NCBI RefSeq assembly: GCF_000205025.1
Contig: NZ_GL883676.1
Span: forward strand, 1 to 64,000
Direction: 5' to 3'
Origin: Parasutterella excrementihominis YIT 11859
GTDB taxonomy: Bacteria > Pseudomonadota > Gammaproteobacteria > Burkholderiales > Burkholderiaceae_F
DNA: 64,000 nucleotides
Part shown: in pieces, positions 1 to 64,000 of the stretch
Position numbering within the stretch: the first letter of the stretch is position 1
Layout: every line of letters begins with the position of its first letter
Notes under the pieces: model-generated
The model's database searches: none
What the model saw: only the letters and a program-made list of their open reading frames with translations
Told to the model about the DNA's origin: nothing
Translations under genes and position numbers: made by a program

Positions 1-10
1 ATTCGAAAGG

Positions 11-58
11 AGGAGGCGCTTCCTCCCCTGCCGGAAGGCAGGGGACTCCGCGCCTAAA
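11..58. repeat. Two-tier stem-loop, possible IS200/IS605-type element end
   Basis: A 9-bp perfect stem (24-32 with 37-45, arms TCCCCTGCC/GGCAGGGGA, GGAA loop) sits inside a second 6-bp stem (14-19 with 50-55, AGGCGC/GCGCCT), with short unpaired stretches between them. No U-run follows, so it is a poor intrinsic terminator. Subterminal hairpins of this kind are known at the ends of IS200/IS605 elements, where they are also part of the TnpB guide RNA. No transposase is visible because the window starts here, so the assignment is inferred from shape only. Confidence 0.35.
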
Positions 59-59
59 T

Positions 60-362
60 TTGATGAATTTATCGACAAAAACTCCTTCCTCTTCTCTTAA
101 GGAAGACACGGAAGAGCTCGTCAATTCGCTCAATCGAATGCTCCAGAGCGCTCAGAACGACGCTGCGGAAATTGCAGCGGCACTCGGGCGTATTGCCAAG
201 AATTACGGCATGTCCCGCCTTGCCCGAGAAACTGGACTCTCCAGAGAAAGCCTTTACCGCACGCTTTCGGGACAGTGTTCTCCGGAATTTTCAACCATTC
301 TCAAAATCATCCGTGCCCTGAATTTGAACTTTGCGGTTACGGACAACTCTTCTTCAAAATAA
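60..362 (+). CDS. HTH antitoxin of a HigBA/RelE-type addiction module (orphan in this window)
   Basis: Small DNA-binding protein of the addiction-module antidote family (COG3636 type). The C-terminal half carries the typical Cro/XRE-like helix-turn-helix, including MSRLARETGLSRESLYRTLS at about residues 50-70, followed by a FSTILKIIRALNL helix. In this family the antitoxin normally follows a RelE/ParE-like toxin gene and represses the shared promoter. Here only the stem-loop lies upstream, so the toxin is either outside the window or lost. The reading frame opens with TTG at 60, and an ATG at 63 is the more natural start. No good ribosome binding site is visible. It is followed six bases later by the acyl-CoA synthetase gene. 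Family call is fairly sure; function as an active antitoxin is uncertain without the partner. Confidence 0.75.
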   Translation: MMNLSTKTPSSSLKEDTEELVNSLNRMLQSAQNDAAEIAAALGRIAKNYGMSRLARETGLSRESLYRTLSGQCSPEFSTILKIIRALNLNFAVTDNSSSK

Positions 363-368
363 TCAATC

Positions 369-2216
369 ATGCAGCAACCACAAGATAATGAATTTACCCG
401 CGCTGAAGAGATTCGAAAGCTCCGCGTTATTCCTGAGCTTATTTCTCATCACCTAGAAATCCGCGGAGATGATCCGGCCGTTTGTCAATTCAATGCCAAA
501 ACCAAACAATGGGAAACGCTCTCTTTTAAAGAGCTCTACGCTCGCGCCCTAGATTGGGCCAACGCGTTTGTAGCCTCCGGTTTAAAGAAAGGCGATCGAG
601 TCGCCATGCTTCTGCCAAACGGCATTGATGCCGTTTGTTTTGACCAGGGCGCACTGATCGTCGGCCTTGTTCCGGTCCCGCTGCATATCATCGACACGCC
701 GGCCAACTGCGCCTACATTCTGGAAGATTCGGACACGAAGCTCCTCGTCACTGTTAACCGCGCACGCTGGCATGCCATTCAAGCAACCGGCGCCGATTTG
801 TCTCAGCTCCGCACAGTCGTCTACATCGATGATGAATCCGAACCTGAAAGCAACGAGGTTCGCAGCGTTAACGTTGCTGAATGGCTGAAAGAAGGCGAAT
901 CCGTCTTAACCCTTCCGCCCGGACCCGAAGAGGAAGACTTGGCCGCTTTGGTATACACCTCCGGTACAACCGGTAAACCTAAAGGTGTCATGCTCACACA
1001 TAAAAATATCATGAGCGATATTTCGGCCTTGCTTTACAACATCGCGCCGAATCCTTCCGACACCTGGTTATCCTTCCTCCCGCTGTCTCACACCTTCGAG
1101 CGCACCACTTCCTATTACATCGGCCTGGGAATGGGCAATAAAGTCACCTTCAGCCGAGGAGTTGCACGCATTCTGGACGATTTAAAACTTGTACGTCCGT
1201 CCATCATGATGTCCGTTCCGAGAGTTTTTGAAAAAGTCGCAGCTAAGATCAACGAACGTCTGAAACAAAAAGGCGCCGTGAGCCGCCTAGTCTTCAACGC
1301 GGCTGTTGACGCCGGTTACCGTAATTTCTGCCGCTGCAACGGCCTGCCCGTCGACTCCGCTGTCCCGGCAGCCTTCGATCGTCTGATGGATCCTCTTTAC
1401 GACAAACTCGTTCGCAATCAGATTAAGAACTCCTTCGGAGGCCGCATGCGCGTCGCGGTTTCCGGCGGTGCAGCCCTGAGCCCAGAAGTTGCCAAAACGA
1501 TCATCGGCTTAGGAATTGAAATCTTCCAAGGCTACGGCATGACCGAAACTTCCCCGATCATTTCCGTCAATAAAATCGAAGCCAATCATCCCGATACTGT
1601 CGGGCCGATCCTCGAAGGTATTGAAGCCAAACTGGGAGAAAAAGACGAGCTCTTAGTGCGCGGACCGCAGGTCATGAGAGGCTACTGGAAGCGTCCGGAA
1701 GACACGTTCAAGACTCTGGATCCCGAAGGCTGGCTCTCTACCGGTGACCAAGCCGACATCCTTCCCGGCAACTACCTGAAGATCAAAGGCCGCATTAAAG
1801 AGATCATCGTGACGTCTACCGGCGAGAAGGTGCCCCCTGTCGACATCGAGCAAGCCATCGAAACGGATCCGCTTTTTGATCAGGCCATGGTCTACGGCGA
1901 CAATCGTCCCTTTATCGTCGGCCTCCTCGTGCTGAACAAAGATAACTTCGAACGATTTGTCGTTTCTCTGAACCTGGATCCCAAAGATCCTGAAATCCTT
2001 ACCAACAAGGCAGTTATCAGGGAAATCCTTAAACGCATCAAGACCGCCTGCAAATCATTTCCGCAGTATGGTGTACCTCGTTCCGTGCTTCTTCTCAAAG
2101 AACCTTGGACAATTGAAAACGATTCTTTAACGCCTACGCTGAAATTGAAGCGCCGCGTTATCGTGGCCGAACACGGTGACGAAATCGAGAAACTTTATGA
2201 AAATTTTGGAAAGTAA
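369..2216 (+). CDS. AMP-dependent long-chain acyl-CoA synthetase (first of a tandem pair)
   Basis: Adenylate-forming enzyme that activates a fatty acid with ATP and joins it to CoA. The P-loop-like motif YTSGTTGKPKG is at about residues 195-205, the core motif GYGMTETSP is near the middle, and STGDQADI and GRIKEIIVTSTGEKVPP mark the hinge and C-terminal domain. A conserved lysine lies in the LKLKRR segment near the C-terminus. The length of 615 residues fits the long-chain (FadD15-like) branch. No signal peptide is seen, so the enzyme is cytosolic or membrane-associated. The stop codon is directly followed by the ATG of the paralogue, so the two are surely one transcript. Substrate cannot be read from sequence. 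Confidence 0.9.
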   Translation: MQQPQDNEFTRAEEIRKLRVIPELISHHLEIRGDDPAVCQFNAKTKQWETLSFKELYARALDWANAFVASGLKKGDRVAMLLPNGIDAVCFDQGALIVGLVPVPLHIIDTPANCAYILEDSDTKLLVTVNRARWHAIQATGADLSQLRTVVYIDDESEPESNEVRSVNVAEWLKEGESVLTLPPGPEEEDLAALVYTSGTTGKPKGVMLTHKNIMSDISALLYNIAPNPSDTWLSFLPLSHTFERTTSYYIGLGMGNKVTFSRGVARILDDLKLVRPSIMMSVPRVFEKVAAKINERLKQKGAVSRLVFNAAVDAGYRNFCRCNGLPVDSAVPAAFDRLMDPLYDKLVRNQIKNSFGGRMRVAVSGGAALSPEVAKTIIGLGIEIFQGYGMTETSPIISVNKIEANHPDTVGPILEGIEAKLGEKDELLVRGPQVMRGYWKRPEDTFKTLDPEGWLSTGDQADILPGNYLKIKGRIKEIIVTSTGEKVPPVDIEQAIETDPLFDQAMVYGDNRPFIVGLLVLNKDNFERFVVSLNLDPKDPEILTNKAVIREILKRIKTACKSFPQYGVPRSVLLLKEPWTIENDSLTPTLKLKRRVIVAEHGDEIEKLYENFGK

Positions 2217-4049
2217 ATGACAGCAGACAACCTCAACAACATGCGCGTCATTCCGGACTTGCTCGCGATCAACGAAAAAGTTCGCCCGAACAAGGTTGCT
2301 TATCGCCAGTTTGACGACAAATCTAAGACTTGGATCAGCGTAACTTGGAAAGAATTCGCTGATATGGTTCGCAGCTGGCGCAAAGCCTTTACGGCCTCCG
2401 GCTTATCAAAAGGCGACCACGCAGCTGTCCTGTTGCCCAATTCCATCACGGCAACCGCCTGCGACTTGAGCATCCTTTCGCAAGGCATGGTTCCGGTTCC
2501 CTTGCACGCGGTTGATACGCCGTCTTCCAGCGCTTTCATTCTGAACAATTCGGAAGCTAAGATTCTTTTTGTTCCGCGTACTCTGCGCTGGAACGCCATG
2601 CTGAACGCGCAAAAAGAATATCCGTACCTCAAACTCGTCGTCACGACCGGAAACGATGCCGAGGGTGCTTCAGAAGACTCTCCTGTCCCTGTGGTCAATC
2701 TTTCCGATTGGCTCAAACAGGGAGAAAACACCGACCTTAAAGAAGTCTCGATTGATCCCGATGACCTCGCTGCCATCGTCTACACCTCAGGCACCACCGG
2801 TAAACCGAAAGGCGTCATGCTCACGCACGATAACGTTTTAAGCAACGTGAAATCGTTTTCTCAGGTGATTGACGTCGGTTCCGATGACGTCTTCCTGTCT
2901 TTCCTGCCGTTTTCTCATACGTTCGAAAGAACCGTCACTTTCTACTTCACTTTGTTCTTAGGCGCCGAAGTCGGTTTTGCCCGCTCCGTCTTAAAACTTG
3001 CCGAAGACCTGAAGATCATCCGTCCGACGATTTTTGTGGCCGTACCTCGCGTCTTTGAGCAGTTTCATAGCCGCATCAAAGCGAGTCTTCAGTCCAAGGG
3101 AAGCATTGCCGCCACGCTTGCCGATCAAGCCGAAATGATCGGCTGGAGAAGATTCTGCCGCCGTAACGGCCTGGCCGTTCCCTCTTCTTCCGCTTCCTGG
3201 CTTGATTCTTTCATTTGGCCGATGCTGGAAAGCCGCATCGTGCTCCCGATCCGCGATGTGTTCGGAGGCCGATTGAGAATCGCGATTGCCGGCGGTGCCG
3301 CGTTAAACAACGCTATCGGCCGTTTCTACAACGCCATGGGCGTTGAACTGCGCCAGGGTTACGGTCTGACCGAGACCTCTCCGGTTATTTCCGTGAATCG
3401 CGAGAACTGCAACAATCCCGTCACGGTCGGACAGCCGATTCCCGGACTTCAAATTCGTCTCGGCGACATAGAAGAGCTGCAGGTTAAAGGCCCGACTGTC
3501 ATGAAAGGCTACTGGAAGCGTCCTGACGCAACAGCCGAAGTCTTTACCGAAGACGGCTGGTTCAGAACGGGCGACCAAGCTGACTTGTCGGATGCCGGCC
3601 GCATCCGCATCAAAGGTCGAATCAAAGAAATCATCGTAACTTCCACCGGAGAGAAGATTCCTCCGACCGACATGGAACTTGCGATTCAGACAGATCCGCT
3701 TTTTGAGCAGGTCATGGTGGTGGGCGAAGCTCGTCCTTTCATCACAGCTTTAGCTGTCGTCAACGAAGCCGAGTGGGAGAAGTTTGCTAAGGAATTCAAT
3801 GTGGATCCTTCAGACGACCGCATGCTCATGCGTCGCGACATCCGCATGGCCGCGCTGAAGCGTTTAAAGAAAGCTGCTTCTCGCTTCCCGCAGTACGGTA
3901 TTCCGCGAAATATTCGCCTGTTGAAGGAACATTGGACCGTTGACAACGGATGTCTGACGGTCACGATGAAGCTTCGCCGTCCGATCATCCGCGAAAAACT
4001 CCGCGCTGAGATCGACGAGCTCTACACCGTCCCGCAGAATAACGTTTAA
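2217..4049 (+). CDS. AMP-dependent long-chain acyl-CoA synthetase (second of a tandem pair)
   Basis: Paralogue of the preceding gene with the same architecture: YTSGTTGKPKG at about residues 189-199, GYGLTETSP, RTGDQADL, and GRIKEIIVTSTGEKIPP in the C-terminal domain. The two proteins share long conserved blocks and similar lengths (615 and 610), so they look like an old tandem duplication rather than a recent copy. The ATG at 2217 immediately follows the TAA of the first gene. A strong intrinsic terminator follows. Both enzymes probably feed exogenous or recycled fatty acids into CoA thioesters. No beta-oxidation gene is nearby. Confidence 0.9.
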   Translation: MTADNLNNMRVIPDLLAINEKVRPNKVAYRQFDDKSKTWISVTWKEFADMVRSWRKAFTASGLSKGDHAAVLLPNSITATACDLSILSQGMVPVPLHAVDTPSSSAFILNNSEAKILFVPRTLRWNAMLNAQKEYPYLKLVVTTGNDAEGASEDSPVPVVNLSDWLKQGENTDLKEVSIDPDDLAAIVYTSGTTGKPKGVMLTHDNVLSNVKSFSQVIDVGSDDVFLSFLPFSHTFERTVTFYFTLFLGAEVGFARSVLKLAEDLKIIRPTIFVAVPRVFEQFHSRIKASLQSKGSIAATLADQAEMIGWRRFCRRNGLAVPSSSASWLDSFIWPMLESRIVLPIRDVFGGRLRIAIAGGAALNNAIGRFYNAMGVELRQGYGLTETSPVISVNRENCNNPVTVGQPIPGLQIRLGDIEELQVKGPTVMKGYWKRPDATAEVFTEDGWFRTGDQADLSDAGRIRIKGRIKEIIVTSTGEKIPPTDMELAIQTDPLFEQVMVVGEARPFITALAVVNEAEWEKFAKEFNVDPSDDRMLMRRDIRMAALKRLKKAASRFPQYGIPRNIRLLKEHWTVDNGCLTVTMKLRRPIIREKLRAEIDELYTVPQNNV

Positions 4050-4070
4050 TCAGAGATTATTCCTTGATTC

Positions 4071-4100
4071 GTGCAGCCTTCGGGCTGCACGTTTTGTTTT
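4071..4100 (+). terminator. Intrinsic terminator after the acyl-CoA synthetase pair
   Basis: Perfect 8-bp stem GTGCAGCC/GGCTGCAC around a TTCG loop, followed by GTTTTGTTTT. Confidence 0.9.
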
Positions 4101-4119
4101 GGGCTTAGATCAGGTGTGC

Positions 4120-4818
4120 TTAGCTGATCTTCTTTTCCATTTCGTCCAGACGTGCCTGCTGCTCCTGAAGCAAATTCTCGAGCGATTTAATCTTCTCTAC
4201 GTACGGGTCTTCTTCGTTAGCAACGACGCCATAGGCAGCTAAACGAACCTGGGCTTTCGGGTCAGGCTGAGGCTCGGGCTCTTTCTTCGGAACCGCTTTC
4301 TTGGATTTATCCACGATTCGAGCCGGGTTGCCCACAGCTGTTGAGTTGGGCGGGAGCGGCTTGATCACCACGGCGTTACTGCCGATGCGGCAGTTATCGC
4401 CGATTTCAAAACCGCCGAGAATCTTGGCGCCGGCGCCGACAATGACGTTTTTACCGATCGTCGGATGCCGTTTTGTTCCCGAGGCAAGAGAAGTTCCGCC
4501 CAGCGTGACGCCGTGATAAATCGTGCAGTCATCTCCGACCTCAGCCGTCTCTCCGATCACGACTCCCATGCCGTGGTCAATCAGCACGCGGTCTCCGATC
4601 TTTGCTGCCGGATGGATTTCAATTCCGGTTAAGAAGCGGTTGCACTGGGAAAGTGCTCTTGCGCTTACCTTCCAGTCTTTATTCCACAGCCAGTGTGCCA
4701 CTCGGTGTGCAATGATGGCATGCAGTCCGGGGTAGCAAAGAAGAACCTCCCAGCGTGAACGCGCGGCAGGATCCCTTTCATAAATGGAGTTGACATCTCC
4801 TTTGATTCTCGAAAACAT
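4120..4818 (-). CDS. cysE: Serine O-acetyltransferase
   Basis: Transfers acetyl from acetyl-CoA to L-serine, the committed step of cysteine synthesis. The left-handed beta-helix (hexapeptide repeat) domain is clear: [17 protein letters not shown] carries the catalytic Asp-His region, followed by the HGVTLGG loop and GNPARIV, which closes the helix. The last 60 residues form a charged, coiled tail ([17 protein letters not shown]). An upstream in-frame start at 4890 would overlap trmJ by 55 bases. The ATG at 4818, with AGAGGGAAGG just before it, gives a 232-residue protein beginning MFSRIKGD, which is typical for the family. It lies 17 bases behind trmJ on the same strand and is probably cotranscribed with it. 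Confidence 0.92.
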
Positions 4819-4835
4819 CCTTCCCTCTGAATCTC

Positions 4836-5633
4836 TTATTGCTGTCCGTCTTTTTTCGATTTTCTTCCGCTGCGTTCCGCCCGCGGACAAATAATCGCAG
4901 CGCAGATACCCCTAAGCATATCGACATCGGGTACGCTTAAACCGGAACGAGACAAAATTCTTTTCAGTTTGGGCATCATCAGCTTAGGACGTTCGGGATT
5001 CAGAGCTCCGCAGGCGATCATTGCCTCTTCAAGGTGTTCATAGAGCCCTTCAATGGCTTCCACACTTGCGGGCGCCTCACCTTCAAAACGGCTGGCATGC
5101 GCATCCAAGGCTCTTCCGCGAAGTGTCTGCTGAGCCTGATAAGCCGTCACCTGCACAGCCTGGGCCAGATTCAGGGAATCGCATTCAGGATTAGCCGGGA
5201 TAGCGGTACAGAGCTGACAGAGCATCATCTCTTCGTTCGTCAGGCCGCTTCTTTCCGTTCCGAAGACAAAGGCGATTTCTTCCTGAGGATTTTCTTCCAA
5301 ACATGTCTTGACCATTTCGCAGGAAGTCTGCAAGTCTGCCAGAGGAGGTCCGAATTCCCGATCGTAGCCGGAGAGCGCACAGGCAAAAGAAACATCTTTT
5401 AACGCTTCTAAAAGTGTCTCAGTACAGACGCTGTTTTGAAGAACATCGACAGCATGAGTAGAAAAAGCAATTGCATCCGGATCGGTGCGGTACTCGGGAT
5501 GACGGGGGCTCACGACGTATAGACGGTCAAATCCCATGGTCTTAATCGCCCTTGCGGCAGAGCCGATATTGCCCGGGTGGCTGGGTGAAACGAGAACGAA
5601 GCGGATACGCCCTCGTTGGGGAAGGAAGTCCAT
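4836..5633 (-). CDS. trmJ: tRNA (cytidine/uridine-2'-O-)-methyltransferase TrmJ
   Basis: SpoU/TrmH-family (SPOUT) enzyme that methylates the ribose at position 32 of several tRNAs. The N-terminal motif [19 protein letters not shown] and the later knot motifs [13 protein letters not shown] and [12 protein letters not shown] are diagnostic. The TrmJ branch is supported by the C-terminal extension of about 90 residues beyond the SPOUT core. The gene is divergent from suhB across an 87-base spacer, an arrangement common in Burkholderiales, and is followed by cysE. Confidence 0.92.
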
Positions 5634-5720
5634 AAACTACTGTCTCTTGAGGTAAAATTTCTGACTCTAAAGTTTACTTCACCGCTGAGGCGGTGCATAA
5701 AAAGTTCATCAGAGGAATAA

Positions 5721-6650
5721 ATGGCAACCACAACTAAGCCGATGGCAAAAACGACAAAGGCCACCGATAAAAAGCGCGCTCCTCGCTCCACCAGCCGTAA
5801 AAGCGCTGAAAACGGCGATCAGAAGAAACATTACCGCCCTGCTCCATCTCTGCCGATGCAGAATGAAGGCATGCTCAACATGGCAATTAAGGCCGCTCGC
5901 GACGCCGGCAAGATTCAGGTCATCGCTTTCCGTGACCGCAGCAATCTTCAGATCTCGAACAAGAGTCTCGGCGACTATGTCACTGAAGTGGACAAAGAAT
6001 GCGAACGCGTCATTGTAGAAACACTTAAGACCGCCTACCCCGATCACGCATTCCTCGGTGAAGAAACCGGTGAGAGCGGCAAGAAAGACGCCGAATACAC
6101 TTGGGTCATTGATCCGCTCGACGGCACGACGAACTTTATTCACGGAATTCCTCAGTTTGCCGTTTCCATCGCTCTGCTGAAAAACGGTCAGCCGCTCCAT
6201 GCTGTCGTCTATCACGCCATGGCCAATGAGCTCTTTACCGCAACCAAAGGCAAAGGTGCTTACCTTGATTCCCGCCGTATCCGCGTCTCCGGCTGCAATT
6301 CCATGCAGGATGCCCTGCTTGCCACCGGCTTCCCCTTCCGCGAAGGCGATAACTACGATGCTTACATCAAGTCCATGAAGGTCATGATGGAAAAGACCTG
6401 CGGTCTGCGCCGCATCGGTTCTGCTGCTCTTGATCTTTGCTGGACAGCCTGCGGCCGCTTTGACGGCTACTGGGAAAAAGGCATCAAGATTTGGGATATC
6501 GCTGCCGGTGCACTGATTGCCCGTGAAGCCGGCGCCTTCGTTACCGACTTCTCCGGCGAAGGTGATTATCTTCAGAAAGGCGAAATCATTGCCGCCGCTC
6601 CGAAGATCTTCCCGGAAATGGTTAACGTCATTCAGGGCCGCCAAGCTTAA
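5721..6650 (+). CDS. suhB: Inositol-1-monophosphatase family protein SuhB
   Basis: Li-sensitive, Mg-dependent phosphatase family that in proteobacteria also serves as a cofactor of rRNA antitermination. Metal-binding motifs are present: GEETG, DPLDGTTN at about residue 131, and WDIAAGALIAREAG near the C-terminus. The protein is about 40 residues longer than E. coli SuhB because of an N-terminal tail rich in Lys, Thr, Ser and Arg. AGAGGAATAA just before the ATG at 5721 supports this start, so the tail seems real. It is not a signal peptide. A terminator follows the gene. Confidence 0.93.
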   Translation: MATTTKPMAKTTKATDKKRAPRSTSRKSAENGDQKKHYRPAPSLPMQNEGMLNMAIKAARDAGKIQVIAFRDRSNLQISNKSLGDYVTEVDKECERVIVETLKTAYPDHAFLGEETGESGKKDAEYTWVIDPLDGTTNFIHGIPQFAVSIALLKNGQPLHAVVYHAMANELFTATKGKGAYLDSRRIRVSGCNSMQDALLATGFPFREGDNYDAYIKSMKVMMEKTCGLRRIGSAALDLCWTACGRFDGYWEKGIKIWDIAAGALIAREAGAFVTDFSGEGDYLQKGEIIAAAPKIFPEMVNVIQGRQA

Positions 6651-6670
6651 TCCTTAGCGCAAATTTTGAT

Positions 6671-6705
6671 AAAGCCTTCGGCGAACCGTCCGAAGGCTTT
6701 TTTTA
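6671..6705 (+). terminator. Intrinsic terminator after suhB
   Basis: Stem AAAGCCTTCGG/CCGAAGGCTTT around a short loop, running into a T-tract. Confidence 0.9.
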
Positions 6706-6762
6706 TCGATTTTTTGTCCGTTGAGATATCATCAACGAACGCCACTTATTATCCAAGTATCA

Positions 6763-9408
6763 ATGTCCGACAAGTCTATCGCCTCGATTGCCAATATTAG
6801 TGAACAGGATTTGCTGAGCTTTACGCCTGCAATGCGTCAGTTTATTCAAATCAAACGCGACAATCCGACCTTATTGATCATGTATCGAATGGGCGACTTC
6901 TACGAAACTTTTTTCGAAGACGCCGAACTCGTCCATAGAGTGCTCGGGCTGACGCTGACTTCGCGTTCGTCCACCAACTCCGGGACTCGTATCCCAATGG
7001 CCGGCATTCCCTACATGACGCTGGATCAGTATCTGGTCCGTTTGGTCAATCAAGGCTTCAGTGTCGGCATCTGCGAGCAACTCGGTACCCCGGGCAAAGG
7101 TTTGATGGAAAGAAAGCTGGTTCGTACGATCACGCCGGGAACGCTGACAGACGAAAGCCTTCTCAACGACCGCTCGGAGAGCACACTGCTCGCCGTGTAC
7201 ATTCAAGGCAAGGGAAGCGCTGTCGGATTAGCCTGGATGACGATTTCTTCCGGTGTCTTCAAGGCGATGGAAACCACCGAGGCCGGTCTTCTGAACGAAA
7301 TCGAACGCATCAATCCGTCTGAAATTTTGATTGCAGACCATGACCGCGAACTTGCTGAAGAGCGTTTCCCGGATCGTTCTGTATCTGCCCTTCCCGACTG
7401 GCACTTTGATCGAATTCGAGCAGAAAAGACCCTGCTGAAGCAATTCGGAACCTCCACCCTTGAGCCTTTCGGAATCGCCGACTCCGACCTCTTGATTACT
7501 GCGGCCGGAGTGGTAGCGGAATATGCCCGTTCCACCCAGGGAACCGACTTAACGCACATCACGGCCATTACCCGCGAGACAGACAACGACCACTTAGGCC
7601 TTGATGCTGCCTCCCGCAGAAACCTTGAAATTGTCCGTACGCTGCGTGGAGAGCAGACCAATACGCTCTTCTCGACGTTGGACCATTGCCGGACGGCGAT
7701 GGGAAGCCGCCGTCTTGCTTCCTGGCTGACTTCGCCCTGTCGAGATCAGTCTGAAGCCACCAAACGGTCGGATGCTGTCGAGATTCTTTTGGGCTCGATG
7801 GAAAAGCTGGAAAACATTAACGAGTTCCTAAAAAGCATTCCCGACTTTGAACGAACCGCTACGCGTATCGCTTTAGGCTCAGTCAAACCTCGTGAACTTG
7901 CTGCTTTGCGGGACGCGCTGCCGTCGCTCAACGTAATAGCCGAGAACCTGTCGGATCTTGATTCCGAACTTCTCAAAGAAACCGCGGAAGAGTTGCCGCT
8001 CCCCGAAGAGCTTTATCAGCTTCTTTGCGCTTCTCTAAAAAAAGAACCGAGCACCTTTATCCGCGACGGCAATGTTATTGCCGAAGGATTTAATGCTGAG
8101 CTTGACGAACTTCGCGCCCTTAAAAATCACGGCGGTCAATTCTTAGTTGACTACGAAGCCCGTGAAAAAGAACGAACAGGCATTCCCAATCTTCGAGTGG
8201 AATTCAACAGCGTTCAAGGCTACTTCATTGAAGTCCCTAAAGGCCAAATTGATAAAGTCCCTGCGGATTACCGCCGGCGCCAAACCCTCAAAAACGTTGA
8301 ACGCTACATCACGCCGGAACTCAAAGCATTTGAGGACAAAGCCGTCAGCGCAGAGGAACGATCCAAAGCTTTGGAAAAGCAGCTTTACGAAGAGCTCATT
8401 CTTAAGTGCAAGCCCTTCTGCCAGGATCTTTTGAATTCCGCTCACGGCGTCAGCGCCCTTGATGCGCTTTCTTCTTTTGCTCAGCACGCCGATACCTACC
8501 GCTGGATTAAACCGAATTTTGTTCCGGTGACCTCTGTGGAGATTAAGGGTGCCCGACACCCGGTTGTCGAAGAAACGATCGAGAACTACGTACCGAATGA
8601 CTGCGACCTCGATGCCCAGCACCGTCTGCACATCATTACCGGACCGAACATGGGTGGTAAATCAACGTACATGCGTTCCATCGCGCTGATTGTTCTTTTA
8701 GCTTACAGCGGTAGCTTTGTTCCCGCAGAGAGCGCGGACATCGGCGTCATCGATAAAATTCTGACTCGTATCGGTGCCGCAGACGATCTGGCAAGGGGAC
8801 TTTCCACGTTCATGGTGGAGATGACCGAAACCGCTTCGATCCTCCGCCAGGCGACCGATAAGAGCCTAGTCCTTATGGACGAAGTCGGACGCGGAACTTC
8901 TACCTTTGACGGATTGTCTTTGGCAGCCGCAATCGCGGAAGATTTAGTTGTGAACTGCAGAAGCCTGACGCTGTTTGCAACGCATTATTTTGAGCTGACG
9001 CAGTTAGAAAAGACGCTCCCAGATGTCGTCAACGTTCATGTGGCGGCCGCTGAAAGTTCGAAGAACATTGTCTTCCTGCACGAAATCCGACCCGGCGCCG
9101 CCAATCAAAGCTACGGTATCGCTGTGGCCAAGCTGGCGGGCATTCCGAGAAGTGTGATTCGAGGTGCACAAAAGGTGCTCTTAAAACTTGAAGAACGTGC
9201 GGCTCAAACGGATGATAAACAGCTCGACCTCTTTGTTGCGTCTGAGGCCTCGTCAACAGTCTTCCCGGAAGAAGAACTCCCCGAAGAAGATCCGACTCTG
9301 CTCGAACTCAGAGACCAGCTCGCGGATGTTTCCATGGATGATCTCTCTCCGCGCCAGGCTTGGGAATTATTGGCCGATCTGCAAAAGAAAGCCAAAGAGA
9401 CGAAATAG
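6763..9408 (+). CDS. mutS: DNA mismatch repair protein MutS
   Basis: Recognises mispaired and looped-out bases and starts mismatch repair. The N-terminal mismatch-binding motif GDFYETF (Phe-x-Glu wedge) is at about residue 44. The ATPase domain has Walker A GPNMGGKST at about residue 627, LSTFMVEMTET, Walker B LVLMDEVGRGTSTFDG, and the TLFATHYFELT motif. The C-terminus carries an acidic tail and a short helix resembling the tetramerisation region. The frame is open from a TTG at 6721, but the ATG at 6763 begins MSDKS and gives 881 residues, near the usual 850-880. No clear ribosome binding site precedes it. mutL is not in the window. Confidence 0.95.
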   Translation: MSDKSIASIANISEQDLLSFTPAMRQFIQIKRDNPTLLIMYRMGDFYETFFEDAELVHRVLGLTLTSRSSTNSGTRIPMAGIPYMTLDQYLVRLVNQGFSVGICEQLGTPGKGLMERKLVRTITPGTLTDESLLNDRSESTLLAVYIQGKGSAVGLAWMTISSGVFKAMETTEAGLLNEIERINPSEILIADHDRELAEERFPDRSVSALPDWHFDRIRAEKTLLKQFGTSTLEPFGIADSDLLITAAGVVAEYARSTQGTDLTHITAITRETDNDHLGLDAASRRNLEIVRTLRGEQTNTLFSTLDHCRTAMGSRRLASWLTSPCRDQSEATKRSDAVEILLGSMEKLENINEFLKSIPDFERTATRIALGSVKPRELAALRDALPSLNVIAENLSDLDSELLKETAEELPLPEELYQLLCASLKKEPSTFIRDGNVIAEGFNAELDELRALKNHGGQFLVDYEAREKERTGIPNLRVEFNSVQGYFIEVPKGQIDKVPADYRRRQTLKNVERYITPELKAFEDKAVSAEERSKALEKQLYEELILKCKPFCQDLLNSAHGVSALDALSSFAQHADTYRWIKPNFVPVTSVEIKGARHPVVEETIENYVPNDCDLDAQHRLHIITGPNMGGKSTYMRSIALIVLLAYSGSFVPAESADIGVIDKILTRIGAADDLARGLSTFMVEMTETASILRQATDKSLVLMDEVGRGTSTFDGLSLAAAIAEDLVVNCRSLTLFATHYFELTQLEKTLPDVVNVHVAAAESSKNIVFLHEIRPGAANQSYGIAVAKLAGIPRSVIRGAQKVLLKLEERAAQTDDKQLDLFVASEASSTVFPEEELPEEDPTLLELRDQLADVSMDDLSPRQAWELLADLQKKAKETK

Positions 9409-9426
9409 TATTTTTCTGTCTTTTTA

Positions 9427-9462
9427 ATGCGAATGGCTCGACCTTTGTCGAGCCATTCGCAT
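9427..9462. terminator. Long perfect hairpin between convergent mutS and slyD
   Basis: A 16-bp perfect stem (ATGCGAATGGCTCGAC and its complement) with a four-base loop lies in the spacer of two convergent genes. The flanking U-tract is weak on both strands, so a bidirectional terminator is likely but not certain. Confidence 0.65.
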
Positions 9463-9480
9463 ATTTGATTCTTCGGTGAA

Positions 9481-9999
9481 TCAGTGTTTGGTTTCTGAAG
9501 CCTCTTTGACCAGATCTGCGACCTCCAGCAGTTCCGGCGCTTCCATTTCTTCGACTTCTTCCGGCGTGGCTTTTTCGACCTTGAGGACTCTAACGACAAA
9601 CTTCAGAGCCCAGCCGGCAAACGGATGATTACCGTCTAAGAAGACGTGGTTTTCATCGCTGCCGATCACGGTATAAAATCTTCCGTCGCTCGGTTCTCCA
9701 GGAACGCCTTCGACTTTCATACCGGGTTCCACATTGTCACCGAGTAAATTCAGCGGAACGGAGCGAATCAGTTCCGGTTCGCTTTCCCCGAAAGCATCTT
9801 CCGGCTCCAGCGTCAGCGTAACGGTATCTCGTGCCTTCTTACCCATCAAGGCCTGTTCAAGTTTCGGGAAAATATCATTGTGTCCGAACAACACTTGCCA
9901 GCCTTCTTCCGGGCCTTCCTGTAATTGATTTCCGGTGAGATCAAAAACATCGATCTTCAGCCAAGCAACCGTATCTTTTCCAATTACTGTTTCTGCCAT
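9481..9999 (-). CDS. slyD: FKBP-type peptidyl-prolyl isomerase, SlyD-like
   Basis: Cytosolic prolyl isomerase/chaperone of the SlyD/FkpB group. The split FKBP core is seen: an N-terminal strand, then VLFGHNDIFPKLEQALMGK, the flap region KARDTVTLTLEPEDAFGE, the insert-in-flap domain, and the return strand DGNHPFAGWALKFVVRVLKVE. The Asn-His-Pro-Phe-Ala-Gly segment is a hallmark. The C-terminal tail is acidic and lacks the His/Cys-rich metal-binding tail of E. coli SlyD, so a nickel role is unlikely. It is convergent with mutS. Confidence 0.88.
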   Translation of the reverse strand: MAETVIGKDTVAWLKIDVFDLTGNQLQEGPEEGWQVLFGHNDIFPKLEQALMGKKARDTVTLTLEPEDAFGESEPELIRSVPLNLLGDNVEPGMKVEGVPGEPSDGRFYTVIGSDENHVFLDGNHPFAGWALKFVVRVLKVEKATPEEVEEMEAPELLEVADLVKEASETKH

Positions 10000-10078
10000 G
10001 GTTTTAAACCTTCCTTTTTGACTGCGCTCATCCTACCAGTCTGAAGCGTTATAAAGGCTTTCGATCACCTCAGAACGG

Positions 10079-10555
10079 TTATTTCACGCAGATCTTGCAG
10101 CTGTATTCGTCACACTCTAAGCAGAACATCGTGACGAAGTTTTCCGCACCTTCCGGGAAGGAAGGCACCACTCCGGTCTGGTGGCGATAGAAAACTTCGA
10201 GCGCGTGACGGGCTTCCGAGCCCTGAAGGATTTTCATCGTTCCGTTGGCCATGATGCTTTGGAAAGCCGAGCCGCTCTTGCAAGGAATTTCGGGATCAAT
10301 GACGACGCGTTCTCCGCACTCCATAATCGCAGCCACTTTATTGCAGATGCCGCGGATGATGGAAACTTTTTTACCATCGAGCGCGCTGTGGCTGTAGAGG
10401 CGGAGCTTCCCTTCAGGCGTAAATTCATAACCGAAGTTCATGATCACTGCGTACGGTTTTTCTCCATCCCACATGGCGTAGCTCACGATTTTGCAGCGAT
10501 CAAGAATCACTTTCATCTTCTGAACATCAGCAACTTCACGGTCAGTTCGGCGCAA
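10079..10555 (-). CDS. Pyridoxamine 5'-phosphate oxidase-fold (NimA-like) flavoprotein with Cys-rich tail
   Basis: Small split-barrel flavin-binding protein similar to NimA/5-nitroimidazole reductases and related PNPOx-fold proteins: MRRTDREV, VILDRCKIVSYAMWDGEKPYA, then YGYEF-like and LYSHSALDGKK segments. The PNPOx fold binds FMN or heme, and the substrate is unknown. The C-terminus ends with C-x2-C-x4-C-x2-C (CLECDEYSCKIC), which could bind a metal or an Fe-S cluster. The start is TTG at 10555, with AGGAG eight bases upstream. The bamC terminator lies immediately before it, so it is probably its own unit. Confidence 0.8.
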   Translation of the reverse strand: MRRTDREVADVQKMKVILDRCKIVSYAMWDGEKPYAVIMNFGYEFTPEGKLRLYSHSALDGKKVSIIRGICNKVAAIMECGERVVIDPEIPCKSGSAFQSIMANGTMKILQGSEARHALEVFYRHQTGVVPSFPEGAENFVTMFCLECDEYSCKICVK

Positions 10556-10571
10556 TTTATTTTCTCCTATG

Positions 10572-10602
10572 AAAAAGCCGACGTTTTAAGGGCGCCGGCT
10601 TC
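10572..10602 (-). terminator. Intrinsic terminator after bamC
   Basis: Read on the minus strand: GAAGCCGG, loop, TCGGCTTTTT. It separates bamC from the NimA-like gene. Confidence 0.8.
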
Positions 10603-10619
10603 GAATTTGATTTGAATTT

Positions 10620-11792
10620 TTATCTGACTTGTTCTTGGAGCAGATTCAGAATTCTTGCAGAAGTGCTCAAAGGATCGGTCTTATCACTGTCAGGCATTGC
10701 GGTGACAGTTGTCTTATTGCCGTCAGAAACAAGTTTGACACGATAAAGCGGTGCATCGACGGGTTTTTCTTTCGAGAACCAGCGGCTAAAGAGGCCTTCG
10801 TCGTTGCGCTTCTTAACTTCGTAGTCCGGATCCAGATAGCGGATGTAGTAGATACCGGCAGAGCGGTCACGGTCTTCAATGTTCAGACCGACACGATCAA
10901 GGCCGACGCCAACGCGTCTCCAGGCGCGGTCAAAGTCTTCGTCGATTTCCAGGGCTTCCGTCTTGCCGTCAGCTCCCTTGATTTCACGGCTGATGTAAAC
11001 TGGAGCGGCTTTCTGCAGTGCAGGCTGTTTTTCGATTTCTTCTCTGGTCTTCTGCTTCGGATTGAAGTCATTTTCCAAGCGCAGAGACAAGCGAGTCAGC
11101 ATTTCGGCTTCAAGTTCTTTGTCAGCCGGAGCCGGCTGCCAGGCAGTGTGTTCTTCGCTGGAGCTGGTATAGACCTCAACCATGCGGCGGTTCGTGATGT
11201 AAATATCGGTACCGCCGTTTGCATTGCGTTCAATACGAGTGCGGTAACGGTCACGTTCGCCGGTGGAGTAAACGGAGTCGAGAAGCTTGCCGAGCGTAGC
11301 TCGGATAATGTCCTGCGGCAAATTGGCTTTGTTTTCTGCCCAGTTGGTTTCCATCACGCCGGCGCGCGGATCTTCTCGTTCAACCTGAAGACCGACTGAA
11401 GGCCAGAAGTCCAGCAGAGATTCCCAAACCTGTTCCGGAGGCAGGTTGACTTGGATATATCTTTCACTGCCGTCTTTAACAATTTTTGTCACGACGGTTG
11501 TGGGAAGAACCGGAGCGGTGCCGTTCTCAACAGCGGCGCCGGAAGCGTTCTTGCGAGCCTGCTCGGTTTCAGCAACCTGAGTAGCCGTAACGGTCTGAGT
11601 CTTACCGGGAACGGTAAAACGATCGTCCATCGGGAGCTGTGAAAGATCAGGCGGAATTTCTAACGGAGCGCGGCTGGTTGTGCTCTCGTACTGAATCTTT
11701 TCGTCTGTAAATTTAGAACCCAAGTACTGACATCCGGTCAAAGAGGCCGCAATGACGGCAACAGTACAGGCACGCAGAGGAAATCTGCTCAT
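10620..11792 (-). CDS. bamC: Outer membrane protein assembly factor BamC (lipoprotein)
   Basis: Lipoprotein of the BAM complex that inserts beta-barrel proteins into the outer membrane. A signal peptide ends in the lipobox LTGC with the lipidated Cys at residue 21. The following unstructured segment contains LEIPPDLSQLP, the conserved stretch that contacts BamD. Two helix-grip domains then follow. The gene sits just after dapA on the same strand, the usual dapA-bamC order. GGAGTGACTAA precedes the ATG. Confidence 0.92.
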   Translation of the reverse strand: MSRFPLRACTVAVIAASLTGCQYLGSKFTDEKIQYESTTSRAPLEIPPDLSQLPMDDRFTVPGKTQTVTATQVAETEQARKNASGAAVENGTAPVLPTTVVTKIVKDGSERYIQVNLPPEQVWESLLDFWPSVGLQVEREDPRAGVMETNWAENKANLPQDIIRATLGKLLDSVYSTGERDRYRTRIERNANGGTDIYITNRRMVEVYTSSSEEHTAWQPAPADKELEAEMLTRLSLRLENDFNPKQKTREEIEKQPALQKAAPVYISREIKGADGKTEALEIDEDFDRAWRRVGVGLDRVGLNIEDRDRSAGIYYIRYLDPDYEVKKRNDEGLFSRWFSKEKPVDAPLYRVKLVSDGNKTTVTAMPDSDKTDPLSTSARILNLLQEQVR

Positions 11793-11885
11793 TTAGTCAC
11801 TCCAACTCCCTGGAAAATCGGGAAAATTAAAACTATTAAGGCGGTAATTTTAGCTTATACCGCCTCTTTCGTGGTGCTCAGTGAA

Positions 11886-12767
11886 TTAGATGCATCCGCC
11901 GACCATCAATGCACGCTCAACCTGCTCGTGTTTCGAGGGGGAAAGCGGTGTCAGCGGGAGACGGATTCCGGGAGGAATGAGTCCCATTCTGTGAAGGGCC
12001 CACTTCGGAACGATCGGGTTCGGTTCACAGAAAAGTTCTTTGTGCAGCGGCATCAGGCGATCATTAATTTCACGAGCGCCCATGACATCGTTGGCCAAGG
12101 CCATCGCGCACATGCGGCTCATGAGTTCCGGAGCCACATTGGCAGTCACGGAAATAACACCGGCGCCGCCCATCAGCATCAAAGCTAAAGCGGAATCATC
12201 GTTGCCGCTGTAAATCGCAAATTCACGATCTTTCGGCAGACGGCTCAAGAGTTCGGAAGCGCGGCCCAAATCACCGGTTGCGTCTTTCAAACCGATAATG
12301 TTCGGAAGCTCCAGCAGACGAAGCACCGTGTCATTCTTCAAATCGGCAACCGTTCTTCCGGGAACGTTGTAGAGAATAATAGGAATATCAACTGCATCGG
12401 AAATTGCTTTGAAATGCTGGAAGAGACCTTCCTGTGTCGGCTTGTTGTAATAAGGAACAACTTGAAGTGTCGCATCTGCGCCGACGGAAGCTGCATAAGC
12501 GGAAAGCTCGATGGCTTCCTTCGTAGAGTTAGAACCTGTTCCGGCGATCACGGGGATGCGGCCAGCTGCCGTTTCAACGGCGACACGAACAAGTTCGTTA
12601 TGTTCGTCATAATCAACCGTCGGGCTTTCGCCGGTTGTACCGACGGCAACGATGGCGTTAGTGCCGGCGGCGATGTGCATTTCAATGAGGTTGCGGTAAG
12701 AGTCGTAGTCAATGGTGCCGTCTTCGAACATCGGCGAGACCAGTGCAACAATACTGCCTTTAATCAT
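11886..12767 (-). CDS. dapA: 4-hydroxy-tetrahydrodipicolinate synthase
   Basis: Condenses pyruvate with aspartate semialdehyde, the first step specific to lysine and meso-diaminopimelate synthesis. A (beta/alpha)8 aldolase with the Schiff-base lysine at residue 161 in GLKDATGD, the YNVPGRT motif with the catalytic tyrosine, and VGTTGESPT near the N-terminus. The 293-residue length is standard. AGGAGTGACTGATA lies before the ATG. Forms an operon with bamC (93-base gap). Confidence 0.96.
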   Translation of the reverse strand: MIKGSIVALVSPMFEDGTIDYDSYRNLIEMHIAAGTNAIVAVGTTGESPTVDYDEHNELVRVAVETAAGRIPVIAGTGSNSTKEAIELSAYAASVGADATLQVVPYYNKPTQEGLFQHFKAISDAVDIPIILYNVPGRTVADLKNDTVLRLLELPNIIGLKDATGDLGRASELLSRLPKDREFAIYSGNDDSALALMLMGGAGVISVTANVAPELMSRMCAMALANDVMGAREINDRLMPLHKELFCEPNPIVPKWALHRMGLIPPGIRLPLTPLSPSKHEQVERALMVGGCI

Positions 12768-12826
12768 TATCAGTCACTCCTTGAGGTGAGATCCTTGGTT
12801 GGTTTATCAAATTCATTGTATAGAAG

Positions 12827-12852
12827 TTATGGAGCCTAACGAGGCTCCATAA
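12827..12852. terminator. Perfect hairpin between a methyltransferase gene and dapA
   Basis: An 11-bp stem TTATGGAGCCT/AGGCTCCATAA around a short loop. It follows the methyltransferase gene on the minus strand. No separate U-run follows, so it may be a weak terminator. Confidence 0.55.
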
Positions 12853-12871
12853 TCATTGATTTCACTAAGAT

Positions 12872-13462
12872 TTATTCTTTTGGCAGGATCACCGGAACAT
12901 TTTTCCCGTTGATCGGCTTTCTAGCCACAAACCGCTGGAAGCAGTCGCCCTTTTCAATCAGCGACTCTTCGTATGCGAACACTTCCAGCGTATCCCGGAA
13001 AGCATCAATGAGTTCCAAAGGCTCCAGTACAAAATCCGGGCTCTTTGCGCGATTGCCGTCAAACCCTTCAAAGGGAAGCATGAAGGTTTCATAAATAAGG
13101 TATCCGCCCCGCTTTAACGATTTGACCAGATGCGGAAAAAGCGAGCGCTCCAGGTAGAAGCTCACGACGATCACGTCGAATACTTCATCCTCGAACGGCC
13201 ACGGAGCCCCTTCTAAATCCGCCTGCATAAACGTCGCGCCCGGAATTACCTCAATGTAAGGTCTGCAGCGCTCATCGATATCCAAACTCGTCACTTGGTT
13301 GCCGAAAGAAGCCAAGAGCTTAGTGTTTCGGCCGGCGCCGCAGGCCATATCCAGCACCTTAGCGTTGGGAGAAAAGAGCGGACAAAAACGTTTGATCCAC
13401 GCAGAAGGCTCAGCGTTTAATCCTTTAACGGCATGCTCGGACGGAATGTAAGGTGCTCTCAT
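12872..13462 (-). CDS. Class I SAM-dependent methyltransferase
   Basis: Rossmann-fold methyltransferase, probably small-molecule directed and similar to TehB/UbiE-like proteins. Motif I VLDMACGAGRNTKLLA binds SAM, the acidic end of strand 2 is in SLDIDERC, and the motif IV region is FDVIVVSFYLER. 196 residues with no extra domain. It lies 18 bases behind the site-2 protease gene on the same strand. The substrate cannot be told. Confidence 0.8.
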   Translation of the reverse strand: MRAPYIPSEHAVKGLNAEPSAWIKRFCPLFSPNAKVLDMACGAGRNTKLLASFGNQVTSLDIDERCRPYIEVIPGATFMQADLEGAPWPFEDEVFDVIVVSFYLERSLFPHLVKSLKRGGYLIYETFMLPFEGFDGNRAKSPDFVLEPLELIDAFRDTLEVFAYEESLIEKGDCFQRFVARKPINGKNVPVILPKE

Positions 13463-13480
13463 GATGTGCTTATCCTCGAA

Positions 13481-14134
13481 CTAAATGAACCACTGAACGA
13501 TTGCCTGTCCCATCCTCATGAACGGATGCATAAGGAAGGACAAAGTTCCCGTCAGAATCAGCGCAAACAAAATCCACATTCCGTACGGCTCGATTCTTGA
13601 GTACTGCCAAGCCATTCCCGGAGGCAGAAGACCGGTAACAATGCGGCCTCCGTCCAGAGGAGGAATCGGAATCAGGTTCAATGCCATGAGCACGATGTTG
13701 CAGCTGACGCCGGCCACACACATTTTTATGAAGAAGTCTTCGTAAATGCCCATGGAGATCAAAATTTTGAGTGCGATGGCCCAAAGGATGGCTTGGATCA
13801 GATTGGCGCCGGGACCGGCTGCCGCCACCCAGATCATGTCGGTTTTAGGATTGCGCAGATTGCGGAAATTGATCGGTACGGATTTTGCCCAACCGAACAC
13901 AATGCCGCTCATGCCGGTCAGCGCACTGCCGATCAGCAGCGCACCCGGAACCAAGATCGTTCCTACCGGGTCAATATGCTTGATCGGGTTCAGCGTTAAG
14001 CGGCCGAGCATGTAGGCCGTCTGGTCGCCACAGAGCTTAGCGACGTAACCGTGCGCCGTTTCATGAATCGTGATCGCAAAAATCAAAGGGATCGCGTAAA
14101 CCGCGATCGTCTGAACAATTGAAGAAATGTCCAT
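13481..14134 (-). CDS. Site-2 protease family membrane metalloprotease (M50)
   Basis: Integral membrane zinc protease. HETAH (HExxH) is at residues 24-28 in the first membrane segment, and the third zinc ligand region NLIPIPPLDGGRIV is in a later segment. Several hydrophobic helices span the 217 residues. No PDZ domain is present, so it belongs to the short YwhC-like group rather than RseP. It follows the yciO-like gene by 37 bases and precedes the methyltransferase. The substrate is unknown. Confidence 0.87.
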   Translation of the reverse strand: MDISSIVQTIAVYAIPLIFAITIHETAHGYVAKLCGDQTAYMLGRLTLNPIKHIDPVGTILVPGALLIGSALTGMSGIVFGWAKSVPINFRNLRNPKTDMIWVAAAGPGANLIQAILWAIALKILISMGIYEDFFIKMCVAGVSCNIVLMALNLIPIPPLDGGRIVTGLLPPGMAWQYSRIEPYGMWILFALILTGTLSFLMHPFMRMGQAIVQWFI

Positions 14135-14171
14135 ATGCTTCTTTAGAGGAGCTGATTAGATGGGAGCTTTG

Positions 14172-14795
14172 TTAAAGGCCTAAGGCAGAAACCGAGCCTA
14201 AGCCTTCACGGATAACTTCGGGTTCGTCTCCGGAAAGATCGACCACTGTCGTATCACCGATTACGGAAGTGCCGTCATCCAAAATGAAAGCCAGCTGGTC
14301 ACCGATTCGATCCTGAATTTCCCAAGCGGAAGAAAGCGGTTCCTCCTCGCCCGGCATGATGACCGTCGTGCCGACAAGAGGCTCTCCGATCTTTTCCAGC
14401 AAAGCGTGCAGTGCTTTATTAGACGGAACTCTTAAACCGATGGTCTTCTTAGACGGATGAGAAAGGCGACGGGGCACTTCTTTAGTCGCTTCCAAAATGA
14501 AGGTGTATGGCCCCGGCGTGACGCTTTTTGCCATGCGGTAGCCGGTATTGTTGACGCGAGCGAGCTTGCTCATCTGAGACAGAGAGTCACAGAAAAGCGT
14601 GAAGTGCTTCTTCTCGCTCAGCTGACGAATCAGACGAATCTTATCCAGCGCTTCTTTGTCGTCCAAACGGCAAACCAAAGAAAAACCGGTGTCGGTAGAA
14701 ACAGCAGCCAACTGCCCTTTTGTCAGGAGCTTCGCGGCTTGTTCGATGCGATGAGGCTGAGGGCTCTCAGGCATCACTTGCAATATGTATCCCAT
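14172..14795 (-). CDS. Sua5/YciO/YrdC family threonylcarbamoyl-AMP synthase-like protein
   Basis: The YrdC fold binds double-stranded RNA and ATP. TsaC and Sua5 make threonylcarbamoyl-AMP for t6A37 in tRNA. This 207-residue protein has the KxR/SxN-type motifs in modified form (TDTGFSLVCRL, IGLRVPSNKALHALL, VGTTVIMPGEEEP) and matches YciO better than TsaC, whose exact role is less settled. The neighbours are the PHP phosphoesterase upstream and the M50 protease downstream, the same yciV-yciO grouping known from other proteobacteria. Confidence 0.82.
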   Translation of the reverse strand: MGYILQVMPESPQPHRIEQAAKLLTKGQLAAVSTDTGFSLVCRLDDKEALDKIRLIRQLSEKKHFTLFCDSLSQMSKLARVNNTGYRMAKSVTPGPYTFILEATKEVPRRLSHPSKKTIGLRVPSNKALHALLEKIGEPLVGTTVIMPGEEEPLSSAWEIQDRIGDQLAFILDDGTSVIGDTTVVDLSGDEPEVIREGLGSVSALGL

Positions 14796-14875
14796 TACTT
14801 TGACCTTTTCTATATATAAATTCGGGCGAAGAGAAACCGCCTGATTTTTAGGTCAGTATTGTATAGGTGTGCGGT

Positions 14876-15724
14876 TCATGACGCGCGAAAATGATTCCAA
14901 ACGGGCTCAACTGTTCTCGGTAAATCGCCTTGAAGACCGGGCTCGCAGCGGTTCATAGGACGGTGGAAGTCACTGCCGGTAGAGGCCCAAAGATTTCTCG
15001 ACTGAGCGAAATCGCAAAAAAGCAAATTCTGTCCGGGGGTATGGCTTCCCGTCGTCACCTCAATCGCGTGGCCTCCCGCTTCGGTAAACTCCTTGAACAT
15101 GCTGTCGAATTCCCATTCATTAAGCTTGTATCGGCCCGGGTGAGCTAGAACGGGAATACCTTTTGCCTTGAGAATCGCCGAGGTTGCTTCATGGATGGAG
15201 GTTTTAGCGCGTTCTACGTAACCGGGTTTACCGCGGGAGAGATACTTGGAGAAGGCGGCGTTGTAATCTTCGACATAACCGTTTTGTGCGAGCCACGCGG
15301 CAAAGTGCGGACGTCCGATGAGTCGGGGATTCGTCACAATTTCCAAAACGCCTTCCCAAACGCCTTTCATGCCAAGCCTCTCTAATTTTTCGGCTATCTG
15401 CACTGCTCTTTCAAACCGGTTAGCGCGGATGCGTCCTAAGAGCGCCTGGAGCATTTCATCTTCAGGATCAAAATCGAGCCCCACCACATGAATGGAAACT
15501 TCCCCGTAATCGGCGCTGATTTCTACCCCGTTCGCAAACTGGAGCCCGTGCTGAGCGGCCGCTGCTTTCATGCGTTCAAGTCCGCCCGTCTCATCATGGT
15601 CAGTCAGCGAGATCAGCTCGACGCCGTTATTTTTAGCTCGAATAACCAATTCTTCGGGTTCTTCCACACCATCCGAAAATGTCGAATGCATATGCAGATC
15701 TGCGCGTTTAATTTGCTTCATCAA
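14876..15724 (-). CDS. PHP-domain phosphoesterase (YciV/RNase AM type)
   Basis: Polymerase-and-histidinol-phosphatase fold metal-dependent phosphoesterase. Motifs are ADLHMHSTFSDG, LISLTDHDETGG, GVEISADY, the ALAHPGRYKLN-like segment VLAHPGRYK, and GSDFHRP near the C-terminus. E. coli YciV removes 3'-phosphates from nucleoside bisphosphates and trims 5' ends of RNAs. At 282 residues the length matches. It starts the minus-strand run that continues with the yciO-like gene and is divergent from hslO. Confidence 0.87.
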   Translation of the reverse strand: MMKQIKRADLHMHSTFSDGVEEPEELVIRAKNNGVELISLTDHDETGGLERMKAAAAQHGLQFANGVEISADYGEVSIHVVGLDFDPEDEMLQALLGRIRANRFERAVQIAEKLERLGMKGVWEGVLEIVTNPRLIGRPHFAAWLAQNGYVEDYNAAFSKYLSRGKPGYVERAKTSIHEATSAILKAKGIPVLAHPGRYKLNEWEFDSMFKEFTEAGGHAIEVTTGSHTPGQNLLFCDFAQSRNLWASTGSDFHRPMNRCEPGLQGDLPRTVEPVWNHFRAS

Positions 15725-15764
15725 CGACCATCCATCAGTGAAACGCTTAGCTCTTTGTCCGTTT

Positions 15765-15792
15765 TGAACATATCGGGGGTATACCCCGAGCG
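15765..15792 (+). promoter_or_regulatory. Candidate heat-shock (sigma-32-like) promoter of hslO
   Basis: TTTGAAC, a 14-base spacer, then CCCC at 15784-15787, about 70 bases before the hslO ATG. This resembles CTTGAAA-N13-15-CCCCAT, although only the first half of the -10 element matches. The -10 region lies in the 12-base palindrome GGGGTATACCCC (15776-15787). Confidence 0.4.
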
Positions 15793-15856
15793 AGCGAAAT
15801 ACTAAAATTCACGAGTTAGTGAAAATATGTATAAGTTTAGGTAACCACATCAATCT

Positions 15857-16807
15857 ATGACAGAAAATAAAAAAGAAAATCTTAACAACCGCATGATTAA
15901 ATTTTTGTTCGAGGGTGCGCCGGTTCGCGGTGCCTGCGTACAAATGGCCGAAGAATGGCAGGAGATGATTAAATTCCATCACTATCCTGAAAACGTGGCC
16001 GCTTTGCTCGGACAGTTCACAGCCGGGGCTCTTCTTCTTTCGAGCACCATCAAGTTTGAGGGCAGCCTGATTCTTCAGGTTAAGGGTTCCGGCCCGATCG
16101 CCTTCATTTACGCCGAAGTCCGCAATCCGATGAGCGTTCGCGCAATGGCCGAAATCCGTGAAGGTGCGGAAATTAAGCCGGAAATGGATCTGCAGGAACT
16201 GATCAACAAAGACGGTAAAGGTCTCTGCGCCCTGATCCTTGACCCGAAGGACCGCAGACCGGGAGTTCAGCCTTACCAAGGCATGGTTTCTCTGGAAAGC
16301 AACTCCGTTGCCGAAAATCTTGAAAACTACATGGCCAAGAGCGAACAGCTCGAAACCAAGCTTTATCTTGCCGCTGACAGCAAGAAACTCGGCGGCCTTG
16401 TCATTCAGAAAATGCCGTCGGTGGGCGGCAACGTTAGCGAAATTTCAGATCCGGATGCCTGGGGGAGAATCCTGCAGCTCGCTCACACCGTTACTAAGGA
16501 TGAGCTGCTCAACGTTCCTGCGACAGATGTTCTTCATCGCCTCTTCTGGCAGGAAAAACTCGTTCCCGTCGCAGAAACCGACATCACTTTTGAATGCAAC
16601 TGCTCCCGCGACAAGACTGACAGCATGCTGCTGCAGTTGGGCAAGCAGGAATGCATGGATATTCTGAAGGCAGAAGGCAAGATTGAAGTTAACTGCCGAT
16701 TCTGCAACCGCAAGCAGGTTTACACGCCTGAAGAAGTGGAAGCCTTATTCGTGGAGCCGAATATTGATGCTGCCGCCATGGGAACCGACCCAAAACGTCC
16801 TCAGTAA
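15857..16807 (+). CDS. hslO: Redox-regulated chaperone Hsp33
   Basis: Holding chaperone activated by oxidative unfolding. The C-terminal zinc switch is complete, with a C-x-C at residues 247 and 249 (FECNCSRDK) and a C-x2-C at 280 and 283 (NCRFCNRK). The N-terminal domain shows EGAPVRGACVQM and LLGQFTAGALLL. Length of 316 is slightly longer than E. coli Hsp33. It stands alone, with an intrinsic terminator and a heat-shock-like promoter. Confidence 0.95.
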   Translation: MTENKKENLNNRMIKFLFEGAPVRGACVQMAEEWQEMIKFHHYPENVAALLGQFTAGALLLSSTIKFEGSLILQVKGSGPIAFIYAEVRNPMSVRAMAEIREGAEIKPEMDLQELINKDGKGLCALILDPKDRRPGVQPYQGMVSLESNSVAENLENYMAKSEQLETKLYLAADSKKLGGLVIQKMPSVGGNVSEISDPDAWGRILQLAHTVTKDELLNVPATDVLHRLFWQEKLVPVAETDITFECNCSRDKTDSMLLQLGKQECMDILKAEGKIEVNCRFCNRKQVYTPEEVEALFVEPNIDAAAMGTDPKRPQ

Positions 16808-16830
16808 TTTTTGAAAGCTTCCCATAAAAA

Positions 16831-16866
16831 GAGCTCGGCTGAAGATACAGTAGCCGAGCTTTTTTG
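16831..16866 (+). terminator. Intrinsic terminator after hslO
   Basis: Stem AGCTCGGCT/AGCCGAGCT with an 11-base loop, followed by TTTTTT. Confidence 0.9.
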
Positions 16867-16896
16867 GTCTCTAGGAGAGACCAAGGAGGGATTCTT

Positions 16897-17304
16897 TTAC
16901 TTCGGATCTTTCATATTCCAAGCTTTGACGTCATGGCAGGTGGCGCAGTCGTTAACGCTCGGACGATGTTCACGGTGGCAGTCGGTGCAGTCTTCCGTCT
17001 TGCCGAAGTGATATCTGTCATGAGGATTGATTCGGGCGAGGTGCTCTTTGACTTCGCCGGTCTTCGGATTCTTCATGCGTGAAATGTAGTTGAGGCGGTC
17101 GGTTTTTTGGGCCAGCTGATCCTGGTTATGGCAGGTCTGACACTGTTTTGTTTCGACCGGTTCAAACTTTCCGGTGGTATGACACTGCGTGCAGTTCACA
17201 CCGCGCTGAGCATGCTTGCTGGACTGAGGCATTCCAGCGGCCTGAACGGACATAGCGAAAACGGACGAGCAGATTAAGAGTGCGGCTTTATAAGTAAATT
17301 TCAT
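16897..17304 (-). CDS. Periplasmic tetraheme cytochrome c (c3-like) subunit
   Basis: Small exported cytochrome with a Sec signal peptide (about residues 1-22, ending VQAAG) and four CxxCH heme sites: CTQCH, CQTCH, CTDCH and CATCH. Extra histidines supply possible second axial ligands. It resembles the heme domain of Shewanella-type flavocytochrome c3, here a separate gene. The flavoprotein gene lies nine bases upstream on the same strand, so the two very likely form an electron-transfer pair in which quinol-derived electrons pass through the hemes to the FAD subunit. A membrane quinol dehydrogenase (NapC/CymA type) is not in the window. Confidence 0.9.
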   Translation of the reverse strand: MKFTYKAALLICSSVFAMSVQAAGMPQSSKHAQRGVNCTQCHTTGKFEPVETKQCQTCHNQDQLAQKTDRLNYISRMKNPKTGEVKEHLARINPHDRYHFGKTEDCTDCHREHRPSVNDCATCHDVKAWNMKDPK

Positions 17305-17313
17305 GGCTTCCTC

Positions 17314-18843
17314 CTAGATACTTTTGCGTTGAGCGGCACTTTCACCGGCAATCATGCCGAAGACTGCGCATTCAGGCATCGAGCAGCCGGTCATACGTTC
17401 CTGGCCGTGCAGTCCGCCGCTGGCTTCTCCGACCACATACAAACCTTCGATCGGTTTACCGTCTTTCAGCGCAATTGCTCTGCCTTGTAAATCCGTGCGG
17501 ATTCCACCCGGTGTGTAGTTCAGTCTGGGGTTAATGACCATCGCAAAGAGCGGTCCCTTCAGGTCGAGCGCTTCAACCTTGCGGCCGGAACGTTCAAGCG
17601 GTTTATCAAACTGAGCGTCCTTGCCTTCCGTGATCATGGCGTTGTATTTAACAAGCTCGTCTTCAACGACCTTTGGATCAGCGCCGAAAGCCTTGCAAAG
17701 TTCGCTCAGATTGTCGTACTTGACCATTGTGCCGTCGATGCCGTTTAAGCCGTTAAGGCTGCGCTGGACACGGTTGAGGTTGTGGAATTTACCCAGAGAT
17801 TTTTCATCGTAGATGATGAACGGTTTCTTGTCTCCGTTCTGCAGTCTCTTCAGAAGAACCGCCTGTGCAAGCGCATTTCTTGTTAAGCCTTCATTGATGA
17901 AGCGGCGACCGGTGGCGGGATCGACCATCATGCCCCAAATCATATCTTCCGTCGGCAGCGGATAAGCAAAGCGAAAGAGAGACAAGTGCATCGGCTGGGC
18001 ACCTGCGTTAACTAAAATCTTCAGAGCTCCGGCGGTTGCGCCCGGGTTTGTGGTGGTTGCAACGCCTGCTAAGAACGGAACCTCTGAAGAGCGGAATGCT
18101 TTGTCTCTGGCGTAGCCGCCGGTAGCGAAAATCACGCCTTTCTTAGCTTCGATGCGTTTTTCCACACCGGTCTTGTTTTCGTTGTCGTCGGTTTCAGGGG
18201 TATCAAAGAAATATTTTTCTCTGACCTTGACGCCGACCGCGACGCCTTTATCGTTAAAGAGAACTTCATCGGCCTTCACATGGGTGCGGACAGTGACGTT
18301 CTTCAAACCTTTCATGTAAGTCCACAGAGCATTCAGCAGACCGGCTCCGTCACCTTCGGAAACGAGAACACGAGGCTGAGAGTGACCGCCTAATTTCAGC
18401 AGGCGGCCGTCCCACTTGACGCCGCGCTGTGTCATGAAAGCTTCGGCGCGGGCAGTGTTCTTTGCCATTTCAAGGGCCTTTTCATAATCGCCCATGTTGC
18501 CCGAGACTTTATACATATCGGAGGCGAGCTGCTCAGACGTGTCTTTGACGCCTTTAGCCTTTTGAGCGGGAGAACCGACACAGGCAAAGTTCAGACCGCT
18601 GATGCGGGATGTACCGCCGAGGCGGCTCATCTTTTCAATCATTAAAACATTAGCGCCTTTATCGGCGGCGGAAAGTGCGGCCATCGTTCCGGCAATACCG
18701 CTGCCTACGACGATCACGTCGAAGCTTTCATCGAATTTGGGTTTGGCAGCTTCGGCGGCAACGGCCGGAGTGGAACCGATAACTGCAGCCGCAAGCAGAG
18801 ATCCTTGGAGAAACGAGCGACGCTTCAAAGCGGATGTTGTCAT
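17314..18843 (-). CDS. Tat-exported flavocytochrome c-type FAD reductase subunit (fumarate reductase-like fold)
   Basis: FAD-dependent reductase of the fumarate/urocanate/methacrylate reductase superfamily. The Tat signal KRRSFLQG is at residues 7-14, so the protein is exported folded with FAD. The FAD-binding GxGxxG is in VIVVGSGIAGTMAAL at about residue 45. The C-terminal HGQERMTGCSMPECAVFG segment matches the region of the second substrate arginine, and the proton-donor arginine region is GRRFINEGLTRNA. By eye, the fumarate-contacting His and Thr-Glu of Fcc3 are not preserved, so the acceptor is probably not fumarate. It is paired with the tetraheme cytochrome and preceded by a two-component system on the same strand. 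Confidence 0.9.
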   Translation of the reverse strand: MTTSALKRRSFLQGSLLAAAVIGSTPAVAAEAAKPKFDESFDVIVVGSGIAGTMAALSAADKGANVLMIEKMSRLGGTSRISGLNFACVGSPAQKAKGVKDTSEQLASDMYKVSGNMGDYEKALEMAKNTARAEAFMTQRGVKWDGRLLKLGGHSQPRVLVSEGDGAGLLNALWTYMKGLKNVTVRTHVKADEVLFNDKGVAVGVKVREKYFFDTPETDDNENKTGVEKRIEAKKGVIFATGGYARDKAFRSSEVPFLAGVATTTNPGATAGALKILVNAGAQPMHLSLFRFAYPLPTEDMIWGMMVDPATGRRFINEGLTRNALAQAVLLKRLQNGDKKPFIIYDEKSLGKFHNLNRVQRSLNGLNGIDGTMVKYDNLSELCKAFGADPKVVEDELVKYNAMITEGKDAQFDKPLERSGRKVEALDLKGPLFAMVINPRLNYTPGGIRTDLQGRAIALKDGKPIEGLYVVGEASGGLHGQERMTGCSMPECAVFGMIAGESAAQRKSI

Positions 18844-18931
18844 ATTTTTCCTCTTGTTATGGTTTGAGGTGGTCTATGACTGTTATTTTCTAAAAATAAA
18901 CTTTCAGCGCCGCCAAAAAAAAATCGAAAAG

Positions 18932-18948
18932 ATTACAAAAACATTACA
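18932..18948 (-). promoter_or_regulatory. Candidate response-regulator direct repeat before the flavoprotein gene
   Basis: On the minus strand, TTGTAAT occurs twice with starts ten bases apart (TTGTAATGTTTTTGTAAT), about 90-105 bases before the flavoprotein ATG and overlapping the stop codon of the response regulator gene. OmpR/PhoB-family regulators bind such tandem half-sites on one face of the helix. The 12-mer ATTACAAAAACA recurs at 21860-21871 before the kinase gene. The assignment to this regulator is inferred. Confidence 0.45.
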
Positions 18949-19657
18949 AGTCCTCTTCCGAAAGGTCTTCGATGTAATAACCGATCCCTGAATAAGAGGA
19001 AATGGCCGAGCCCGGGAAACCTGCCGCCGTCAGTTTCTTTCTTATTCTGGAGAGGGACACACGCAAATAGTTGAGTTCTCCGATAAATTCAGGCCCCCAA
19101 ACTCGCCGAAGCAAATCTTCGTGTGTAAAGATGGTTCCCGGCCGTTTAACCAAGATAAACAGAAGACGGAACTCAGTATCGGCAAGCCTAATTTCCTGAT
19201 CCTTGTATCGGCATGTACGTTTATCGGGATCCATAACGAGAGGTCCGTTAACTGCCTGTACGGTCGCTGCCGGCCCGGTCTTCACGCCGCCGGAGCGTCT
19301 CAGGATAGCTCGGATGCGAGCCGTCATTTCTTCGATGGAAAATGGTTTGACGACATAGTCGTCGGCCCCGAGTTCCAAGGCTTGGGTTTTCTTAGCAATT
19401 TCTTCTCGAGCCGAAAGCATGATCACGGGAATTGACGATTTCTTTCTCAATTCTGCTAGGAACGCCATACCGTCGATCTCAGGCATCATGTAATCGAGAA
19501 TAATCAGATCGCAATGACCGTTCTTTAAGTATTCCGAAGCGCTCATTGCCGAGTCTGCCACGGCTACATCAAATCCTTCTGCCTCTAGAGAGCGGGAAAG
19601 CAGTCTGCGGATTTTGCTTTCATCATCAACAATCAAAATCGTCGTTCTTTCCGTCAT
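18944..19657 (-). CDS. OmpR/PhoB-family response regulator
   Basis: Two-component DNA-binding regulator. The receiver domain (about residues 5-115) has the acidic pair DD at 11-12, the phosphoacceptor Asp55 in LIILDYMMP, and Lys in VVKPFS. A winged-helix output domain covers about residues 135-232 (RTCRYKDQEIRLADTEFRLL, LLRRVWGPEF, NYLRVSLSRIRKKL). Its ATG overlaps the kinase stop codon by four bases, so the pair is translationally coupled. The gene is followed on the same strand by the flavoprotein/cytochrome genes, its most likely targets. Confidence 0.93.
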   Translation of the reverse strand: MTERTTILIVDDESKIRRLLSRSLEAEGFDVAVADSAMSASEYLKNGHCDLIILDYMMPEIDGMAFLAELRKKSSIPVIMLSAREEIAKKTQALELGADDYVVKPFSIEEMTARIRAILRRSGGVKTGPAATVQAVNGPLVMDPDKRTCRYKDQEIRLADTEFRLLFILVKRPGTIFTHEDLLRRVWGPEFIGELNYLRVSLSRIRKKLTAAGFPGSAISSYSGIGYYIEDLSEEDL

Positions 19658-21741
19658 TCTTCTTCCTCATTTGCTGTCTCTGTCGGAAGCGCCGGCAGCT
19701 CAAGCGTAAAGACCGTTCCTTCGCCTAAAGTACTTGCGACCGTGACCTTTCCTTTATGCAGAAGCACCAATTCCTTAGTAATGTATAAGCCCAAACCCGT
19801 TCCGCCGATTTTTCTAGCGGAATCCATTCTGACTTGATAAAACCGATCGAAGATCTTATCCAGCGCCGACTCGGGCACTCCTATACCGTCGTCTTCCACC
19901 ATGAGTTCCAGGAAATCTCCTAACTTCCGGGTTTGAATTTTCACTCGGCAGGCACTGCCCTCTTTCCGGTATTTATAGGCATTCGAGAGAAGATTCTGAA
20001 TGATCTGCATAAATGCCTGTTTGTCCACGTTGGCAGCCGCAGCATCCGGCGAAATTTCCAAGGAACATTCAAAATCTTTAAAGCCGGAAAAATGTTTGAG
20101 CGCTTTTCGTATCATGGGCTTAATCAAACAGAATTCCGGGTGAATTTCATAAGAGCCTGTCTGAAGTTTGGCAACATCCAGCCAACGAGAGATCATGTCT
20201 TTCATTTCGTCGGCGCTTTCCAGAAGCTCGGCGGCCGTCTCTTTACTCTCTGGGTCCTGAACCGTTTTGACCAGGCATTCTGCCGCCATGCGCACCCCGG
20301 CGAGCGGCGTTTTAAGTTCATGGGCAGCGATTCCGATCAGTTCATCCTTTAATCGGTCAATTTGAACTTCTGAAGTCGCATCGCGAGCGATTACACAGAA
20401 CACATCTTTGGTCCCGCTCTCAAACATACGCAGTTCCAAATCATAAACACCGGAATGAATGAAAAGATGCTTATCAGGACTCTGATGCATTTCTTTTACC
20501 AGGGCTAAAAAGCGTTTCCGTGCTTCGTTCTCTGACAAGTTAAGCAGACGAACAGCCGAAGGATTACGAAAACGCATTTCCAGCTTTTGGTTAAACAAGA
20601 CAATCCCTTCATTCATATCTGAGAAGAGAGAAGTCAAAAGCGCTTCATGCCGCTGAATCGTTTCAACCTGAGCCTTCACCTTAGCCTCAAGCGAGGAATT
20701 CAACTCCTTAAGACGTGTCTGAGCTGTCAGTAGTCTTTCCTGCATCCGTCCGTACGTGCGCTGCAGCTGAACAAGCTCTCTCGGCGACTTAATTTTTTCG
20801 CTTTTATCCGGAAGGATTCTTGCGGCCGTCATTTGACGCGTCAGTTTTTCAACAGCCCGAACTACTGAAATCGAAGCTAAAAAGCCGATCACAATCGCAG
20901 CTAGGAAAGTCGCGAGCCAAACAAATACATTGCGTATGAAAAGCTGGACCAAAACCGTCTTTCGATCAACGGTTCGTGAGAATACACCCACAGACCAATC
21001 CGTAACCGCTAAGGGACGCACATAACCGTAATATTCGGCATTCGAGAAAGTGAAGCTGCGGTGCGTTCTTTCTTCAATCGAGAGATTGTGAAGCGGAACC
21101 GACTTGCCGGAAGAAAAGATAACCTCTCCGTTTCTGCCGAAAATGCCGATTTGATAAGCATCCGTGGCCAAGCCTTTTAAAACCTGAGCGGCAATCTGCT
21201 CAAGATCAAGGGCGGCAACGGCCAAACCCACGAAACGTCCGTTGGAATAAACAGGCTTGGTAATATTCACAATCTTACGGTCGGAAGCTCCGACCGCTTG
21301 AACGAGTCCAGAAACCGATATGCCGTCCTTAACATAAGGATTCTTCCAGTGAGAGCGATCTTTATGTGAAACGCCGATATTAGATTCACCGCGCTTGTTT
21401 TTTCGAGGAGAAAAAGCCACGCTCACAGCGGAGGGATCGTCGAAATGCATATTCAGGATATCCGGCGAAGCCTTGCAAAGCTCTTCTAATATCAAACTCA
21501 GTTTCTCAGCGGGCTCTCCTTCTTCGGATTTCAAGATTTCCGCAGCAGCGGTTACCAAGGAAACGGCATTGTCGACCTTGGCTTCCAGACGCTCAGACAC
21601 TAATAAAGAGATCTCCGCTCTCGTGCGATCGTCCTCAGTGAATTCTCTTTCAACCGCAACGTATTGAAGCCATCCCATGACCAAACAGGGAATGGTTACG
21701 GCCGCAGCCGAGATAAAAAATAATAGAGTCCGGAAACGCAT
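19654..21741 (-). CDS. Membrane sensor histidine kinase with periplasmic Cache-like domain
   Basis: Sensor for the adjacent regulator. One membrane helix at about residues 5-27, a large extracytoplasmic region to about 270 resembling a double Cache/PDC sensor (VSHKDRSHWKNPYVKDGISVSG, ITKPVYSNGRFVGLAVAALDL), and a second helix at about 275-298. A coiled-coil linker and a short PAS-like segment follow. The HisKA box is HELKTP with His at about 474. The ATPase domain has the N box LLSNAYKYR, VEDDGIGVP and GGTGLGLYI. Cache domains usually bind small organic ligands, so direct sensing of an electron acceptor or carboxylate is plausible, though no ligand can be named. Confidence 0.92.
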   Translation of the reverse strand: MRFRTLLFFISAAAVTIPCLVMGWLQYVAVEREFTEDDRTRAEISLLVSERLEAKVDNAVSLVTAAAEILKSEEGEPAEKLSLILEELCKASPDILNMHFDDPSAVSVAFSPRKNKRGESNIGVSHKDRSHWKNPYVKDGISVSGLVQAVGASDRKIVNITKPVYSNGRFVGLAVAALDLEQIAAQVLKGLATDAYQIGIFGRNGEVIFSSGKSVPLHNLSIEERTHRSFTFSNAEYYGYVRPLAVTDWSVGVFSRTVDRKTVLVQLFIRNVFVWLATFLAAIVIGFLASISVVRAVEKLTRQMTAARILPDKSEKIKSPRELVQLQRTYGRMQERLLTAQTRLKELNSSLEAKVKAQVETIQRHEALLTSLFSDMNEGIVLFNQKLEMRFRNPSAVRLLNLSENEARKRFLALVKEMHQSPDKHLFIHSGVYDLELRMFESGTKDVFCVIARDATSEVQIDRLKDELIGIAAHELKTPLAGVRMAAECLVKTVQDPESKETAAELLESADEMKDMISRWLDVAKLQTGSYEIHPEFCLIKPMIRKALKHFSGFKDFECSLEISPDAAAANVDKQAFMQIIQNLLSNAYKYRKEGSACRVKIQTRKLGDFLELMVEDDGIGVPESALDKIFDRFYQVRMDSARKIGGTGLGLYITKELVLLHKGKVTVASTLGEGTVFTLELPALPTETANEEEE

Positions 21742-21859
21742 GGAAACTTGGAAGAAATCGCTTTTTTAGATTATCTCCCGAGACCCTCAAGGACTCCCTG
21801 AGGATTTTTACCTAAGAAAGTTTTAGGTTTTGATAATCCCGGACGAGCATAATTTCTTC

Positions 21860-21871
21860 ATTACAAAAACA
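21860..21871. promoter_or_regulatory. 12-bp copy of the candidate regulator site, in the kinase/exporter spacer
   Basis: ATTACAAAAACA here is identical to the start of the direct repeat at 18932. It lies between the divergent kinase and TauE-family genes. The second half-site is degenerate. This could give autoregulation or control of the exporter. Confidence 0.35.
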
Positions 21872-21888
21872 CTGCCTCGATCCGAATC

Positions 21889-22650
21889 ATGGACATCACG
21901 CTTACCGTCATACTCGTCTGCTTTGTTGTTTTCTTTATTGCAGGCTTTGTCGATGCTATTGCGGGCGGAGGCGGTCTCATCACGATGCCGGTCCTTTTGC
22001 TGTTGGGCATACCCGCTCACTACACGCTCGGAACCGGAAAGCTCGCTTCCAGCCTCGGTTCAATTACGGCATTGATTACCTTCTGGAAAAGAGGCGCCGT
22101 CATCAAAGAAGTCGTCCTATTGGGCGTTATTTCTTCTTACTTCGGCGCAGTAATTGCCTCTGCGACGACACTTCTCATTTCCAATGAGAAGATGACGATC
22201 ATCATGATTTTTCTTCTGCCAGTTGCGATTCTCCTTTCGCTTTTCTGCGGAACGCTCAAACTGACGGAAGAAGACCTTCCAAAGAAAGGGTTATGGTGGA
22301 GAGTCTCGGCAATCGGTTTGTCCGTCGGTTTCTATGAAGGCTTTTTCGGTCCCGGCGCCGGAAGTTTCTTTTTGATCGGCATTCACCTCTTGCTCAAGGC
22401 CGGTTTGGTTAAAGCTTCCGGTACGGCAAAAGCATTCAATATCGCCGCCAACTTAGGCGCGGTCACAACGTTTGCTTCCGCAGGAACGCTTTATTACTCG
22501 CTGGCTCTCCCTTGCGCGGTTGCCAGCATCTTGGGCAACCGCTTAGGCGCAATCTATGCCGTCAAAATCGGTCCGACGCTCGTACGCAGCATGCTCTACT
22601 TCGTGTTAGTCATGCTGCTGATTTCTCTGATAACGCGATTCGTTATTTAA
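21889..22650 (+). CDS. TauE/SafE (TSUP) family anion exporter
   Basis: Polytopic inner-membrane protein of the sulfite/organic anion exporter family. The glycine-rich signature FVDAIAGGGGLITMPVLLLLG near residues 20-40 and GTGKLASSLGS are typical, and the second repeat contains FYEGFFGPGAGSFFLIG. About eight hydrophobic segments lie in 253 residues. It is divergent from the histidine kinase and shares its upstream region. It ends convergently with alr, overlapping by eight bases. It might export a product of the neighbouring reductase, but this is inferred only from position. Confidence 0.88.
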   Translation: MDITLTVILVCFVVFFIAGFVDAIAGGGGLITMPVLLLLGIPAHYTLGTGKLASSLGSITALITFWKRGAVIKEVVLLGVISSYFGAVIASATTLLISNEKMTIIMIFLLPVAILLSLFCGTLKLTEEDLPKKGLWWRVSAIGLSVGFYEGFFGPGAGSFFLIGIHLLLKAGLVKASGTAKAFNIAANLGAVTTFASAGTLYYSLALPCAVASILGNRLGAIYAVKIGPTLVRSMLYFVLVMLLISLITRFVI

Positions 22651-23725
22651 TTAGAACGCGGGGTACACGCTGGTTCACGTCGCAAAGAAGTTCATAGCCG
22701 ATCGTGCCGAATCCCTTTGCGACTTCATTGACCGGCAGGTTCTTACCCCAGATTTCCACTTTGGAACCCAACCGGACATTGGGCAGATCGGTGACGTCAA
22801 TCGTCAGCATATCCATGGAAACGTTTCCGATAACAGGTACTCTTTTGCCCTCAACGACCACCTCTCTGTGCGGATTGTCTTTACGCGGATAACCGTCGGC
22901 ATACCCGCAGGCTACCACGGCGAGTTTCGTCGGTCGATGGGCAATAAACTTAGAGCCGTAGCCGCAGGCTTCGCCCGGCTGAAGATCCTGGAAGGCAATG
23001 ATTTCGCTCTCCAGTGTCATGACGGGATCAATACCCAGAGACTGTGAAGAAACATTACCGTCGGGGCTGACACCGTACATGGCAATACCTGCGCGCACAG
23101 CCTCGTCTCCGGCTTCATGCCACAAAATGCCGCCCGTGTTGGATAAGCACATCGGCAGAAGTCCGCGCAGTTGTATCAATGCAGCAAGCTGATTCTGGAC
23201 GGTAACCGGTTTGTCCTGTTCGTAAGTAACTTCAGCATTGGCAAAGTGCGCCAACAGATCGACAACTTCTACCTTAGGAATATTATTCAGGCGGAACAAA
23301 ACTTGAGGAATCGCCTCCGGTCTGAAGCCCAAACGGTTCATACCGGTATTGCACTTCAAGTGCACGCGAAGCGTGTTTTTGAGTTCGGCTTTTTCCAGCC
23401 ATTCAATCTGTCTTTCGTTGTGAATGACGGTTTCAAATCCGTACTCATCAGCCATCTCGATGTCAGAGGCCGCAAAGATGCCTTCAATTAACAATACCGC
23501 TTTGGCCCAGCCGGCTTTGCGGATATCCACACCTTCTTTCGGATCAAGAAGCGCTAACCCGTCAACCCAGTTGTCGAAGGTCGGAAGCAGACCGATCAGA
23601 CCGTGACCATATGCGTTGGCCTTAACAACGCCCCATAAAAAACGATTGCCGCTTTTTGCGCGAAGCAAAGACAAATTCTTTTCCAGTGCGTATGTATCGA
23701 TGAGGGCTCTAATCGGTCTTGTCAT
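22643..23725 (-). CDS. alr: Alanine racemase
   Basis: PLP enzyme that makes D-alanine for peptidoglycan. The PLP lysine is residue 35 in VVKANAYGHG, and CGYGSKF carries the opposing catalytic tyrosine of the partner subunit. The C-terminal beta domain includes CGYADGYPRKDN and VPVIGNVSMDMLTIDVT. At 360 residues it is the usual size. The stop region overlaps the TauE-family gene on the other strand by eight bases. Confidence 0.95.
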   Translation of the reverse strand: MTRPIRALIDTYALEKNLSLLRAKSGNRFLWGVVKANAYGHGLIGLLPTFDNWVDGLALLDPKEGVDIRKAGWAKAVLLIEGIFAASDIEMADEYGFETVIHNERQIEWLEKAELKNTLRVHLKCNTGMNRLGFRPEAIPQVLFRLNNIPKVEVVDLLAHFANAEVTYEQDKPVTVQNQLAALIQLRGLLPMCLSNTGGILWHEAGDEAVRAGIAMYGVSPDGNVSSQSLGIDPVMTLESEIIAFQDLQPGEACGYGSKFIAHRPTKLAVVACGYADGYPRKDNPHREVVVEGKRVPVIGNVSMDMLTIDVTDLPNVRLGSKVEIWGKNLPVNEVAKGFGTIGYELLCDVNQRVPRVLIK

Positions 23726-23805
23726 TCTTTTTCCTATCTCGCTGAAAGCTATTGCGATATTTTAGAGTGAACTGCAAACCGACAGAGACCGAAGCAAAGA
23801 TTTTT

Positions 23806-24708
23806 CTAGCTGAATATTTTTTCCAAAATCATCATCAGGCCGAAGCCGCACATCAAACCGATCGTGGCCGTACTGTGATGGCCTCTGCGGTGTGTTTCAG
23901 GAATCACTTCGTGGAAAACGACAAACATCATGGCGCCGGCAGATAACGCCAGTCCCAGCGGATAGACATAGCCCAACCCGCCGGCAAGGCTCACGCCGAA
24001 AAGTGCGCCGACCGGTTCCATCAGACCCGAGAACACTCCGATCCCCACTGCCTTCGCGCGTGAAATGTGAGTCGAGCAAAGAGCGAGTACGACCGCCAGA
24101 CCTTCCGGAAAGTCCTGCAGAGCAATGGCAATCGTGAGCGGCACACCGATCTGCATGTCTTCTGCTGAAAAAGATATGCCCATCGCCAGGCCTTCCGGGA
24201 TGTTGTGAATGATGATGGCAAGAACAAAGAGCCAGATGCCGCTTTTGACTTCGATCTCCGGACCTTCATAATTCTGACCTCCGTGCTCATGAGGAGTCAG
24301 CGCATTAATGATCAGGAGGAAGACAACACCAAGAAAAACTCCGAAGAGTACCCAAAGCGTTGCTGCTAATTCAGAAGTGAACAGCTTTTCACTGGTTTCG
24401 ATACTCGGAAGCAAAAGCGAGAAGATCGCTGCTGCAAGCATCATGCCGGCCGAACTGCCAAGCATCCAGTCTTCGGCTTTATCGGAAAGTTTATGAAGAT
24501 AAAAACCCGGCAGGGAGCCTAAGGCCGTCGCACCGAAACCGACCATACCGGCGATAAAGGCGTAAAGCGGGGCCTTAGCACCGTAAACCGTCATATCGTA
24601 AATCGCTTTCAGGCAAAAGAAAGCGACAAGTGCAAACAGAAGCAGACATCCGTAAAACCATCCGCGATGCTCCTTTGCGTAGCGTGCCACCGTCATCGGT
24701 TTACTCAT
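23806..24708 (-). CDS. ZIP family divalent metal transporter
   Basis: Metal uptake or efflux permease of the ZupT/GufA-like group. The signature helices are HNIPEGLAMGISFS and ALQDFPEGLAVVLAL, with metal-binding His and Glu residues. About eight hydrophobic segments, and a short loop with HEHGG before the signature. The frame opens with TTG at 24723, but the ATG at 24708 is preceded by AGGAGTGAAC and gives a 300-residue protein starting MSKPM. Likely substrate is zinc or another divalent cation. Confidence 0.9.
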   Translation of the reverse strand: MSKPMTVARYAKEHRGWFYGCLLLFALVAFFCLKAIYDMTVYGAKAPLYAFIAGMVGFGATALGSLPGFYLHKLSDKAEDWMLGSSAGMMLAAAIFSLLLPSIETSEKLFTSELAATLWVLFGVFLGVVFLLIINALTPHEHGGQNYEGPEIEVKSGIWLFVLAIIIHNIPEGLAMGISFSAEDMQIGVPLTIAIALQDFPEGLAVVLALCSTHISRAKAVGIGVFSGLMEPVGALFGVSLAGGLGYVYPLGLALSAGAMMFVVFHEVIPETHRRGHHSTATIGLMCGFGLMMILEKIFS

Positions 24709-24827
24709 GTTCACTCCTAACAAAAAGATCCGACTTCGTCATTCTTATGACTCTCAACTCTCAATTTTGAAATCGAGACTACTCTCGTTTGCGGCTAGGA
24801 AGGATTTTTTCTGCCTGACACGGACAT

Positions 24828-24856
24828 AAAAAAGGCCGGAGTTTTTAGTTCCGGCA
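24828..24856 (-). terminator. Intrinsic terminator after ftsB
   Basis: Read on the minus strand: GCCGGA, loop ACTAAAAAC, TCCGGCC, then TTTTTTA. It ends the pyrG-kdsA-eno-ftsB run. Confidence 0.88.
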
Positions 24857-24880
24857 CTTCTCTAATTAATAAGTAATTGA

Positions 24881-25186
24881 TTACGGCATAATTCGAATCA
24901 GGTATTCGTTCTCGCGAATCATATTGAGTTTTTCACGAGCCCTACTTTCTAAGGCTTCACTGCCATGGCGAAGACTATCGGCCTCGCCTTCGAGCCTTGT
25001 AATTTCAAGCTCGAGCGCGGCATTCTTCTCCTTCTGAGTTTTGAGCTGGTCCTGCAAATCGAGAAGCGTAGCATTGCTGCCCTTCCCGACCCATAACGGA
25101 TATTGAATGCCGACCACGGCAATGGCGAGTACCAGGACTAAAAATCGAGGTACTCCCAGCTTTACCTTTTTCGTCAGGCGCGCCAT
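24881..25186 (-). CDS. ftsB: Cell division protein FtsB
   Basis: Bitopic divisome protein that works with FtsL and FtsQ. A basic N-terminus, one membrane helix at about residues 13-31, and a coiled coil at about 38-72 (LLDLQDQLKTQKEKNAALE), followed by AREKLNMIRENEYLI, the typical FtsB ending. Located three bases after the enolase stop, the conserved eno-ftsB arrangement. Confidence 0.92.
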   Translation of the reverse strand: MARLTKKVKLGVPRFLVLVLAIAVVGIQYPLWVGKGSNATLLDLQDQLKTQKEKNAALELEITRLEGEADSLRHGSEALESRAREKLNMIRENEYLIRIMP

Positions 25187-25189
25187 AAA

Positions 25190-27348
<2,159 letters not shown>

Positions 27349-27353
27349 GTCGA

Positions 27354-29051
<1,698 letters not shown>

Positions 29052-29142
29052 TTACAAAATTCAATCAATTATAGCGGTCGGGAGCCTATTTGTAACTTCT
29101 AAAAGGCCGCTCCTGACGGTTTGATACAAGTCCGCTTCTCTG

Positions 29143-30096
29143 CTATTCGCCGATGCACATGAAACGCTTTTTCATTTCCTCAACCGGTTCCGGCTGAAGC
29201 GTAATGTGTGAGATGCCGTACTTTTTCTCCAAAACCTCACGCGCCTTCTCCAAAACCTGAGGCCATTCATCCATCCGCTCTAAAACAATATGAGAGGAAA
29301 GAGCCGCCTCGTTTGCCGTCATATCCCAAATGTGGAGATCATGCACGGCATAAACACCGGGAATTGCTTCCAGAGTCGAACCGACTTCCTGATAAGGAAT
29401 GTTGTCAGGAACTCCGTCCAAAAGAAGATGTACTGAAGTTTTCACAACGCCCCAGGAGGAATGCAGAATTAAAGCACTCACAAAAATAGAAAGGATCGGG
29501 TCAACAATGACCGGACCGCCGAAGTAAATCACGATACCAGCCGTGATCGCGGCCACAGATCCGAGCAAGTCGCCCATGACATGCAGGAGCGCTGCCCGCG
29601 TGTTGATGCTCTTCTGGTCGCGGGAAAGCGTCCAGGCAACAGCGATATTGATCAGCAACCCGAGCGTGGCAACCAAAAAGACGCTAGAACCGTTGACCGG
29701 TTCCGGACTGCTGAAACGCTCTACCGCTTCCACAACAATCCAAAGCACCACCGCAAACATGGCAAGCGCATTCAAAAGTGCTGCGAGCACTTCCAGCTTG
29801 GCAAAGCCAAAAGAATATTTCCCGCTTGCGGGGCGTCCTGCAAGAACATTGGCCAGCAGTGCAAAGAAAAGAGAGGCTGAGTCCGTCACCATGTGACCGG
29901 CGTCAGAGAGCAGCGCCAAAGAGTTCGAAAGAAAACCTCCGATGACTTCGATCACGGCGTATCCTAAGGTCAGACAAACCGAGGCGATCAATACCTTTTT
30001 GGATGAGCCTGTGCCTTGATGGGTATAGTCGCTGTCGCCTTCATGATGGCGTGTCAGCTGCTTTTCTAAATTGGTCGATTCAATTACTTCTTTCAT
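29143..30096 (-). CDS. Cation diffusion facilitator (CzcD/ZitB-like) efflux transporter
   Basis: Zinc or other divalent metal/proton antiporter. Six membrane helices. Metal-site motifs SLALLSDAGHMVTDS in helix II and ALLHVMGDLLGSVAA in helix V give the HxxxD pattern. The C-terminal cytoplasmic domain contains VHDLHIWDMT. The frame is open to a TTG at 30117, but the ATG at 30096 overlaps the TGA of the upstream gene (ATGA), which suggests translational coupling and a 317-residue protein. A short histidine-containing N-terminal tail precedes the first helix. Confidence 0.88.
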   Translation of the reverse strand: MKEVIESTNLEKQLTRHHEGDSDYTHQGTGSSKKVLIASVCLTLGYAVIEVIGGFLSNSLALLSDAGHMVTDSASLFFALLANVLAGRPASGKYSFGFAKLEVLAALLNALAMFAVVLWIVVEAVERFSSPEPVNGSSVFLVATLGLLINIAVAWTLSRDQKSINTRAALLHVMGDLLGSVAAITAGIVIYFGGPVIVDPILSIFVSALILHSSWGVVKTSVHLLLDGVPDNIPYQEVGSTLEAIPGVYAVHDLHIWDMTANEAALSSHIVLERMDEWPQVLEKAREVLEKKYGISHITLQPEPVEEMKKRFMCIGE

Positions 30097-30806
30097 GCCG
30101 GATTTCTTGCCGGACAAATGCCGTCAATTTCCTCAATAACTTCAAATGGCAGATCAGAAATTTTAAGGTTGTAACCGTCCAAAAGCTGCTTAATCAGGCA
30201 GATCTCTTCATATTTTGAGATCTTCCGATTCTGAGTTTGGGCAAATTTCTCAACAACTTCCAACAAAGCTTTCTTCGGCTCGTGGGGCTGAATTTCTCGA
30301 ATCAGCGCGTCCGTGGTTAAAACTGAGCGTTTCATTAAACCCTTACCTAAGATTTCAACAATGGCATGTCTGAAACAGTCCTTGTCGTAAGTCAGAGCTC
30401 GCTTCCGGGCTATGAACGGGACAAAAATAAAGATAAGGCCGATACCGATACTAACCGGAATCGTGATTCTTCCCCACACACTTTCAGGAATAGAAATTAA
30501 GGCCAGAAGCACACCGGCCAGTACGAAGCTTCCTCCGACGAGCCACATCATGAAGGCATCCGTCAGATGTTCAAACCGCCCGATCCTGCTCACATCTGCT
30601 TCAATCCGATCAATTTGGTTAAAAACATGAACCGCCTCTTTACGACTGATGCCGGCTTCGCGCATCAGCGTGCCGATAGGCAAGGTATTCAGATAATCCC
30701 ATTCCTTTTTAGACAGGGCCCCAGGGGATTCAATCAGCTGATTTAAAAGCGCAGCGATCTTCAGCCCCTCATCGGTGTCTTCTTGATAGTAATGAGTGTG
30801 AGACAT
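30093..30806 (-). CDS. Unrecognised protein with two membrane helices, coupled to a CDF transporter
   Basis: No family recognised. The 237-residue protein has a mainly helical N-terminal region with the segment GTLMREAGISRKEAVHVFNQ, which could form a small helical DNA- or protein-binding module. Two hydrophobic helices follow at about residues 88-107 and 115-135, then a charged helical C-terminal region. No signal peptide. Its stop overlaps the start of the CDF transporter by four bases, so a role in metal handling or transporter assembly is possible but unproven. Confidence 0.7.
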   Translation of the reverse strand: MSHTHYYQEDTDEGLKIAALLNQLIESPGALSKKEWDYLNTLPIGTLMREAGISRKEAVHVFNQIDRIEADVSRIGRFEHLTDAFMMWLVGGSFVLAGVLLALISIPESVWGRITIPVSIGIGLIFIFVPFIARKRALTYDKDCFRHAIVEILGKGLMKRSVLTTDALIREIQPHEPKKALLEVVEKFAQTQNRKISKYEEICLIKQLLDGYNLKISDLPFEVIEEIDGICPARNPA

Positions 30807-30932
30807 ATATTGCGTGTGGTTCGTTTCTATTGATCGTAAATACGATCATTGTATCTTTCTCAACACAGAATCTGACGCTTTGCATCCTAAGTTGTGCGGT
30901 TAGCCTCTTCTTTTCCGAGGCTTTCCTTCCGG

Positions 30933-30971
30933 CAAAAACAAACCGCTCCGATCACGAATGAAAGGAGCGGC
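30933..30971 (-). terminator. Intrinsic terminator after the antiporter gene
   Basis: Minus strand: CCGCTCC, 12-base loop, CGGAGCGG, then TTTGTTTTT. Confidence 0.88.
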
Positions 30972-30996
30972 TGGAAGGATATCTATCCTAAGCGGC

Positions 30997-32418
30997 TTAC
31001 ATTAAGAAGAGCCACGTAAGAACCAGGAAGATCGGAACCAAAATACCGTACGACCAGGCCATGAAGCCGAAGAAGGAAGGCATTTTGACGCCGCGGTTCT
31101 GAACGATACTGACCACCATGAAGTTCGGTGCATTGCCGATGTAGGTCATCGCACCCATAAAGACGGCACCCATAGAAATCGCCATCAGGGTATGTGCGCC
31201 TGTCGTCATGAGGTAGGCAGGATCGCCGCCGGCCAAGTTGAAGAAAGCCAGGTATGTCGGAGCGTTATCCAGGAAGCTGGAGAGCATACCGGTCAGCCAG
31301 AAATAAGCGGCGTTGACAGGCTGTCCGTCGGAACCGGTCACCAAAGCAACCACCGGAGCAAAAGCACCGGAGGAACCTGCGCGCAGCATTTCCAGAACCG
31401 GAACGATCGTTACGAAAATACCGAAGAACAATTTGCCGACTTCCAGAATCGGTTCCCAAGAGAACTGGTTGGCCTCGCGGTACTCTTTCTTCGTGAGAAT
31501 AAGAGAAAGAATTGCTGCTGTCGCAAAGATAGCGTCGCGAATAAGGGATTCAAGTGCAATGTGCAGACCGAGGAAGTGATATTCGACGCCTGTCTTCCAG
31601 AAGCCGGACATGAGCACGGCACCCACGATACAGGCAAGAAGAACGAAATTAACGGAGCCTTCGAAACCGAACGGAACGTAGGCGACGGGCTTCTTGAGTT
31701 CTTCGTTGTCTTTAAGTTCTTTCTTGTACAGCCAAGTATCAAGAAGGAAGTAAATGATCAGAAGGAGTCCCACGGCAAGACCGGTCACTTCCCAAAGATG
31801 ACCGGCCGTCCAGAAGAAGGTCACGCCGCGCAAGAAGCCCAGGAATAAGGGTGGGTCGCCGAGCGGAGTCAAAGAACCCGCGATATTAGCGACAATGAAG
31901 ATGAAGAAAATGTAGGTATGCATCTGATAGTGACGTCTTCTGTTCGCGTTCAGCAGAGGACGAATCAAAAGCATAGCGGCGCCCGTGGTACCCATAAGGT
32001 TGGCCAAGATAGCGCCGCTTAAAAGAAAAGTAGTATTAAGCCAAGGCTTGCCGACAAAAGAGCCTCTGAGATGAATACCGCCGGCCACAATATAAAGAGA
32101 GCCGACGAAAATAATGAACGGAACGTAATCTCCGATCAGGGCGTGTGCAAGAGCTTCGACAGAAGTCTGTGTTCCGAAGAACATAAAGAGCGGAACGGCT
32201 GCCAAAACTGCCCACATCAAGGCGACTTTGCCGTAGTTTTTGTGCCAGAAATGTGCAAAAAGCAGAGGTCCCAGAGCAATACTGAGCAAAATACCGGCGA
32301 AAGGAATCGCCCAACACAAGCTCAGTTCGGCACCGGGAAGCGCCGCATGGGCAGAAATCGGAAGCAAGCCGGATAACGCCGCCACTGCTCCGAGGAATGT
32401 TGTTTTCTTGTTCATCAT
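30997..32418 (-). CDS. Sodium:proton antiporter of the ArsB/NhaD (ion transporter) superfamily
   Basis: Polytopic membrane protein of 473 residues with about twelve hydrophobic segments. The N-terminal hydrophobic stretch ends with SAHAA and may be a cleaved signal. Features typical of the NhaD-like group are NLMGTTGAAMLLIRPLL, NIAGSLTPLGDPPLFLGFL in the first half, and SSFLDNAPTYLAF with GAMTYIGNAPNFMV in the second, the inverted-repeat hairpins that form the ion site. The likely role is Na+ extrusion and pH homeostasis; a carboxylate substrate cannot be ruled out. The 241-base upstream region holds a possible RNA hairpin. Confidence 0.82.
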   Translation of the reverse strand: MMNKKTTFLGAVAALSGLLPISAHAALPGAELSLCWAIPFAGILLSIALGPLLFAHFWHKNYGKVALMWAVLAAVPLFMFFGTQTSVEALAHALIGDYVPFIIFVGSLYIVAGGIHLRGSFVGKPWLNTTFLLSGAILANLMGTTGAAMLLIRPLLNANRRRHYQMHTYIFFIFIVANIAGSLTPLGDPPLFLGFLRGVTFFWTAGHLWEVTGLAVGLLLIIYFLLDTWLYKKELKDNEELKKPVAYVPFGFEGSVNFVLLACIVGAVLMSGFWKTGVEYHFLGLHIALESLIRDAIFATAAILSLILTKKEYREANQFSWEPILEVGKLFFGIFVTIVPVLEMLRAGSSGAFAPVVALVTGSDGQPVNAAYFWLTGMLSSFLDNAPTYLAFFNLAGGDPAYLMTTGAHTLMAISMGAVFMGAMTYIGNAPNFMVVSIVQNRGVKMPSFFGFMAWSYGILVPIFLVLTWLFLM

Positions 32419-32505
32419 TTACCTTTTCTACGTTCGCGGCCGGCAGAACAAAAATGCCGGAACCGAAACCATCAAATGATTCGATGTACCGCAAAACAAA
32501 ACCAA

Positions 32506-32557
32506 AGCAGAATTTAAAGTCCGTTTGTCTTTAATAACAACAGAAATAAATTCTGCT
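32506..32557 (-). promoter_or_regulatory. Perfect 11-bp inverted repeat in the antiporter upstream region
   Basis: AGCAGAATTTA (32506-32516) and TAAATTCTGCT (32547-32557) are complementary with a 30-base spacer. It lies 88 bases before the antiporter ATG on the minus strand, so it could be a leader RNA hairpin or a widely spaced operator. The rest of 32419-32659 is AT-rich and shows no gene. Confidence 0.4.
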
Positions 32558-32659
32558 CCTTCAAACAGTCAAAATTTGAATAACTGCCTAAAAGAAAAGG
32601 TAAAAGTTTAACAAATTCACTGGGTTAAGTTTGTAACTTTCATATTACGATAAGATTTA

Positions 32660-33820
32660 TCATATATTAAAAACACTTTTCAGATAGCGTAAATACGATT
32701 CGTCCTCGCACATACTCTTTATCGGATCATCGGAGAGTTTTGCCACGGGCTGATCATTGCAGCGAATTAGTTTGATGACATTCTGCAGTGCAGGAATTCC
32801 CAAATCGTTGACAAGGTTTGTGCCGATGCCGAAGCCGAGTCTGATTCTTCCGTGGAAAGCGTTATACAAACTAATCACTTTCGGGAAGTCGAGCATGTCC
32901 GAGAAAATCAGCGTCTTTGTCTTCGGATCACAGCGGTTCTTCCGATAATGCTCGATAAGGTGTTCGCCCCATTCAAACGGATTGCCGGAGTCATGGCGTG
33001 CTCCGTCAAAGAGTTTGCAGAAGTACATATCGAAATCCAGCAGGAACGGTTTCATGCCGTACACATCCGACAACGCAATTCCTAAGTCGCCGCGATACTC
33101 TTTTGCCCACATTTCGAAGGCGTATTTTTGAGAATCTCTAAGACGGGGGCCTAACGCCTGACATGCCTGGAGATATTCATGGGCCATGGTTCCCAGAGGC
33201 GTGAGGCCCAGCTGCATCGCGTAGTAAACATTGCTGGTGCCCGTGAACTGTTTGCCCATGGTCGCCTGCATGGTCTTAATAACCTCTTCCTGCCAGGCTT
33301 TAGAGAAACGTCTGCGGGTGCCGTACTCAGAAATACCGATATCCTGAATATCTTTGATGGACTCCATTTTTGCTTTCAGACGTCGACGCCCTTCCGTCAA
33401 ATCCTGATTAGGATAGAACTTGCGGTAGTAGCACTCGTTGACGATGGCAAGAACCGGAATCTCAAACATGATGGTGTGCAGCCAAGGACCGCGAATGCGA
33501 ATCTCAATATCGGTATCGCTGCCTTCCGCCTTCTTGACCTGGATACAGGAGCGCTTGAGATGGAAAAGTTCCAAAAAGTCGATGAAGTCGCTCTTCATAA
33601 AGCGCAGGCTGCGCAAATAGTCCAGCTCGTCTTTGCGGAAATGCAACGCGCACAAGTGATCAATCTCTTCATTGATCGGACCGATCACGGCCTGAAGGTC
33701 GGTTCCGGGATTTCGACACTTGAATTTATATTCCGCCTGAGCGGCCGGGAACTGATGCAGGACACACTGCATCATCGTAAATTTATATGAGTCGGTGTCT
33801 AATAAAGAATCAATAATCAC
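32660..33820 (-). CDS. pncB: Nicotinate phosphoribosyltransferase
   Basis: Makes nicotinate mononucleotide from nicotinate and PRPP in NAD salvage, with ATP hydrolysis. The N-terminal [13 protein letters not shown] is diagnostic. [25 protein letters not shown] contains the conserved phosphohistidine region, and [12 protein letters not shown] is the phosphate-binding loop. 386 residues matches bacterial PncB. It stands alone on the minus strand. Confidence 0.95.
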
Positions 33821-33991
33821 TGCATGCTCCTTGGCAACTACGATAGCTATTCTATAGTCTCGAGTTGACGCGAACCGAAAGGACGGAGGAGTTTTTCAGT
33901 TGAGACTTCTTCACGCTCCGCAGTTAACAAAGCGTTTCGGATTTCTTAGTCTTGATTCGGCTACGGCATGAGCTCTCTACAGATCGGAATC

Positions 33992-34014
33992 TACTAAAAT
34001 ATAGAGTTTTAGTA
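33992..34014. promoter_or_regulatory. Inverted repeat before fdxA
   Basis: TACTAAAA and TTTTAGTA, eight-base perfect arms with a seven-base spacer (TATAGAG), end 26 bases before the fdxA ATG. The symmetry and position suggest an operator, with a possible -10 element inside. No -35 consensus is evident. The rest of 33821-33991 shows nothing clear. Confidence 0.45.
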
Positions 34015-34040
34015 ATGAATTAAGAAAACGGAGTTTTCCA

Positions 34041-34370
34041 ATGGCACATGTAGTGACCGAACCCTGCATCCTCTGCAAATATACCGACTGCGTTGACGTT
34101 TGCCCGGTCGACTGCTTCCGTGAAGGTCCGAATTTCCTCGTGATCGATCCGGATGAATGCATCGACTGCGCTGTCTGCATTCCTGAATGCCCGACCAACG
34201 CCATTATGGCTGAAGAAGATGTTCCTGAAGATCAGCAGGAATTCATCGCATTAAATGCAGAACTGGCTCGCGTTTGGCCGTCCATCACCAGAATGAAACC
34301 GCACACAGACGAAGCCGAAAAATGGCGTGACGTCCTCGATAAGCGTCAGTACCTGAAGAAGGAACTCTAA
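34041..34370 (+). CDS. fdxA: Ferredoxin FdxA (3Fe-4S/4Fe-4S)
   Basis: Seven-iron ferredoxin. The N-terminal cluster region has [17 protein letters not shown], and the second has [15 protein letters not shown]. The about 40-residue helical C-terminal extension ([16 protein letters not shown]) is typical of the Azotobacter/Pseudomonas FdxA group. Likely electron partner of the NADP reductase two bases downstream and of the 2-oxoacid oxidoreductase elsewhere in the window. Confidence 0.94.
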
Positions 34371-34372
34371 GC

Positions 34373-35152
34373 GTGTCCGAAAATCGCACCAAAGTCCGCC
34401 TGCTTCAAAAACAGGTTTGGAGAAAAGGTTTGGTCTCTATAAGAGTGACCAAACCGGAAGGCTTTACCTTCACGCCCGGACAGTTTGTCCGTTTGGGACT
34501 GGATATTGAAGAGAACGGAAAAACGGAATACGCCGCTAGAGGCTACTCCATAGCTTCCGTCCCCTCTGACCCGTTCCTTGAATTCTTCATCGTCGAAGTC
34601 CCGCAGGGCCTTGTCTCCCCTCGCCTGTGCGCCTTGGAAGCGGGCTCTGAACTTTGGCTGGAAACCGATCTTTGGGGCTCCCTGCTGCCGGAAAGACTTC
34701 CTGCTTCTCAAAATCTTTGGTGTCTCAGCACCGGAACCGGCTTAGCGCCGTTCCTCAGCATTCTTCGCCAAGAATCCGTTTGGGAAAAATGGCCTACGAT
34801 CGTTCTTGTCCATTCCGTGCGTTTGGCTGAAGATCTGACCTACACCCAGCTGATTCAGAAAATCAAGGATGACTCTTCACTCGGCGGCGGAAGCGGAAGA
34901 AACCTGGTTTATATTCCCATCGTCACACGAGAAGCAACACAGTTCTTATCCAGAAGAATTCCGGATTTGATCAGCTCCGGTGATTTGGCTGAAACCGCAG
35001 GCGTTAAGTTCGATAGTTCTCTTTCCAGCGTGCTTCTTTGCGGCAACCCTGCCATGATCAAGGAAGTCCGCGCTTTGCTTAAACCTATGGGTTTCCAAGC
35101 ACCGAGACGCGGCGAACCCGGCAACCTAATCGCAGAAAACCTTTGGCAGTGA
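34373..35152 (+). CDS. fpr: Ferredoxin--NADP reductase
   Basis: FAD enzyme that exchanges electrons between ferredoxin and NADP(H). The FAD-binding domain shows FTPGQFVRLGLDI and RGYSIASVPSDPFLEFFIV (RxYS motif). The NADP domain shows LSTGTGLAPFLSILR and VLVHSVR. The start is GTG at 34373, two bases after the fdxA stop, so the genes are cotranscribed. The C-terminus ends in a Trp-containing segment (ENLWQ). It overlaps the next gene as TGATG. Confidence 0.92.
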   Translation: MSENRTKVRLLQKQVWRKGLVSIRVTKPEGFTFTPGQFVRLGLDIEENGKTEYAARGYSIASVPSDPFLEFFIVEVPQGLVSPRLCALEAGSELWLETDLWGSLLPERLPASQNLWCLSTGTGLAPFLSILRQESVWEKWPTIVLVHSVRLAEDLTYTQLIQKIKDDSSLGGGSGRNLVYIPIVTREATQFLSRRIPDLISSGDLAETAGVKFDSSLSSVLLCGNPAMIKEVRALLKPMGFQAPRRGEPGNLIAENLWQ

Positions 35153-35748
35153 TGATCGAAATTTCTAAGATTGAAGAAATCCTCCCGCAGACTCAGTGCA
35201 GGCAGTGCGGTTATCACGACTGCGCTGACTATGCAAAGGCCATTGCTAACGGAGAACAGCATAATCGCTGCCCGGCGGGAGGCCCTCAAGTAATTTCCCG
35301 CCTGTCCGCCCTTTTAGGTCGAGAAGAACTTTCCCTCAATGAAGAGTGCGGTGTGCATGTTCCGCCTGAGATCGCGGAAATAGATCCGAACAAGTGCATC
35401 GGCTGCCGACTTTGCTCGGACGCCTGTCCGACGGACGCCATCATCGGCTCCCCGAAACATATGCATTGTGTTGACGCCGAACGATGCAACGGCTGCTGTT
35501 TATGTCAGCTCGCTTGCCCTGTCGACTGCATTTCCATGGTTCGCATTGACCGAGAGTGGACGGATGAGCTTGCGCGTCAATCTAAGGAAAATTACCTGAA
35601 ACGAAATCAAAGGCGCGCCAAGATTCGTCAAGAGGAAGAAAATCTCCTCAATGCCAAGAGCTTGACGAGTGACAAGCGCGACTTCGTGGCAAATCTTATT
35701 CGCCGGAAAATCTTAAATGAATCAGGAAAAACGCCTCGAAATTCTTAA
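35152..35748 (+). CDS. Soluble RnfB/RsxB-like iron-sulfur protein
   Basis: Three cluster regions: an N-terminal four-Cys (RnfB-type) site CRQCGYHDC plus RCPAGG, then two 4Fe-4S sites CIGCRLCSDACPTD and CNGCCLCQLACPVD. The N-terminal membrane helix of true RnfB is absent and no other rnf gene is nearby, so it is probably a soluble electron carrier or maturation factor rather than part of an Rnf pump. The ATG at 35152 overlaps the fpr stop (TGATG). Its 3' end overlaps nth by 32 bases. Confidence 0.85.
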   Translation: MIEISKIEEILPQTQCRQCGYHDCADYAKAIANGEQHNRCPAGGPQVISRLSALLGREELSLNEECGVHVPPEIAEIDPNKCIGCRLCSDACPTDAIIGSPKHMHCVDAERCNGCCLCQLACPVDCISMVRIDREWTDELARQSKENYLKRNQRRAKIRQEEENLLNAKSLTSDKRDFVANLIRRKILNESGKTPRNS

Positions 35749-36400
35749 GGCCCTTCAAGCGGACAATCCCACGCCGAAGACCGAGCTCGAATACCATTCG
35801 AACTTTGAACTGCTGATTGCCGTCGTGCTTTCTGCACAGGCAACGGATAAAAGCGTCAATGAAGCCACTCGAGTGCTTTTCCCGCTGGCCAATACGCCCC
35901 AGGCCGTTTTGGATTTAGGCCCGGAAAAATTCACGGACATCATCAAGCACATCGGGCTTTACCGAAGCAAGACGAAGAACGTGATGAAACTCTGTGAGGA
36001 CTTGATCGAGCATCACAACGGTCAGGTGCCTACGGACTTTGATTCCCTGATCAAGCTTCCCGGCGTCGGCCAAAAAACCGCCAGCGTCGTCATGAACGTT
36101 GCGTTCGAAAAGCCGACCATTGCCGTGGACACTCATGTATTCCGTGTCGCTAACCGCACCGGCTATGCAAAGGGCAAAACGCCTGAAATCGTCCAGAAAA
36201 AAATGGAGCGGTACACTCCGCTCCCCTATCGTGCAGATGCTCATCACTGGTTCATTCTGCTCGGCCGCTATATTTGCAAAGCCAGAAAGCCCGAATGCTG
36301 GAAGTGCCCGATTGAGCAGTACTGCGAATACAAAGAAAAGAATCTTGAGCCTCCCGAACCGAAGAAGTCCAAGAAACGTCTGCTTCCTATTGAAGACTAA
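35717..36400 (+). CDS. nth: Endonuclease III
   Basis: Base-excision repair glycosylase/AP lyase for oxidised pyrimidines. The helix-hairpin-helix LPGVGQKTASVVMNV carries the catalytic Lys, VDTHVFRVANR carries the catalytic Asp, and the C-terminal 4Fe-4S cluster is C-x6-C-x2-C-x5-C (CWKCPIEQYC region). The start MNQEKRLEIL is the family norm, so the 32-base overlap with the RnfB-like gene appears real. The cluster of fdxA, fpr, rnfB-like and nth is all iron-sulfur or ferredoxin-linked. Ends convergently with a four-base overlap. Confidence 0.95.
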   Translation: MNQEKRLEILKALQADNPTPKTELEYHSNFELLIAVVLSAQATDKSVNEATRVLFPLANTPQAVLDLGPEKFTDIIKHIGLYRSKTKNVMKLCEDLIEHHNGQVPTDFDSLIKLPGVGQKTASVVMNVAFEKPTIAVDTHVFRVANRTGYAKGKTPEIVQKKMERYTPLPYRADAHHWFILLGRYICKARKPECWKCPIEQYCEYKEKNLEPPEPKKSKKRLLPIED

Positions 36401-37149
36401 AACTCGAACCCGCCTTTAAGGTTGTTTTCCTGTTTCAGCTTTTTCCAAATTTTCTTAGCTGGAAGGTGTCTTGAAGCCTGAAGCTCAGAAGCTCTCTGAT
36501 CAAGCAGCTCGACGGAATAAGTTTCCTTCGGTCCCTTCTTGGCAAGAATAATTCTGTTGCCTTCTGCTACATCCGGCATGACGAGCACTCGTCCGTCAAA
36601 TGCTTTCGAGATGTTATCGAGACTCTTGGTGAAATCTTCCCCGCCGAACACGTTATAAGAAGAGATGCCTCCGTCCGTCAACGCCTTTTTGCAAAGTCGA
36701 TAGAACGGAACATCGTCATAGACCGGACCCCAGGCTTCCGCATCATAAATATCGACTAAAAGCCAATCGGCTGTATTTGCAGCTCGGGCTAGATATTTCT
36801 TGCAGTCTTCAAAAACGACTTCCAAATGATCATCATCGTCAGGCATCTTGAACCACATCCTCGAAGCCATATAGACATCTTCGGAAATCTCGACCACTTT
36901 CGTGTGCGCTTCGGGAAAATACTTCCAAGTGTATTTCGCAAGTCCGCCGGCGCCGAGCCCGAGCTGGAGAATATTTTTAGGTTCCGGTCGGAAGAAAAGA
37001 AGCGCCAGCATGTACTGCTGGTATTCCAGCGCCAAACTGTATGGACGGTTAATTCTCATGCCGCCCTGAATCCACTCGGATCCGAAATGAAGATAACGGA
37101 AACCTCCGAGCTCGGAGAAGTCCACCGGTGTTCTCTTAGTTTTAGCCAT
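36397..37149 (-). CDS. Spermidine synthase-like protein
   Basis: Rossmann-fold aminopropyltransferase-like protein of 250 residues. ILQLGLGAGGLAKYTWKYFP is the nucleotide-binding motif, VVEISEDVYMASRMWF the second strand acidic motif, and DWLLVDIYDAEAWGP the catalytic region. The ordinary SpeE GGGDG motif is replaced by GLGAGG, so polyamine synthesis is uncertain. The ATG at 37149 follows AAGGGCAGGAA, and the longer frame to 37200 is less likely. Convergent with nth. Confidence 0.75.
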   Translation of the reverse strand: MAKTKRTPVDFSELGGFRYLHFGSEWIQGGMRINRPYSLALEYQQYMLALLFFRPEPKNILQLGLGAGGLAKYTWKYFPEAHTKVVEISEDVYMASRMWFKMPDDDDHLEVVFEDCKKYLARAANTADWLLVDIYDAEAWGPVYDDVPFYRLCKKALTDGGISSYNVFGGEDFTKSLDNISKAFDGRVLVMPDVAEGNRIILAKKGPKETYSVELLDQRASELQASRHLPAKKIWKKLKQENNLKGGFEF

Positions 37150-37202
37150 TTCCTGCCCTTGTAACCTTTTGAATTTGTGTGAGTCTAACGCCGAAAACAA
37201 AA

Positions 37203-37240
37203 AATTAAGCGCAGTCCCAACGAATTGGAGCTGCGCTTAT
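37203..37240 (-). terminator. Intrinsic terminator after htpG
   Basis: Minus strand: AAGCGCAG, loop with inner pairing, CTGCGCTT, then AATTTTTTGTTTT. Confidence 0.88.
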
Positions 37241-37261
37241 TGTTTCCGTTTTTAACCGAGA

Positions 37262-39166
37262 TTAGTTCACAGACTTCTTACCGATCGTATCCATCAGCAT
37301 CGTATTCATACGATTGATGAATCCGGCCGGGTCTTTGAGCTGTTCACCTTCCATCAGCTGAGCCTGTTCAAGGAAGAGCTTAGCCCATTCCGGAGAGAAG
37401 GCAGCCTGTTCTTTCAGTCTAGAAACCAGAGGATTGTTCGGGTTCAGTTCAAGAATAGGTTTCGGTTCGGGAACGTCTTGACCAGCTGCTTTCATCATGC
37501 GGACAAAAGCAGGATCCAAGCCGTTCGGGTCCGTCACGATGCAGGAAGGAGAATCGGTCAGACGCAAAGTCATACGAACATCTTCGACGCTGTCGCCCAA
37601 AGCGGCTTTGAATTCGTCGACGAGCGGTTTGTACTCAGCTTGAACTTTTTCTTTCTCTTCCTTTTCTTCCTTGTCTGCCAAGTCGCCGAGATCAAGGTCG
37701 CCCTTTGCGATATTGACAAGCTTCTTGCCCTGGAATTCAGTCAAGAACTGCATCATCCAGCGATCGATCGGGCCGCTGAGGAGCAGTACTTCGATATCCT
37801 TCTTCTTGAAGAGTTCGAGCAGCGGGCTCTTGGCGGCTGCTTCAGGTGTATCACCGATCACATAGTAAACGGTGTCCTGACCGGTCTTCATACGGCTGAT
37901 ATAACCTTCAAGGGTGACATCGGCCTTGCCTTCGCTTCCCGTGGAAACAAATCTCAGAAGTTTGGCGATACGCTCTTTATTGGTCGGATCTTCGCCCAGG
38001 CCTTCTTTCAGCACATTGCCGAACAGCGCCCAGAACTTGTCGTAATCGGAAGCTCTGTTGGCGGCAAGGTCTTCCAGCATGGAAAGAACACGCTTTGTCG
38101 TACCGTCGCGAATGATACGAAGGTCGCGGGTCTGCTGAAGAATTTCACGGCTGACGTTGAGCGGAAGATCTTCGGAATCGATCACACCCTTAATGAAGCG
38201 CAGATAGTGCGGAAGCAGCTGGTTCGTGTCATCCATAATGAAGACACGTTTCACGTACAGCTTCACGCCATGTACGTTTTCTCTGTCCCAAAGGTCAAAC
38301 GGAGCGGCAGACGGAACATACAGAAGCTGGATGTATTCGTTCTTGCCTTCAACCTTGTTGTGCGTCCAGCAAAGCGGATCGGTAGAGTCGTGAGAAACGT
38401 GGTGATAGAACTCTTTGTACTGGTCTTCAGTAATTTTATTCTTCGGACGTGCCCAAAGAGCTGCACCGGTGTTGATGGCTTCCCATTCTCCGGTGTCAAT
38501 AACTTTATCGTCCTTGTATTCATCCTTGCCCATTAAGATCGGCGTGGAGATATGGTCGGAATAGCGCTGAAGGATCGTGCGCAGACGATACTTGCTCACC
38601 AGATCGCGGTCCTCGCTCTTAACAGAGAGAATGACGTCCGTACCAAAATGATCGCGGGTTGTATTTTCAACCGTAAATTCGCCTTCGCCGTTGCTTTCCC
38701 ACTTTGTAGCGGCATCGGCCGGATCACCGGCTTTACGGGTAATAACGGTTACTTTGTCGGCGATGATAAAGGAAGAATAAAAACCGACACCAAACTGTCC
38801 GATAAGCTGAGAGTCTTTCTTCTGATCTCCGGATAAGCGGGCAAAAAATTCTCTTGTACCGCTCTTGGCGATCGTACCTAAGTGTTCAATCACTTCTGCA
38901 CGCGTCATGCCGATACCATCGTCGCTGACCGTGATTTCCTGCTTCTGTTCATCTACACCGACTCGGATCGAAGGATGCGGATCGTCGGCAAGCAAGGAAG
39001 GATTGTCGATTGCGGCAAAACGCAGCTTGTCGATGGCGTCCGAAGCGTTGGACACCAATTCACGCAAGAAAATCTCGCGGTTGGAATAAAGAGAATGCAC
39101 CATCAGATGGAGCATCTGTTTCACCTCGGTTTGGAAACCGAGCGTCTCTTTCTTGTTTTCAGACAT
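37262..39166 (-). CDS. htpG: Molecular chaperone HtpG (Hsp90)
   Basis: ATP-dependent chaperone. The GHKL ATPase domain has ELVSNASDAIDKLRF, VSDDGIGM and GQFGVGFYSSFI. The middle domain has GVVDSEDLPLNVSRE-like GVIDSEDLPLNVSREILQQ with the catalytic Arg region. 634 residues is standard. A sigma-32-like promoter lies 40-68 bases upstream. Confidence 0.97.
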   Translation of the reverse strand: MSENKKETLGFQTEVKQMLHLMVHSLYSNREIFLRELVSNASDAIDKLRFAAIDNPSLLADDPHPSIRVGVDEQKQEITVSDDGIGMTRAEVIEHLGTIAKSGTREFFARLSGDQKKDSQLIGQFGVGFYSSFIIADKVTVITRKAGDPADAATKWESNGEGEFTVENTTRDHFGTDVILSVKSEDRDLVSKYRLRTILQRYSDHISTPILMGKDEYKDDKVIDTGEWEAINTGAALWARPKNKITEDQYKEFYHHVSHDSTDPLCWTHNKVEGKNEYIQLLYVPSAAPFDLWDRENVHGVKLYVKRVFIMDDTNQLLPHYLRFIKGVIDSEDLPLNVSREILQQTRDLRIIRDGTTKRVLSMLEDLAANRASDYDKFWALFGNVLKEGLGEDPTNKERIAKLLRFVSTGSEGKADVTLEGYISRMKTGQDTVYYVIGDTPEAAAKSPLLELFKKKDIEVLLLSGPIDRWMMQFLTEFQGKKLVNIAKGDLDLGDLADKEEKEEKEKVQAEYKPLVDEFKAALGDSVEDVRMTLRLTDSPSCIVTDPNGLDPAFVRMMKAAGQDVPEPKPILELNPNNPLVSRLKEQAAFSPEWAKLFLEQAQLMEGEQLKDPAGFINRMNTMLMDTIGKKSVN

Positions 39167-39206
39167 TAAGCGATACCTCTGTTGAATAATTCAGGCTTAT
39201 GACACT

Positions 39207-39234
39207 ATTTGGTGTCACTTTTCGTATTTTCAAC
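39207..39234 (-). promoter_or_regulatory. Sigma-32-like heat-shock promoter of htpG, with inverted repeat
   Basis: Minus strand: GTTGAAA (39234-39228), 13-base spacer, CACCAAAT (39214-39207), close to CTTGAAA-N13-CCCCATNT. A TGACAC/GTGTCA inverted repeat (39200-39217) overlaps the -10 element and might be an operator. Confidence 0.6.
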
Positions 39235-39413
39235 CTCTGCTGATGTAAGATTTTCTGAATGCGGGCAATAAGGGGAGTGATTATCACCACTTCTGCCCAT
39301 TTTGGTTTTCCGATACCCGCAATAAAGGCTGCCACAAACAGCTCAACTACAAGGTCTTTATTTTTTGGAGCTTTTTGGCTCCGATGTTTTTATTTATCGC
39401 AGGAATGCGCACT

Positions 39414-40613
39414 ATGTCTGACAATTCTTTAACACCTCCAAAATCGATCCGCGCAAGATCCTCTCAGCGTTCCATTATTCGTGAACTCCTCAAACTGGCG
39501 AGCCAGCCCGATGTCATTTCTTTTGCTGGCGGCCTGCCCTCTCCTAAGAGCTTCCCGGTCAAAGCCATTGAAAAAGCGACCGACTGGGTTTTAGAAACAC
39601 AAGGCACCCGTGCCCTCCAGTACTCCAGTACCGAAGGTGAACCCGCTCTTCGCAAGGCCATTGCCGCTCATGAAGCTGAATTAGGTGCTCCCGTTGACCC
39701 TGACTGCATTCAAATCGTTTCCGGTTCTCAGCAGGCTTTGGATTTAATGGCCCTCGCCTACATCGATGAAGGTTCCAAGGTTGCAGTCGAAGATCCGACT
39801 TACCTCGGTGCATTGTCTGCTTTCAAACTCCAGCGTCCTGAATTTGTCACGCTCCCGACGGATGAACATGGCTTGAACCCGGATTTAATCGGACCAGAAT
39901 TCAGCGGCATTCGTTTTGCCTATGTCATGCCGACTTTCCAGAACCCGACAGGCATCACGATTACTGAAGAAAGACGTAAGAAACTCGCTGAAAAAGCCCG
40001 TGAATACGATTTCTGGATTTTGGAAGACAACCCCTACGGCGAACTTTGGTATGACCGTCAGCCTCCGAAGCCGATTCGCTGCTATGCCCCGGAACGTACT
40101 CTGACAATGGGAACATTCTCCAAAGTTCTGTCTCCCGGTTTCCGTCTCGGTTACATCATCGGGCCGAAGCCTGCGCTTGATCCTCTCACAACGATTAAGC
40201 AGGCCGTTGACCTCCATACGTCTACATTCACGCAGCTGATTTCTGCCCGCTGCCTTGATGAAGGCCTTATGAAGACGCACATGCCGGATGTCCGCGCTCT
40301 TTACAGAACTCAGTGCCACTGCATGCTCGATGCATTAGAACGTTACTTTCCCGAAGGCACAACTTGGACTAAACCTGACGGCGGTATGTTCATTTGGGTC
40401 ACACTGCCGGAATACATCAACACCGACGACATGATGAAAGAAGCGCTCGACAGAAAAGTCGCTTATGTTCCGAGCTCCGCTTTCTACGCCAATGAGCCGA
40501 AGTTCAACCAGATGCGCTTGTCCTTCGTGACGGTTCCTCCGGAAAAGATTGACCAAGGCGTCAAGGTTCTAGCTGACCTTATTAAGGAAAAAATGGCTGC
40601 TCACAACGCTTAA
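39414..40613 (+). CDS. PLP-dependent aminotransferase, class I/II (2-aminoadipate/LysN-like)
   Basis: Fold-type I aminotransferase. PLP-binding Lys lies in TMGTFSKVLSPGFRLGYI, the cofactor Asp and Tyr region in ILEDNPYGELWY, and the substrate Arg region near the C-terminus in MRLSFVTV. It resembles the aminotransferase domain of MocR-like proteins and archaeal/Thermus LysN but has no HTH domain. The ATG at 39414 (MSDNS) has AGGA nine bases upstream and is preferred to upstream in-frame starts. A hairpin GGAGC/GCTCC lies in the leader. The preferred amino acid is unknown. Confidence 0.87.
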   Translation: MSDNSLTPPKSIRARSSQRSIIRELLKLASQPDVISFAGGLPSPKSFPVKAIEKATDWVLETQGTRALQYSSTEGEPALRKAIAAHEAELGAPVDPDCIQIVSGSQQALDLMALAYIDEGSKVAVEDPTYLGALSAFKLQRPEFVTLPTDEHGLNPDLIGPEFSGIRFAYVMPTFQNPTGITITEERRKKLAEKAREYDFWILEDNPYGELWYDRQPPKPIRCYAPERTLTMGTFSKVLSPGFRLGYIIGPKPALDPLTTIKQAVDLHTSTFTQLISARCLDEGLMKTHMPDVRALYRTQCHCMLDALERYFPEGTTWTKPDGGMFIWVTLPEYINTDDMMKEALDRKVAYVPSSAFYANEPKFNQMRLSFVTVPPEKIDQGVKVLADLIKEKMAAHNA

Positions 40614-40638
40614 TCCGCGTTAAGCAGTGCGATGTCAA

Positions 40639-40661
40639 CAGGTCCTTCGGGATCTGTTTTG
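40639..40661 (+). terminator. Intrinsic terminator after the aminotransferase
   Basis: ACAGGTCC, TTCG loop, GGATCTGT, then TTTG; contains one G-T pair. Confidence 0.65.
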
Positions 40662-40678
40662 CTATGCAGCAAACTAAA

Positions 40679-40699
40679 GCGGCCGAAAAATCCGGCCGC
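40679..40699 (-). terminator. Intrinsic terminator after the FMN/FAD reductase
   Basis: Minus strand: GCGGCCGG, short loop, CGGCCGC, then TTTAGTTT. Confidence 0.75.
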
Positions 40700-40723
40700 A
40701 ATCGTCAATTATTTGGCTCTATC

Positions 40724-42889
40724 TTACTTGTGAGCAACAGCAGACTTAGCCGCAATTCTGCCAAACGTTAAAACATCAGCCGTGGCATTACCGCCTAAAC
40801 GGTTAGAGCCATGGATACCGCCTGTCACTTCACCGGCTGCATAGAGGCCGGGGATCGGCTTGCCGTTCTTATCCAAGACCTGAGCATTGGTCGAAATCTG
40901 CAAACCACCCATAGTGTGATGGATCGAAGGTGCACGCGGAGTAGCATAGAACGGAGGTTTAACGATAGGACGATCAAAGAGTTTGCGTCCGAACTTCGGA
41001 TCGTTCTTAGCTTCAACCATCTTATTGAATTCAGCCACCGTTGCTTCGAGCTTATCAGCAGGCATACCGAGCTGTTTAGCCAAATCAGCTAAAGAATCAG
41101 CCTTGTAGATACGGCCGATGCTGACCAAAGTTTCAACATCTTCGTTAAAGCTGTTGAGCGGTTTAACGATCGAGGAATCGTTGATATCGTAAACAACTCC
41201 GCCGGGCTGCTTCTTGATCGCGGCAACGAATTCGTCGCGGCGCGCATCTTCTTTGACGAAGCGTTCACCGTTCTTGTTGACGTCAATCACATCGTCCAAA
41301 CCTGACATCTTGCGGGCGCGGCCCTGCAGAGCGCCGGTACCCGGAGTAGCCAGCGGATAAACCTGAACGTAGTTCATGCCGGTTGTATCTGCGCCGTGTC
41401 TTGTGGCAATAACAATACCGTCACCGGTTGCACCCGGCTGGTTCGTAGAAACCATTTCCGGAGTGAGGTGCGGAGCAGACTTCCGACGCATTTCTTTGTT
41501 CTGGGAATAGCCGCCGGTAGCCAGAATGACACCGTCCTTGGATGTGAATTCGTACTTATTGCCAACCTTGTCGGTTGCAGTCACGCCGATCACGCGGCCC
41601 TTGTCATTGAGGATAAGGTCCTGAACGCGCATACCCAGCTTGAAGTTAACGCCCTGTTTGACGGCAGACTGATACAGAGGATCAATCAGGCCGAGACCTG
41701 CAGGAGCATCGAGCTGGTGTGTACGCTGCCAGAGAGCGCCAGCGCCCTGGCTGACGCGGTCCATCACAGGAGAACCTTTAGACTGCATCCAGTGCAGCGT
41801 ATCGAGTACATTGTTGGAATACTGCCTGATCAGAGGAATCTGACCGACTTTGTCGCCGCCGTTATAAGTTTGGAGAGCATGCCATTCAGGGCAGTCAAAG
41901 AGAGTCTTAGAACCGCTCTTCAAGTAGGCTTCATACTTGGCTTTGACGTCGGCCATTAGCTTGGCGTGTTCTTCGCTGACAGGTTTTTCGCTGATTGCTT
42001 TAACCACAGCTTCCTTCAGTGTTTCGGTCATCGGAAGCGCTTTCTGTCTATCAGGGTCAGCTGCATTAAATGCAGATGCGCAGCGAAGTGTGTTTCCGCC
42101 GATCACGGGCATCTTTTCCAAAACCAAAACGTTCTTAACGCCTAAATCTTTAGCTGTGACAGCAGCGGAAAGACCGGCGCCGCCAGCACCTACGATGATG
42201 AGATCTGCACTGTCCTTGGTTATCCCGGCAACTTTCTTGATCTTTTCAGAAACGGGTTTTTGGAATGCTGCGATGTCGCCGCCGGCTTTTTCAATTGCCT
42301 GAGCAATGGCTGTCTTCAGGGCGGTACTTGTGACCGTCGCACCGGCGATGTTGTCAACATTGAGCGTCTGATACTGCAGAACGTCTTTACCGATTTCACG
42401 GATTGCCGTGTCGCCTAAATATTTCGTTTCTCTCTGGCCCGGTGTCTTAATGTCGATAATCTTGTTGTCTTTAATCGTAACTTCAACGGTCAGCCAGCCG
42501 TTATTGCCGTATGCTTTGCCTTCAAAATTGCCATTCTTGAGAGCCAGAGGAGCGGCTTTCTTGCCCTGGGCCTGGTTCAGGCATTCCTGAACAGCTTTCT
42601 TGATGGCGGCAGAAGAAACAGAAGCACCGGCGACGCCTTGGACATCTGCAGACTGTGCTTTAACGATTTCAGCCGGAAGAGAGGCAACTGCCTTGGAGCC
42701 GATACCTTCCGTTTCCTTTTGATCAACGATCTTGACGGAAAGAATCTTGTCCGCTGAAGTCGTTACTTCGACTTTGACCGGTCCGTTCTGGCCAGCAATG
42801 GCGCCCGTGTAGGTGCCCGGTGTATAGGCATATGCACCGGTAGAAACGGCAGCAAGCAGAACTGAGGTGGCAAGTACTGATAATTTCAT
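40724..42889 (-). CDS. Exported FAD reductase with two FMN-binding domains (urocanate/fumarate reductase family)
   Basis: Periplasmic reductase with a Sec signal peptide (about residues 1-22). Two consecutive FMN_bind domains end in GASVSS (about residue 90) and GATVTS (about residue 190), the sites where ApbE attaches FMN. The flavin reductase domain starts with DLIIVGAGGAGLSAA at about residue 230, and HGSNRLGGNATADVLTFGR lies near the C-terminus. In the active site, Tyr of YVQVYPLA sits where fumarate reductases have His, and the Thr-Glu pair is missing, which resembles urocanate reductase rather than fumarate reductase. DARRDEF carries the proton-donor Arg region. No heme sites, and no cytochrome gene nearby. 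AAGGAGAAATATTC precedes the ATG. Confidence 0.88.
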   Translation of the reverse strand: MKLSVLATSVLLAAVSTGAYAYTPGTYTGAIAGQNGPVKVEVTTSADKILSVKIVDQKETEGIGSKAVASLPAEIVKAQSADVQGVAGASVSSAAIKKAVQECLNQAQGKKAAPLALKNGNFEGKAYGNNGWLTVEVTIKDNKIIDIKTPGQRETKYLGDTAIREIGKDVLQYQTLNVDNIAGATVTSTALKTAIAQAIEKAGGDIAAFQKPVSEKIKKVAGITKDSADLIIVGAGGAGLSAAVTAKDLGVKNVLVLEKMPVIGGNTLRCASAFNAADPDRQKALPMTETLKEAVVKAISEKPVSEEHAKLMADVKAKYEAYLKSGSKTLFDCPEWHALQTYNGGDKVGQIPLIRQYSNNVLDTLHWMQSKGSPVMDRVSQGAGALWQRTHQLDAPAGLGLIDPLYQSAVKQGVNFKLGMRVQDLILNDKGRVIGVTATDKVGNKYEFTSKDGVILATGGYSQNKEMRRKSAPHLTPEMVSTNQPGATGDGIVIATRHGADTTGMNYVQVYPLATPGTGALQGRARKMSGLDDVIDVNKNGERFVKEDARRDEFVAAIKKQPGGVVYDINDSSIVKPLNSFNEDVETLVSIGRIYKADSLADLAKQLGMPADKLEATVAEFNKMVEAKNDPKFGRKLFDRPIVKPPFYATPRAPSIHHTMGGLQISTNAQVLDKNGKPIPGLYAAGEVTGGIHGSNRLGGNATADVLTFGRIAAKSAVAHK

Positions 42890-43092
42890 GAATATTTCTC
42901 CTTAGTTCAAAGGCAAATCGAGCAAAAATCCCTCTTTTTGCTGTTTGACTTTGATTTAGTCTTGGGAATTCCCGCCAATAAATATTCCCCAATGGGCGGC
43001 GAGACCGGAGGCCTTAAAAAGAACCCAAAAGCATCGGGCGCCTCGTCAAATATAGTGTTTTCTTCTTGGCACTATTATTCTTTTTCTGCGGT

Positions 43093-43104
43093 GAACTATA
43101 GTTC
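43093..43104. promoter_or_regulatory. Perfect palindrome GAACTATAGTTC in the reductase/mop spacer
   Basis: A 12-base perfect palindrome. Nearby, ATAGTG and CACTAT form a second inverted repeat (43052-43075), and GGGAATTCCC (42964-42973) is a third. They lie in the 566-base spacer between the divergent FMN/FAD reductase and mop genes, which otherwise holds no gene. Operator function is inferred from position only. Confidence 0.3.
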
Positions 43105-43455
43105 CGCAAAACATGGATGTAAAGGTTCTTTAGTTGCTTGCTAAGGGTTTATTCTTAGGATTTACCCCTCGGATTTGTTTTCGTAAAATCCAAAAGAACT
43201 TCTAATACCATTAAGAAAGTAAGCTTTCTTGTAAAAAATTATTTCCGCAAAAGGCAAAAACAAGTTTTTTTTGCAGCTGAACCATTCAGCCATTTCTAAA
43301 TTCAGAATAGTTTTACCCTTACATGCAAAACAACTTTTTCCTCAAGTCCTCGATCGTTATTCTCTTATTTACAAGCGAGACTTCTCTTTTTACAAAGGGC
43401 TGAGAACTTCTTAAACTTTCGTTGATTTTTTAATCATCTAACTAAAGGAATTTAA

Positions 43456-43669
43456 ATGAAATTATCCGCACGTAACGTTCTCGAAGGCAAAGTTCTCTCT
43501 ATCAAAAAAAGGTCCGGTTTCTACCGAAGTTGATATCGAGACTAAAGGCGGCGAACGCGTTGTTGCTTCCATCACCACAGCTTCTGCTGACTCCCTGAAA
43601 CTCGAAGTCGGCAAGAAAGTCTATGCCGTCATCAAGGCTTCCAACGTTATGGTTGGCACAGACGAGTAA
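43456..43669 (+). pseudogene. mop: Molbindin (Mop, molybdopterin-binding/TOBE) gene with a single-base frameshift
   Basis: The frame starts MKLSARNVLEGKVLSIKK and then shifts at a run of seven A (43504-43510), stopping at 43531. Removing one A restores a 70-residue molbindin with GPVSTEVDIETKGGERVVAS, ITTASADSLKLEVGKKVYA and IKASNVMVG, ending at 43669. Mop proteins are cytoplasmic molybdate-binding hexamers. AAAGGAA lies before the ATG, a terminator follows, and the downstream part keeps perfect family sequence. This points to a very recent mutation, a reversible slippage site, or an assembly error. Confidence 0.88.
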
Positions 43670-43688
43670 TTCTCGTTAGTCTTATGCG

Positions 43689-43725
43689 AAAGTCCGGCGT
43701 TTTTTCGTCGGACTTTTTGTTTTTG
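43689..43725 (+). terminator. Intrinsic terminator after mop
   Basis: AGTCCG, loop, CGGACT followed by TTTTTGTTTTT. Confidence 0.88.
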
Positions 43726-43728
43726 GAG

Positions 43729-44610
43729 TTACTGCGGACCGGCGCCGGCTTTAAAGGTGTTGCACATCTCCGGATTTCCGGTATCGAATCCGGTCTTAAA
43801 CCAGTAATACCGCTGTTCAGATGTGCCGTGTGTAAAACTGTCCGGCACGACTCTTCCTTGAGCTTCACGCTGCAGTCGGTCATCACCGATTGCGGTTGCT
43901 GTTCTTAAAGCTTCCTGCAAGTCTCCCTTCTCAAGGATTCCTTGTCTCTGCATATCGTGTCCCCAGACACCTGCCAGGCAATCTGCTTGAAGTTCCAGCT
44001 TAACGGAAAGTCTGTTAGCTTCTTTAGGGCTGACTTGAGACTGCAGTTTCTGAACCTGAGAGGAAATCCCTAGAAGCGTCTGAACGTGGTGTCCTACTTC
44101 ATGGGCTAGGACATAACCTAAAGCGAAGTCTCCTCCGCCGCCCAATTTTCTCTGCATGTCTTTATAGAAAGAGAGGTCCACATAAAGCTTATGGTCGGAC
44201 GGACAGTAGAACGGACCCATCGCAGCCTGACCATATCCGCATGCGGTCCGGGTGCTTCCGGAATAAAGCACCATTTTCGGAGGAATGTACTTTTTGCCGG
44301 ATTGAGCAAAAATTCGGCCCCACGTCTCTTCTGTTGTTCTCAGTGCCACAGAAGAAAACTTCGCCAGTTCCTGCTCCTGAGCACTCGGCTGGTAGCTTGA
44401 ACTTTGTGTCTGAGTAGGCATCGGAGAATCCAAGCCTAGCAGCGGCGTCAGATCGATGCCGTAATAGCCGGCAACTAAAACGACCGCTAAGACAGCTAAT
44501 CCCAGCTTGCCTCTCGGCATAGGGAATCTCGGACCGCCGCCCCCGAATCCTCCGCCTTCTCCACGGCGGTCTTCTACGTTGCTGCTGCCCTCTCTGTCTT
44601 TCCAAAGCAT
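43729..44610 (-). CDS. ypfJ: Putative neutral zinc metallopeptidase (YpfJ family)
   Basis: One membrane helix near residues 35-55 follows a glycine-rich N-terminus ([10 protein letters not shown]). The zinc site is HEVGHHVQ, and the conserved [19 protein letters not shown] and DCLAGVW segments are typical of the family. The start ATG at 44610, preceded by GGAGGATAAG, gives 293 residues; the longer open frame to 44718 runs through the parC terminator and is rejected. Substrate and role are not established for the family. Confidence 0.88.
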
Positions 44611-44689
44611 CTTATCCTCCGATGCACGTGTTGCCTGTGCACATTTTAGGGGCCGTCCTCCTAAGAAACTTTCTACCGGGGCCCCTTTT

Positions 44690-44725
44690 AGGAAAAGGCG
44701 CCGTTCCCGCGGGAACAAGCGCCTT
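44690..44725 (-). terminator. Intrinsic terminator after parC
   Basis: Minus strand: AAGGCGC, interrupted stem with inner GTTCCCGCGGGAAC, GCGCCTTTT. Confidence 0.85.
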
Positions 44726-44744
44726 GTATTTGAGTCTGAAGCTC

Positions 44745-47564
44745 TTAGATGATCGTGCTTTCTTCAACCTCTTCGCTATCGTCACCTTTATTGGCAGTCT
44801 CAAGCTTATAAGGCTTCAAACCTAAGAACTCCCATTTAGCCTCAACGAACCGGCCCTTACGGCCTCTCCGTGTTCGGTAGTCTTCAATGGAGCGAGGACC
44901 GACCAAAAGTTCCTGAATCTTGCCGCCGCGGCCTTTTCCGACCACCACGACTCCGTTCGGAGAAATCGGAACGGCTGCGACCAGTTTCTCATCGTCCTGG
45001 AGCGCCATGATTGTGGTGCCCTTGCCGCCGCTCGAAAGAGCTCTGAGTTCATCCGTCGTGAAGACAACCAATCGACCGCTCGAAGACAACGCGGCGATCC
45101 AGCCGGTCAACGGTGTTGAAACCTGAACCGGAAGCGGTTTAGCTCCGTCCAAGATAAAGAAGGATTTGCCGCCTCTCTGACGGACTGCAAGATCAGACAT
45201 CTTGCAGAAGAAGCCCATGGCTGCGTCTGAGGTAAACAGCAAGACAGTATCGGACGCACCGCAAATGTAGTCAAAGGGAACATCTCCGTCCTGGAATTGG
45301 ACGAACGCGCTCACATGAGTCCCCTCGCCTCTGGCACTCGGCAGAGAAGAAACCGGAATACTGTAAATGCGTCCGGTGTTCGACAAGATATACAAATTGT
45401 CGACACTGCGGCATTCCATAGAGCAGCGATACTTGTCACCCAGCTTGAAGTTCATGGCACGAGCGTCAAATCCATGACCTTGTCTTGAACGCAGGAAGCC
45501 CTTTTCACTCACGATCACTGTGACAGGTTCATCAATCACCTGTTTCGCAATCGAAGCGCCCTTGGCTTCTTCAATGAGTGTGCGTCTTTCGTCGCCATAG
45601 GTGTCAATATCCTGACGGATCTCTTTGGTGACTTCTCTTCTCAGTTTCTTTTCATCCGTCAGCAAGCCGCGCAGACGTTCAGCTTCATTCCGAAGCTTCT
45701 CCAGCTCTTTACGGAGTTTGACTTCATCGAGAGAGGCCAACTGACGCAGTTTGATTTCAAGGATGTCTTCGGCCTGCGTATCAGACAACCCGAAATGCGT
45801 TATCAGTTCTTTCTTGGGATCGTCCGCACCGCGAATGATGCGAATCACTTCCTCAATATCAACGAGAACAATGAGACGACCTTCCAACGTATGGATACGA
45901 GCTTCAGCTTCATTTAAAGAAGTCTGAGATCGAGCGCGAACCGTACGCAGTCTAAAGCTAACCCATTCGGAAAGAATGTCTTTCAAACCTTTTTGACGAG
46001 GTTTGCCGTCAATGCCAATCACCACAAGGTTGAACTTGCAGGAGGTTTCAAGACTGGTCTTACTGAGAATGGTGCTGACGAGCTCTTCTCGATCAATGGA
46101 TTTCGATTTCGGATCGATGACCAAGCGTACAGGTGCCTCAGCACTCGACTCGTCTCTCATGCCGCTCATGACGTTCATGATCAGCTGCTTGTCCTGCTGC
46201 TGTTTTGCAGTCAGAGACTTCTTACCTTGCGGTGCCTTAGGATTAGTGAGCGCTTCCAGTTCCGACATCACCTTCATGACGGAAACTTTATACGGAACGC
46301 TGTCAAAAACTAACTGCCACTGGCCCCTGGAAAGCTCTTCAAAGTGGTAAGTGGCGCGAACCTGCAGGTTGCCGTAACCGCTTCGATAAACATTCTTAAT
46401 GTCAGAGGCAGAAGATATAACCTGAGCACCGCCCGGGAAATCCGGACCTTTAACAATTTCAAGCAATTCGTCCGTCGTGATCTCAGGATTACGGATCACT
46501 TCAATGGCAGCCTCTCCGACTTCCGTAAGATTGTGGGACGGAATTTCGGTTGCCATACCGACCGCAATACCGCTGGAGCCGTTCAATAAAAGCACCGGCA
46601 GACGGGCCGGCAGTAAAACTGGTTCTTTATGGGTTCCGTCGTAGTTCGGAATAAATTTGACGGTTCCTTTGTCCAGTTCGCCAAGCAGAAGATCGGCATA
46701 CTTAGAAAGGCGGACTTCGGTGTAACGCATAGCCGCAGCACCGTCGCCGTCAGCCGAACCGAAGTTACCCTGACCTTGAACCAACGGATAGCGCATCGTG
46801 AAGTCCTGCGCCAAACGAACCATAGCGTCGTAAGCGGCCGAGTCACCGTGCGGATGATACTTACCTAAGACTTCACCGACGACTCGAGCACTCTTAACCG
46901 TTTTGACATCCGGATTCAGGCCGAGCCGCTTCATTGCGTAGAGAATTCTTCTCTGGACAGGCTTCATGCCGTCGCAGACGTCCGGCAATGCACGGCCTTT
47001 TACCACAGAAATAGCGTATTCCAGATAAGCGCGGCTTGCAAAGTATGCAAGCGTTAATTCATCGCAGTCTGTGTCGGCATGCTTCAGAGCTTCTTCGACG
47101 ATGTCAGAACCACGGGGCTGTGCAGGCGCAGGAACCAATTCTGCTTCTTCAACTTCGTCCGCAACTTCCTGAAGCTCTTCCTTCATGTCAGAAGCATCTT
47201 CACGCATCAGGTTTTGAGCGAGCTGCTCGGCTTCTTCTAGAGAATCTTCATTCTTCGGTTCAGAAGCCGGTTCAGCCAACTCTGCTGTTGCATCTTCCAG
47301 TTGAAACTCTAATTTCTTTTCACCCTCGGAGGAAGACTTTTCTGCCTCAGGAGAATGTTCCGGCTCCTCCTCTAGCATATCAAAGAGGAAACCGGTTCCC
47401 TTACCGATGTCTTCTTCGGGTTCCGGCTGAGCTTTTTTAGCTTTTCCTTTCTTCTCTTGGGGCTCTTCGTCTTCAGCTGCGGGCAGAACCGCCTTTCCGT
47501 CGATTTCTTCAAAAAGCTCGGTCTGATCAGCTTCCGTTAATTTGCGTCTTGGTTTCTTAGGCAT
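44745..47564 (-). CDS. parC: DNA topoisomerase IV subunit A with long acidic N-terminal extension
   Basis: DNA cleavage/rejoining subunit that unlinks daughter chromosomes. The winged-helix and tower domains are clear: [34 protein letters not shown] (quinolone-resistance region, with Ser at the position equivalent to E. coli Ser80 and Asp at 84), and [11 protein letters not shown] with the catalytic Tyr. The C-terminal beta-pinwheel covers roughly the last 250 residues. At 939 residues it is much longer than usual (about 750-780). The excess is an N-terminal region of about 165 residues rich in Glu, Asp, Lys, Ala and Pro. It lies 13 bases behind parE. Confidence 0.93.
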
Positions 47565-47577
47565 TTATTGCGCTCAG

Positions 47578-49557
47578 TTAAATATCAGGTTCGAACTGGT
47601 CGCCGTGGCGTTCGATCCACTGCTTACGTGCGTCGGCTTCTTTATTTCCCATGAGAATCTGCATGGCCTTTCCGGTTAAATCGTCGCCCGGTAGTCCGAC
47701 CTTCACCGGCAAAAGTCTGCGGGTTTCGGGATCCAAAGAAGTCTCTTTGAGTTCTTCCCAATCCATTTCGCCGAGACCTTTGAATCGTGAGATAACGATC
47801 TGAGCATCGGTAAATTTTTCTTTTTTGAGTTTCTCGACTGTCTTTTTCAGCTCTTCTTCGTTCAAGCAGTAAATTCGGCGTTCTTTCTTCTTTCCTTTGT
47901 TCGGAACCGAAACCTTAAAGAGCGGCGGCATCGAAATGTAGATATGCCCTGTCTCCATAAGGTAGGAAAAGTGCTTGTAGAAAAGCGTCAGCAGGAGCAC
48001 TTCAATGTGAGAGCCATCCACGTCGGCATCGGCCATGATGCAGATCTTGCCGTAACGAAGATTTGAAATATCGGGCTTCTCACCGATCTTGTGGGGATCG
48101 ACACCGATAGAAACCGAAATATCGTGAATTTCTTTGTTGCCGAAAAGCAGGTTCTGATCGACTTCCCATGTGTTCAAAACTTTACCGCGAAGAGGAAGAA
48201 TGGCTTGATATTCTTTATCGCGTCCCTTCTTAGCCGAACCGCCCGCAGAGTCACCTTCCACCAGGAAGAGTTCATTGCGGGAAATATCGCCGCTCGTGCA
48301 ATCCGTAAGTTTGCCCGGAAGAACCGCAACAGAAGATCCTTTTCTCTTTTCGATTTTCTGAGCGGAATGCTGGCGCGCCTGTGCCTGCTTGATAAACATT
48401 TCAGCAAGCTTGCGGCCCTCTTCAACGTGGCTGTTGAGCCAGAACTCCATCTGCGGACGCACAAAGCTGGAAACCAGCTTCAGCGCATCTCGGCTGATCA
48501 ATTTTTCTTTGGTCTGTCCCTGGAACTGAGGGTCCAGTACTTTTGCATTCAAGACAAAGCTGGCACGCGCAAACACGTCATCCACGATCATCTTGATGCC
48601 TTTAGCGCCCAAGCCATGGGTTTCCATGAAACTTCTCATGGCTTGGAAGACGCCGTCGCGCAAACCAGCTTCATGAGTGCCGCCGAGCGGTGTCGGAATC
48701 AGGTTCACGTAGCTCTCACGTTCCAGCTGACCTTCATCTGTCCAGCAAACGACCCAGCCGGCGCCTTCGCCCTGAGAAAAGGTATCGTCGTCCGCTCCGG
48801 CAAAGCCCTGAGCTTCGAAAGGCTGAACCAACGGAGGACGGTCCAGCTGTTCGGTCAAATATTCCTTGAGACCGCCTTCGTATTTCCAGACCTGTTCGAT
48901 GTTGTCTTTTTCATTGCGATAGACCACCTCGCAGCCCGGAAGCAAAACTGCCTTACTTCTCAAGAGGCGGATCAACTGGTTCTTAGGAATCGTGAGCGTG
49001 TCGAAATACTTTCCGTCCGGCCAGCAGCGAACCCTCGTTCCGGTCGCTTTCTTTGGTCGAGGAGTTTTAACACTGTTCAAAGGCACTGTAACAAAACCGT
49101 CCTCGAAAGTAATTGAGCTTTCGAGACCGTCACGCCAAACGGTTACTTCCAGGCGAGAGGACAGCGCATTGGTGACAGAAACACCGACGCCGTGCAAACC
49201 GCCGGAGAAAGAATAGGCACCGCCGGCACCTTTGTCGAATTTACCGCCGGCATGCAGACGAGTGAAAACGATTTCAACAACTGGAACCTTCTCTTCCGGA
49301 TGAATACCGACCGGAATGCCGCGTCCGTTATCTTCTACGGAAATCGATCCGTCAGCGTGTTCGGTCAGGATGATTCGGTTGGCGAAATTCGCTAAAACCT
49401 CGTCCGTCGCGTTGTCGATGACCTCCTGAATAATGTGCAAAGGACAATCCGTCAAGGTATACATACCGGGGCGTTGTTTAACCGGCTGAAGACCTTTCAA
49501 AATGCGAATCGATTTTTCGGAGTAATCGTTGACTTTATTATCTTGCTCAAGAGACAT
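47578..49557 (-). CDS. parE: DNA topoisomerase IV subunit B
   Basis: ATPase subunit of topoisomerase IV. GHKL motifs are EVIDNATDEVLA, VEDNGRGIPVG and SGGLHGVGVSVTNALS. The transducer domain is followed by the TOPRIM domain with ELFLVEGDSAGGSAKKGRD and MADADVDGSHIE. Length 659 fits ParE rather than GyrB (about 800). Operon with parC. Confidence 0.95.
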   Translation of the reverse strand: MSLEQDNKVNDYSEKSIRILKGLQPVKQRPGMYTLTDCPLHIIQEVIDNATDEVLANFANRIILTEHADGSISVEDNGRGIPVGIHPEEKVPVVEIVFTRLHAGGKFDKGAGGAYSFSGGLHGVGVSVTNALSSRLEVTVWRDGLESSITFEDGFVTVPLNSVKTPRPKKATGTRVRCWPDGKYFDTLTIPKNQLIRLLRSKAVLLPGCEVVYRNEKDNIEQVWKYEGGLKEYLTEQLDRPPLVQPFEAQGFAGADDDTFSQGEGAGWVVCWTDEGQLERESYVNLIPTPLGGTHEAGLRDGVFQAMRSFMETHGLGAKGIKMIVDDVFARASFVLNAKVLDPQFQGQTKEKLISRDALKLVSSFVRPQMEFWLNSHVEEGRKLAEMFIKQAQARQHSAQKIEKRKGSSVAVLPGKLTDCTSGDISRNELFLVEGDSAGGSAKKGRDKEYQAILPLRGKVLNTWEVDQNLLFGNKEIHDISVSIGVDPHKIGEKPDISNLRYGKICIMADADVDGSHIEVLLLTLFYKHFSYLMETGHIYISMPPLFKVSVPNKGKKKERRIYCLNEEELKKTVEKLKKEKFTDAQIVISRFKGLGEMDWEELKETSLDPETRRLLPVKVGLPGDDLTGKAMQILMGNKEADARKQWIERHGDQFEPDI

Positions 49558-49689
49558 ACGGGCGCCAATCCAGCGACAAAGAAAAGATGCAAATGGCTAT
49601 TTTAACAAATTGATTTAGACCGACTTCTGCCTTTTTACGGCCGGGAAGTCATCTTTTGACGCGTTTTTACTAATAGTTTTTACAGAATC

Positions 49690-50355
49690 CTACGAGGCCT
49701 TTCGAGCCTGTTCTGCCTTCATCGCCTGCAGATAAATCCCGTCGGCGAGGTCTCGAAGTCCTCTGGCGCATTTTTCCGGATTGCCTCTCGCGTCCTTAAA
49801 GACATACCAAATTCGATGGACCGCTTTTCTCAAGTTTTCATCTTCGAAGAGATCGCCGATGAGAATTTGCAGCTCCTTGTTCTTAGCAGTCCCGCCTTCC
49901 ATAGCTTTATAAGCGGCCAAGGAAAAGATCCTTCTCACATCGTAGCCGCCTTTTAAGCCTCTTAATTTAAGAATCGCCGGAGCAGCTAAGTAAAGAGCTG
50001 TTGTCGCAAACCGGTCCCGGCGATCAATGGATTCCAATTTTGTAAATAGGAGGATTTCGCCGGCAGAAAGAGGGTCTTCCTCATAATTTCTAAGATTGAA
50101 CGTCTTCAAAAAGATAGCGTTCATCAAGCGGTCAAACTTTTCCTGAGGCGACTGCATTGCTTCGTCAGGAGGATTATTTTGTGTCGAGGTTGCGACCAGT
50201 TCGCAGAAAGAATTGATCGTCTTCCAATTAGGAAGACCGCCTTCCTCCAATTCCAGCTGCAAAAAATTCAGCAAATAACCGTCCTTCTGGGCTTCAGCAA
50301 CGATTTTCTTGGTTTTCGTTGTAACACCACAAGACCAAATATCGTTAATAAACAT
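49690..50355 (-). CDS. Unrecognised cytosolic protein
   Basis: A 221-residue, mostly helical, soluble-looking protein with no signal peptide, membrane helix or motif I recognise. It begins MFINDIWSCGVTTKTKK and contains LTKLESIDRRDRF-like charged helices, an ALYLAAPAILKLRGLKGGYD segment and a basic C-terminus. It stands alone between parE and the symporter. Codon use appears like its neighbours. The frame looks coding by length and by the lack of a competing frame. Confidence 0.65.
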   Translation of the reverse strand: MFINDIWSCGVTTKTKKIVAEAQKDGYLLNFLQLELEEGGLPNWKTINSFCELVATSTQNNPPDEAMQSPQEKFDRLMNAIFLKTFNLRNYEEDPLSAGEILLFTKLESIDRRDRFATTALYLAAPAILKLRGLKGGYDVRRIFSLAAYKAMEGGTAKNKELQILIGDLFEDENLRKAVHRIWYVFKDARGNPEKCARGLRDLADGIYLQAMKAEQARKAS

Positions 50356-50405
50356 GATACAACCTGACAGCTCAAAAGGACTAAAAAACGGACTACTTCC
50401 ATTCT

Positions 50406-50470
50406 AACCAAGGTTGCTTTACGCCTGCTTACATTTTTGACGCCTCTGCGGGTGATCACTAACCTTGGTT
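50406..50470. repeat. 65-bp segment bounded by a perfect 10-bp inverted repeat
   Basis: AACCAAGGTT (50406-50415) and AACCTTGGTT (50461-50470) are reverse complements with 45 bases between. It lies in the 236-base spacer upstream of the unrecognised gene. It could be an operator pair, a structured leader or a very small mobile-element remnant; no target duplication is obvious. Confidence 0.4.
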
Positions 50471-50520
50471 TCTTCACCACCTATTATCCAGATTTTCCTA
50501 CTCTATGAGCGCTGTATACG

Positions 50521-50548
50521 AATTCAGCCTCCATCGGAGGCTGAATTA
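50521..50548. terminator. Perfect hairpin after the symporter gene
   Basis: A 12-bp stem AATTCAGCCTCC/GGAGGCTGAATT with a short loop. It follows the symporter on the minus strand. There is no separate U-run, so it is a probable but weak terminator. Confidence 0.6.
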
Positions 50549-50591
50549 GCTATCAATGACCATCTGCAATCAAATTGCAGAGAAGTCCAAG

Positions 50592-51848
50592 TTACTTGGC
50601 TGCCATAACTGCATCAAGTTCCTTCATGTCTTTATCAACCATCGCAGAAACAGAGCTGTCGGACCAGACGTTAAGACTGGTTTCAATCATATCTACCACG
50701 GCATAGAAAGGCAGAATCACTCCCATCAGAAGGATGGGAACATTCATGCTGGCGAGCAAGCTTGCGGACAAGAAGAAGCAGCCCATAGGCACGCCGGCGT
50801 TCCCGATAGCTGCCAGAGTCGCAATAAAGATCCAGGCAACAATGACACCGGGATGGATATCAAGACCAGCATTTTGCATCAGATAGACGACGGTTAAGAA
50901 AATGAAAGCCGCACAGCCATTCATGTTGATTGTTGTGCACATCGGAAGGACGAACTGCGCAACCTGCGGTTTTTCTCCGAGGTTCTGCTGCGCGCATCTC
51001 ATTGTGACCGGCAGTGTTGCAGCTGAGGACTTAGAGAAGAAAGCCAAAGCAAGAGCCGGCAGCATTCCCTTTGCAACTTTAATCGGATTGAATCCTTTAA
51101 ACATCAGGAAGGCAGGGATCACGATGAACATCTGGATTAAGATCGCGGAAATAACCAATGCGAAGTAAGTTCCCAAACCGCCTAAGCTGACGCCATGGCT
51201 GACTTCCTGAGCCAGTGAAGCGACGAAAGCAAAGATACCGATCGGCAAAACGACGATAAGCCAATTGACAAGCGTAAAGAGAACATCCTGAGACGCTTTA
51301 AAGAATGTGATCATGAGATCCTGATTCTTAGATTCTCTCGGCATCTTTGCAATGGCAATACCGACAGCTGCAGCGATGAGAAGTACAGAAAGAACGTTCG
51401 CTGTTTGGAACGGCGTAATGAAATTATCGGGGACAATGCTTTCCACGTAATCCAAATAAGAGTGACTTCCTAATTTATTAGAGATATCAGGAGCCGTTCC
51501 GGTGACGGCCACGTTCGCCGGTGTAAAAAGCACGTATAAAGAGGCGGCCACGCAAGCGGCAAGAATCGTTGTTGAAAGCGTATAAAAAATCGTGTGTCTG
51601 AAAATCTTCGCCGATTCATTGTTCTGAGACAAAGTCGACAAAGAAGAAATAATGGACACGCAAATGATCGGAATACTTAAGAACTTGAACAATCTAATGA
51701 AAACGGTGCTAATGAACTGCACAACGATCATTAAATAATGGTTTTCCCAAATTCCGGCCAAAATGCCTAGAGCAATTGCCAAAAAGTAGGCAACAACCAC
51801 GCCAACGAAGCCTTTCTGCATCCCGGCAGCTAAGATTTTTTTATCCAC
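50592..51848 (-). CDS. Dicarboxylate/amino acid:cation symporter (DAACS family)
   Basis: Sodium- or proton-coupled carrier related to GltP, DctA and SstT. Hallmarks are the serine-rich hairpin AFFSKSSAATLPVTM, the TM7 motif TINMNGCAAF, the second hairpin GNAGVPMGCFFLSASLL, and DMIETSLNVWSDS in TM8, where the substrate-coordinating Asp and Asn lie. In TM8, glutamate carriers often have Arg; here the residue is not Arg, which leans toward a neutral amino acid or another substrate. 418 residues. Terminators lie on both sides, so it is monocistronic. Confidence 0.9.
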   Translation of the reverse strand: MDKKILAAGMQKGFVGVVVAYFLAIALGILAGIWENHYLMIVVQFISTVFIRLFKFLSIPIICVSIISSLSTLSQNNESAKIFRHTIFYTLSTTILAACVAASLYVLFTPANVAVTGTAPDISNKLGSHSYLDYVESIVPDNFITPFQTANVLSVLLIAAAVGIAIAKMPRESKNQDLMITFFKASQDVLFTLVNWLIVVLPIGIFAFVASLAQEVSHGVSLGGLGTYFALVISAILIQMFIVIPAFLMFKGFNPIKVAKGMLPALALAFFSKSSAATLPVTMRCAQQNLGEKPQVAQFVLPMCTTINMNGCAAFIFLTVVYLMQNAGLDIHPGVIVAWIFIATLAAIGNAGVPMGCFFLSASLLASMNVPILLMGVILPFYAVVDMIETSLNVWSDSSVSAMVDKDMKELDAVMAAK

Positions 51849-51892
51849 GATGAATCCTTATGTGTGTTTTTGTAACAGGATATACCAGACTT

Positions 51893-51937
51893 GAAACAAA
51901 AATTCCCGCTTCGGTTCTTTATTTCCGAAAGCGGGAA
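51893..51937 (-). terminator. Intrinsic terminator after the cupin gene
   Basis: Minus strand: TTCCCGCTTTCGG, ten-base loop, CCGAAGCGGGAA, then TTTTTGTTT. Confidence 0.9.
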
Positions 51938-51962
51938 CTCTGGTTATGGAGAAGGCTTCAGA

Positions 51963-52340
51963 TTATTTCAACCAAGGGGTTTTTTCTTCGAGGATGATGG
52001 CGTCTCCGGCAGTAAATTCCTGCAGGCTTCCGCTCTTTGTCTGAATGCAGATGAATTTGATGCCTTCGTCGTCAGAGGCATGAATAGCGCGATGTCCGTT
52101 GGGACGAATCACAAACCAGTCACCTGCTTTGATATCAACGACCTGGCCATCAATATAGAGCTGGCCCTTGCCGCCCAAAACACCGTAGACTTCTTCGTTC
52201 TGCTTATGAGCATGGACGAAAGGTACTGCGGCCTTAGCCGGAAGTTCATTAATAGAAATTTCGCATCCGGTCAGACCGAGCAAGTTGTGCAGTTCGACAC
52301 GCGGAGCGTCTTTTACTTCAACCATCTTAAAATTTTCCAT
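51963..52340 (-). CDS. Single-domain cupin protein, apparent MarR target
   Basis: Small beta-barrel of 125 residues. Cupin motif 1 is seen as HAHKQNEEVYGVLGGKG (two His, a Glu) and motif 2 as PNGHRAIHA, so a metal site is likely. Many small cupins are dioxygenases, isomerases or simple binding proteins, and the activity cannot be read. AAGGAG precedes the ATG. An 18-base palindrome matching the one in the marR promoter lies 22 bases upstream, which suggests repression by the adjacent MarR protein. Confidence 0.82.
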   Translation of the reverse strand: MENFKMVEVKDAPRVELHNLLGLTGCEISINELPAKAAVPFVHAHKQNEEVYGVLGGKGQLYIDGQVVDIKAGDWFVIRPNGHRAIHASDDEGIKFICIQTKSGSLQEFTAGDAIILEEKTPWLK

Positions 52341-52362
52341 CTCAAACTCCTTAATTAAAATT

Positions 52363-52380
52363 TAGTTCGTAACCGAACTA
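52363..52380. promoter_or_regulatory. MarR-type operator before the cupin gene
   Basis: TAGTTCGTAACCGAACTA: seven-base arms TAGTTCG/CGAACTA around four bases. The same arms occur at 52838-52855 before marR. It lies between the marR stop and the cupin ribosome binding site. Confidence 0.75.
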
Positions 52381-52403
52381 TTTAGTTAAAAACTAAAGTT
52401 TCC

Positions 52404-52826
52404 TCAAAAATTTGAAGTGAGCTTCCTCATTACTTTTTCGGCAATTTCTAATTCTTCCGGTTCCACTGCTGAAAGGATCCTCTCCGAGAGGTCTTCAGAA
52501 ATTTTTCCGAAAACCGCCTCAAATGCGACACCCTTTTCGGTGAGCGAGATCTTCACGCCCCTGGCATCGGCCGGATCTGTTTTTTTGCAAACATAACCGA
52601 GCTTAACCAGCCTATCCACAAGCTCAGAAACAGTGGACTTCGAACGGCGAGTGCGTTCGGCAATTTCTTTTGCACTCAGCTCCCCTGCCTCAAACAGCGT
52701 ATGAAAAATATCTCCGTGCGCCATTTTCAGCTCCGGACAACCGTACTTCTTCAGTTCTTCCTGAATGAAGAATCCGGCCTTCTCGTTCAAAAGCGATGAA
52801 AGATAAACAATCTCATAATTTTCCAT
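52404..52826 (-). CDS. MarR family transcriptional regulator
   Basis: Winged-helix dimeric repressor. The recognition region is LSAKEIAERTRRSKSTVSELVDRLVKLGYV, followed by the wing DPADARGVKISLTEKG. The preferred start is the ATG at 52826 (MENYEIVYLSS), giving 140 residues. The open frame reaches a TTG at 52862, but that codon is part of the predicted -35 element. No ribosome binding site precedes 52826, and the predicted transcript starts at or one base before the ATG, so the mRNA is probably leaderless. It is followed by the cupin gene, which carries the same operator. Confidence 0.9.
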   Translation of the reverse strand: MENYEIVYLSSLLNEKAGFFIQEELKKYGCPELKMAHGDIFHTLFEAGELSAKEIAERTRRSKSTVSELVDRLVKLGYVCKKTDPADARGVKISLTEKGVAFEAVFGKISEDLSERILSAVEPEELEIAEKVMRKLTSNF

Positions 52827-52833
52827 GGACGAA

Positions 52834-52862
52834 ATTATAGTTCGGTGCCGAACTAAATTCAA
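52834..52862 (-). promoter_or_regulatory. marR promoter with operator in its spacer
   Basis: Minus strand: -35 TTGAAT (52862-52857), 17-base spacer, -10 TATAAT (52839-52834), then seven bases to the ATG at 52826. The near-perfect palindrome TAGTTCGGCACCGAACTA (52838-52855) fills the spacer and touches the -10 box, as expected for autorepression. Confidence 0.8.
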
Positions 52863-52995
52863 AAAGAAGGATTAAAAAAGATCTCAAATCGGGTTTTGTT
52901 TTAAGTTAAATTCGGAATAAAGACAAATTATTTCGAATAAACAATTAGAAAGGTTTGAATTATAGAGGGGTCTAAAAATACGGTTGAAAGACGGG

Positions 52996-53070
52996 TGGCG
53001 GCCCCAACAGGAATCGAACCTGTACCTCAGTCTTAGGAGGACCGCGTTGTATCCATTCAACTATGGGGCC
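52996..53070 (-). tRNA. tRNA-Arg (anticodon CCU)
   Basis: A 75-base cloverleaf on the minus strand with encoded CCA. The acceptor stem GGCCCCA pairs with TGGGGCC, the anticodon stem CGGTC/GACTG holds the loop CTCCTAA (anticodon CCT in DNA), and the T arm contains GGTTCGATTCC. A TAGAAT box lies ten bases upstream. It reads the rare AGG codon. Confidence 0.96.
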
Positions 53071-53171
53071 GACGCACGAAATTCTAATCGAAAATCCCGT
53101 TCCATGCCTCTCCTCGCGGCCTCAAGTCTGTTCAGAAAAAATCAAACGGCAGAAACAGAGAAGTTTTAAAC

Positions 53172-53203
53172 AAAAAATCCTCGGTCCAGCCGAGGATTTT
53201 TTG
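53172..53203. terminator. Strong bidirectional terminator
   Basis: AAAAAATCCTCGG and its complement, 13-bp perfect stem, with A-run before and T-run after, so it can work on both strands. A second hairpin, AAGGGGC/GCCCCTT (53211-53230), lies beside it, downstream of the small membrane protein gene. Confidence 0.88.
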
Positions 53204-53238
53204 TTTCACCAAGGGGCGTTTGAGCCCCTTTAATTCAA

Positions 53239-53352
53239 TTAACTGAAGAACTGCGCAGCAAGAAGAATCGCGCCGCTTCCGATGATGGACATAACGGAGG
53301 ACACAGCGATGATCTTTGCTTTATCTTTTTGTTCTCTTTTTCCTTTTTCCAT
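53239..53352 (-). CDS. Small membrane protein, 37 residues
   Basis: A short frame with a strong ribosome binding site (GGAGGGTAAAAAAA before the ATG at 53352). The product starts MEKGKREQKDKAKIIAV, a very basic and hydrophilic segment of 13 residues, followed by one hydrophobic helix (SSVMSIIGSGAILLAAQF) and a short end. Terminators lie just downstream. This is the layout of a single-span inner-membrane small protein with a cytoplasmic N-terminus. No family recognised, and the function is unknown. Confidence 0.68.
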   Translation of the reverse strand: MEKGKREQKDKAKIIAVSSVMSIIGSGAILLAAQFFS

Positions 53353-53360
53353 TTTTTTTA

Positions 53361-53953
53361 CCCTCCTAAAGAAGTCCGAGCAATATACCGATAACTTCAG
53401 GGAAAGGCAAGCCGCTTTTACACAAAATAACTTATGTTTGGGATACTGTTTTTTCTTTAAAAATCCGAACGTTATGAAATCTCATAAGAGACAGGAAAAA
53501 CGAAATTTTTTCCCGCTTTTTTCTGAGTTCGCGAATAAGCCGAACGGAACTAATTTGTAACTTGAACTGCGACCTTCACCACCCGACCGCCGAAACTCCT
53601 AAACTTCTCGGATTGCAACCTTCAACTTGGAGAGTTTCCTCTCGGCTCGCCGACTTCAATAAGAGTTTTTAGGGAAAAAATTGTTAACGTTAGAAATAAG
53701 GTGAAGAATGCATAACCCATTGAATTATTTAAATATTTCGCTATATGCAAATATCAGATAATGAAGTTTTAATATTTATTTCTTTTAGATCAAACAGTTA
53801 GATAAACATAAAGAAATCAAAAAACTCATATCTCATTGAGTGAATGGCTATTGCACAATATGAAAACTTACTGAACCCACGGATTATTTTCAATAAAATG
53901 GCGAATACAGTCGAATTTTAGAGACTCCCAAGGATTACTAAGGAAAAGAATTT
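53361..53953. other. Long AT-rich spacer before the 2-oxoacid oxidoreductase operon
   Basis: About 590 bases without a supported gene. The second half (about 53670-53945) is clearly more AT-rich than the surroundings and contains several T- and A-tracts, as expected for a strongly regulated or curved promoter region. No confident -35/-10 pair and no FNR-type TTGAT-N4-ATCAA box was found by eye. AAGGAAAAG lies before the operon's first ATG. Confidence 0.6.
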
Positions 53954-56089
53954 ATGTCATATCTGAATAAAATCATGAGCCCTCGCAGCGTGGCTGTGAT
54001 CGGTGCATCTAATAAAGAACACACGATCGGTTCCGATATCATGAAGCGCCTCGTCGAGTACGGCTTCACCGGCAAGATTTTCCCGATTAATCCTAAAGAC
54101 TCTGAAATCCAAGGTATGACGGCCTACCCTTCCGTCTTAGAAGTTCCGGAAGAGATCGATATGGCGGTGATTGTCATCAACGCTAAATATGTGCTCTCTG
54201 CTGTGGATCAATGCCACCAGAAAGGAATTAAAGGAATCGTCGTCATCAGCGCAGGTTTCAAAGAAACCGGGGGCGCCGGCGCCGAGCTCGAAGCAAAGCT
54301 CGTCAATAAAGTCCGCGAATACGGCATGACCTGCGTCGGCCCGAACTGCCTCGGCGTTGTCAACACAGATCCGAAATTCAGACTCGATGCCTGCTTTGCC
54401 GAGTCCCTCCCCGTTCGCGGCGATATCGGTTTCGTCTCTCAGTCCGGTGCTTTGGGCGGCGGTATTCTGAACATCCTGCAGGATTTAAATTTAGGTTTCG
54501 CTCAGTTTATTTCCATCGGCAATCAGGCAGACGTCAACGCTGACTCGGCCATTGAGTACTGGGAAAACGTCGACGACGTCAAACAGATTCTTCTCTATAT
54601 GGAATCTATCGCCGATCCGAAACGCTTCCGCGCGCTGGCTTCCCGCACGAGCAAGAAAAAACCAATCATCGCCTTGAAAGCAGGCCGCAGCGCAGCAGGT
54701 GCTTCCGCCGCTTCGTCTCACACAGGCTCGTTGGCCGGCGCCGATAAAGCAGCCGATGCATTACTGAAGCAGTCCGGTGTGATCCGCGAGTTTTCTCTGC
54801 AGGACCTCTTTAATACAGCAAAAGTGTTCAGCCACTGCCCGATTCCCAATGGCAATCGGGTTGCAATCGTGACCAACTCCGGCGGTCCCGGTATTATGGC
54901 CACCGACGCAGTTTGCGAACACGGAATGGAAATAGCTCACCTCTCAGATCAGACTAAAGAAGCCCTACGCTCTTTCCTGCCGGCAGCGGCCTCCGTTAAA
55001 AATCCGGTGGACATGATCGCGTCTGCTCCGCTGGAACACTATAAGAAGACATTGGAAACGGTGCTCGCGGACGACGGCGTTGATATGGTCGTTGTCATTT
55101 ACCTGCCTTTCCTCGGCCTTAAAGATATTGATGTTGCCAAAGCCGTCATGGAAATTCGCGCCGCCCATCCCGACAAACCGATCGTCGGCGTCTTCATGAC
55201 AAAGAACGAATTCTTTGCGCACCTTTCCGAAACCGAGGTCAACGTTCCGTTCTTCATGTTTGCCGAACAAGCCGTAGAAGGCTTGGCTCGTTTAAATCAG
55301 CAGCGTCTCTGGCGCGAACGCACCGACACACCGGCGCCTCGCTACTCCGTTGACACCGAGACCGTCGAAGCCGTCTTCAAACAGGCGGCTGCCGACAATC
55401 GCGTGCAGCTGACGACCGGAGAGTCTCTGCAGGTCCTGGCTGCTTACGGAGTCCGAGTGTGCAGAGACGGCGAAGCCAAAGATGCCGATGAAGCCGTCGC
55501 TTTAGCCAACAAGATCGGCTATCCGGTTGTGATGAAGCTCAACTCTAAAAAGATCTCTCATAAAACAGACGTCGGCGGCGTCCGTGTCGGCATCAAAGAT
55601 GCGGATCAGCTTCGCGCCGAGTTTGCTGATCTCGTGAATAAACTCACCGAAAAAGGTCTCATGGACGGCTTTGAAGGCGTCATCATCCAGGAAATGGTTA
55701 AGAGCGACCGTGAAATGGTCTGCGGATGCGCCAAGGATCCTCAGTACGGTCAGATGATGATGTTCGGTTTAGGCGGCGTGTTTGTCGAAGTTATGAAAGA
55801 CGTAACTTTCCGCCTCGCTCCCCTCACCGTCGAGGACGCCTCCGACATGATTCATTCCGTAAAAGCCTATAAACTTCTCGCCGGCGCCCGCGGGGCAGTT
55901 CCCGCACAGATAAATAAAGTCGAGGAGACATTACTTCGTTTGTCTCAGCTCGTTGAAGATTTTGCTTTCATCGACGAACTCGATATCAACCCGTTAATGA
56001 TCAGCGGTAAGGACGGTGAACCGATCGCAGTCGACGGAAGAATCAAATTTAATGCAACAGAAGCGCTCGTTGCTTTGTCAATCGCCTAA
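53954..56089 (+). CDS. ADP-forming acyl-CoA (acetyl-CoA) synthetase, fused alpha and beta subunits
   Basis: Converts acyl-CoA, ADP and phosphate to the free acid, CoA and ATP, giving substrate-level phosphorylation. The N-terminal CoA-binding domain begins SVAVIGASNKEHTIGSDI. The ligase-CoA domain contains SQSGALGGGIL and the phosphohistidine motif SHTGSLAGADKAAD at about residue 256. The C-terminal ATP-grasp domain (from about residue 480) includes GYPVVMKLNSKKISHKTDVGG-type sequence and MMMFGLGGVFVEV. 711 residues equals alpha plus beta of the archaeal enzymes. First gene of the por operon (24-base gap), so its acid product probably derives from the 2-oxoacid used there. Confidence 0.92.
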   Translation: MSYLNKIMSPRSVAVIGASNKEHTIGSDIMKRLVEYGFTGKIFPINPKDSEIQGMTAYPSVLEVPEEIDMAVIVINAKYVLSAVDQCHQKGIKGIVVISAGFKETGGAGAELEAKLVNKVREYGMTCVGPNCLGVVNTDPKFRLDACFAESLPVRGDIGFVSQSGALGGGILNILQDLNLGFAQFISIGNQADVNADSAIEYWENVDDVKQILLYMESIADPKRFRALASRTSKKKPIIALKAGRSAAGASAASSHTGSLAGADKAADALLKQSGVIREFSLQDLFNTAKVFSHCPIPNGNRVAIVTNSGGPGIMATDAVCEHGMEIAHLSDQTKEALRSFLPAAASVKNPVDMIASAPLEHYKKTLETVLADDGVDMVVVIYLPFLGLKDIDVAKAVMEIRAAHPDKPIVGVFMTKNEFFAHLSETEVNVPFFMFAEQAVEGLARLNQQRLWRERTDTPAPRYSVDTETVEAVFKQAAADNRVQLTTGESLQVLAAYGVRVCRDGEAKDADEAVALANKIGYPVVMKLNSKKISHKTDVGGVRVGIKDADQLRAEFADLVNKLTEKGLMDGFEGVIIQEMVKSDREMVCGCAKDPQYGQMMMFGLGGVFVEVMKDVTFRLAPLTVEDASDMIHSVKAYKLLAGARGAVPAQINKVEETLLRLSQLVEDFAFIDELDINPLMISGKDGEPIAVDGRIKFNATEALVALSIA

Positions 56090-56113
56090 CAATTTATAAA
56101 AGGAAGATAACAA

Positions 56114-56686
56114 GTGTTCCAAATCAGATTACACGGCCGCGGCGGTCAGGGTGTTGTGACTTCAGCAGAAATGCTGTCGCTTGCAGCCTTTACCGAAGGC
56201 CACTACGCTCAAGCTTTTCCAAGTTTCGGCAGTGAACGTACCGGAGCACCGGTTGTCGCTTTCGCTCGCGTCAGCGACAAGCCGATTCGTCTTCGTGAAC
56301 CGATCATGGAACCGGATGCCGTTCTTATTCAGGACCGCACACTGCTCGAAAGCGTAAATGTCTTTTCCGGCTTGACGGAAAATGCCTATGTCCTTCTGAA
56401 TAGCTCTCAGTCGCCTGAAGAACTCGGTCTGGAAGATTTGGTCAACCGCCTACCTAAGGGACACGTCATTACGCTGCCCGCCACTAAATTCGCGCTCGCC
56501 CGCATCGGTCGTCCTCTTCCCGGCGCTGCTATGCTGGCAGGTTTTGCCGCGCTGACCGGCAAACTCAAACTCGAAAGCGTCCAGCAGGCTTTCCAAACTC
56601 GCTACAAAGGAAAAGTTGCCCAAGCCAACGCCGACGTTGCGGCAGACGCTTACTCCTTTGTTTTAGAAGCTAAGAATCGTTTATAA
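56114..56686 (+). CDS. porG: 2-oxoacid:ferredoxin oxidoreductase, gamma subunit
   Basis: Gamma (domain III) subunit of a pyruvate-type ferredoxin oxidoreductase. The start is GTG at 56114, with AAAAGGAAG upstream. The signature is IRLHGRGGQGVVTSAEML, followed by FGSERTGAPVVAFARV. It normally helps bind CoA. It lies 12 bases before the alpha subunit. Confidence 0.92.
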   Translation: MFQIRLHGRGGQGVVTSAEMLSLAAFTEGHYAQAFPSFGSERTGAPVVAFARVSDKPIRLREPIMEPDAVLIQDRTLLESVNVFSGLTENAYVLLNSSQSPEELGLEDLVNRLPKGHVITLPATKFALARIGRPLPGAAMLAGFAALTGKLKLESVQQAFQTRYKGKVAQANADVAADAYSFVLEAKNRL

Positions 56687-56698
56687 AGGATCGCCCCA

Positions 56699-57955
56699 AT
56701 GCTCAAACAAATTGAAGGCTCTTTAGGCGTCGCTGAGGCTGTGGCACTTTGCCGCCCCGAAATCATCTGCGCCTACCCGATCTCTCCTCAGACCCATATC
56801 GTCGAAAACCTCGGCGCCATGGTCAAAAAAGGAACTCTTGAAGACTGCGAATTCTTGAACGTTGAAAGTGAATTCGCAGCCATGAGCGTGGCAATCGGCG
56901 GTTCCGTCGCCGGCGGCCGTGCCTACACCGCTACCGCTTCCCAGGGGCTGCTTTATATGGCTGAAGCGGTTTACAACGCCTCCGGGCTCGGTCTCCCGAT
57001 CGTTATGACCGTCGCCTCTCGCGCCATCGGTGCCCCGATTAACATTTGGAATGACCACTCCGACTCTATGAGCCAGCGCGACTGCGGCTGGATCCAGCTT
57101 TTTGCTGAAGACAATCAGGAAGCGGTCGACCTCCATATTCAGGCTTTCAAGATTGCCGAAGAGCTCTCTCTTCCGGTCATGATCTGTATGGACGGTTTCG
57201 TTTTAACGCACGCTTTCGAAAGAATGGACATTCCTTCTCAGGAGCAAGTTGACCAATTCCTTCCTCCGTACGATCCTCGCCAGAGCTTGGATCCGGAACA
57301 GCCGGTTTCTATCGGTGCAATGGTCGGTCCCGAAGCGTTTACCGAAGTTCGTTATCTTGCCCACGCCCATCACCTCCAGGCACTCGGCGTGATCGACAGA
57401 GTCGCCAAAGAATACGAAGAAATCATCGGCCGCAAGAGCGGCGGTTTGGTTGATCTTTATCGTGCTGAAGATGCCGAAGTCATGGTTGTTGCTTTGGGCT
57501 CTGTCATCGGCACGATCAAGGATGTTATTGACGAAATGCGCGAAGACGGCAAGAAAGTCGGCCTTCTCGGAATCAAGTCATACCGCCCCTTCCCGGCTGC
57601 CGAAGTCTTTACAGCTCTCGAAGGCGCCAAGACCGCAGTCGTGATTGACCGTTCTCTTCAGGTCGGTATCGGCGGTGTCGTCACCGACGACGTAATCCGT
57701 TCGACCCGTAAACTCTCCGACCTCGATATCTGCTGCGTCATCTCCGGACTCGGCGGCCGTGCTATCACTAAGCGCAGCCTGCACAAAGCTTTTGACGCTG
57801 CTCTTAAAGGTGAACTTCCCGAACTCACATTCCTGGATCTCGATAAGAAAGTCGTTCAGGACCAGCTGAAGCACGAACAAGAAGAACGCCACTCCGGCCC
57901 GATGGCCGAAGCCATTGTTAAGGCCGTTGCCGACCTTCACAAAGGAGATCTCTAA
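56699..57955 (+). CDS. porA: 2-oxoacid:ferredoxin oxidoreductase (pyruvate type), alpha subunit
   Basis: Alpha subunit of the TPP enzyme. The signature YPISPQTHIVE, ESEFAAMSVAIGGS, TATASQGLLYMAEAVY and NIWNDHSDSMSQRDCGWIQ match the pyruvate-type rather than the branched-chain type, though this is judged by eye. The C-terminal part has the transketolase-C fold (VGLLGIKSYRPFPAAEV). Three bases separate it from porB. Confidence 0.92.
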   Translation: MLKQIEGSLGVAEAVALCRPEIICAYPISPQTHIVENLGAMVKKGTLEDCEFLNVESEFAAMSVAIGGSVAGGRAYTATASQGLLYMAEAVYNASGLGLPIVMTVASRAIGAPINIWNDHSDSMSQRDCGWIQLFAEDNQEAVDLHIQAFKIAEELSLPVMICMDGFVLTHAFERMDIPSQEQVDQFLPPYDPRQSLDPEQPVSIGAMVGPEAFTEVRYLAHAHHLQALGVIDRVAKEYEEIIGRKSGGLVDLYRAEDAEVMVVALGSVIGTIKDVIDEMREDGKKVGLLGIKSYRPFPAAEVFTALEGAKTAVVIDRSLQVGIGGVVTDDVIRSTRKLSDLDICCVISGLGGRAITKRSLHKAFDAALKGELPELTFLDLDKKVVQDQLKHEQEERHSGPMAEAIVKAVADLHKGDL

Positions 57956-57958
57956 GCC

Positions 57959-59020
57959 ATGAGCGAACATCAGATTAAGTTTTATCAGACCGGTACTTTC
58001 ACGGTCGGCAACCGTCTTCTGCAGCCCGATCAGAGAAGCGGACAGGCCAACATCGAAAGATACAACTCCTTGAACTCCGGCCACAGAGCCTGTCAGGGCT
58101 GCGGCGAAGCCTTGGGCGCCCGCTATGCTGTGGACGCTGCTATGCGCGCGACCGAGGGCCGCTTGATTGCTGCTAACGCCACAGGTTGCCTGGAAGTATT
58201 CTCCACACCTTATCCGGAAACCAGCTGGCAGCTTCCCTGGTTTCATTCTCTTTTCGGCAACACGGCCGCTGTCGGTTCCGGTATGGCCGCAGTTGCACGC
58301 GTCAAGGCAAAAAAATCCGGCAAACCGCTCGTCCGTGTAATCGCTCAAGGCGGTGACGGCGGTACGACTGATATCGGTTTCGGATGCTTGTCCGGCATGT
58401 TCGAAAGAAACGACGACGTGCTTTACATCTGCTACGACAACGAAGGCTATATGAACACAGGTGTTCAGCGCTCGTCCGCTACGCCGCCGGCTGTCCGTAC
58501 GGCTACCACACAGATTGTCGGCAAGCATCCCGGCAACGCCTTCGGCCAAGGTAAAGACGTACCGCTTATCGCCATGGCTCACGGCATTCCTTACGTTGCC
58601 ACAGCCACAATTGCCGACTTAAGAGACTTGGAAAGAAAAGTTGCCAAAGCCATGACTTTCCATGGCGCACGCTACATCCACATCTTGGTTCCGTGCCCGC
58701 TCGGCTGGGGAGCCAAATCGGCTGACACCGTCAAACTGGCACGCCTCGCTGTTGAGACCGGTCTCTTCCCGGTATTCGAATCCGAATACGGCGAAATCAC
58801 TAAAGTCACCAAGATTCGCCAGCTCCAGCCGGTTGAAAACTATATGAAACTTCAGAAGCGCTACGCTCACCTCTTCGGACCGAAGGGAGACGCCGATGCG
58901 TTTGCTCGTATTCAGGCAATCGCTCAAAGAAATATCAGAAGATTCGGCCTTCTCGGCGAAGAAGAACCTGAAATCATTCCGCCGTCTGTCCAGGCTGACG
59001 AACGAGCCGACAAAGTTTAA
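57959..59020 (+). CDS. porB: 2-oxoacid:ferredoxin oxidoreductase, beta subunit
   Basis: TPP-binding subunit. A CQGCGEA motif and ATGCLEVFSTPYP near the N-terminus supply Cys ligands of a proximal 4Fe-4S cluster. The TPP site is QGGDGGTTDIGFGCLSG with DNEGYMNTGVQRS. A longer-than-usual C-terminal region (GAKSADTVKLARLAVE and onward) is present. A delta-type ferredoxin subunit is not separate; its clusters appear on the next gene. Confidence 0.92.
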   Translation: MSEHQIKFYQTGTFTVGNRLLQPDQRSGQANIERYNSLNSGHRACQGCGEALGARYAVDAAMRATEGRLIAANATGCLEVFSTPYPETSWQLPWFHSLFGNTAAVGSGMAAVARVKAKKSGKPLVRVIAQGGDGGTTDIGFGCLSGMFERNDDVLYICYDNEGYMNTGVQRSSATPPAVRTATTQIVGKHPGNAFGQGKDVPLIAMAHGIPYVATATIADLRDLERKVAKAMTFHGARYIHILVPCPLGWGAKSADTVKLARLAVETGLFPVFESEYGEITKVTKIRQLQPVENYMKLQKRYAHLFGPKGDADAFARIQAIAQRNIRRFGLLGEEEPEIIPPSVQADERADKV

Positions 59021-59032
59021 GGACTTAATCCC

Positions 59033-60661
59033 ATGAAAAAACCTTTTGCTATTACGTTAGATGTCGGTACTTCCTTGGAAAACCGTACCGGCTCTTGGAG
59101 AACGCTTCGTCCGACTTACGTCCACAAGCTTCCTCCCTGCAACCATCAGTGTCCCGCCGGCGAAGATATTCAGGGCTGGCTTTTCTACGCCGAAAGCGGC
59201 AACTATGAAAAAGCCTGGCGCCATTTAACCAAGCGCAATCCTCTACCTTCCTGCATGGGACGCGTTTGCTATCACACCTGTGAAGGCGCTTGTAACCGCG
59301 GTAAGCTGGACGCTTCCGTCGGCATCAACTCTGTCGAACGCTTCCTCGGAGACAACGCCTTAGAAAACGGCTACAAGTTCGTCAAACCCGAACAGAAGAC
59401 AGGCAAAAAAGTCTTGATCGTAGGCTCCGGCCCTGCAGGCCTTTCTGCTGCCTATCAGCTCGCCCTCAAAGGCCATGAGGTCACAATCAAAGAAGGCAGC
59501 CCGGAGGCCGGCGGCATGATGCGCTACGGTATTCCGAAATACCGCCTCCCCCGCCGAGTGCTTGATCAGGAAATTGCAAGAATCCTTGATCTGGGCGTCA
59601 AACTCGAACTGAACACAACCGTCAAAGACATCGAAGAAGAAAAGAAGGCTCACTGTTACGATGCAGTCTTTCTCGCAGTCGGTGCCGGCATGGCTAAAAA
59701 CGCCTACATCCCGGGCGGCGATGCAAAACACATGCTTGACGCTGTTTCCGTTCTCCGCTCCATGGAAGGCGAAGAAGAGCCTCTGCTCGGCCGTAAAGTT
59801 GTCGTTTACGGCGGCGGCAATACCGCTATCGACGTCGCTCGTTCTGCCAAGCGTATGGGTGCTGAGCCTCTGATCATCTATCGCCGCACACGCGAAAAGA
59901 TGCCGGCTCATGACTTCGAAGTTGAAGAAGCCCTCCAGGAAGGCGTTTCCGTGAAATGGCTTTCCACCATTACAGAAGCAGAAAATCCGAAGGAAATCCG
60001 CATCGAAAAAATGGAACTCGATGAAAACGGTAATCCTCAGCCGACTGGTGAATTCGAAACCGTCGAGGCCGATACCGTTGTTCTAGCCCTCGGTCAAAAC
60101 GTCGACCAGAGCCTCATCGATAAGATCCCCGGACTCGACATCGAAAAAGGCGTTGTTAAAGTCGACCGCTTCATGAGAACCGGCGTCCCCGGCATTTACG
60201 CCGGCGGCGACATGGTCCCGGGAGACAGAAACGTTACCGTTGCCATCGGCCACGGCTACAAGGCTGCCTACGGCATTGACTGCTACCTAAAGGGCAAAGA
60301 ACCGGTTGATCATCCTAAGAAAGAAATCGCCACGTTCGAAAGCCTCAACACCTGGTATTACTCGGATGCTCCCAAGACCGTTCGCCCAATGCTCGACCTT
60401 GTCCGCCGTCAGAGCACTTTCGATGAAGTTCAGCACGGTTTAACGGAAGAAAACGCCTTGTTTGAAGCTCGCCGCTGCATGTCCTGCGGCAACTGCCTGC
60501 AGTGCGACAACTGCTACGGTGTGTGCCCGGACAACGCCGTGATTAAGACCGGTGACGACAACGTCCCCTACATCTTCAATTACGACTACTGCAAGGGCTG
60601 CGGCGTCTGCGCCAGCGAATGCCCCTGCGGTGCGATCAAGATGGAACCTGAATCCATCTAA
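59033..60661 (+). CDS. GltD-like FAD/NAD(P) oxidoreductase fused to a C-terminal 2x[4Fe-4S] domain
   Basis: The N-terminal region has Cys-rich segments CNHQCPAG and CMGRVCYHTCEGACNRG, as in glutamate synthase small subunit and dihydropyrimidine dehydrogenase, which bind 4Fe-4S clusters. An FAD domain (KKVLIVGSGPAGLSAAYQLA at about 125) and an NAD(P) domain (VVVYGGGNTAIDVARSAKRMG at about 255) follow. The C-terminal 60 residues carry two clusters: CMSCGNCLQCDNCYGVCP and CKGCGVCASECPCG. The last part resembles the PorD delta ferredoxin. As the last operon gene, it likely passes electrons from the oxidoreductase to NADP+ (or back), without a free ferredoxin. Confidence 0.88.
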   Translation: MKKPFAITLDVGTSLENRTGSWRTLRPTYVHKLPPCNHQCPAGEDIQGWLFYAESGNYEKAWRHLTKRNPLPSCMGRVCYHTCEGACNRGKLDASVGINSVERFLGDNALENGYKFVKPEQKTGKKVLIVGSGPAGLSAAYQLALKGHEVTIKEGSPEAGGMMRYGIPKYRLPRRVLDQEIARILDLGVKLELNTTVKDIEEEKKAHCYDAVFLAVGAGMAKNAYIPGGDAKHMLDAVSVLRSMEGEEEPLLGRKVVVYGGGNTAIDVARSAKRMGAEPLIIYRRTREKMPAHDFEVEEALQEGVSVKWLSTITEAENPKEIRIEKMELDENGNPQPTGEFETVEADTVVLALGQNVDQSLIDKIPGLDIEKGVVKVDRFMRTGVPGIYAGGDMVPGDRNVTVAIGHGYKAAYGIDCYLKGKEPVDHPKKEIATFESLNTWYYSDAPKTVRPMLDLVRRQSTFDEVQHGLTEENALFEARRCMSCGNCLQCDNCYGVCPDNAVIKTGDDNVPYIFNYDYCKGCGVCASECPCGAIKMEPESI

Positions 60662-60683
60662 TAACGCAGTTTCAAGGTAAACC

Positions 60684-60725
60684 AAACGGTCGTGTTCCTT
60701 CTCGAAACATGACCGTTTTCTATTT
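60684..60725 (+). terminator. Intrinsic terminator after the por operon
   Basis: AAACGGTC, loop with inner TGTT/AACA pairing, GACCGTTT, then TCTATTT. Confidence 0.8.
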
Positions 60726-60782
60726 GACTATGCCGGAAAAGCGCCGAGGAATTTTCAAACTCGCCGCCCAATCGGCAGAGTT

Positions 60783-61403
60783 TTACTTCAACTTTTCTAA
60801 AGTCTGCAGCAGGAATGCATCTGCGCCCTCAAAAATCATTTGGGCAGACAATGCAGCCAGAATCAAACCAGTGAGTTTGCTCAGCACCACTAACCCGTTC
60901 TTTCCGATGGCTTTCTGAATGTAGTTGGAAACCAACAGGAGCGCCCCGACACAGATGACAGCCGCACTGATGGAAAGATAAGCCAGGAAAAATCCCAAAC
61001 CCGTTTTAATTTCACCGCCGTAAACCATCAGCACACCGATAGAGGCCGGCCCCAAAGTGATCGGAATGGCCATCGGCACAACTGCTAAAGACTGGACGGA
61101 GTCTCCGGACGGCACTCGGATAGAGTCGCCTCTTACCAGAGAAACGGCAGTCAAAAACAAGAGCGCACCCGTACCGATTCGGAATGCGTCCAGCGTAATG
61201 CCGAAAATTTTAAAAATGAATCCGCCGAAAAAGAGGAGTACACCACTGATAATCAAAATCCACAGCGTGATCCAAATCGCTAAGGTATTTCTTTCCTGAA
61301 TCGTGTTGTCTTTCGTCACCGACAGGAATGCCGACATCACAAACGGAGGCGTCAGCAGGAAGAAAAACTTCACAAAAAGTGCAAAACAATCAGATAGGGT
61401 CAT
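60783..61403 (-). CDS. MarC family integral membrane protein
   Basis: Six hydrophobic segments in 206 residues. Conserved family features include LTPPFVMSAFLSVTKD, FRIGTGALLFLTA and PMAIPITLGPASIGVLM. MarC proteins were once linked to multiple antibiotic resistance, but their transport function is not established. The ATG overlaps the rarD stop by four bases, so the two are coupled. Confidence 0.85.
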   Translation of the reverse strand: MTLSDCFALFVKFFFLLTPPFVMSAFLSVTKDNTIQERNTLAIWITLWILIISGVLLFFGGFIFKIFGITLDAFRIGTGALLFLTAVSLVRGDSIRVPSGDSVQSLAVVPMAIPITLGPASIGVLMVYGGEIKTGLGFFLAYLSISAAVICVGALLLVSNYIQKAIGKNGLVVLSKLTGLILAALSAQMIFEGADAFLLQTLEKLK

Positions 61404-62299
61404 TTTGACAATTGGTTGAATTCAGTACGATATCCGGAATGGCTGCGGAAAAAATTCTCGCCGACAAAAATCAGTACGCCGGCCCATATAAGGATAAATC
61501 CAATTAAGCGGTCAACTTGCAGTTCTTCCCCAAAAAAGAACGGCCCGATAAAAAATACCATCGTCGGACTCAGGTATTGAATAAAACCGACCGTTGAGTA
61601 AGGAACCTGTTTTAATCCGTAGGCAAATAAGATCAGAGGGATTGTTGTAATCGGACCGGCCATGATCAGCCAGAACTTGTCCCAGCTCGTGCCATGGACG
61701 AAAGTTAAATCTCCGTTCCCCGCAAAATAGAAAGTGGCCAAAAGCGCCACAGGAAATGCAAAGGCCGTTTCCAGCGTCAGACCTTCAAGACTGCCCAGGG
61801 GGGCCATCTTGCGTACCAGACCGTAAAATCCAAAACTGAGCGCCAGCGTAAGGCCAAGCGCCGGAAATTCGCCTTGCTTAAAGGTCACCCACATTACGCC
61901 TGCACATGCAAAAACAATCGCAAGCATCTGAGCCTTATTTAGTTTCTCTTTCAGAAATACTGTTCCCAGCAATACAGAAACCAAGGGATTCATAAAATAT
62001 CCGAGCGAAGCCTCCAGCGTTTGGTTCGTAACGATCGCATAGGTATAAGTTGACCAGTTGGCAGTGATGAGCACCGAAGACATCAAAAACACGGCAACGG
62101 TTCTCCTGTCAGTAATAGCTTTCTGGATCCACCGCCAGCGCCTTGAGCAGAATAAGTAAACAGCCAAAAGCGCAAAGGTCCATAAGACACGATGGATCAC
62201 AATTTCGGTAGGGGCGACATGCTGCATCGCATGAAAATAAAACGGATATAGCCCCCAAATAAGATAGGCAACTAAAACGGAAACCACGCCTTTATTCAT
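61400..62299 (-). CDS. rarD: EamA family transporter RarD
   Basis: Drug/metabolite transporter superfamily with ten predicted helices and two EamA halves. The start MNKGVVSVLVAYLIWGLYPFYFHAM is typical for RarD, as is VGFIQYLSPTMVFFIGPFFFGE in the second half. 299 residues. Substrate is not known for the family. Eleven bases separate it from the helicase gene upstream. Confidence 0.9.
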   Translation of the reverse strand: MNKGVVSVLVAYLIWGLYPFYFHAMQHVAPTEIVIHRVLWTFALLAVYLFCSRRWRWIQKAITDRRTVAVFLMSSVLITANWSTYTYAIVTNQTLEASLGYFMNPLVSVLLGTVFLKEKLNKAQMLAIVFACAGVMWVTFKQGEFPALGLTLALSFGFYGLVRKMAPLGSLEGLTLETAFAFPVALLATFYFAGNGDLTFVHGTSWDKFWLIMAGPITTIPLILFAYGLKQVPYSTVGFIQYLSPTMVFFIGPFFFGEELQVDRLIGFILIWAGVLIFVGENFFRSHSGYRTEFNQLSK

Positions 62300-62310
62300 A
62301 AAAATCCTTT

Positions 62311-64000
62311 TTAGTTATTGCGTTCCGGTTCATTCAATACTTCAGAAAGTTTAAGACGTCCTTTGCCGTAATCTTCCAGCTCGGCCATGATGGTCGGAAC
62401 GTAGTTGTGCTCTTTCCAATCTTCATAGTTTCCGATAAAAATCACGGTTTCTTTAGCGCGGCTGACGGCGACGTTTAATAAATTAGGTGTTGAAGTTGCC
62501 CAGTTTCTCGCGCCGAATCCGTCTTTATTCGTCTTTGAACCCAATACAACAATGACGATGTCGCTTTGGCGTCCCTGAAGCGTATGTACGGTCCCGATGC
62601 GCTCCACTTCAAGCCAGTTGCCCGTCTTCTTAATTCTCTTTCGAAGGGTTGCCGCTGCGGTTCGGAACGGCGTGCAAATAAGGACAGATTTCTTTTCAAA
62701 AACTTCGCCCTGAAGATGTTTCATGGCAATTTGCACGTCGATATGGTTGAGAACCTCCTCGGCTGCATCGACTTCTTCTGAGACACAATTGGAGAGGCTC
62801 GGTCTTGCCGGAACCACATCCACCCAATAGCTTTCGATAAATCTTTCCGGCGTTTTATCTACCTTCATCTCCGGCGGTAGGACCATCTGTCCTGAATATG
62901 CGATCCGATTGCAGATATGGAACATCGGGGGATAACTTCTTCTCTGCAATCTCAAAGGCAGTCCGGACCAAATTTTGTGTTCTTCCGGACCCACGAAGGC
63001 ACCGAAAGGATTGGCTCCGTCGGCAAGCTGCTGAAGACTGTGAAGATGCGGCGACCACTTCCTCAGAAGCTCCTCTTTTCCGCAAAGCAGCTCTGAAAGA
63101 GAATCAGGAAGCGTCACGACAGGTGTGAGCTGGAGCGGATCTCCGACCACTAAAAACCGCTTCGCTTTCTGCATCAGAAGTAAAGCTGACTGCGGAGTCG
63201 CCTGAGATGCCTCATCAACGATCACCCAAGGCAGCGAAGAAGAAAGAAAATTATTAAATCTAAAAGCTGCCGAAGCAAAAGTTGTCGAAATAATCGGTAT
63301 CAGAAAAGACAGTGTTCCGAGAAACGACAGCCGATGAGGAGAAACCAGGTCGTACATATTCGCGGTAATCGAACCTCGAATACCGTCGATGAAATCCTTC
63401 TTCTTGGCCAACACCGCCAAACGATGAAGCTTTAATGCTGAAATGAATAAACGAGTCCTGGCTCTGTCGAGTTCCTCATCTGTATAAAGACGCCTAGCGT
63501 GATTCTTTTCTTTTGAACTTCCGGAGAAATCAAAAGGATTGTCCTCCGATTCTCCTTTCTTGGATCTGAATGAGCGAAGCACCGAATCTCGGAAAGAGCG
63601 GGCAGTGACAGGCTTTTCCTCAGAGGTTTGTGCAAACTTCTTTACATCAGCCTTGTAATCAGGCATTTTTGACGTAATGCGCTCATGAACATCGCAGTAA
63701 AGTTCTCTAAAACGCTGAGTCTCCTTTTTCCAATTGGATCGAATTTCGGCAATGCCGCCTTCGCTTTGAATCTCTTCTTCCAAGGCATGCTGAAGATAAG
63801 GAATTGTCCCTTTCGGCGTTTTGTGATTGCTGAAAAACGCTTTCCAAAGGCGGGTCCAATTATCTGACTTCCCTAAAGGAGCTGAAACCAGTCCCCATGC
63901 ATCTTTGCTTCTATTTAATTTGTTGGCGAGATCCGAGAAGTAATCAAACGGCTCCTCAAAGCCATAATCGAAAGGAAGCTCCTTCGTCATGTTTTCTACC
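62311..64000 (-). CDS. Large UPF1-like superfamily I helicase/ATPase, C-terminal part (runs off the window)
   Basis: The visible frame ends with the SF1 helicase core: Walker B PWVIVDEASQATPQSALLL, LVVGDPLQLTPVV (motif III), CTPFRTAAATLRKRI, and motifs V/VI GTVHTLQGRQSDIVIVVLGS and LLNVAVSRAKETVIFIG. No Walker A P-loop is found, and the frame is open past 63990, so the true 5' end lies beyond the window. Its first visible methionine at 63990 is probably internal. Such COG1112-type proteins often exceed 1000 residues; some act in genome defence. Partial. Confidence 0.85.
   Translation of the reverse strand, partial: VENMTKELPFDYGFEEPFDYFSDLANKLNRSKDAWGLVSAPLGKSDNWTRLWKAFFSNHKTPKGTIPYLQHALEEEIQSEGGIAEIRSNWKKETQRFRELYCDVHERITSKMPDYKADVKKFAQTSEEKPVTARSFRDSVLRSFRSKKGESEDNPFDFSGSSKEKNHARRLYTDEELDRARTRLFISALKLHRLAVLAKKKDFIDGIRGSITANMYDLVSPHRLSFLGTLSFLIPIISTTFASAAFRFNNFLSSSLPWVIVDEASQATPQSALLLMQKAKRFLVVGDPLQLTPVVTLPDSLSELLCGKEELLRKWSPHLHSLQQLADGANPFGAFVGPEEHKIWSGLPLRLQRRSYPPMFHICNRIAYSGQMVLPPEMKVDKTPERFIESYWVDVVPARPSLSNCVSEEVDAAEEVLNHIDVQIAMKHLQGEVFEKKSVLICTPFRTAAATLRKRIKKTGNWLEVERIGTVHTLQGRQSDIVIVVLGSKTNKDGFGARNWATSTPNLLNVAVSRAKETVIFIGNYEDWKEHNYVPTIMAELEDYGKGRLKLSEVLNEPERNN

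Follow-up and report, generated by a model that had tools for sequence, protein, structure and literature searches.

A tandem DNA box kept between a two-component regulator gene and a split flavocytochrome in Parasutterella and its relatives: a likely reductase switch

Parasutterella excrementihominis YIT 11859 harbours a locus that is, in our judgement, likely to be a two-component switch dedicated to a single respiratory-type reductase, comprising a histidine kinase, a response regulator, a tandem DNA box and the activation of a flavoprotein-cytochrome pair. The kinase-regulator pair very probably switches the reductase on, because related species have retained the DNA tag in front of the enzyme genes. 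Binding of the regulator to the box is predicted with good support from sequence comparison. Activation of the flavoprotein and tetraheme cytochrome genes by the regulator is probable but has less support than binding, since no recognisable −10 element stands at the distance known from Pho promoters (no consensus hexamer there in seven clade A rows). Conservation by itself does not name the binding protein. The window referred to throughout is the whole stretch of DNA analysed, i.e. the first 64,000 nucleotides of contig NZ_GL883676.1.

The order kinase, regulator, flavoprotein and tetraheme cytochrome on one strand, already proposed in an earlier note on this DNA, is confirmed by the coordinates and the four CXXCH motifs of the cytochrome (Table 1). 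The kinase and regulator genes share an ATGA overlap. An inverted repeat followed by a run of T residues, which by eye resembles an intrinsic terminator, is located between the hsp33 and cytochrome genes (16832-16865).

Table 1 Features of the locus in the window and of the sister system elsewhere in the genome
Feature	Coordinates	Strand	Basis and remarks
Tetraheme c-type cytochrome, 135 aa, Sec-like signal (by eye)	16897..17304	minus	Cytochrom_c3_2 47.4 bits; four CXXCH
Periplasmic flavoprotein, flavocytochrome c subfamily, 509 aa	17314..18843	minus	TIGR01813 296.7 bits (cut-off 285.45); FAD_binding_2 174.4 bits
Regulator-flavoprotein gap, 100 bp, predicted promoter region	18844..18943	minus	Gap coordinates and sequence
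Tandem box, two 11-bp units TTGTAATGTTT TTGTAATCTTT, predicted regulator site	18928..18949	minus	Single exact genome copy; junction conservation
OmpR/PhoB-family response regulator, 237 aa, winged-helix DNA-binding domain	18944..19657	minus	Response_reg 114.2 bits (cut-off 30.2); Trans_reg_C 64.6 bits (cut-off 26.2)
Sensor histidine kinase, 695 aa	19654..21741	minus	Pfam: HATPase_c 100.3 bits, HisKA 50.9, dCache_1 42.0 (below cut-off 45)
Kinase layout: periplasmic dCache-like sensor between two predicted long helices, then HisKA and HATPase_c			Membrane spans by eye
Second 12-mer copy, single half-site, in the kinase-TauE spacer	21860..21871	plus	Matrix rank 126; not kept in P. muris
TauE/SafE-family permease	21889..22650	plus	Divergent from kinase; PF01925 138.4 bits
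C81 sister system	L039 3164-10494 (G000 C81)		484-bp gap with tandem box, then three genes

The box consists of two exact TTGTAAT half-sites on the minus strand (18943-18949 and 18932-18938), the first of which overlaps the end of the regulator gene and supplies its stop codon (TTG TAA). A TTGTAAT tandem directly upstream of the flavoprotein gene had been noted before with a spacing of ten bases; the tandem itself stands, but the period is 11 bp. Within the 2.83-Mb genome TTGTAAT-N4-TTGTAAT is found as one exact copy, and the sole copy with one mismatch sits within an open frame. Not one of 4000 dinucleotide shuffles of the window's gap gave a match as good as its best. A GCGG-like element about 18 bp past the second half-site (in 18844-18930 of the window), which may mark the transcription start, recurs in three relatives (G002, G014, G026) and less exactly in two more (G035, G089).

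A flavoprotein profile at E <= 1e-180 finds 10 of 67 family genomes, the window's own (G000) included. The relatives are Parasutterella muris (G002), Turicimonas muris YL45 (G026), a further Turicimonas (G014), Sutterella massiliensis An829 (G083), the Sutterella assemblies G035, G089, G088 and G085, and G025, which shares the genus of G035. The order kinase-regulator-flavoprotein-cytochrome is kept in all eight relatives with enough contig, spread over Parasutterella, Turicimonas and Sutterella, and each of the eight cytochrome orthologues has four CXXCH motifs; the contig of G085 starts 146 bases before the flavoprotein gene and was left out of this count. The junction between regulator and flavoprotein genes holds TTGTAGCGTTT TTTTAATCTTT in G002, TTGTAGCACTT TTGTAATTTTT in G014, TTATAGCACTT TTGTAATCTTT in G026 and CTGTAACGCTT TCGTAATCTTT in both G035 and G089. 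In G025 the junction (L076 6709-6741) holds three successive 11-bp units that resemble half-sites, TTGAAACGCGG TTGCAATCTTT TTGCAACAAAC; in the second and third the core has changed from GTAA to GCAA. TTGCAA thereby appears in two successive 11-bp units, and both copies have therefore changed together.

For each gap, the best match to the window's tandem was compared with 4000 dinucleotide shuffles. The resulting p values were 0.0002 for the window, 0.012 for G002, 0.002 for G014, G089 and G025, 0.02 for G026, 0.0035 for G035, 0.03 for G083, where the spacing is irregular, and 0.28 for G088. In addition, a leave-genus-out matrix, trained only on other genera, gave the named junction site the top rank in 7/7 loci, window included, out of about 20,000 to 128,000 positions (units one and two being the named site in G025); the site register was picked by eye before matrix building, and G035/G089 as well as G014/G026 are close pairs and not independent. 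The top matrix position of G088 also falls at the junction, with one clear half-site at the stop codon in mostly coding DNA, and the second-best position of G083 lies in the gap as an irregular match. No box match was found in the 146 bp upstream of the flavoprotein gene of G085 (best matrix rank 15). The link from regulator to flavoprotein suggested in the earlier note thus draws support from the persistence of the box at the same junction in three genera; a sister regulator clade that has a related box of its own adds to this (see below).

Such a stretch might also be conserved without any specific regulator, as a T-rich core promoter or as the end of the regulator gene. It is AT-rich, TTGTAA resembles a −35 element, and the stop codon is overlapped in G000, G002, G088 and, counting its weak first unit, G025. 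Nevertheless, the box lies entirely past the stop codon in G014, G026, G035 and G089, as does the TTGCAA pair of G025, and coding constraint therefore does not explain the conservation. A core promoter also accounts poorly for an 11-bp repeat kept in noncoding DNA, for the joint change of both G025 copies and for the rarity of matches among shuffles in eight of the nine gaps (p 0.0002 to 0.03, with G088 at 0.28). We regard this explanation as very unlikely and keep to a box read by a regulator.

Both domain scores place the regulator well within the OmpR/PhoB family (Table 1), and the conserved 11-bp repeat would correspond to the direct-repeat half-sites that members of this family use near their target promoters. 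The nearest solved full-length proteins are 6lgq and KdpE. The regulator itself is neither a PhoB nor a KdpE equivalog by score (177.4 vs a cut-off of 296.2 bits and 161.8 vs 325 bits, respectively), while a PhoB-like regulator of the same genome, known as a partial sequence, reaches 279.7 bits against the PhoB cut-off of 296.2. The tandem might instead be a Pho box bound by this PhoB, which would put the reductase into the phosphate regulon. The 11-bp design is common to both kinds of box, a PhoB-like regulator is at hand, and the pstS gap of the window genome reads ATGTAAT-N4-TTGTCAT, so one of its half-sites has the TGTAAT form and some cross-binding by PhoB is conceivable. To compare the two boxes, pstS upstream regions were taken from seven of nine genomes, two having no PstS at the cut-off. 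In a crude test TTGTCAT-N4-TTGTCAT outscores TTGTAAT-N4-TTGTAAT in all seven regions, by 1-2 of 14 positions (in L080 the best match falls at the start of the gene itself), whereas TGTCA is absent from all seven named flavoprotein boxes. With TGTCAT favoured by the Pho boxes of these genomes, the box before the flavoprotein gene shares their design but is a separate one. Furthermore, it adjoins a dedicated regulator in the orthologous loci, and we give a place in the phosphate regulon very little credence.

The residues of the recognition helix fit a separate specificity of the dedicated regulator. In PhoB, T194, V197, R201 and R219 contact bases (PMC3264566). Mapped by eye from the E. coli PhoB sequence, these positions are Thr, Val, Arg and Arg in the PhoB-like regulator of the genome; in the window regulator they are Tyr, Val, Arg and Ser, with Arg at the position of D196. 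The regulator thus shares domain make-up and 11-bp direct repeats with PhoB but differs at the T194, D196 and R219 positions (Tyr, Arg and Ser) and in its box, TGTAAT vs mostly TGTCAT. KdpE, too, carries Tyr and Arg at two positions of the recognition helix, and the kdpFABC site that it reads consists of two 6-bp AT-rich repeats separated by 5 bp, an 11-bp period (PMC3264566). In comparison with KdpE as described there, the Tyr and Arg positions and the 11-bp site period are alike, but the half-site sequence and the target genes are others and the Tyr is not kept in the orthologues of the Sutterella group. Five regulators of that group have Leu, Leu, Thr, Ala and His in its place and retain LRV and R.R in the recognition helix.

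The next nearest regulator of the genome, C81, is 53% identical and has relatives in G001, G002, G014 and G026. In all five loci the sister regulator gene is followed by one shared transporter gene, and the sister box lies between the two, about 20 to 350 bases past the regulator gene. A clear tandem exists in four of the five loci, namely TTGTAATTTTTTTGTAAT (G002), TTGTAATTTTTCTGCAAT (window genome), TAGCAATTTTTTTGCAAT (G026) and CCGTAATTTTTTTGCAAT (G014); in the G001 locus one good half-site is kept and no clear tandem was seen. The C81 target genes encode a CitMHS-like transporter (a weak match, below the Pfam cut-off), an unknown 408-aa protein and an asparaginase. The recognition helix of the sister regulators reads QYLRV(T/A)F(A/T)RIR, with QYLRVTFARIRRK in C81 and NYLRVSLSRIRKK in the window regulator. 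The matrix of the flavoprotein boxes ranks the sister box first in three of the five loci, second in one and 31st in G001. Conversely, the sister-box matrix ranks the flavoprotein site 1 in the window, G014 and G089, 2 in G002 and G035, 3 in G025 and 12 in G026; the position that outranks it in G002, and one of the two that do so in G025, are at the same junction.

Given the likeness of the recognition helices and of the boxes within one genome, the sister regulator of the C81 clade might be the main reader of the flavoprotein box, or both regulators might read it and the two systems cross-talk. We consider this possible but rather unlikely. G035 keeps the box and yet has no second regulator at E <= 1e-50, and G001 has the sister system, with its one good half-site, but no flavoprotein orthologue at E <= 1e-180. 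A still less probable variant, which we mention as a long shot, is that in Parasutterella and Turicimonas the two sister systems with their nearly interchangeable 11-bp boxes form one circuit with deliberate cross-talk, one box serving the split flavocytochrome and the other the transporter-asparaginase gene set. If this were true, the uptake and breakdown of amino acids or carboxylates would be coupled to electron disposal on a related acceptor. The regulator encoded next to the flavoprotein gene remains our preferred reader of the box.

The 12-mer ATTACAAAAACA of the box recurs exactly once more, in the spacer between the kinase and TauE genes, as the earlier note had stated; these two copies in the window are also all that the 2.83-Mb genome has. 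The exporter link which that note derived from it finds no support. The second copy is a single half-site (rank 126 of about 128,000 matrix positions), the aligned bases of P. muris break it, and TauE adjoins the kinase in one of eight orthologous loci, that of P. muris. Control of TauE by the regulator could appeal to the restriction of the 12-mer to these two places and to the shuffles of the kinase-TauE spacer, only 12/20,000 of which share a 12-mer with the box. On the other side, some 12-mer of the box recurs in 33/300 shuffled windows, and no TauE match is found beside the kinase in the other seven relatives. The TauE-side 12-mer is probably a chance occurrence and not a functional site, and control of TauE seems to us highly doubtful. 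With neither conservation nor a second half-site, TauE was rejected as a member of the regulon.

A genome-wide search for the tandem, from which further reductase or cytochrome genes had been expected, does not show a wider regulon. The strict 22-bp pattern has 11 sites in the genome vs 9 for a reversed control. A looser 14-position tandem with up to two mismatches has 26 sites vs 11 for the reversed control, 16 inside open frames and ten outside; the excess over the control is assigned to no regulon. Three of the ten outside frames are accounted for by the window site, the C81 sister box and the pstS Pho box, which leaves seven others. Judged by reading the translations, four loose sites lie 111-459 bp before frames resembling a hydrolase/peptidase, a partition protein, a permease and a molybdopterin-synthesis protein, and one lies 182 bp before a phosphatase-like frame; two have no downstream frame in the piece examined. 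Only two of the 16 in-frame sites, both weak with two mismatches, precede reductase genes, one 658 bp before a flavoprotein gene (L023 1501-1518, G000 C48) and one 350 bp before an apparent molybdopterin reductase gene (L020 1501-1518, G000 C40).

The enzyme presumed to be under this control belongs by its score to the flavocytochrome c subfamily (Table 1), and its best PDB matches are members of the Fcc3 fumarate reductase / UrdA urocanate reductase family. The flavoprotein bears a Tat-like signal, KRRSFLQ (by eye). Its own structural model, with a mean pLDDT of 61.3, is too poor for use. Arg402 and Arg544 of Fcc3, which we take to be catalytic, align with R322 and R483. His504 and His365 are presumably carboxylate-binding; the former aligns with N442, and the latter falls on A293, Y294 or L296 across three printed alignments, none of them His and the register being unsure. 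Across the five flavoproteins aligned, R322, R483 and N442 do not vary. With the arginines kept and N442 in place of His504, the flavoprotein is predicted to be a double-bond reductase with a non-fumarate acceptor; fumarate is an unlikely substrate.

In contrast to Fcc3 and UrdA, the cytochrome of the window is a separate protein. Flavoprotein and tetraheme cytochrome are encoded by adjacent genes, each with a signal peptide (by eye), as befits a split flavocytochrome. A similar layout is known from the Mrd/Mcc methacrylate redox system of Geobacter sulfurreducens AM-1, where a periplasmic flavoprotein and a separate tetraheme cytochrome form one operon (PMC4427408). The likeness to that system is one of gene layout. 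A histidine kinase goes unmentioned in the main text of its description, where 'two-component' denotes the redox pair. Two NapC/NirT-type proteins are encoded in the Parasutterella genome and could feed the cytochrome.

The sensor domain of the kinase scores slightly below the dCache_1 cut-off (Table 1), as do four orthologues with 34.6-44.3 bits. Its model (mean pLDDT 80.7) has the dCache fold, with KinD (E 9e-13), Mlp24 (1e-11) and DctB (3e-11) among the best PDB matches and TM values by target of 0.77, 0.75 and 0.63, respectively. These domains were solved with ligands: KinD with pyruvate, Mlp24 with amino acids and DctB with succinate or malonate. The modelled sensor thus resembles dCache domains whose ligands are small carboxylates and amino acids, which is compatible with sensing of the acceptor by the kinase.

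The proposed switch would work as follows. The periplasmic dCache-like domain of the kinase would meet a small metabolite, and the kinase would phosphorylate the OmpR/PhoB-family regulator, a step established for the family. The regulator, as conservation predicts, would then bind head-to-tail on the 11-bp tandem TTGTAAT-N4-TTGTAAT that begins at its own stop codon, so that the box would act like a Pho or KdpE box with a sequence of its own. The bound regulator would presumably activate, rather than repress, transcription of the flavoprotein and tetraheme cytochrome genes. Quinol may donate electrons to a NapC/NirT-type protein whose gene lies elsewhere; the cytochrome would receive them next and pass them on to the flavoprotein, which would reduce an acceptor that is probably not fumarate. 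No literature on this kinase, regulator or box was found among the matches listed, in a search with most subscription journals outside it.

FAD_binding_2 occurs at about 75 places in the 2.83-Mb genome, two of them within one long frame (84 rows were reduced by joining one split match and dropping eight short fragments). One further such flavoprotein is present in the window at 40784-42205 on the minus strand, in an open frame of 725 aa. Response regulators were counted at 38 places (39 rows, two of which fall in one gene), and 23 of the 38 are within 2.5 kb of a FAD_binding_2 place, although such DNA makes up 14.5% of the genome; pairing of regulators and reductases is thus common here. The matches of 32 of the 38 cover the receiver domain only. 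Six regulator matches cover a DNA-binding domain, and that of the window is the only one less than 2.5 kb from a flavoprotein gene.

Little et al. 2024 reportedly described gut bacteria, among them Sutterella wadsworthensis, that possess arsenals of respiratory-type reductases. A genome-unique box tied to one such reductase offers a direct handle on it, and a reporter built on the box could reveal the gut metabolite that is respired. As regulators beside flavoproteins are common in this genome, the reporter approach may extend to others.
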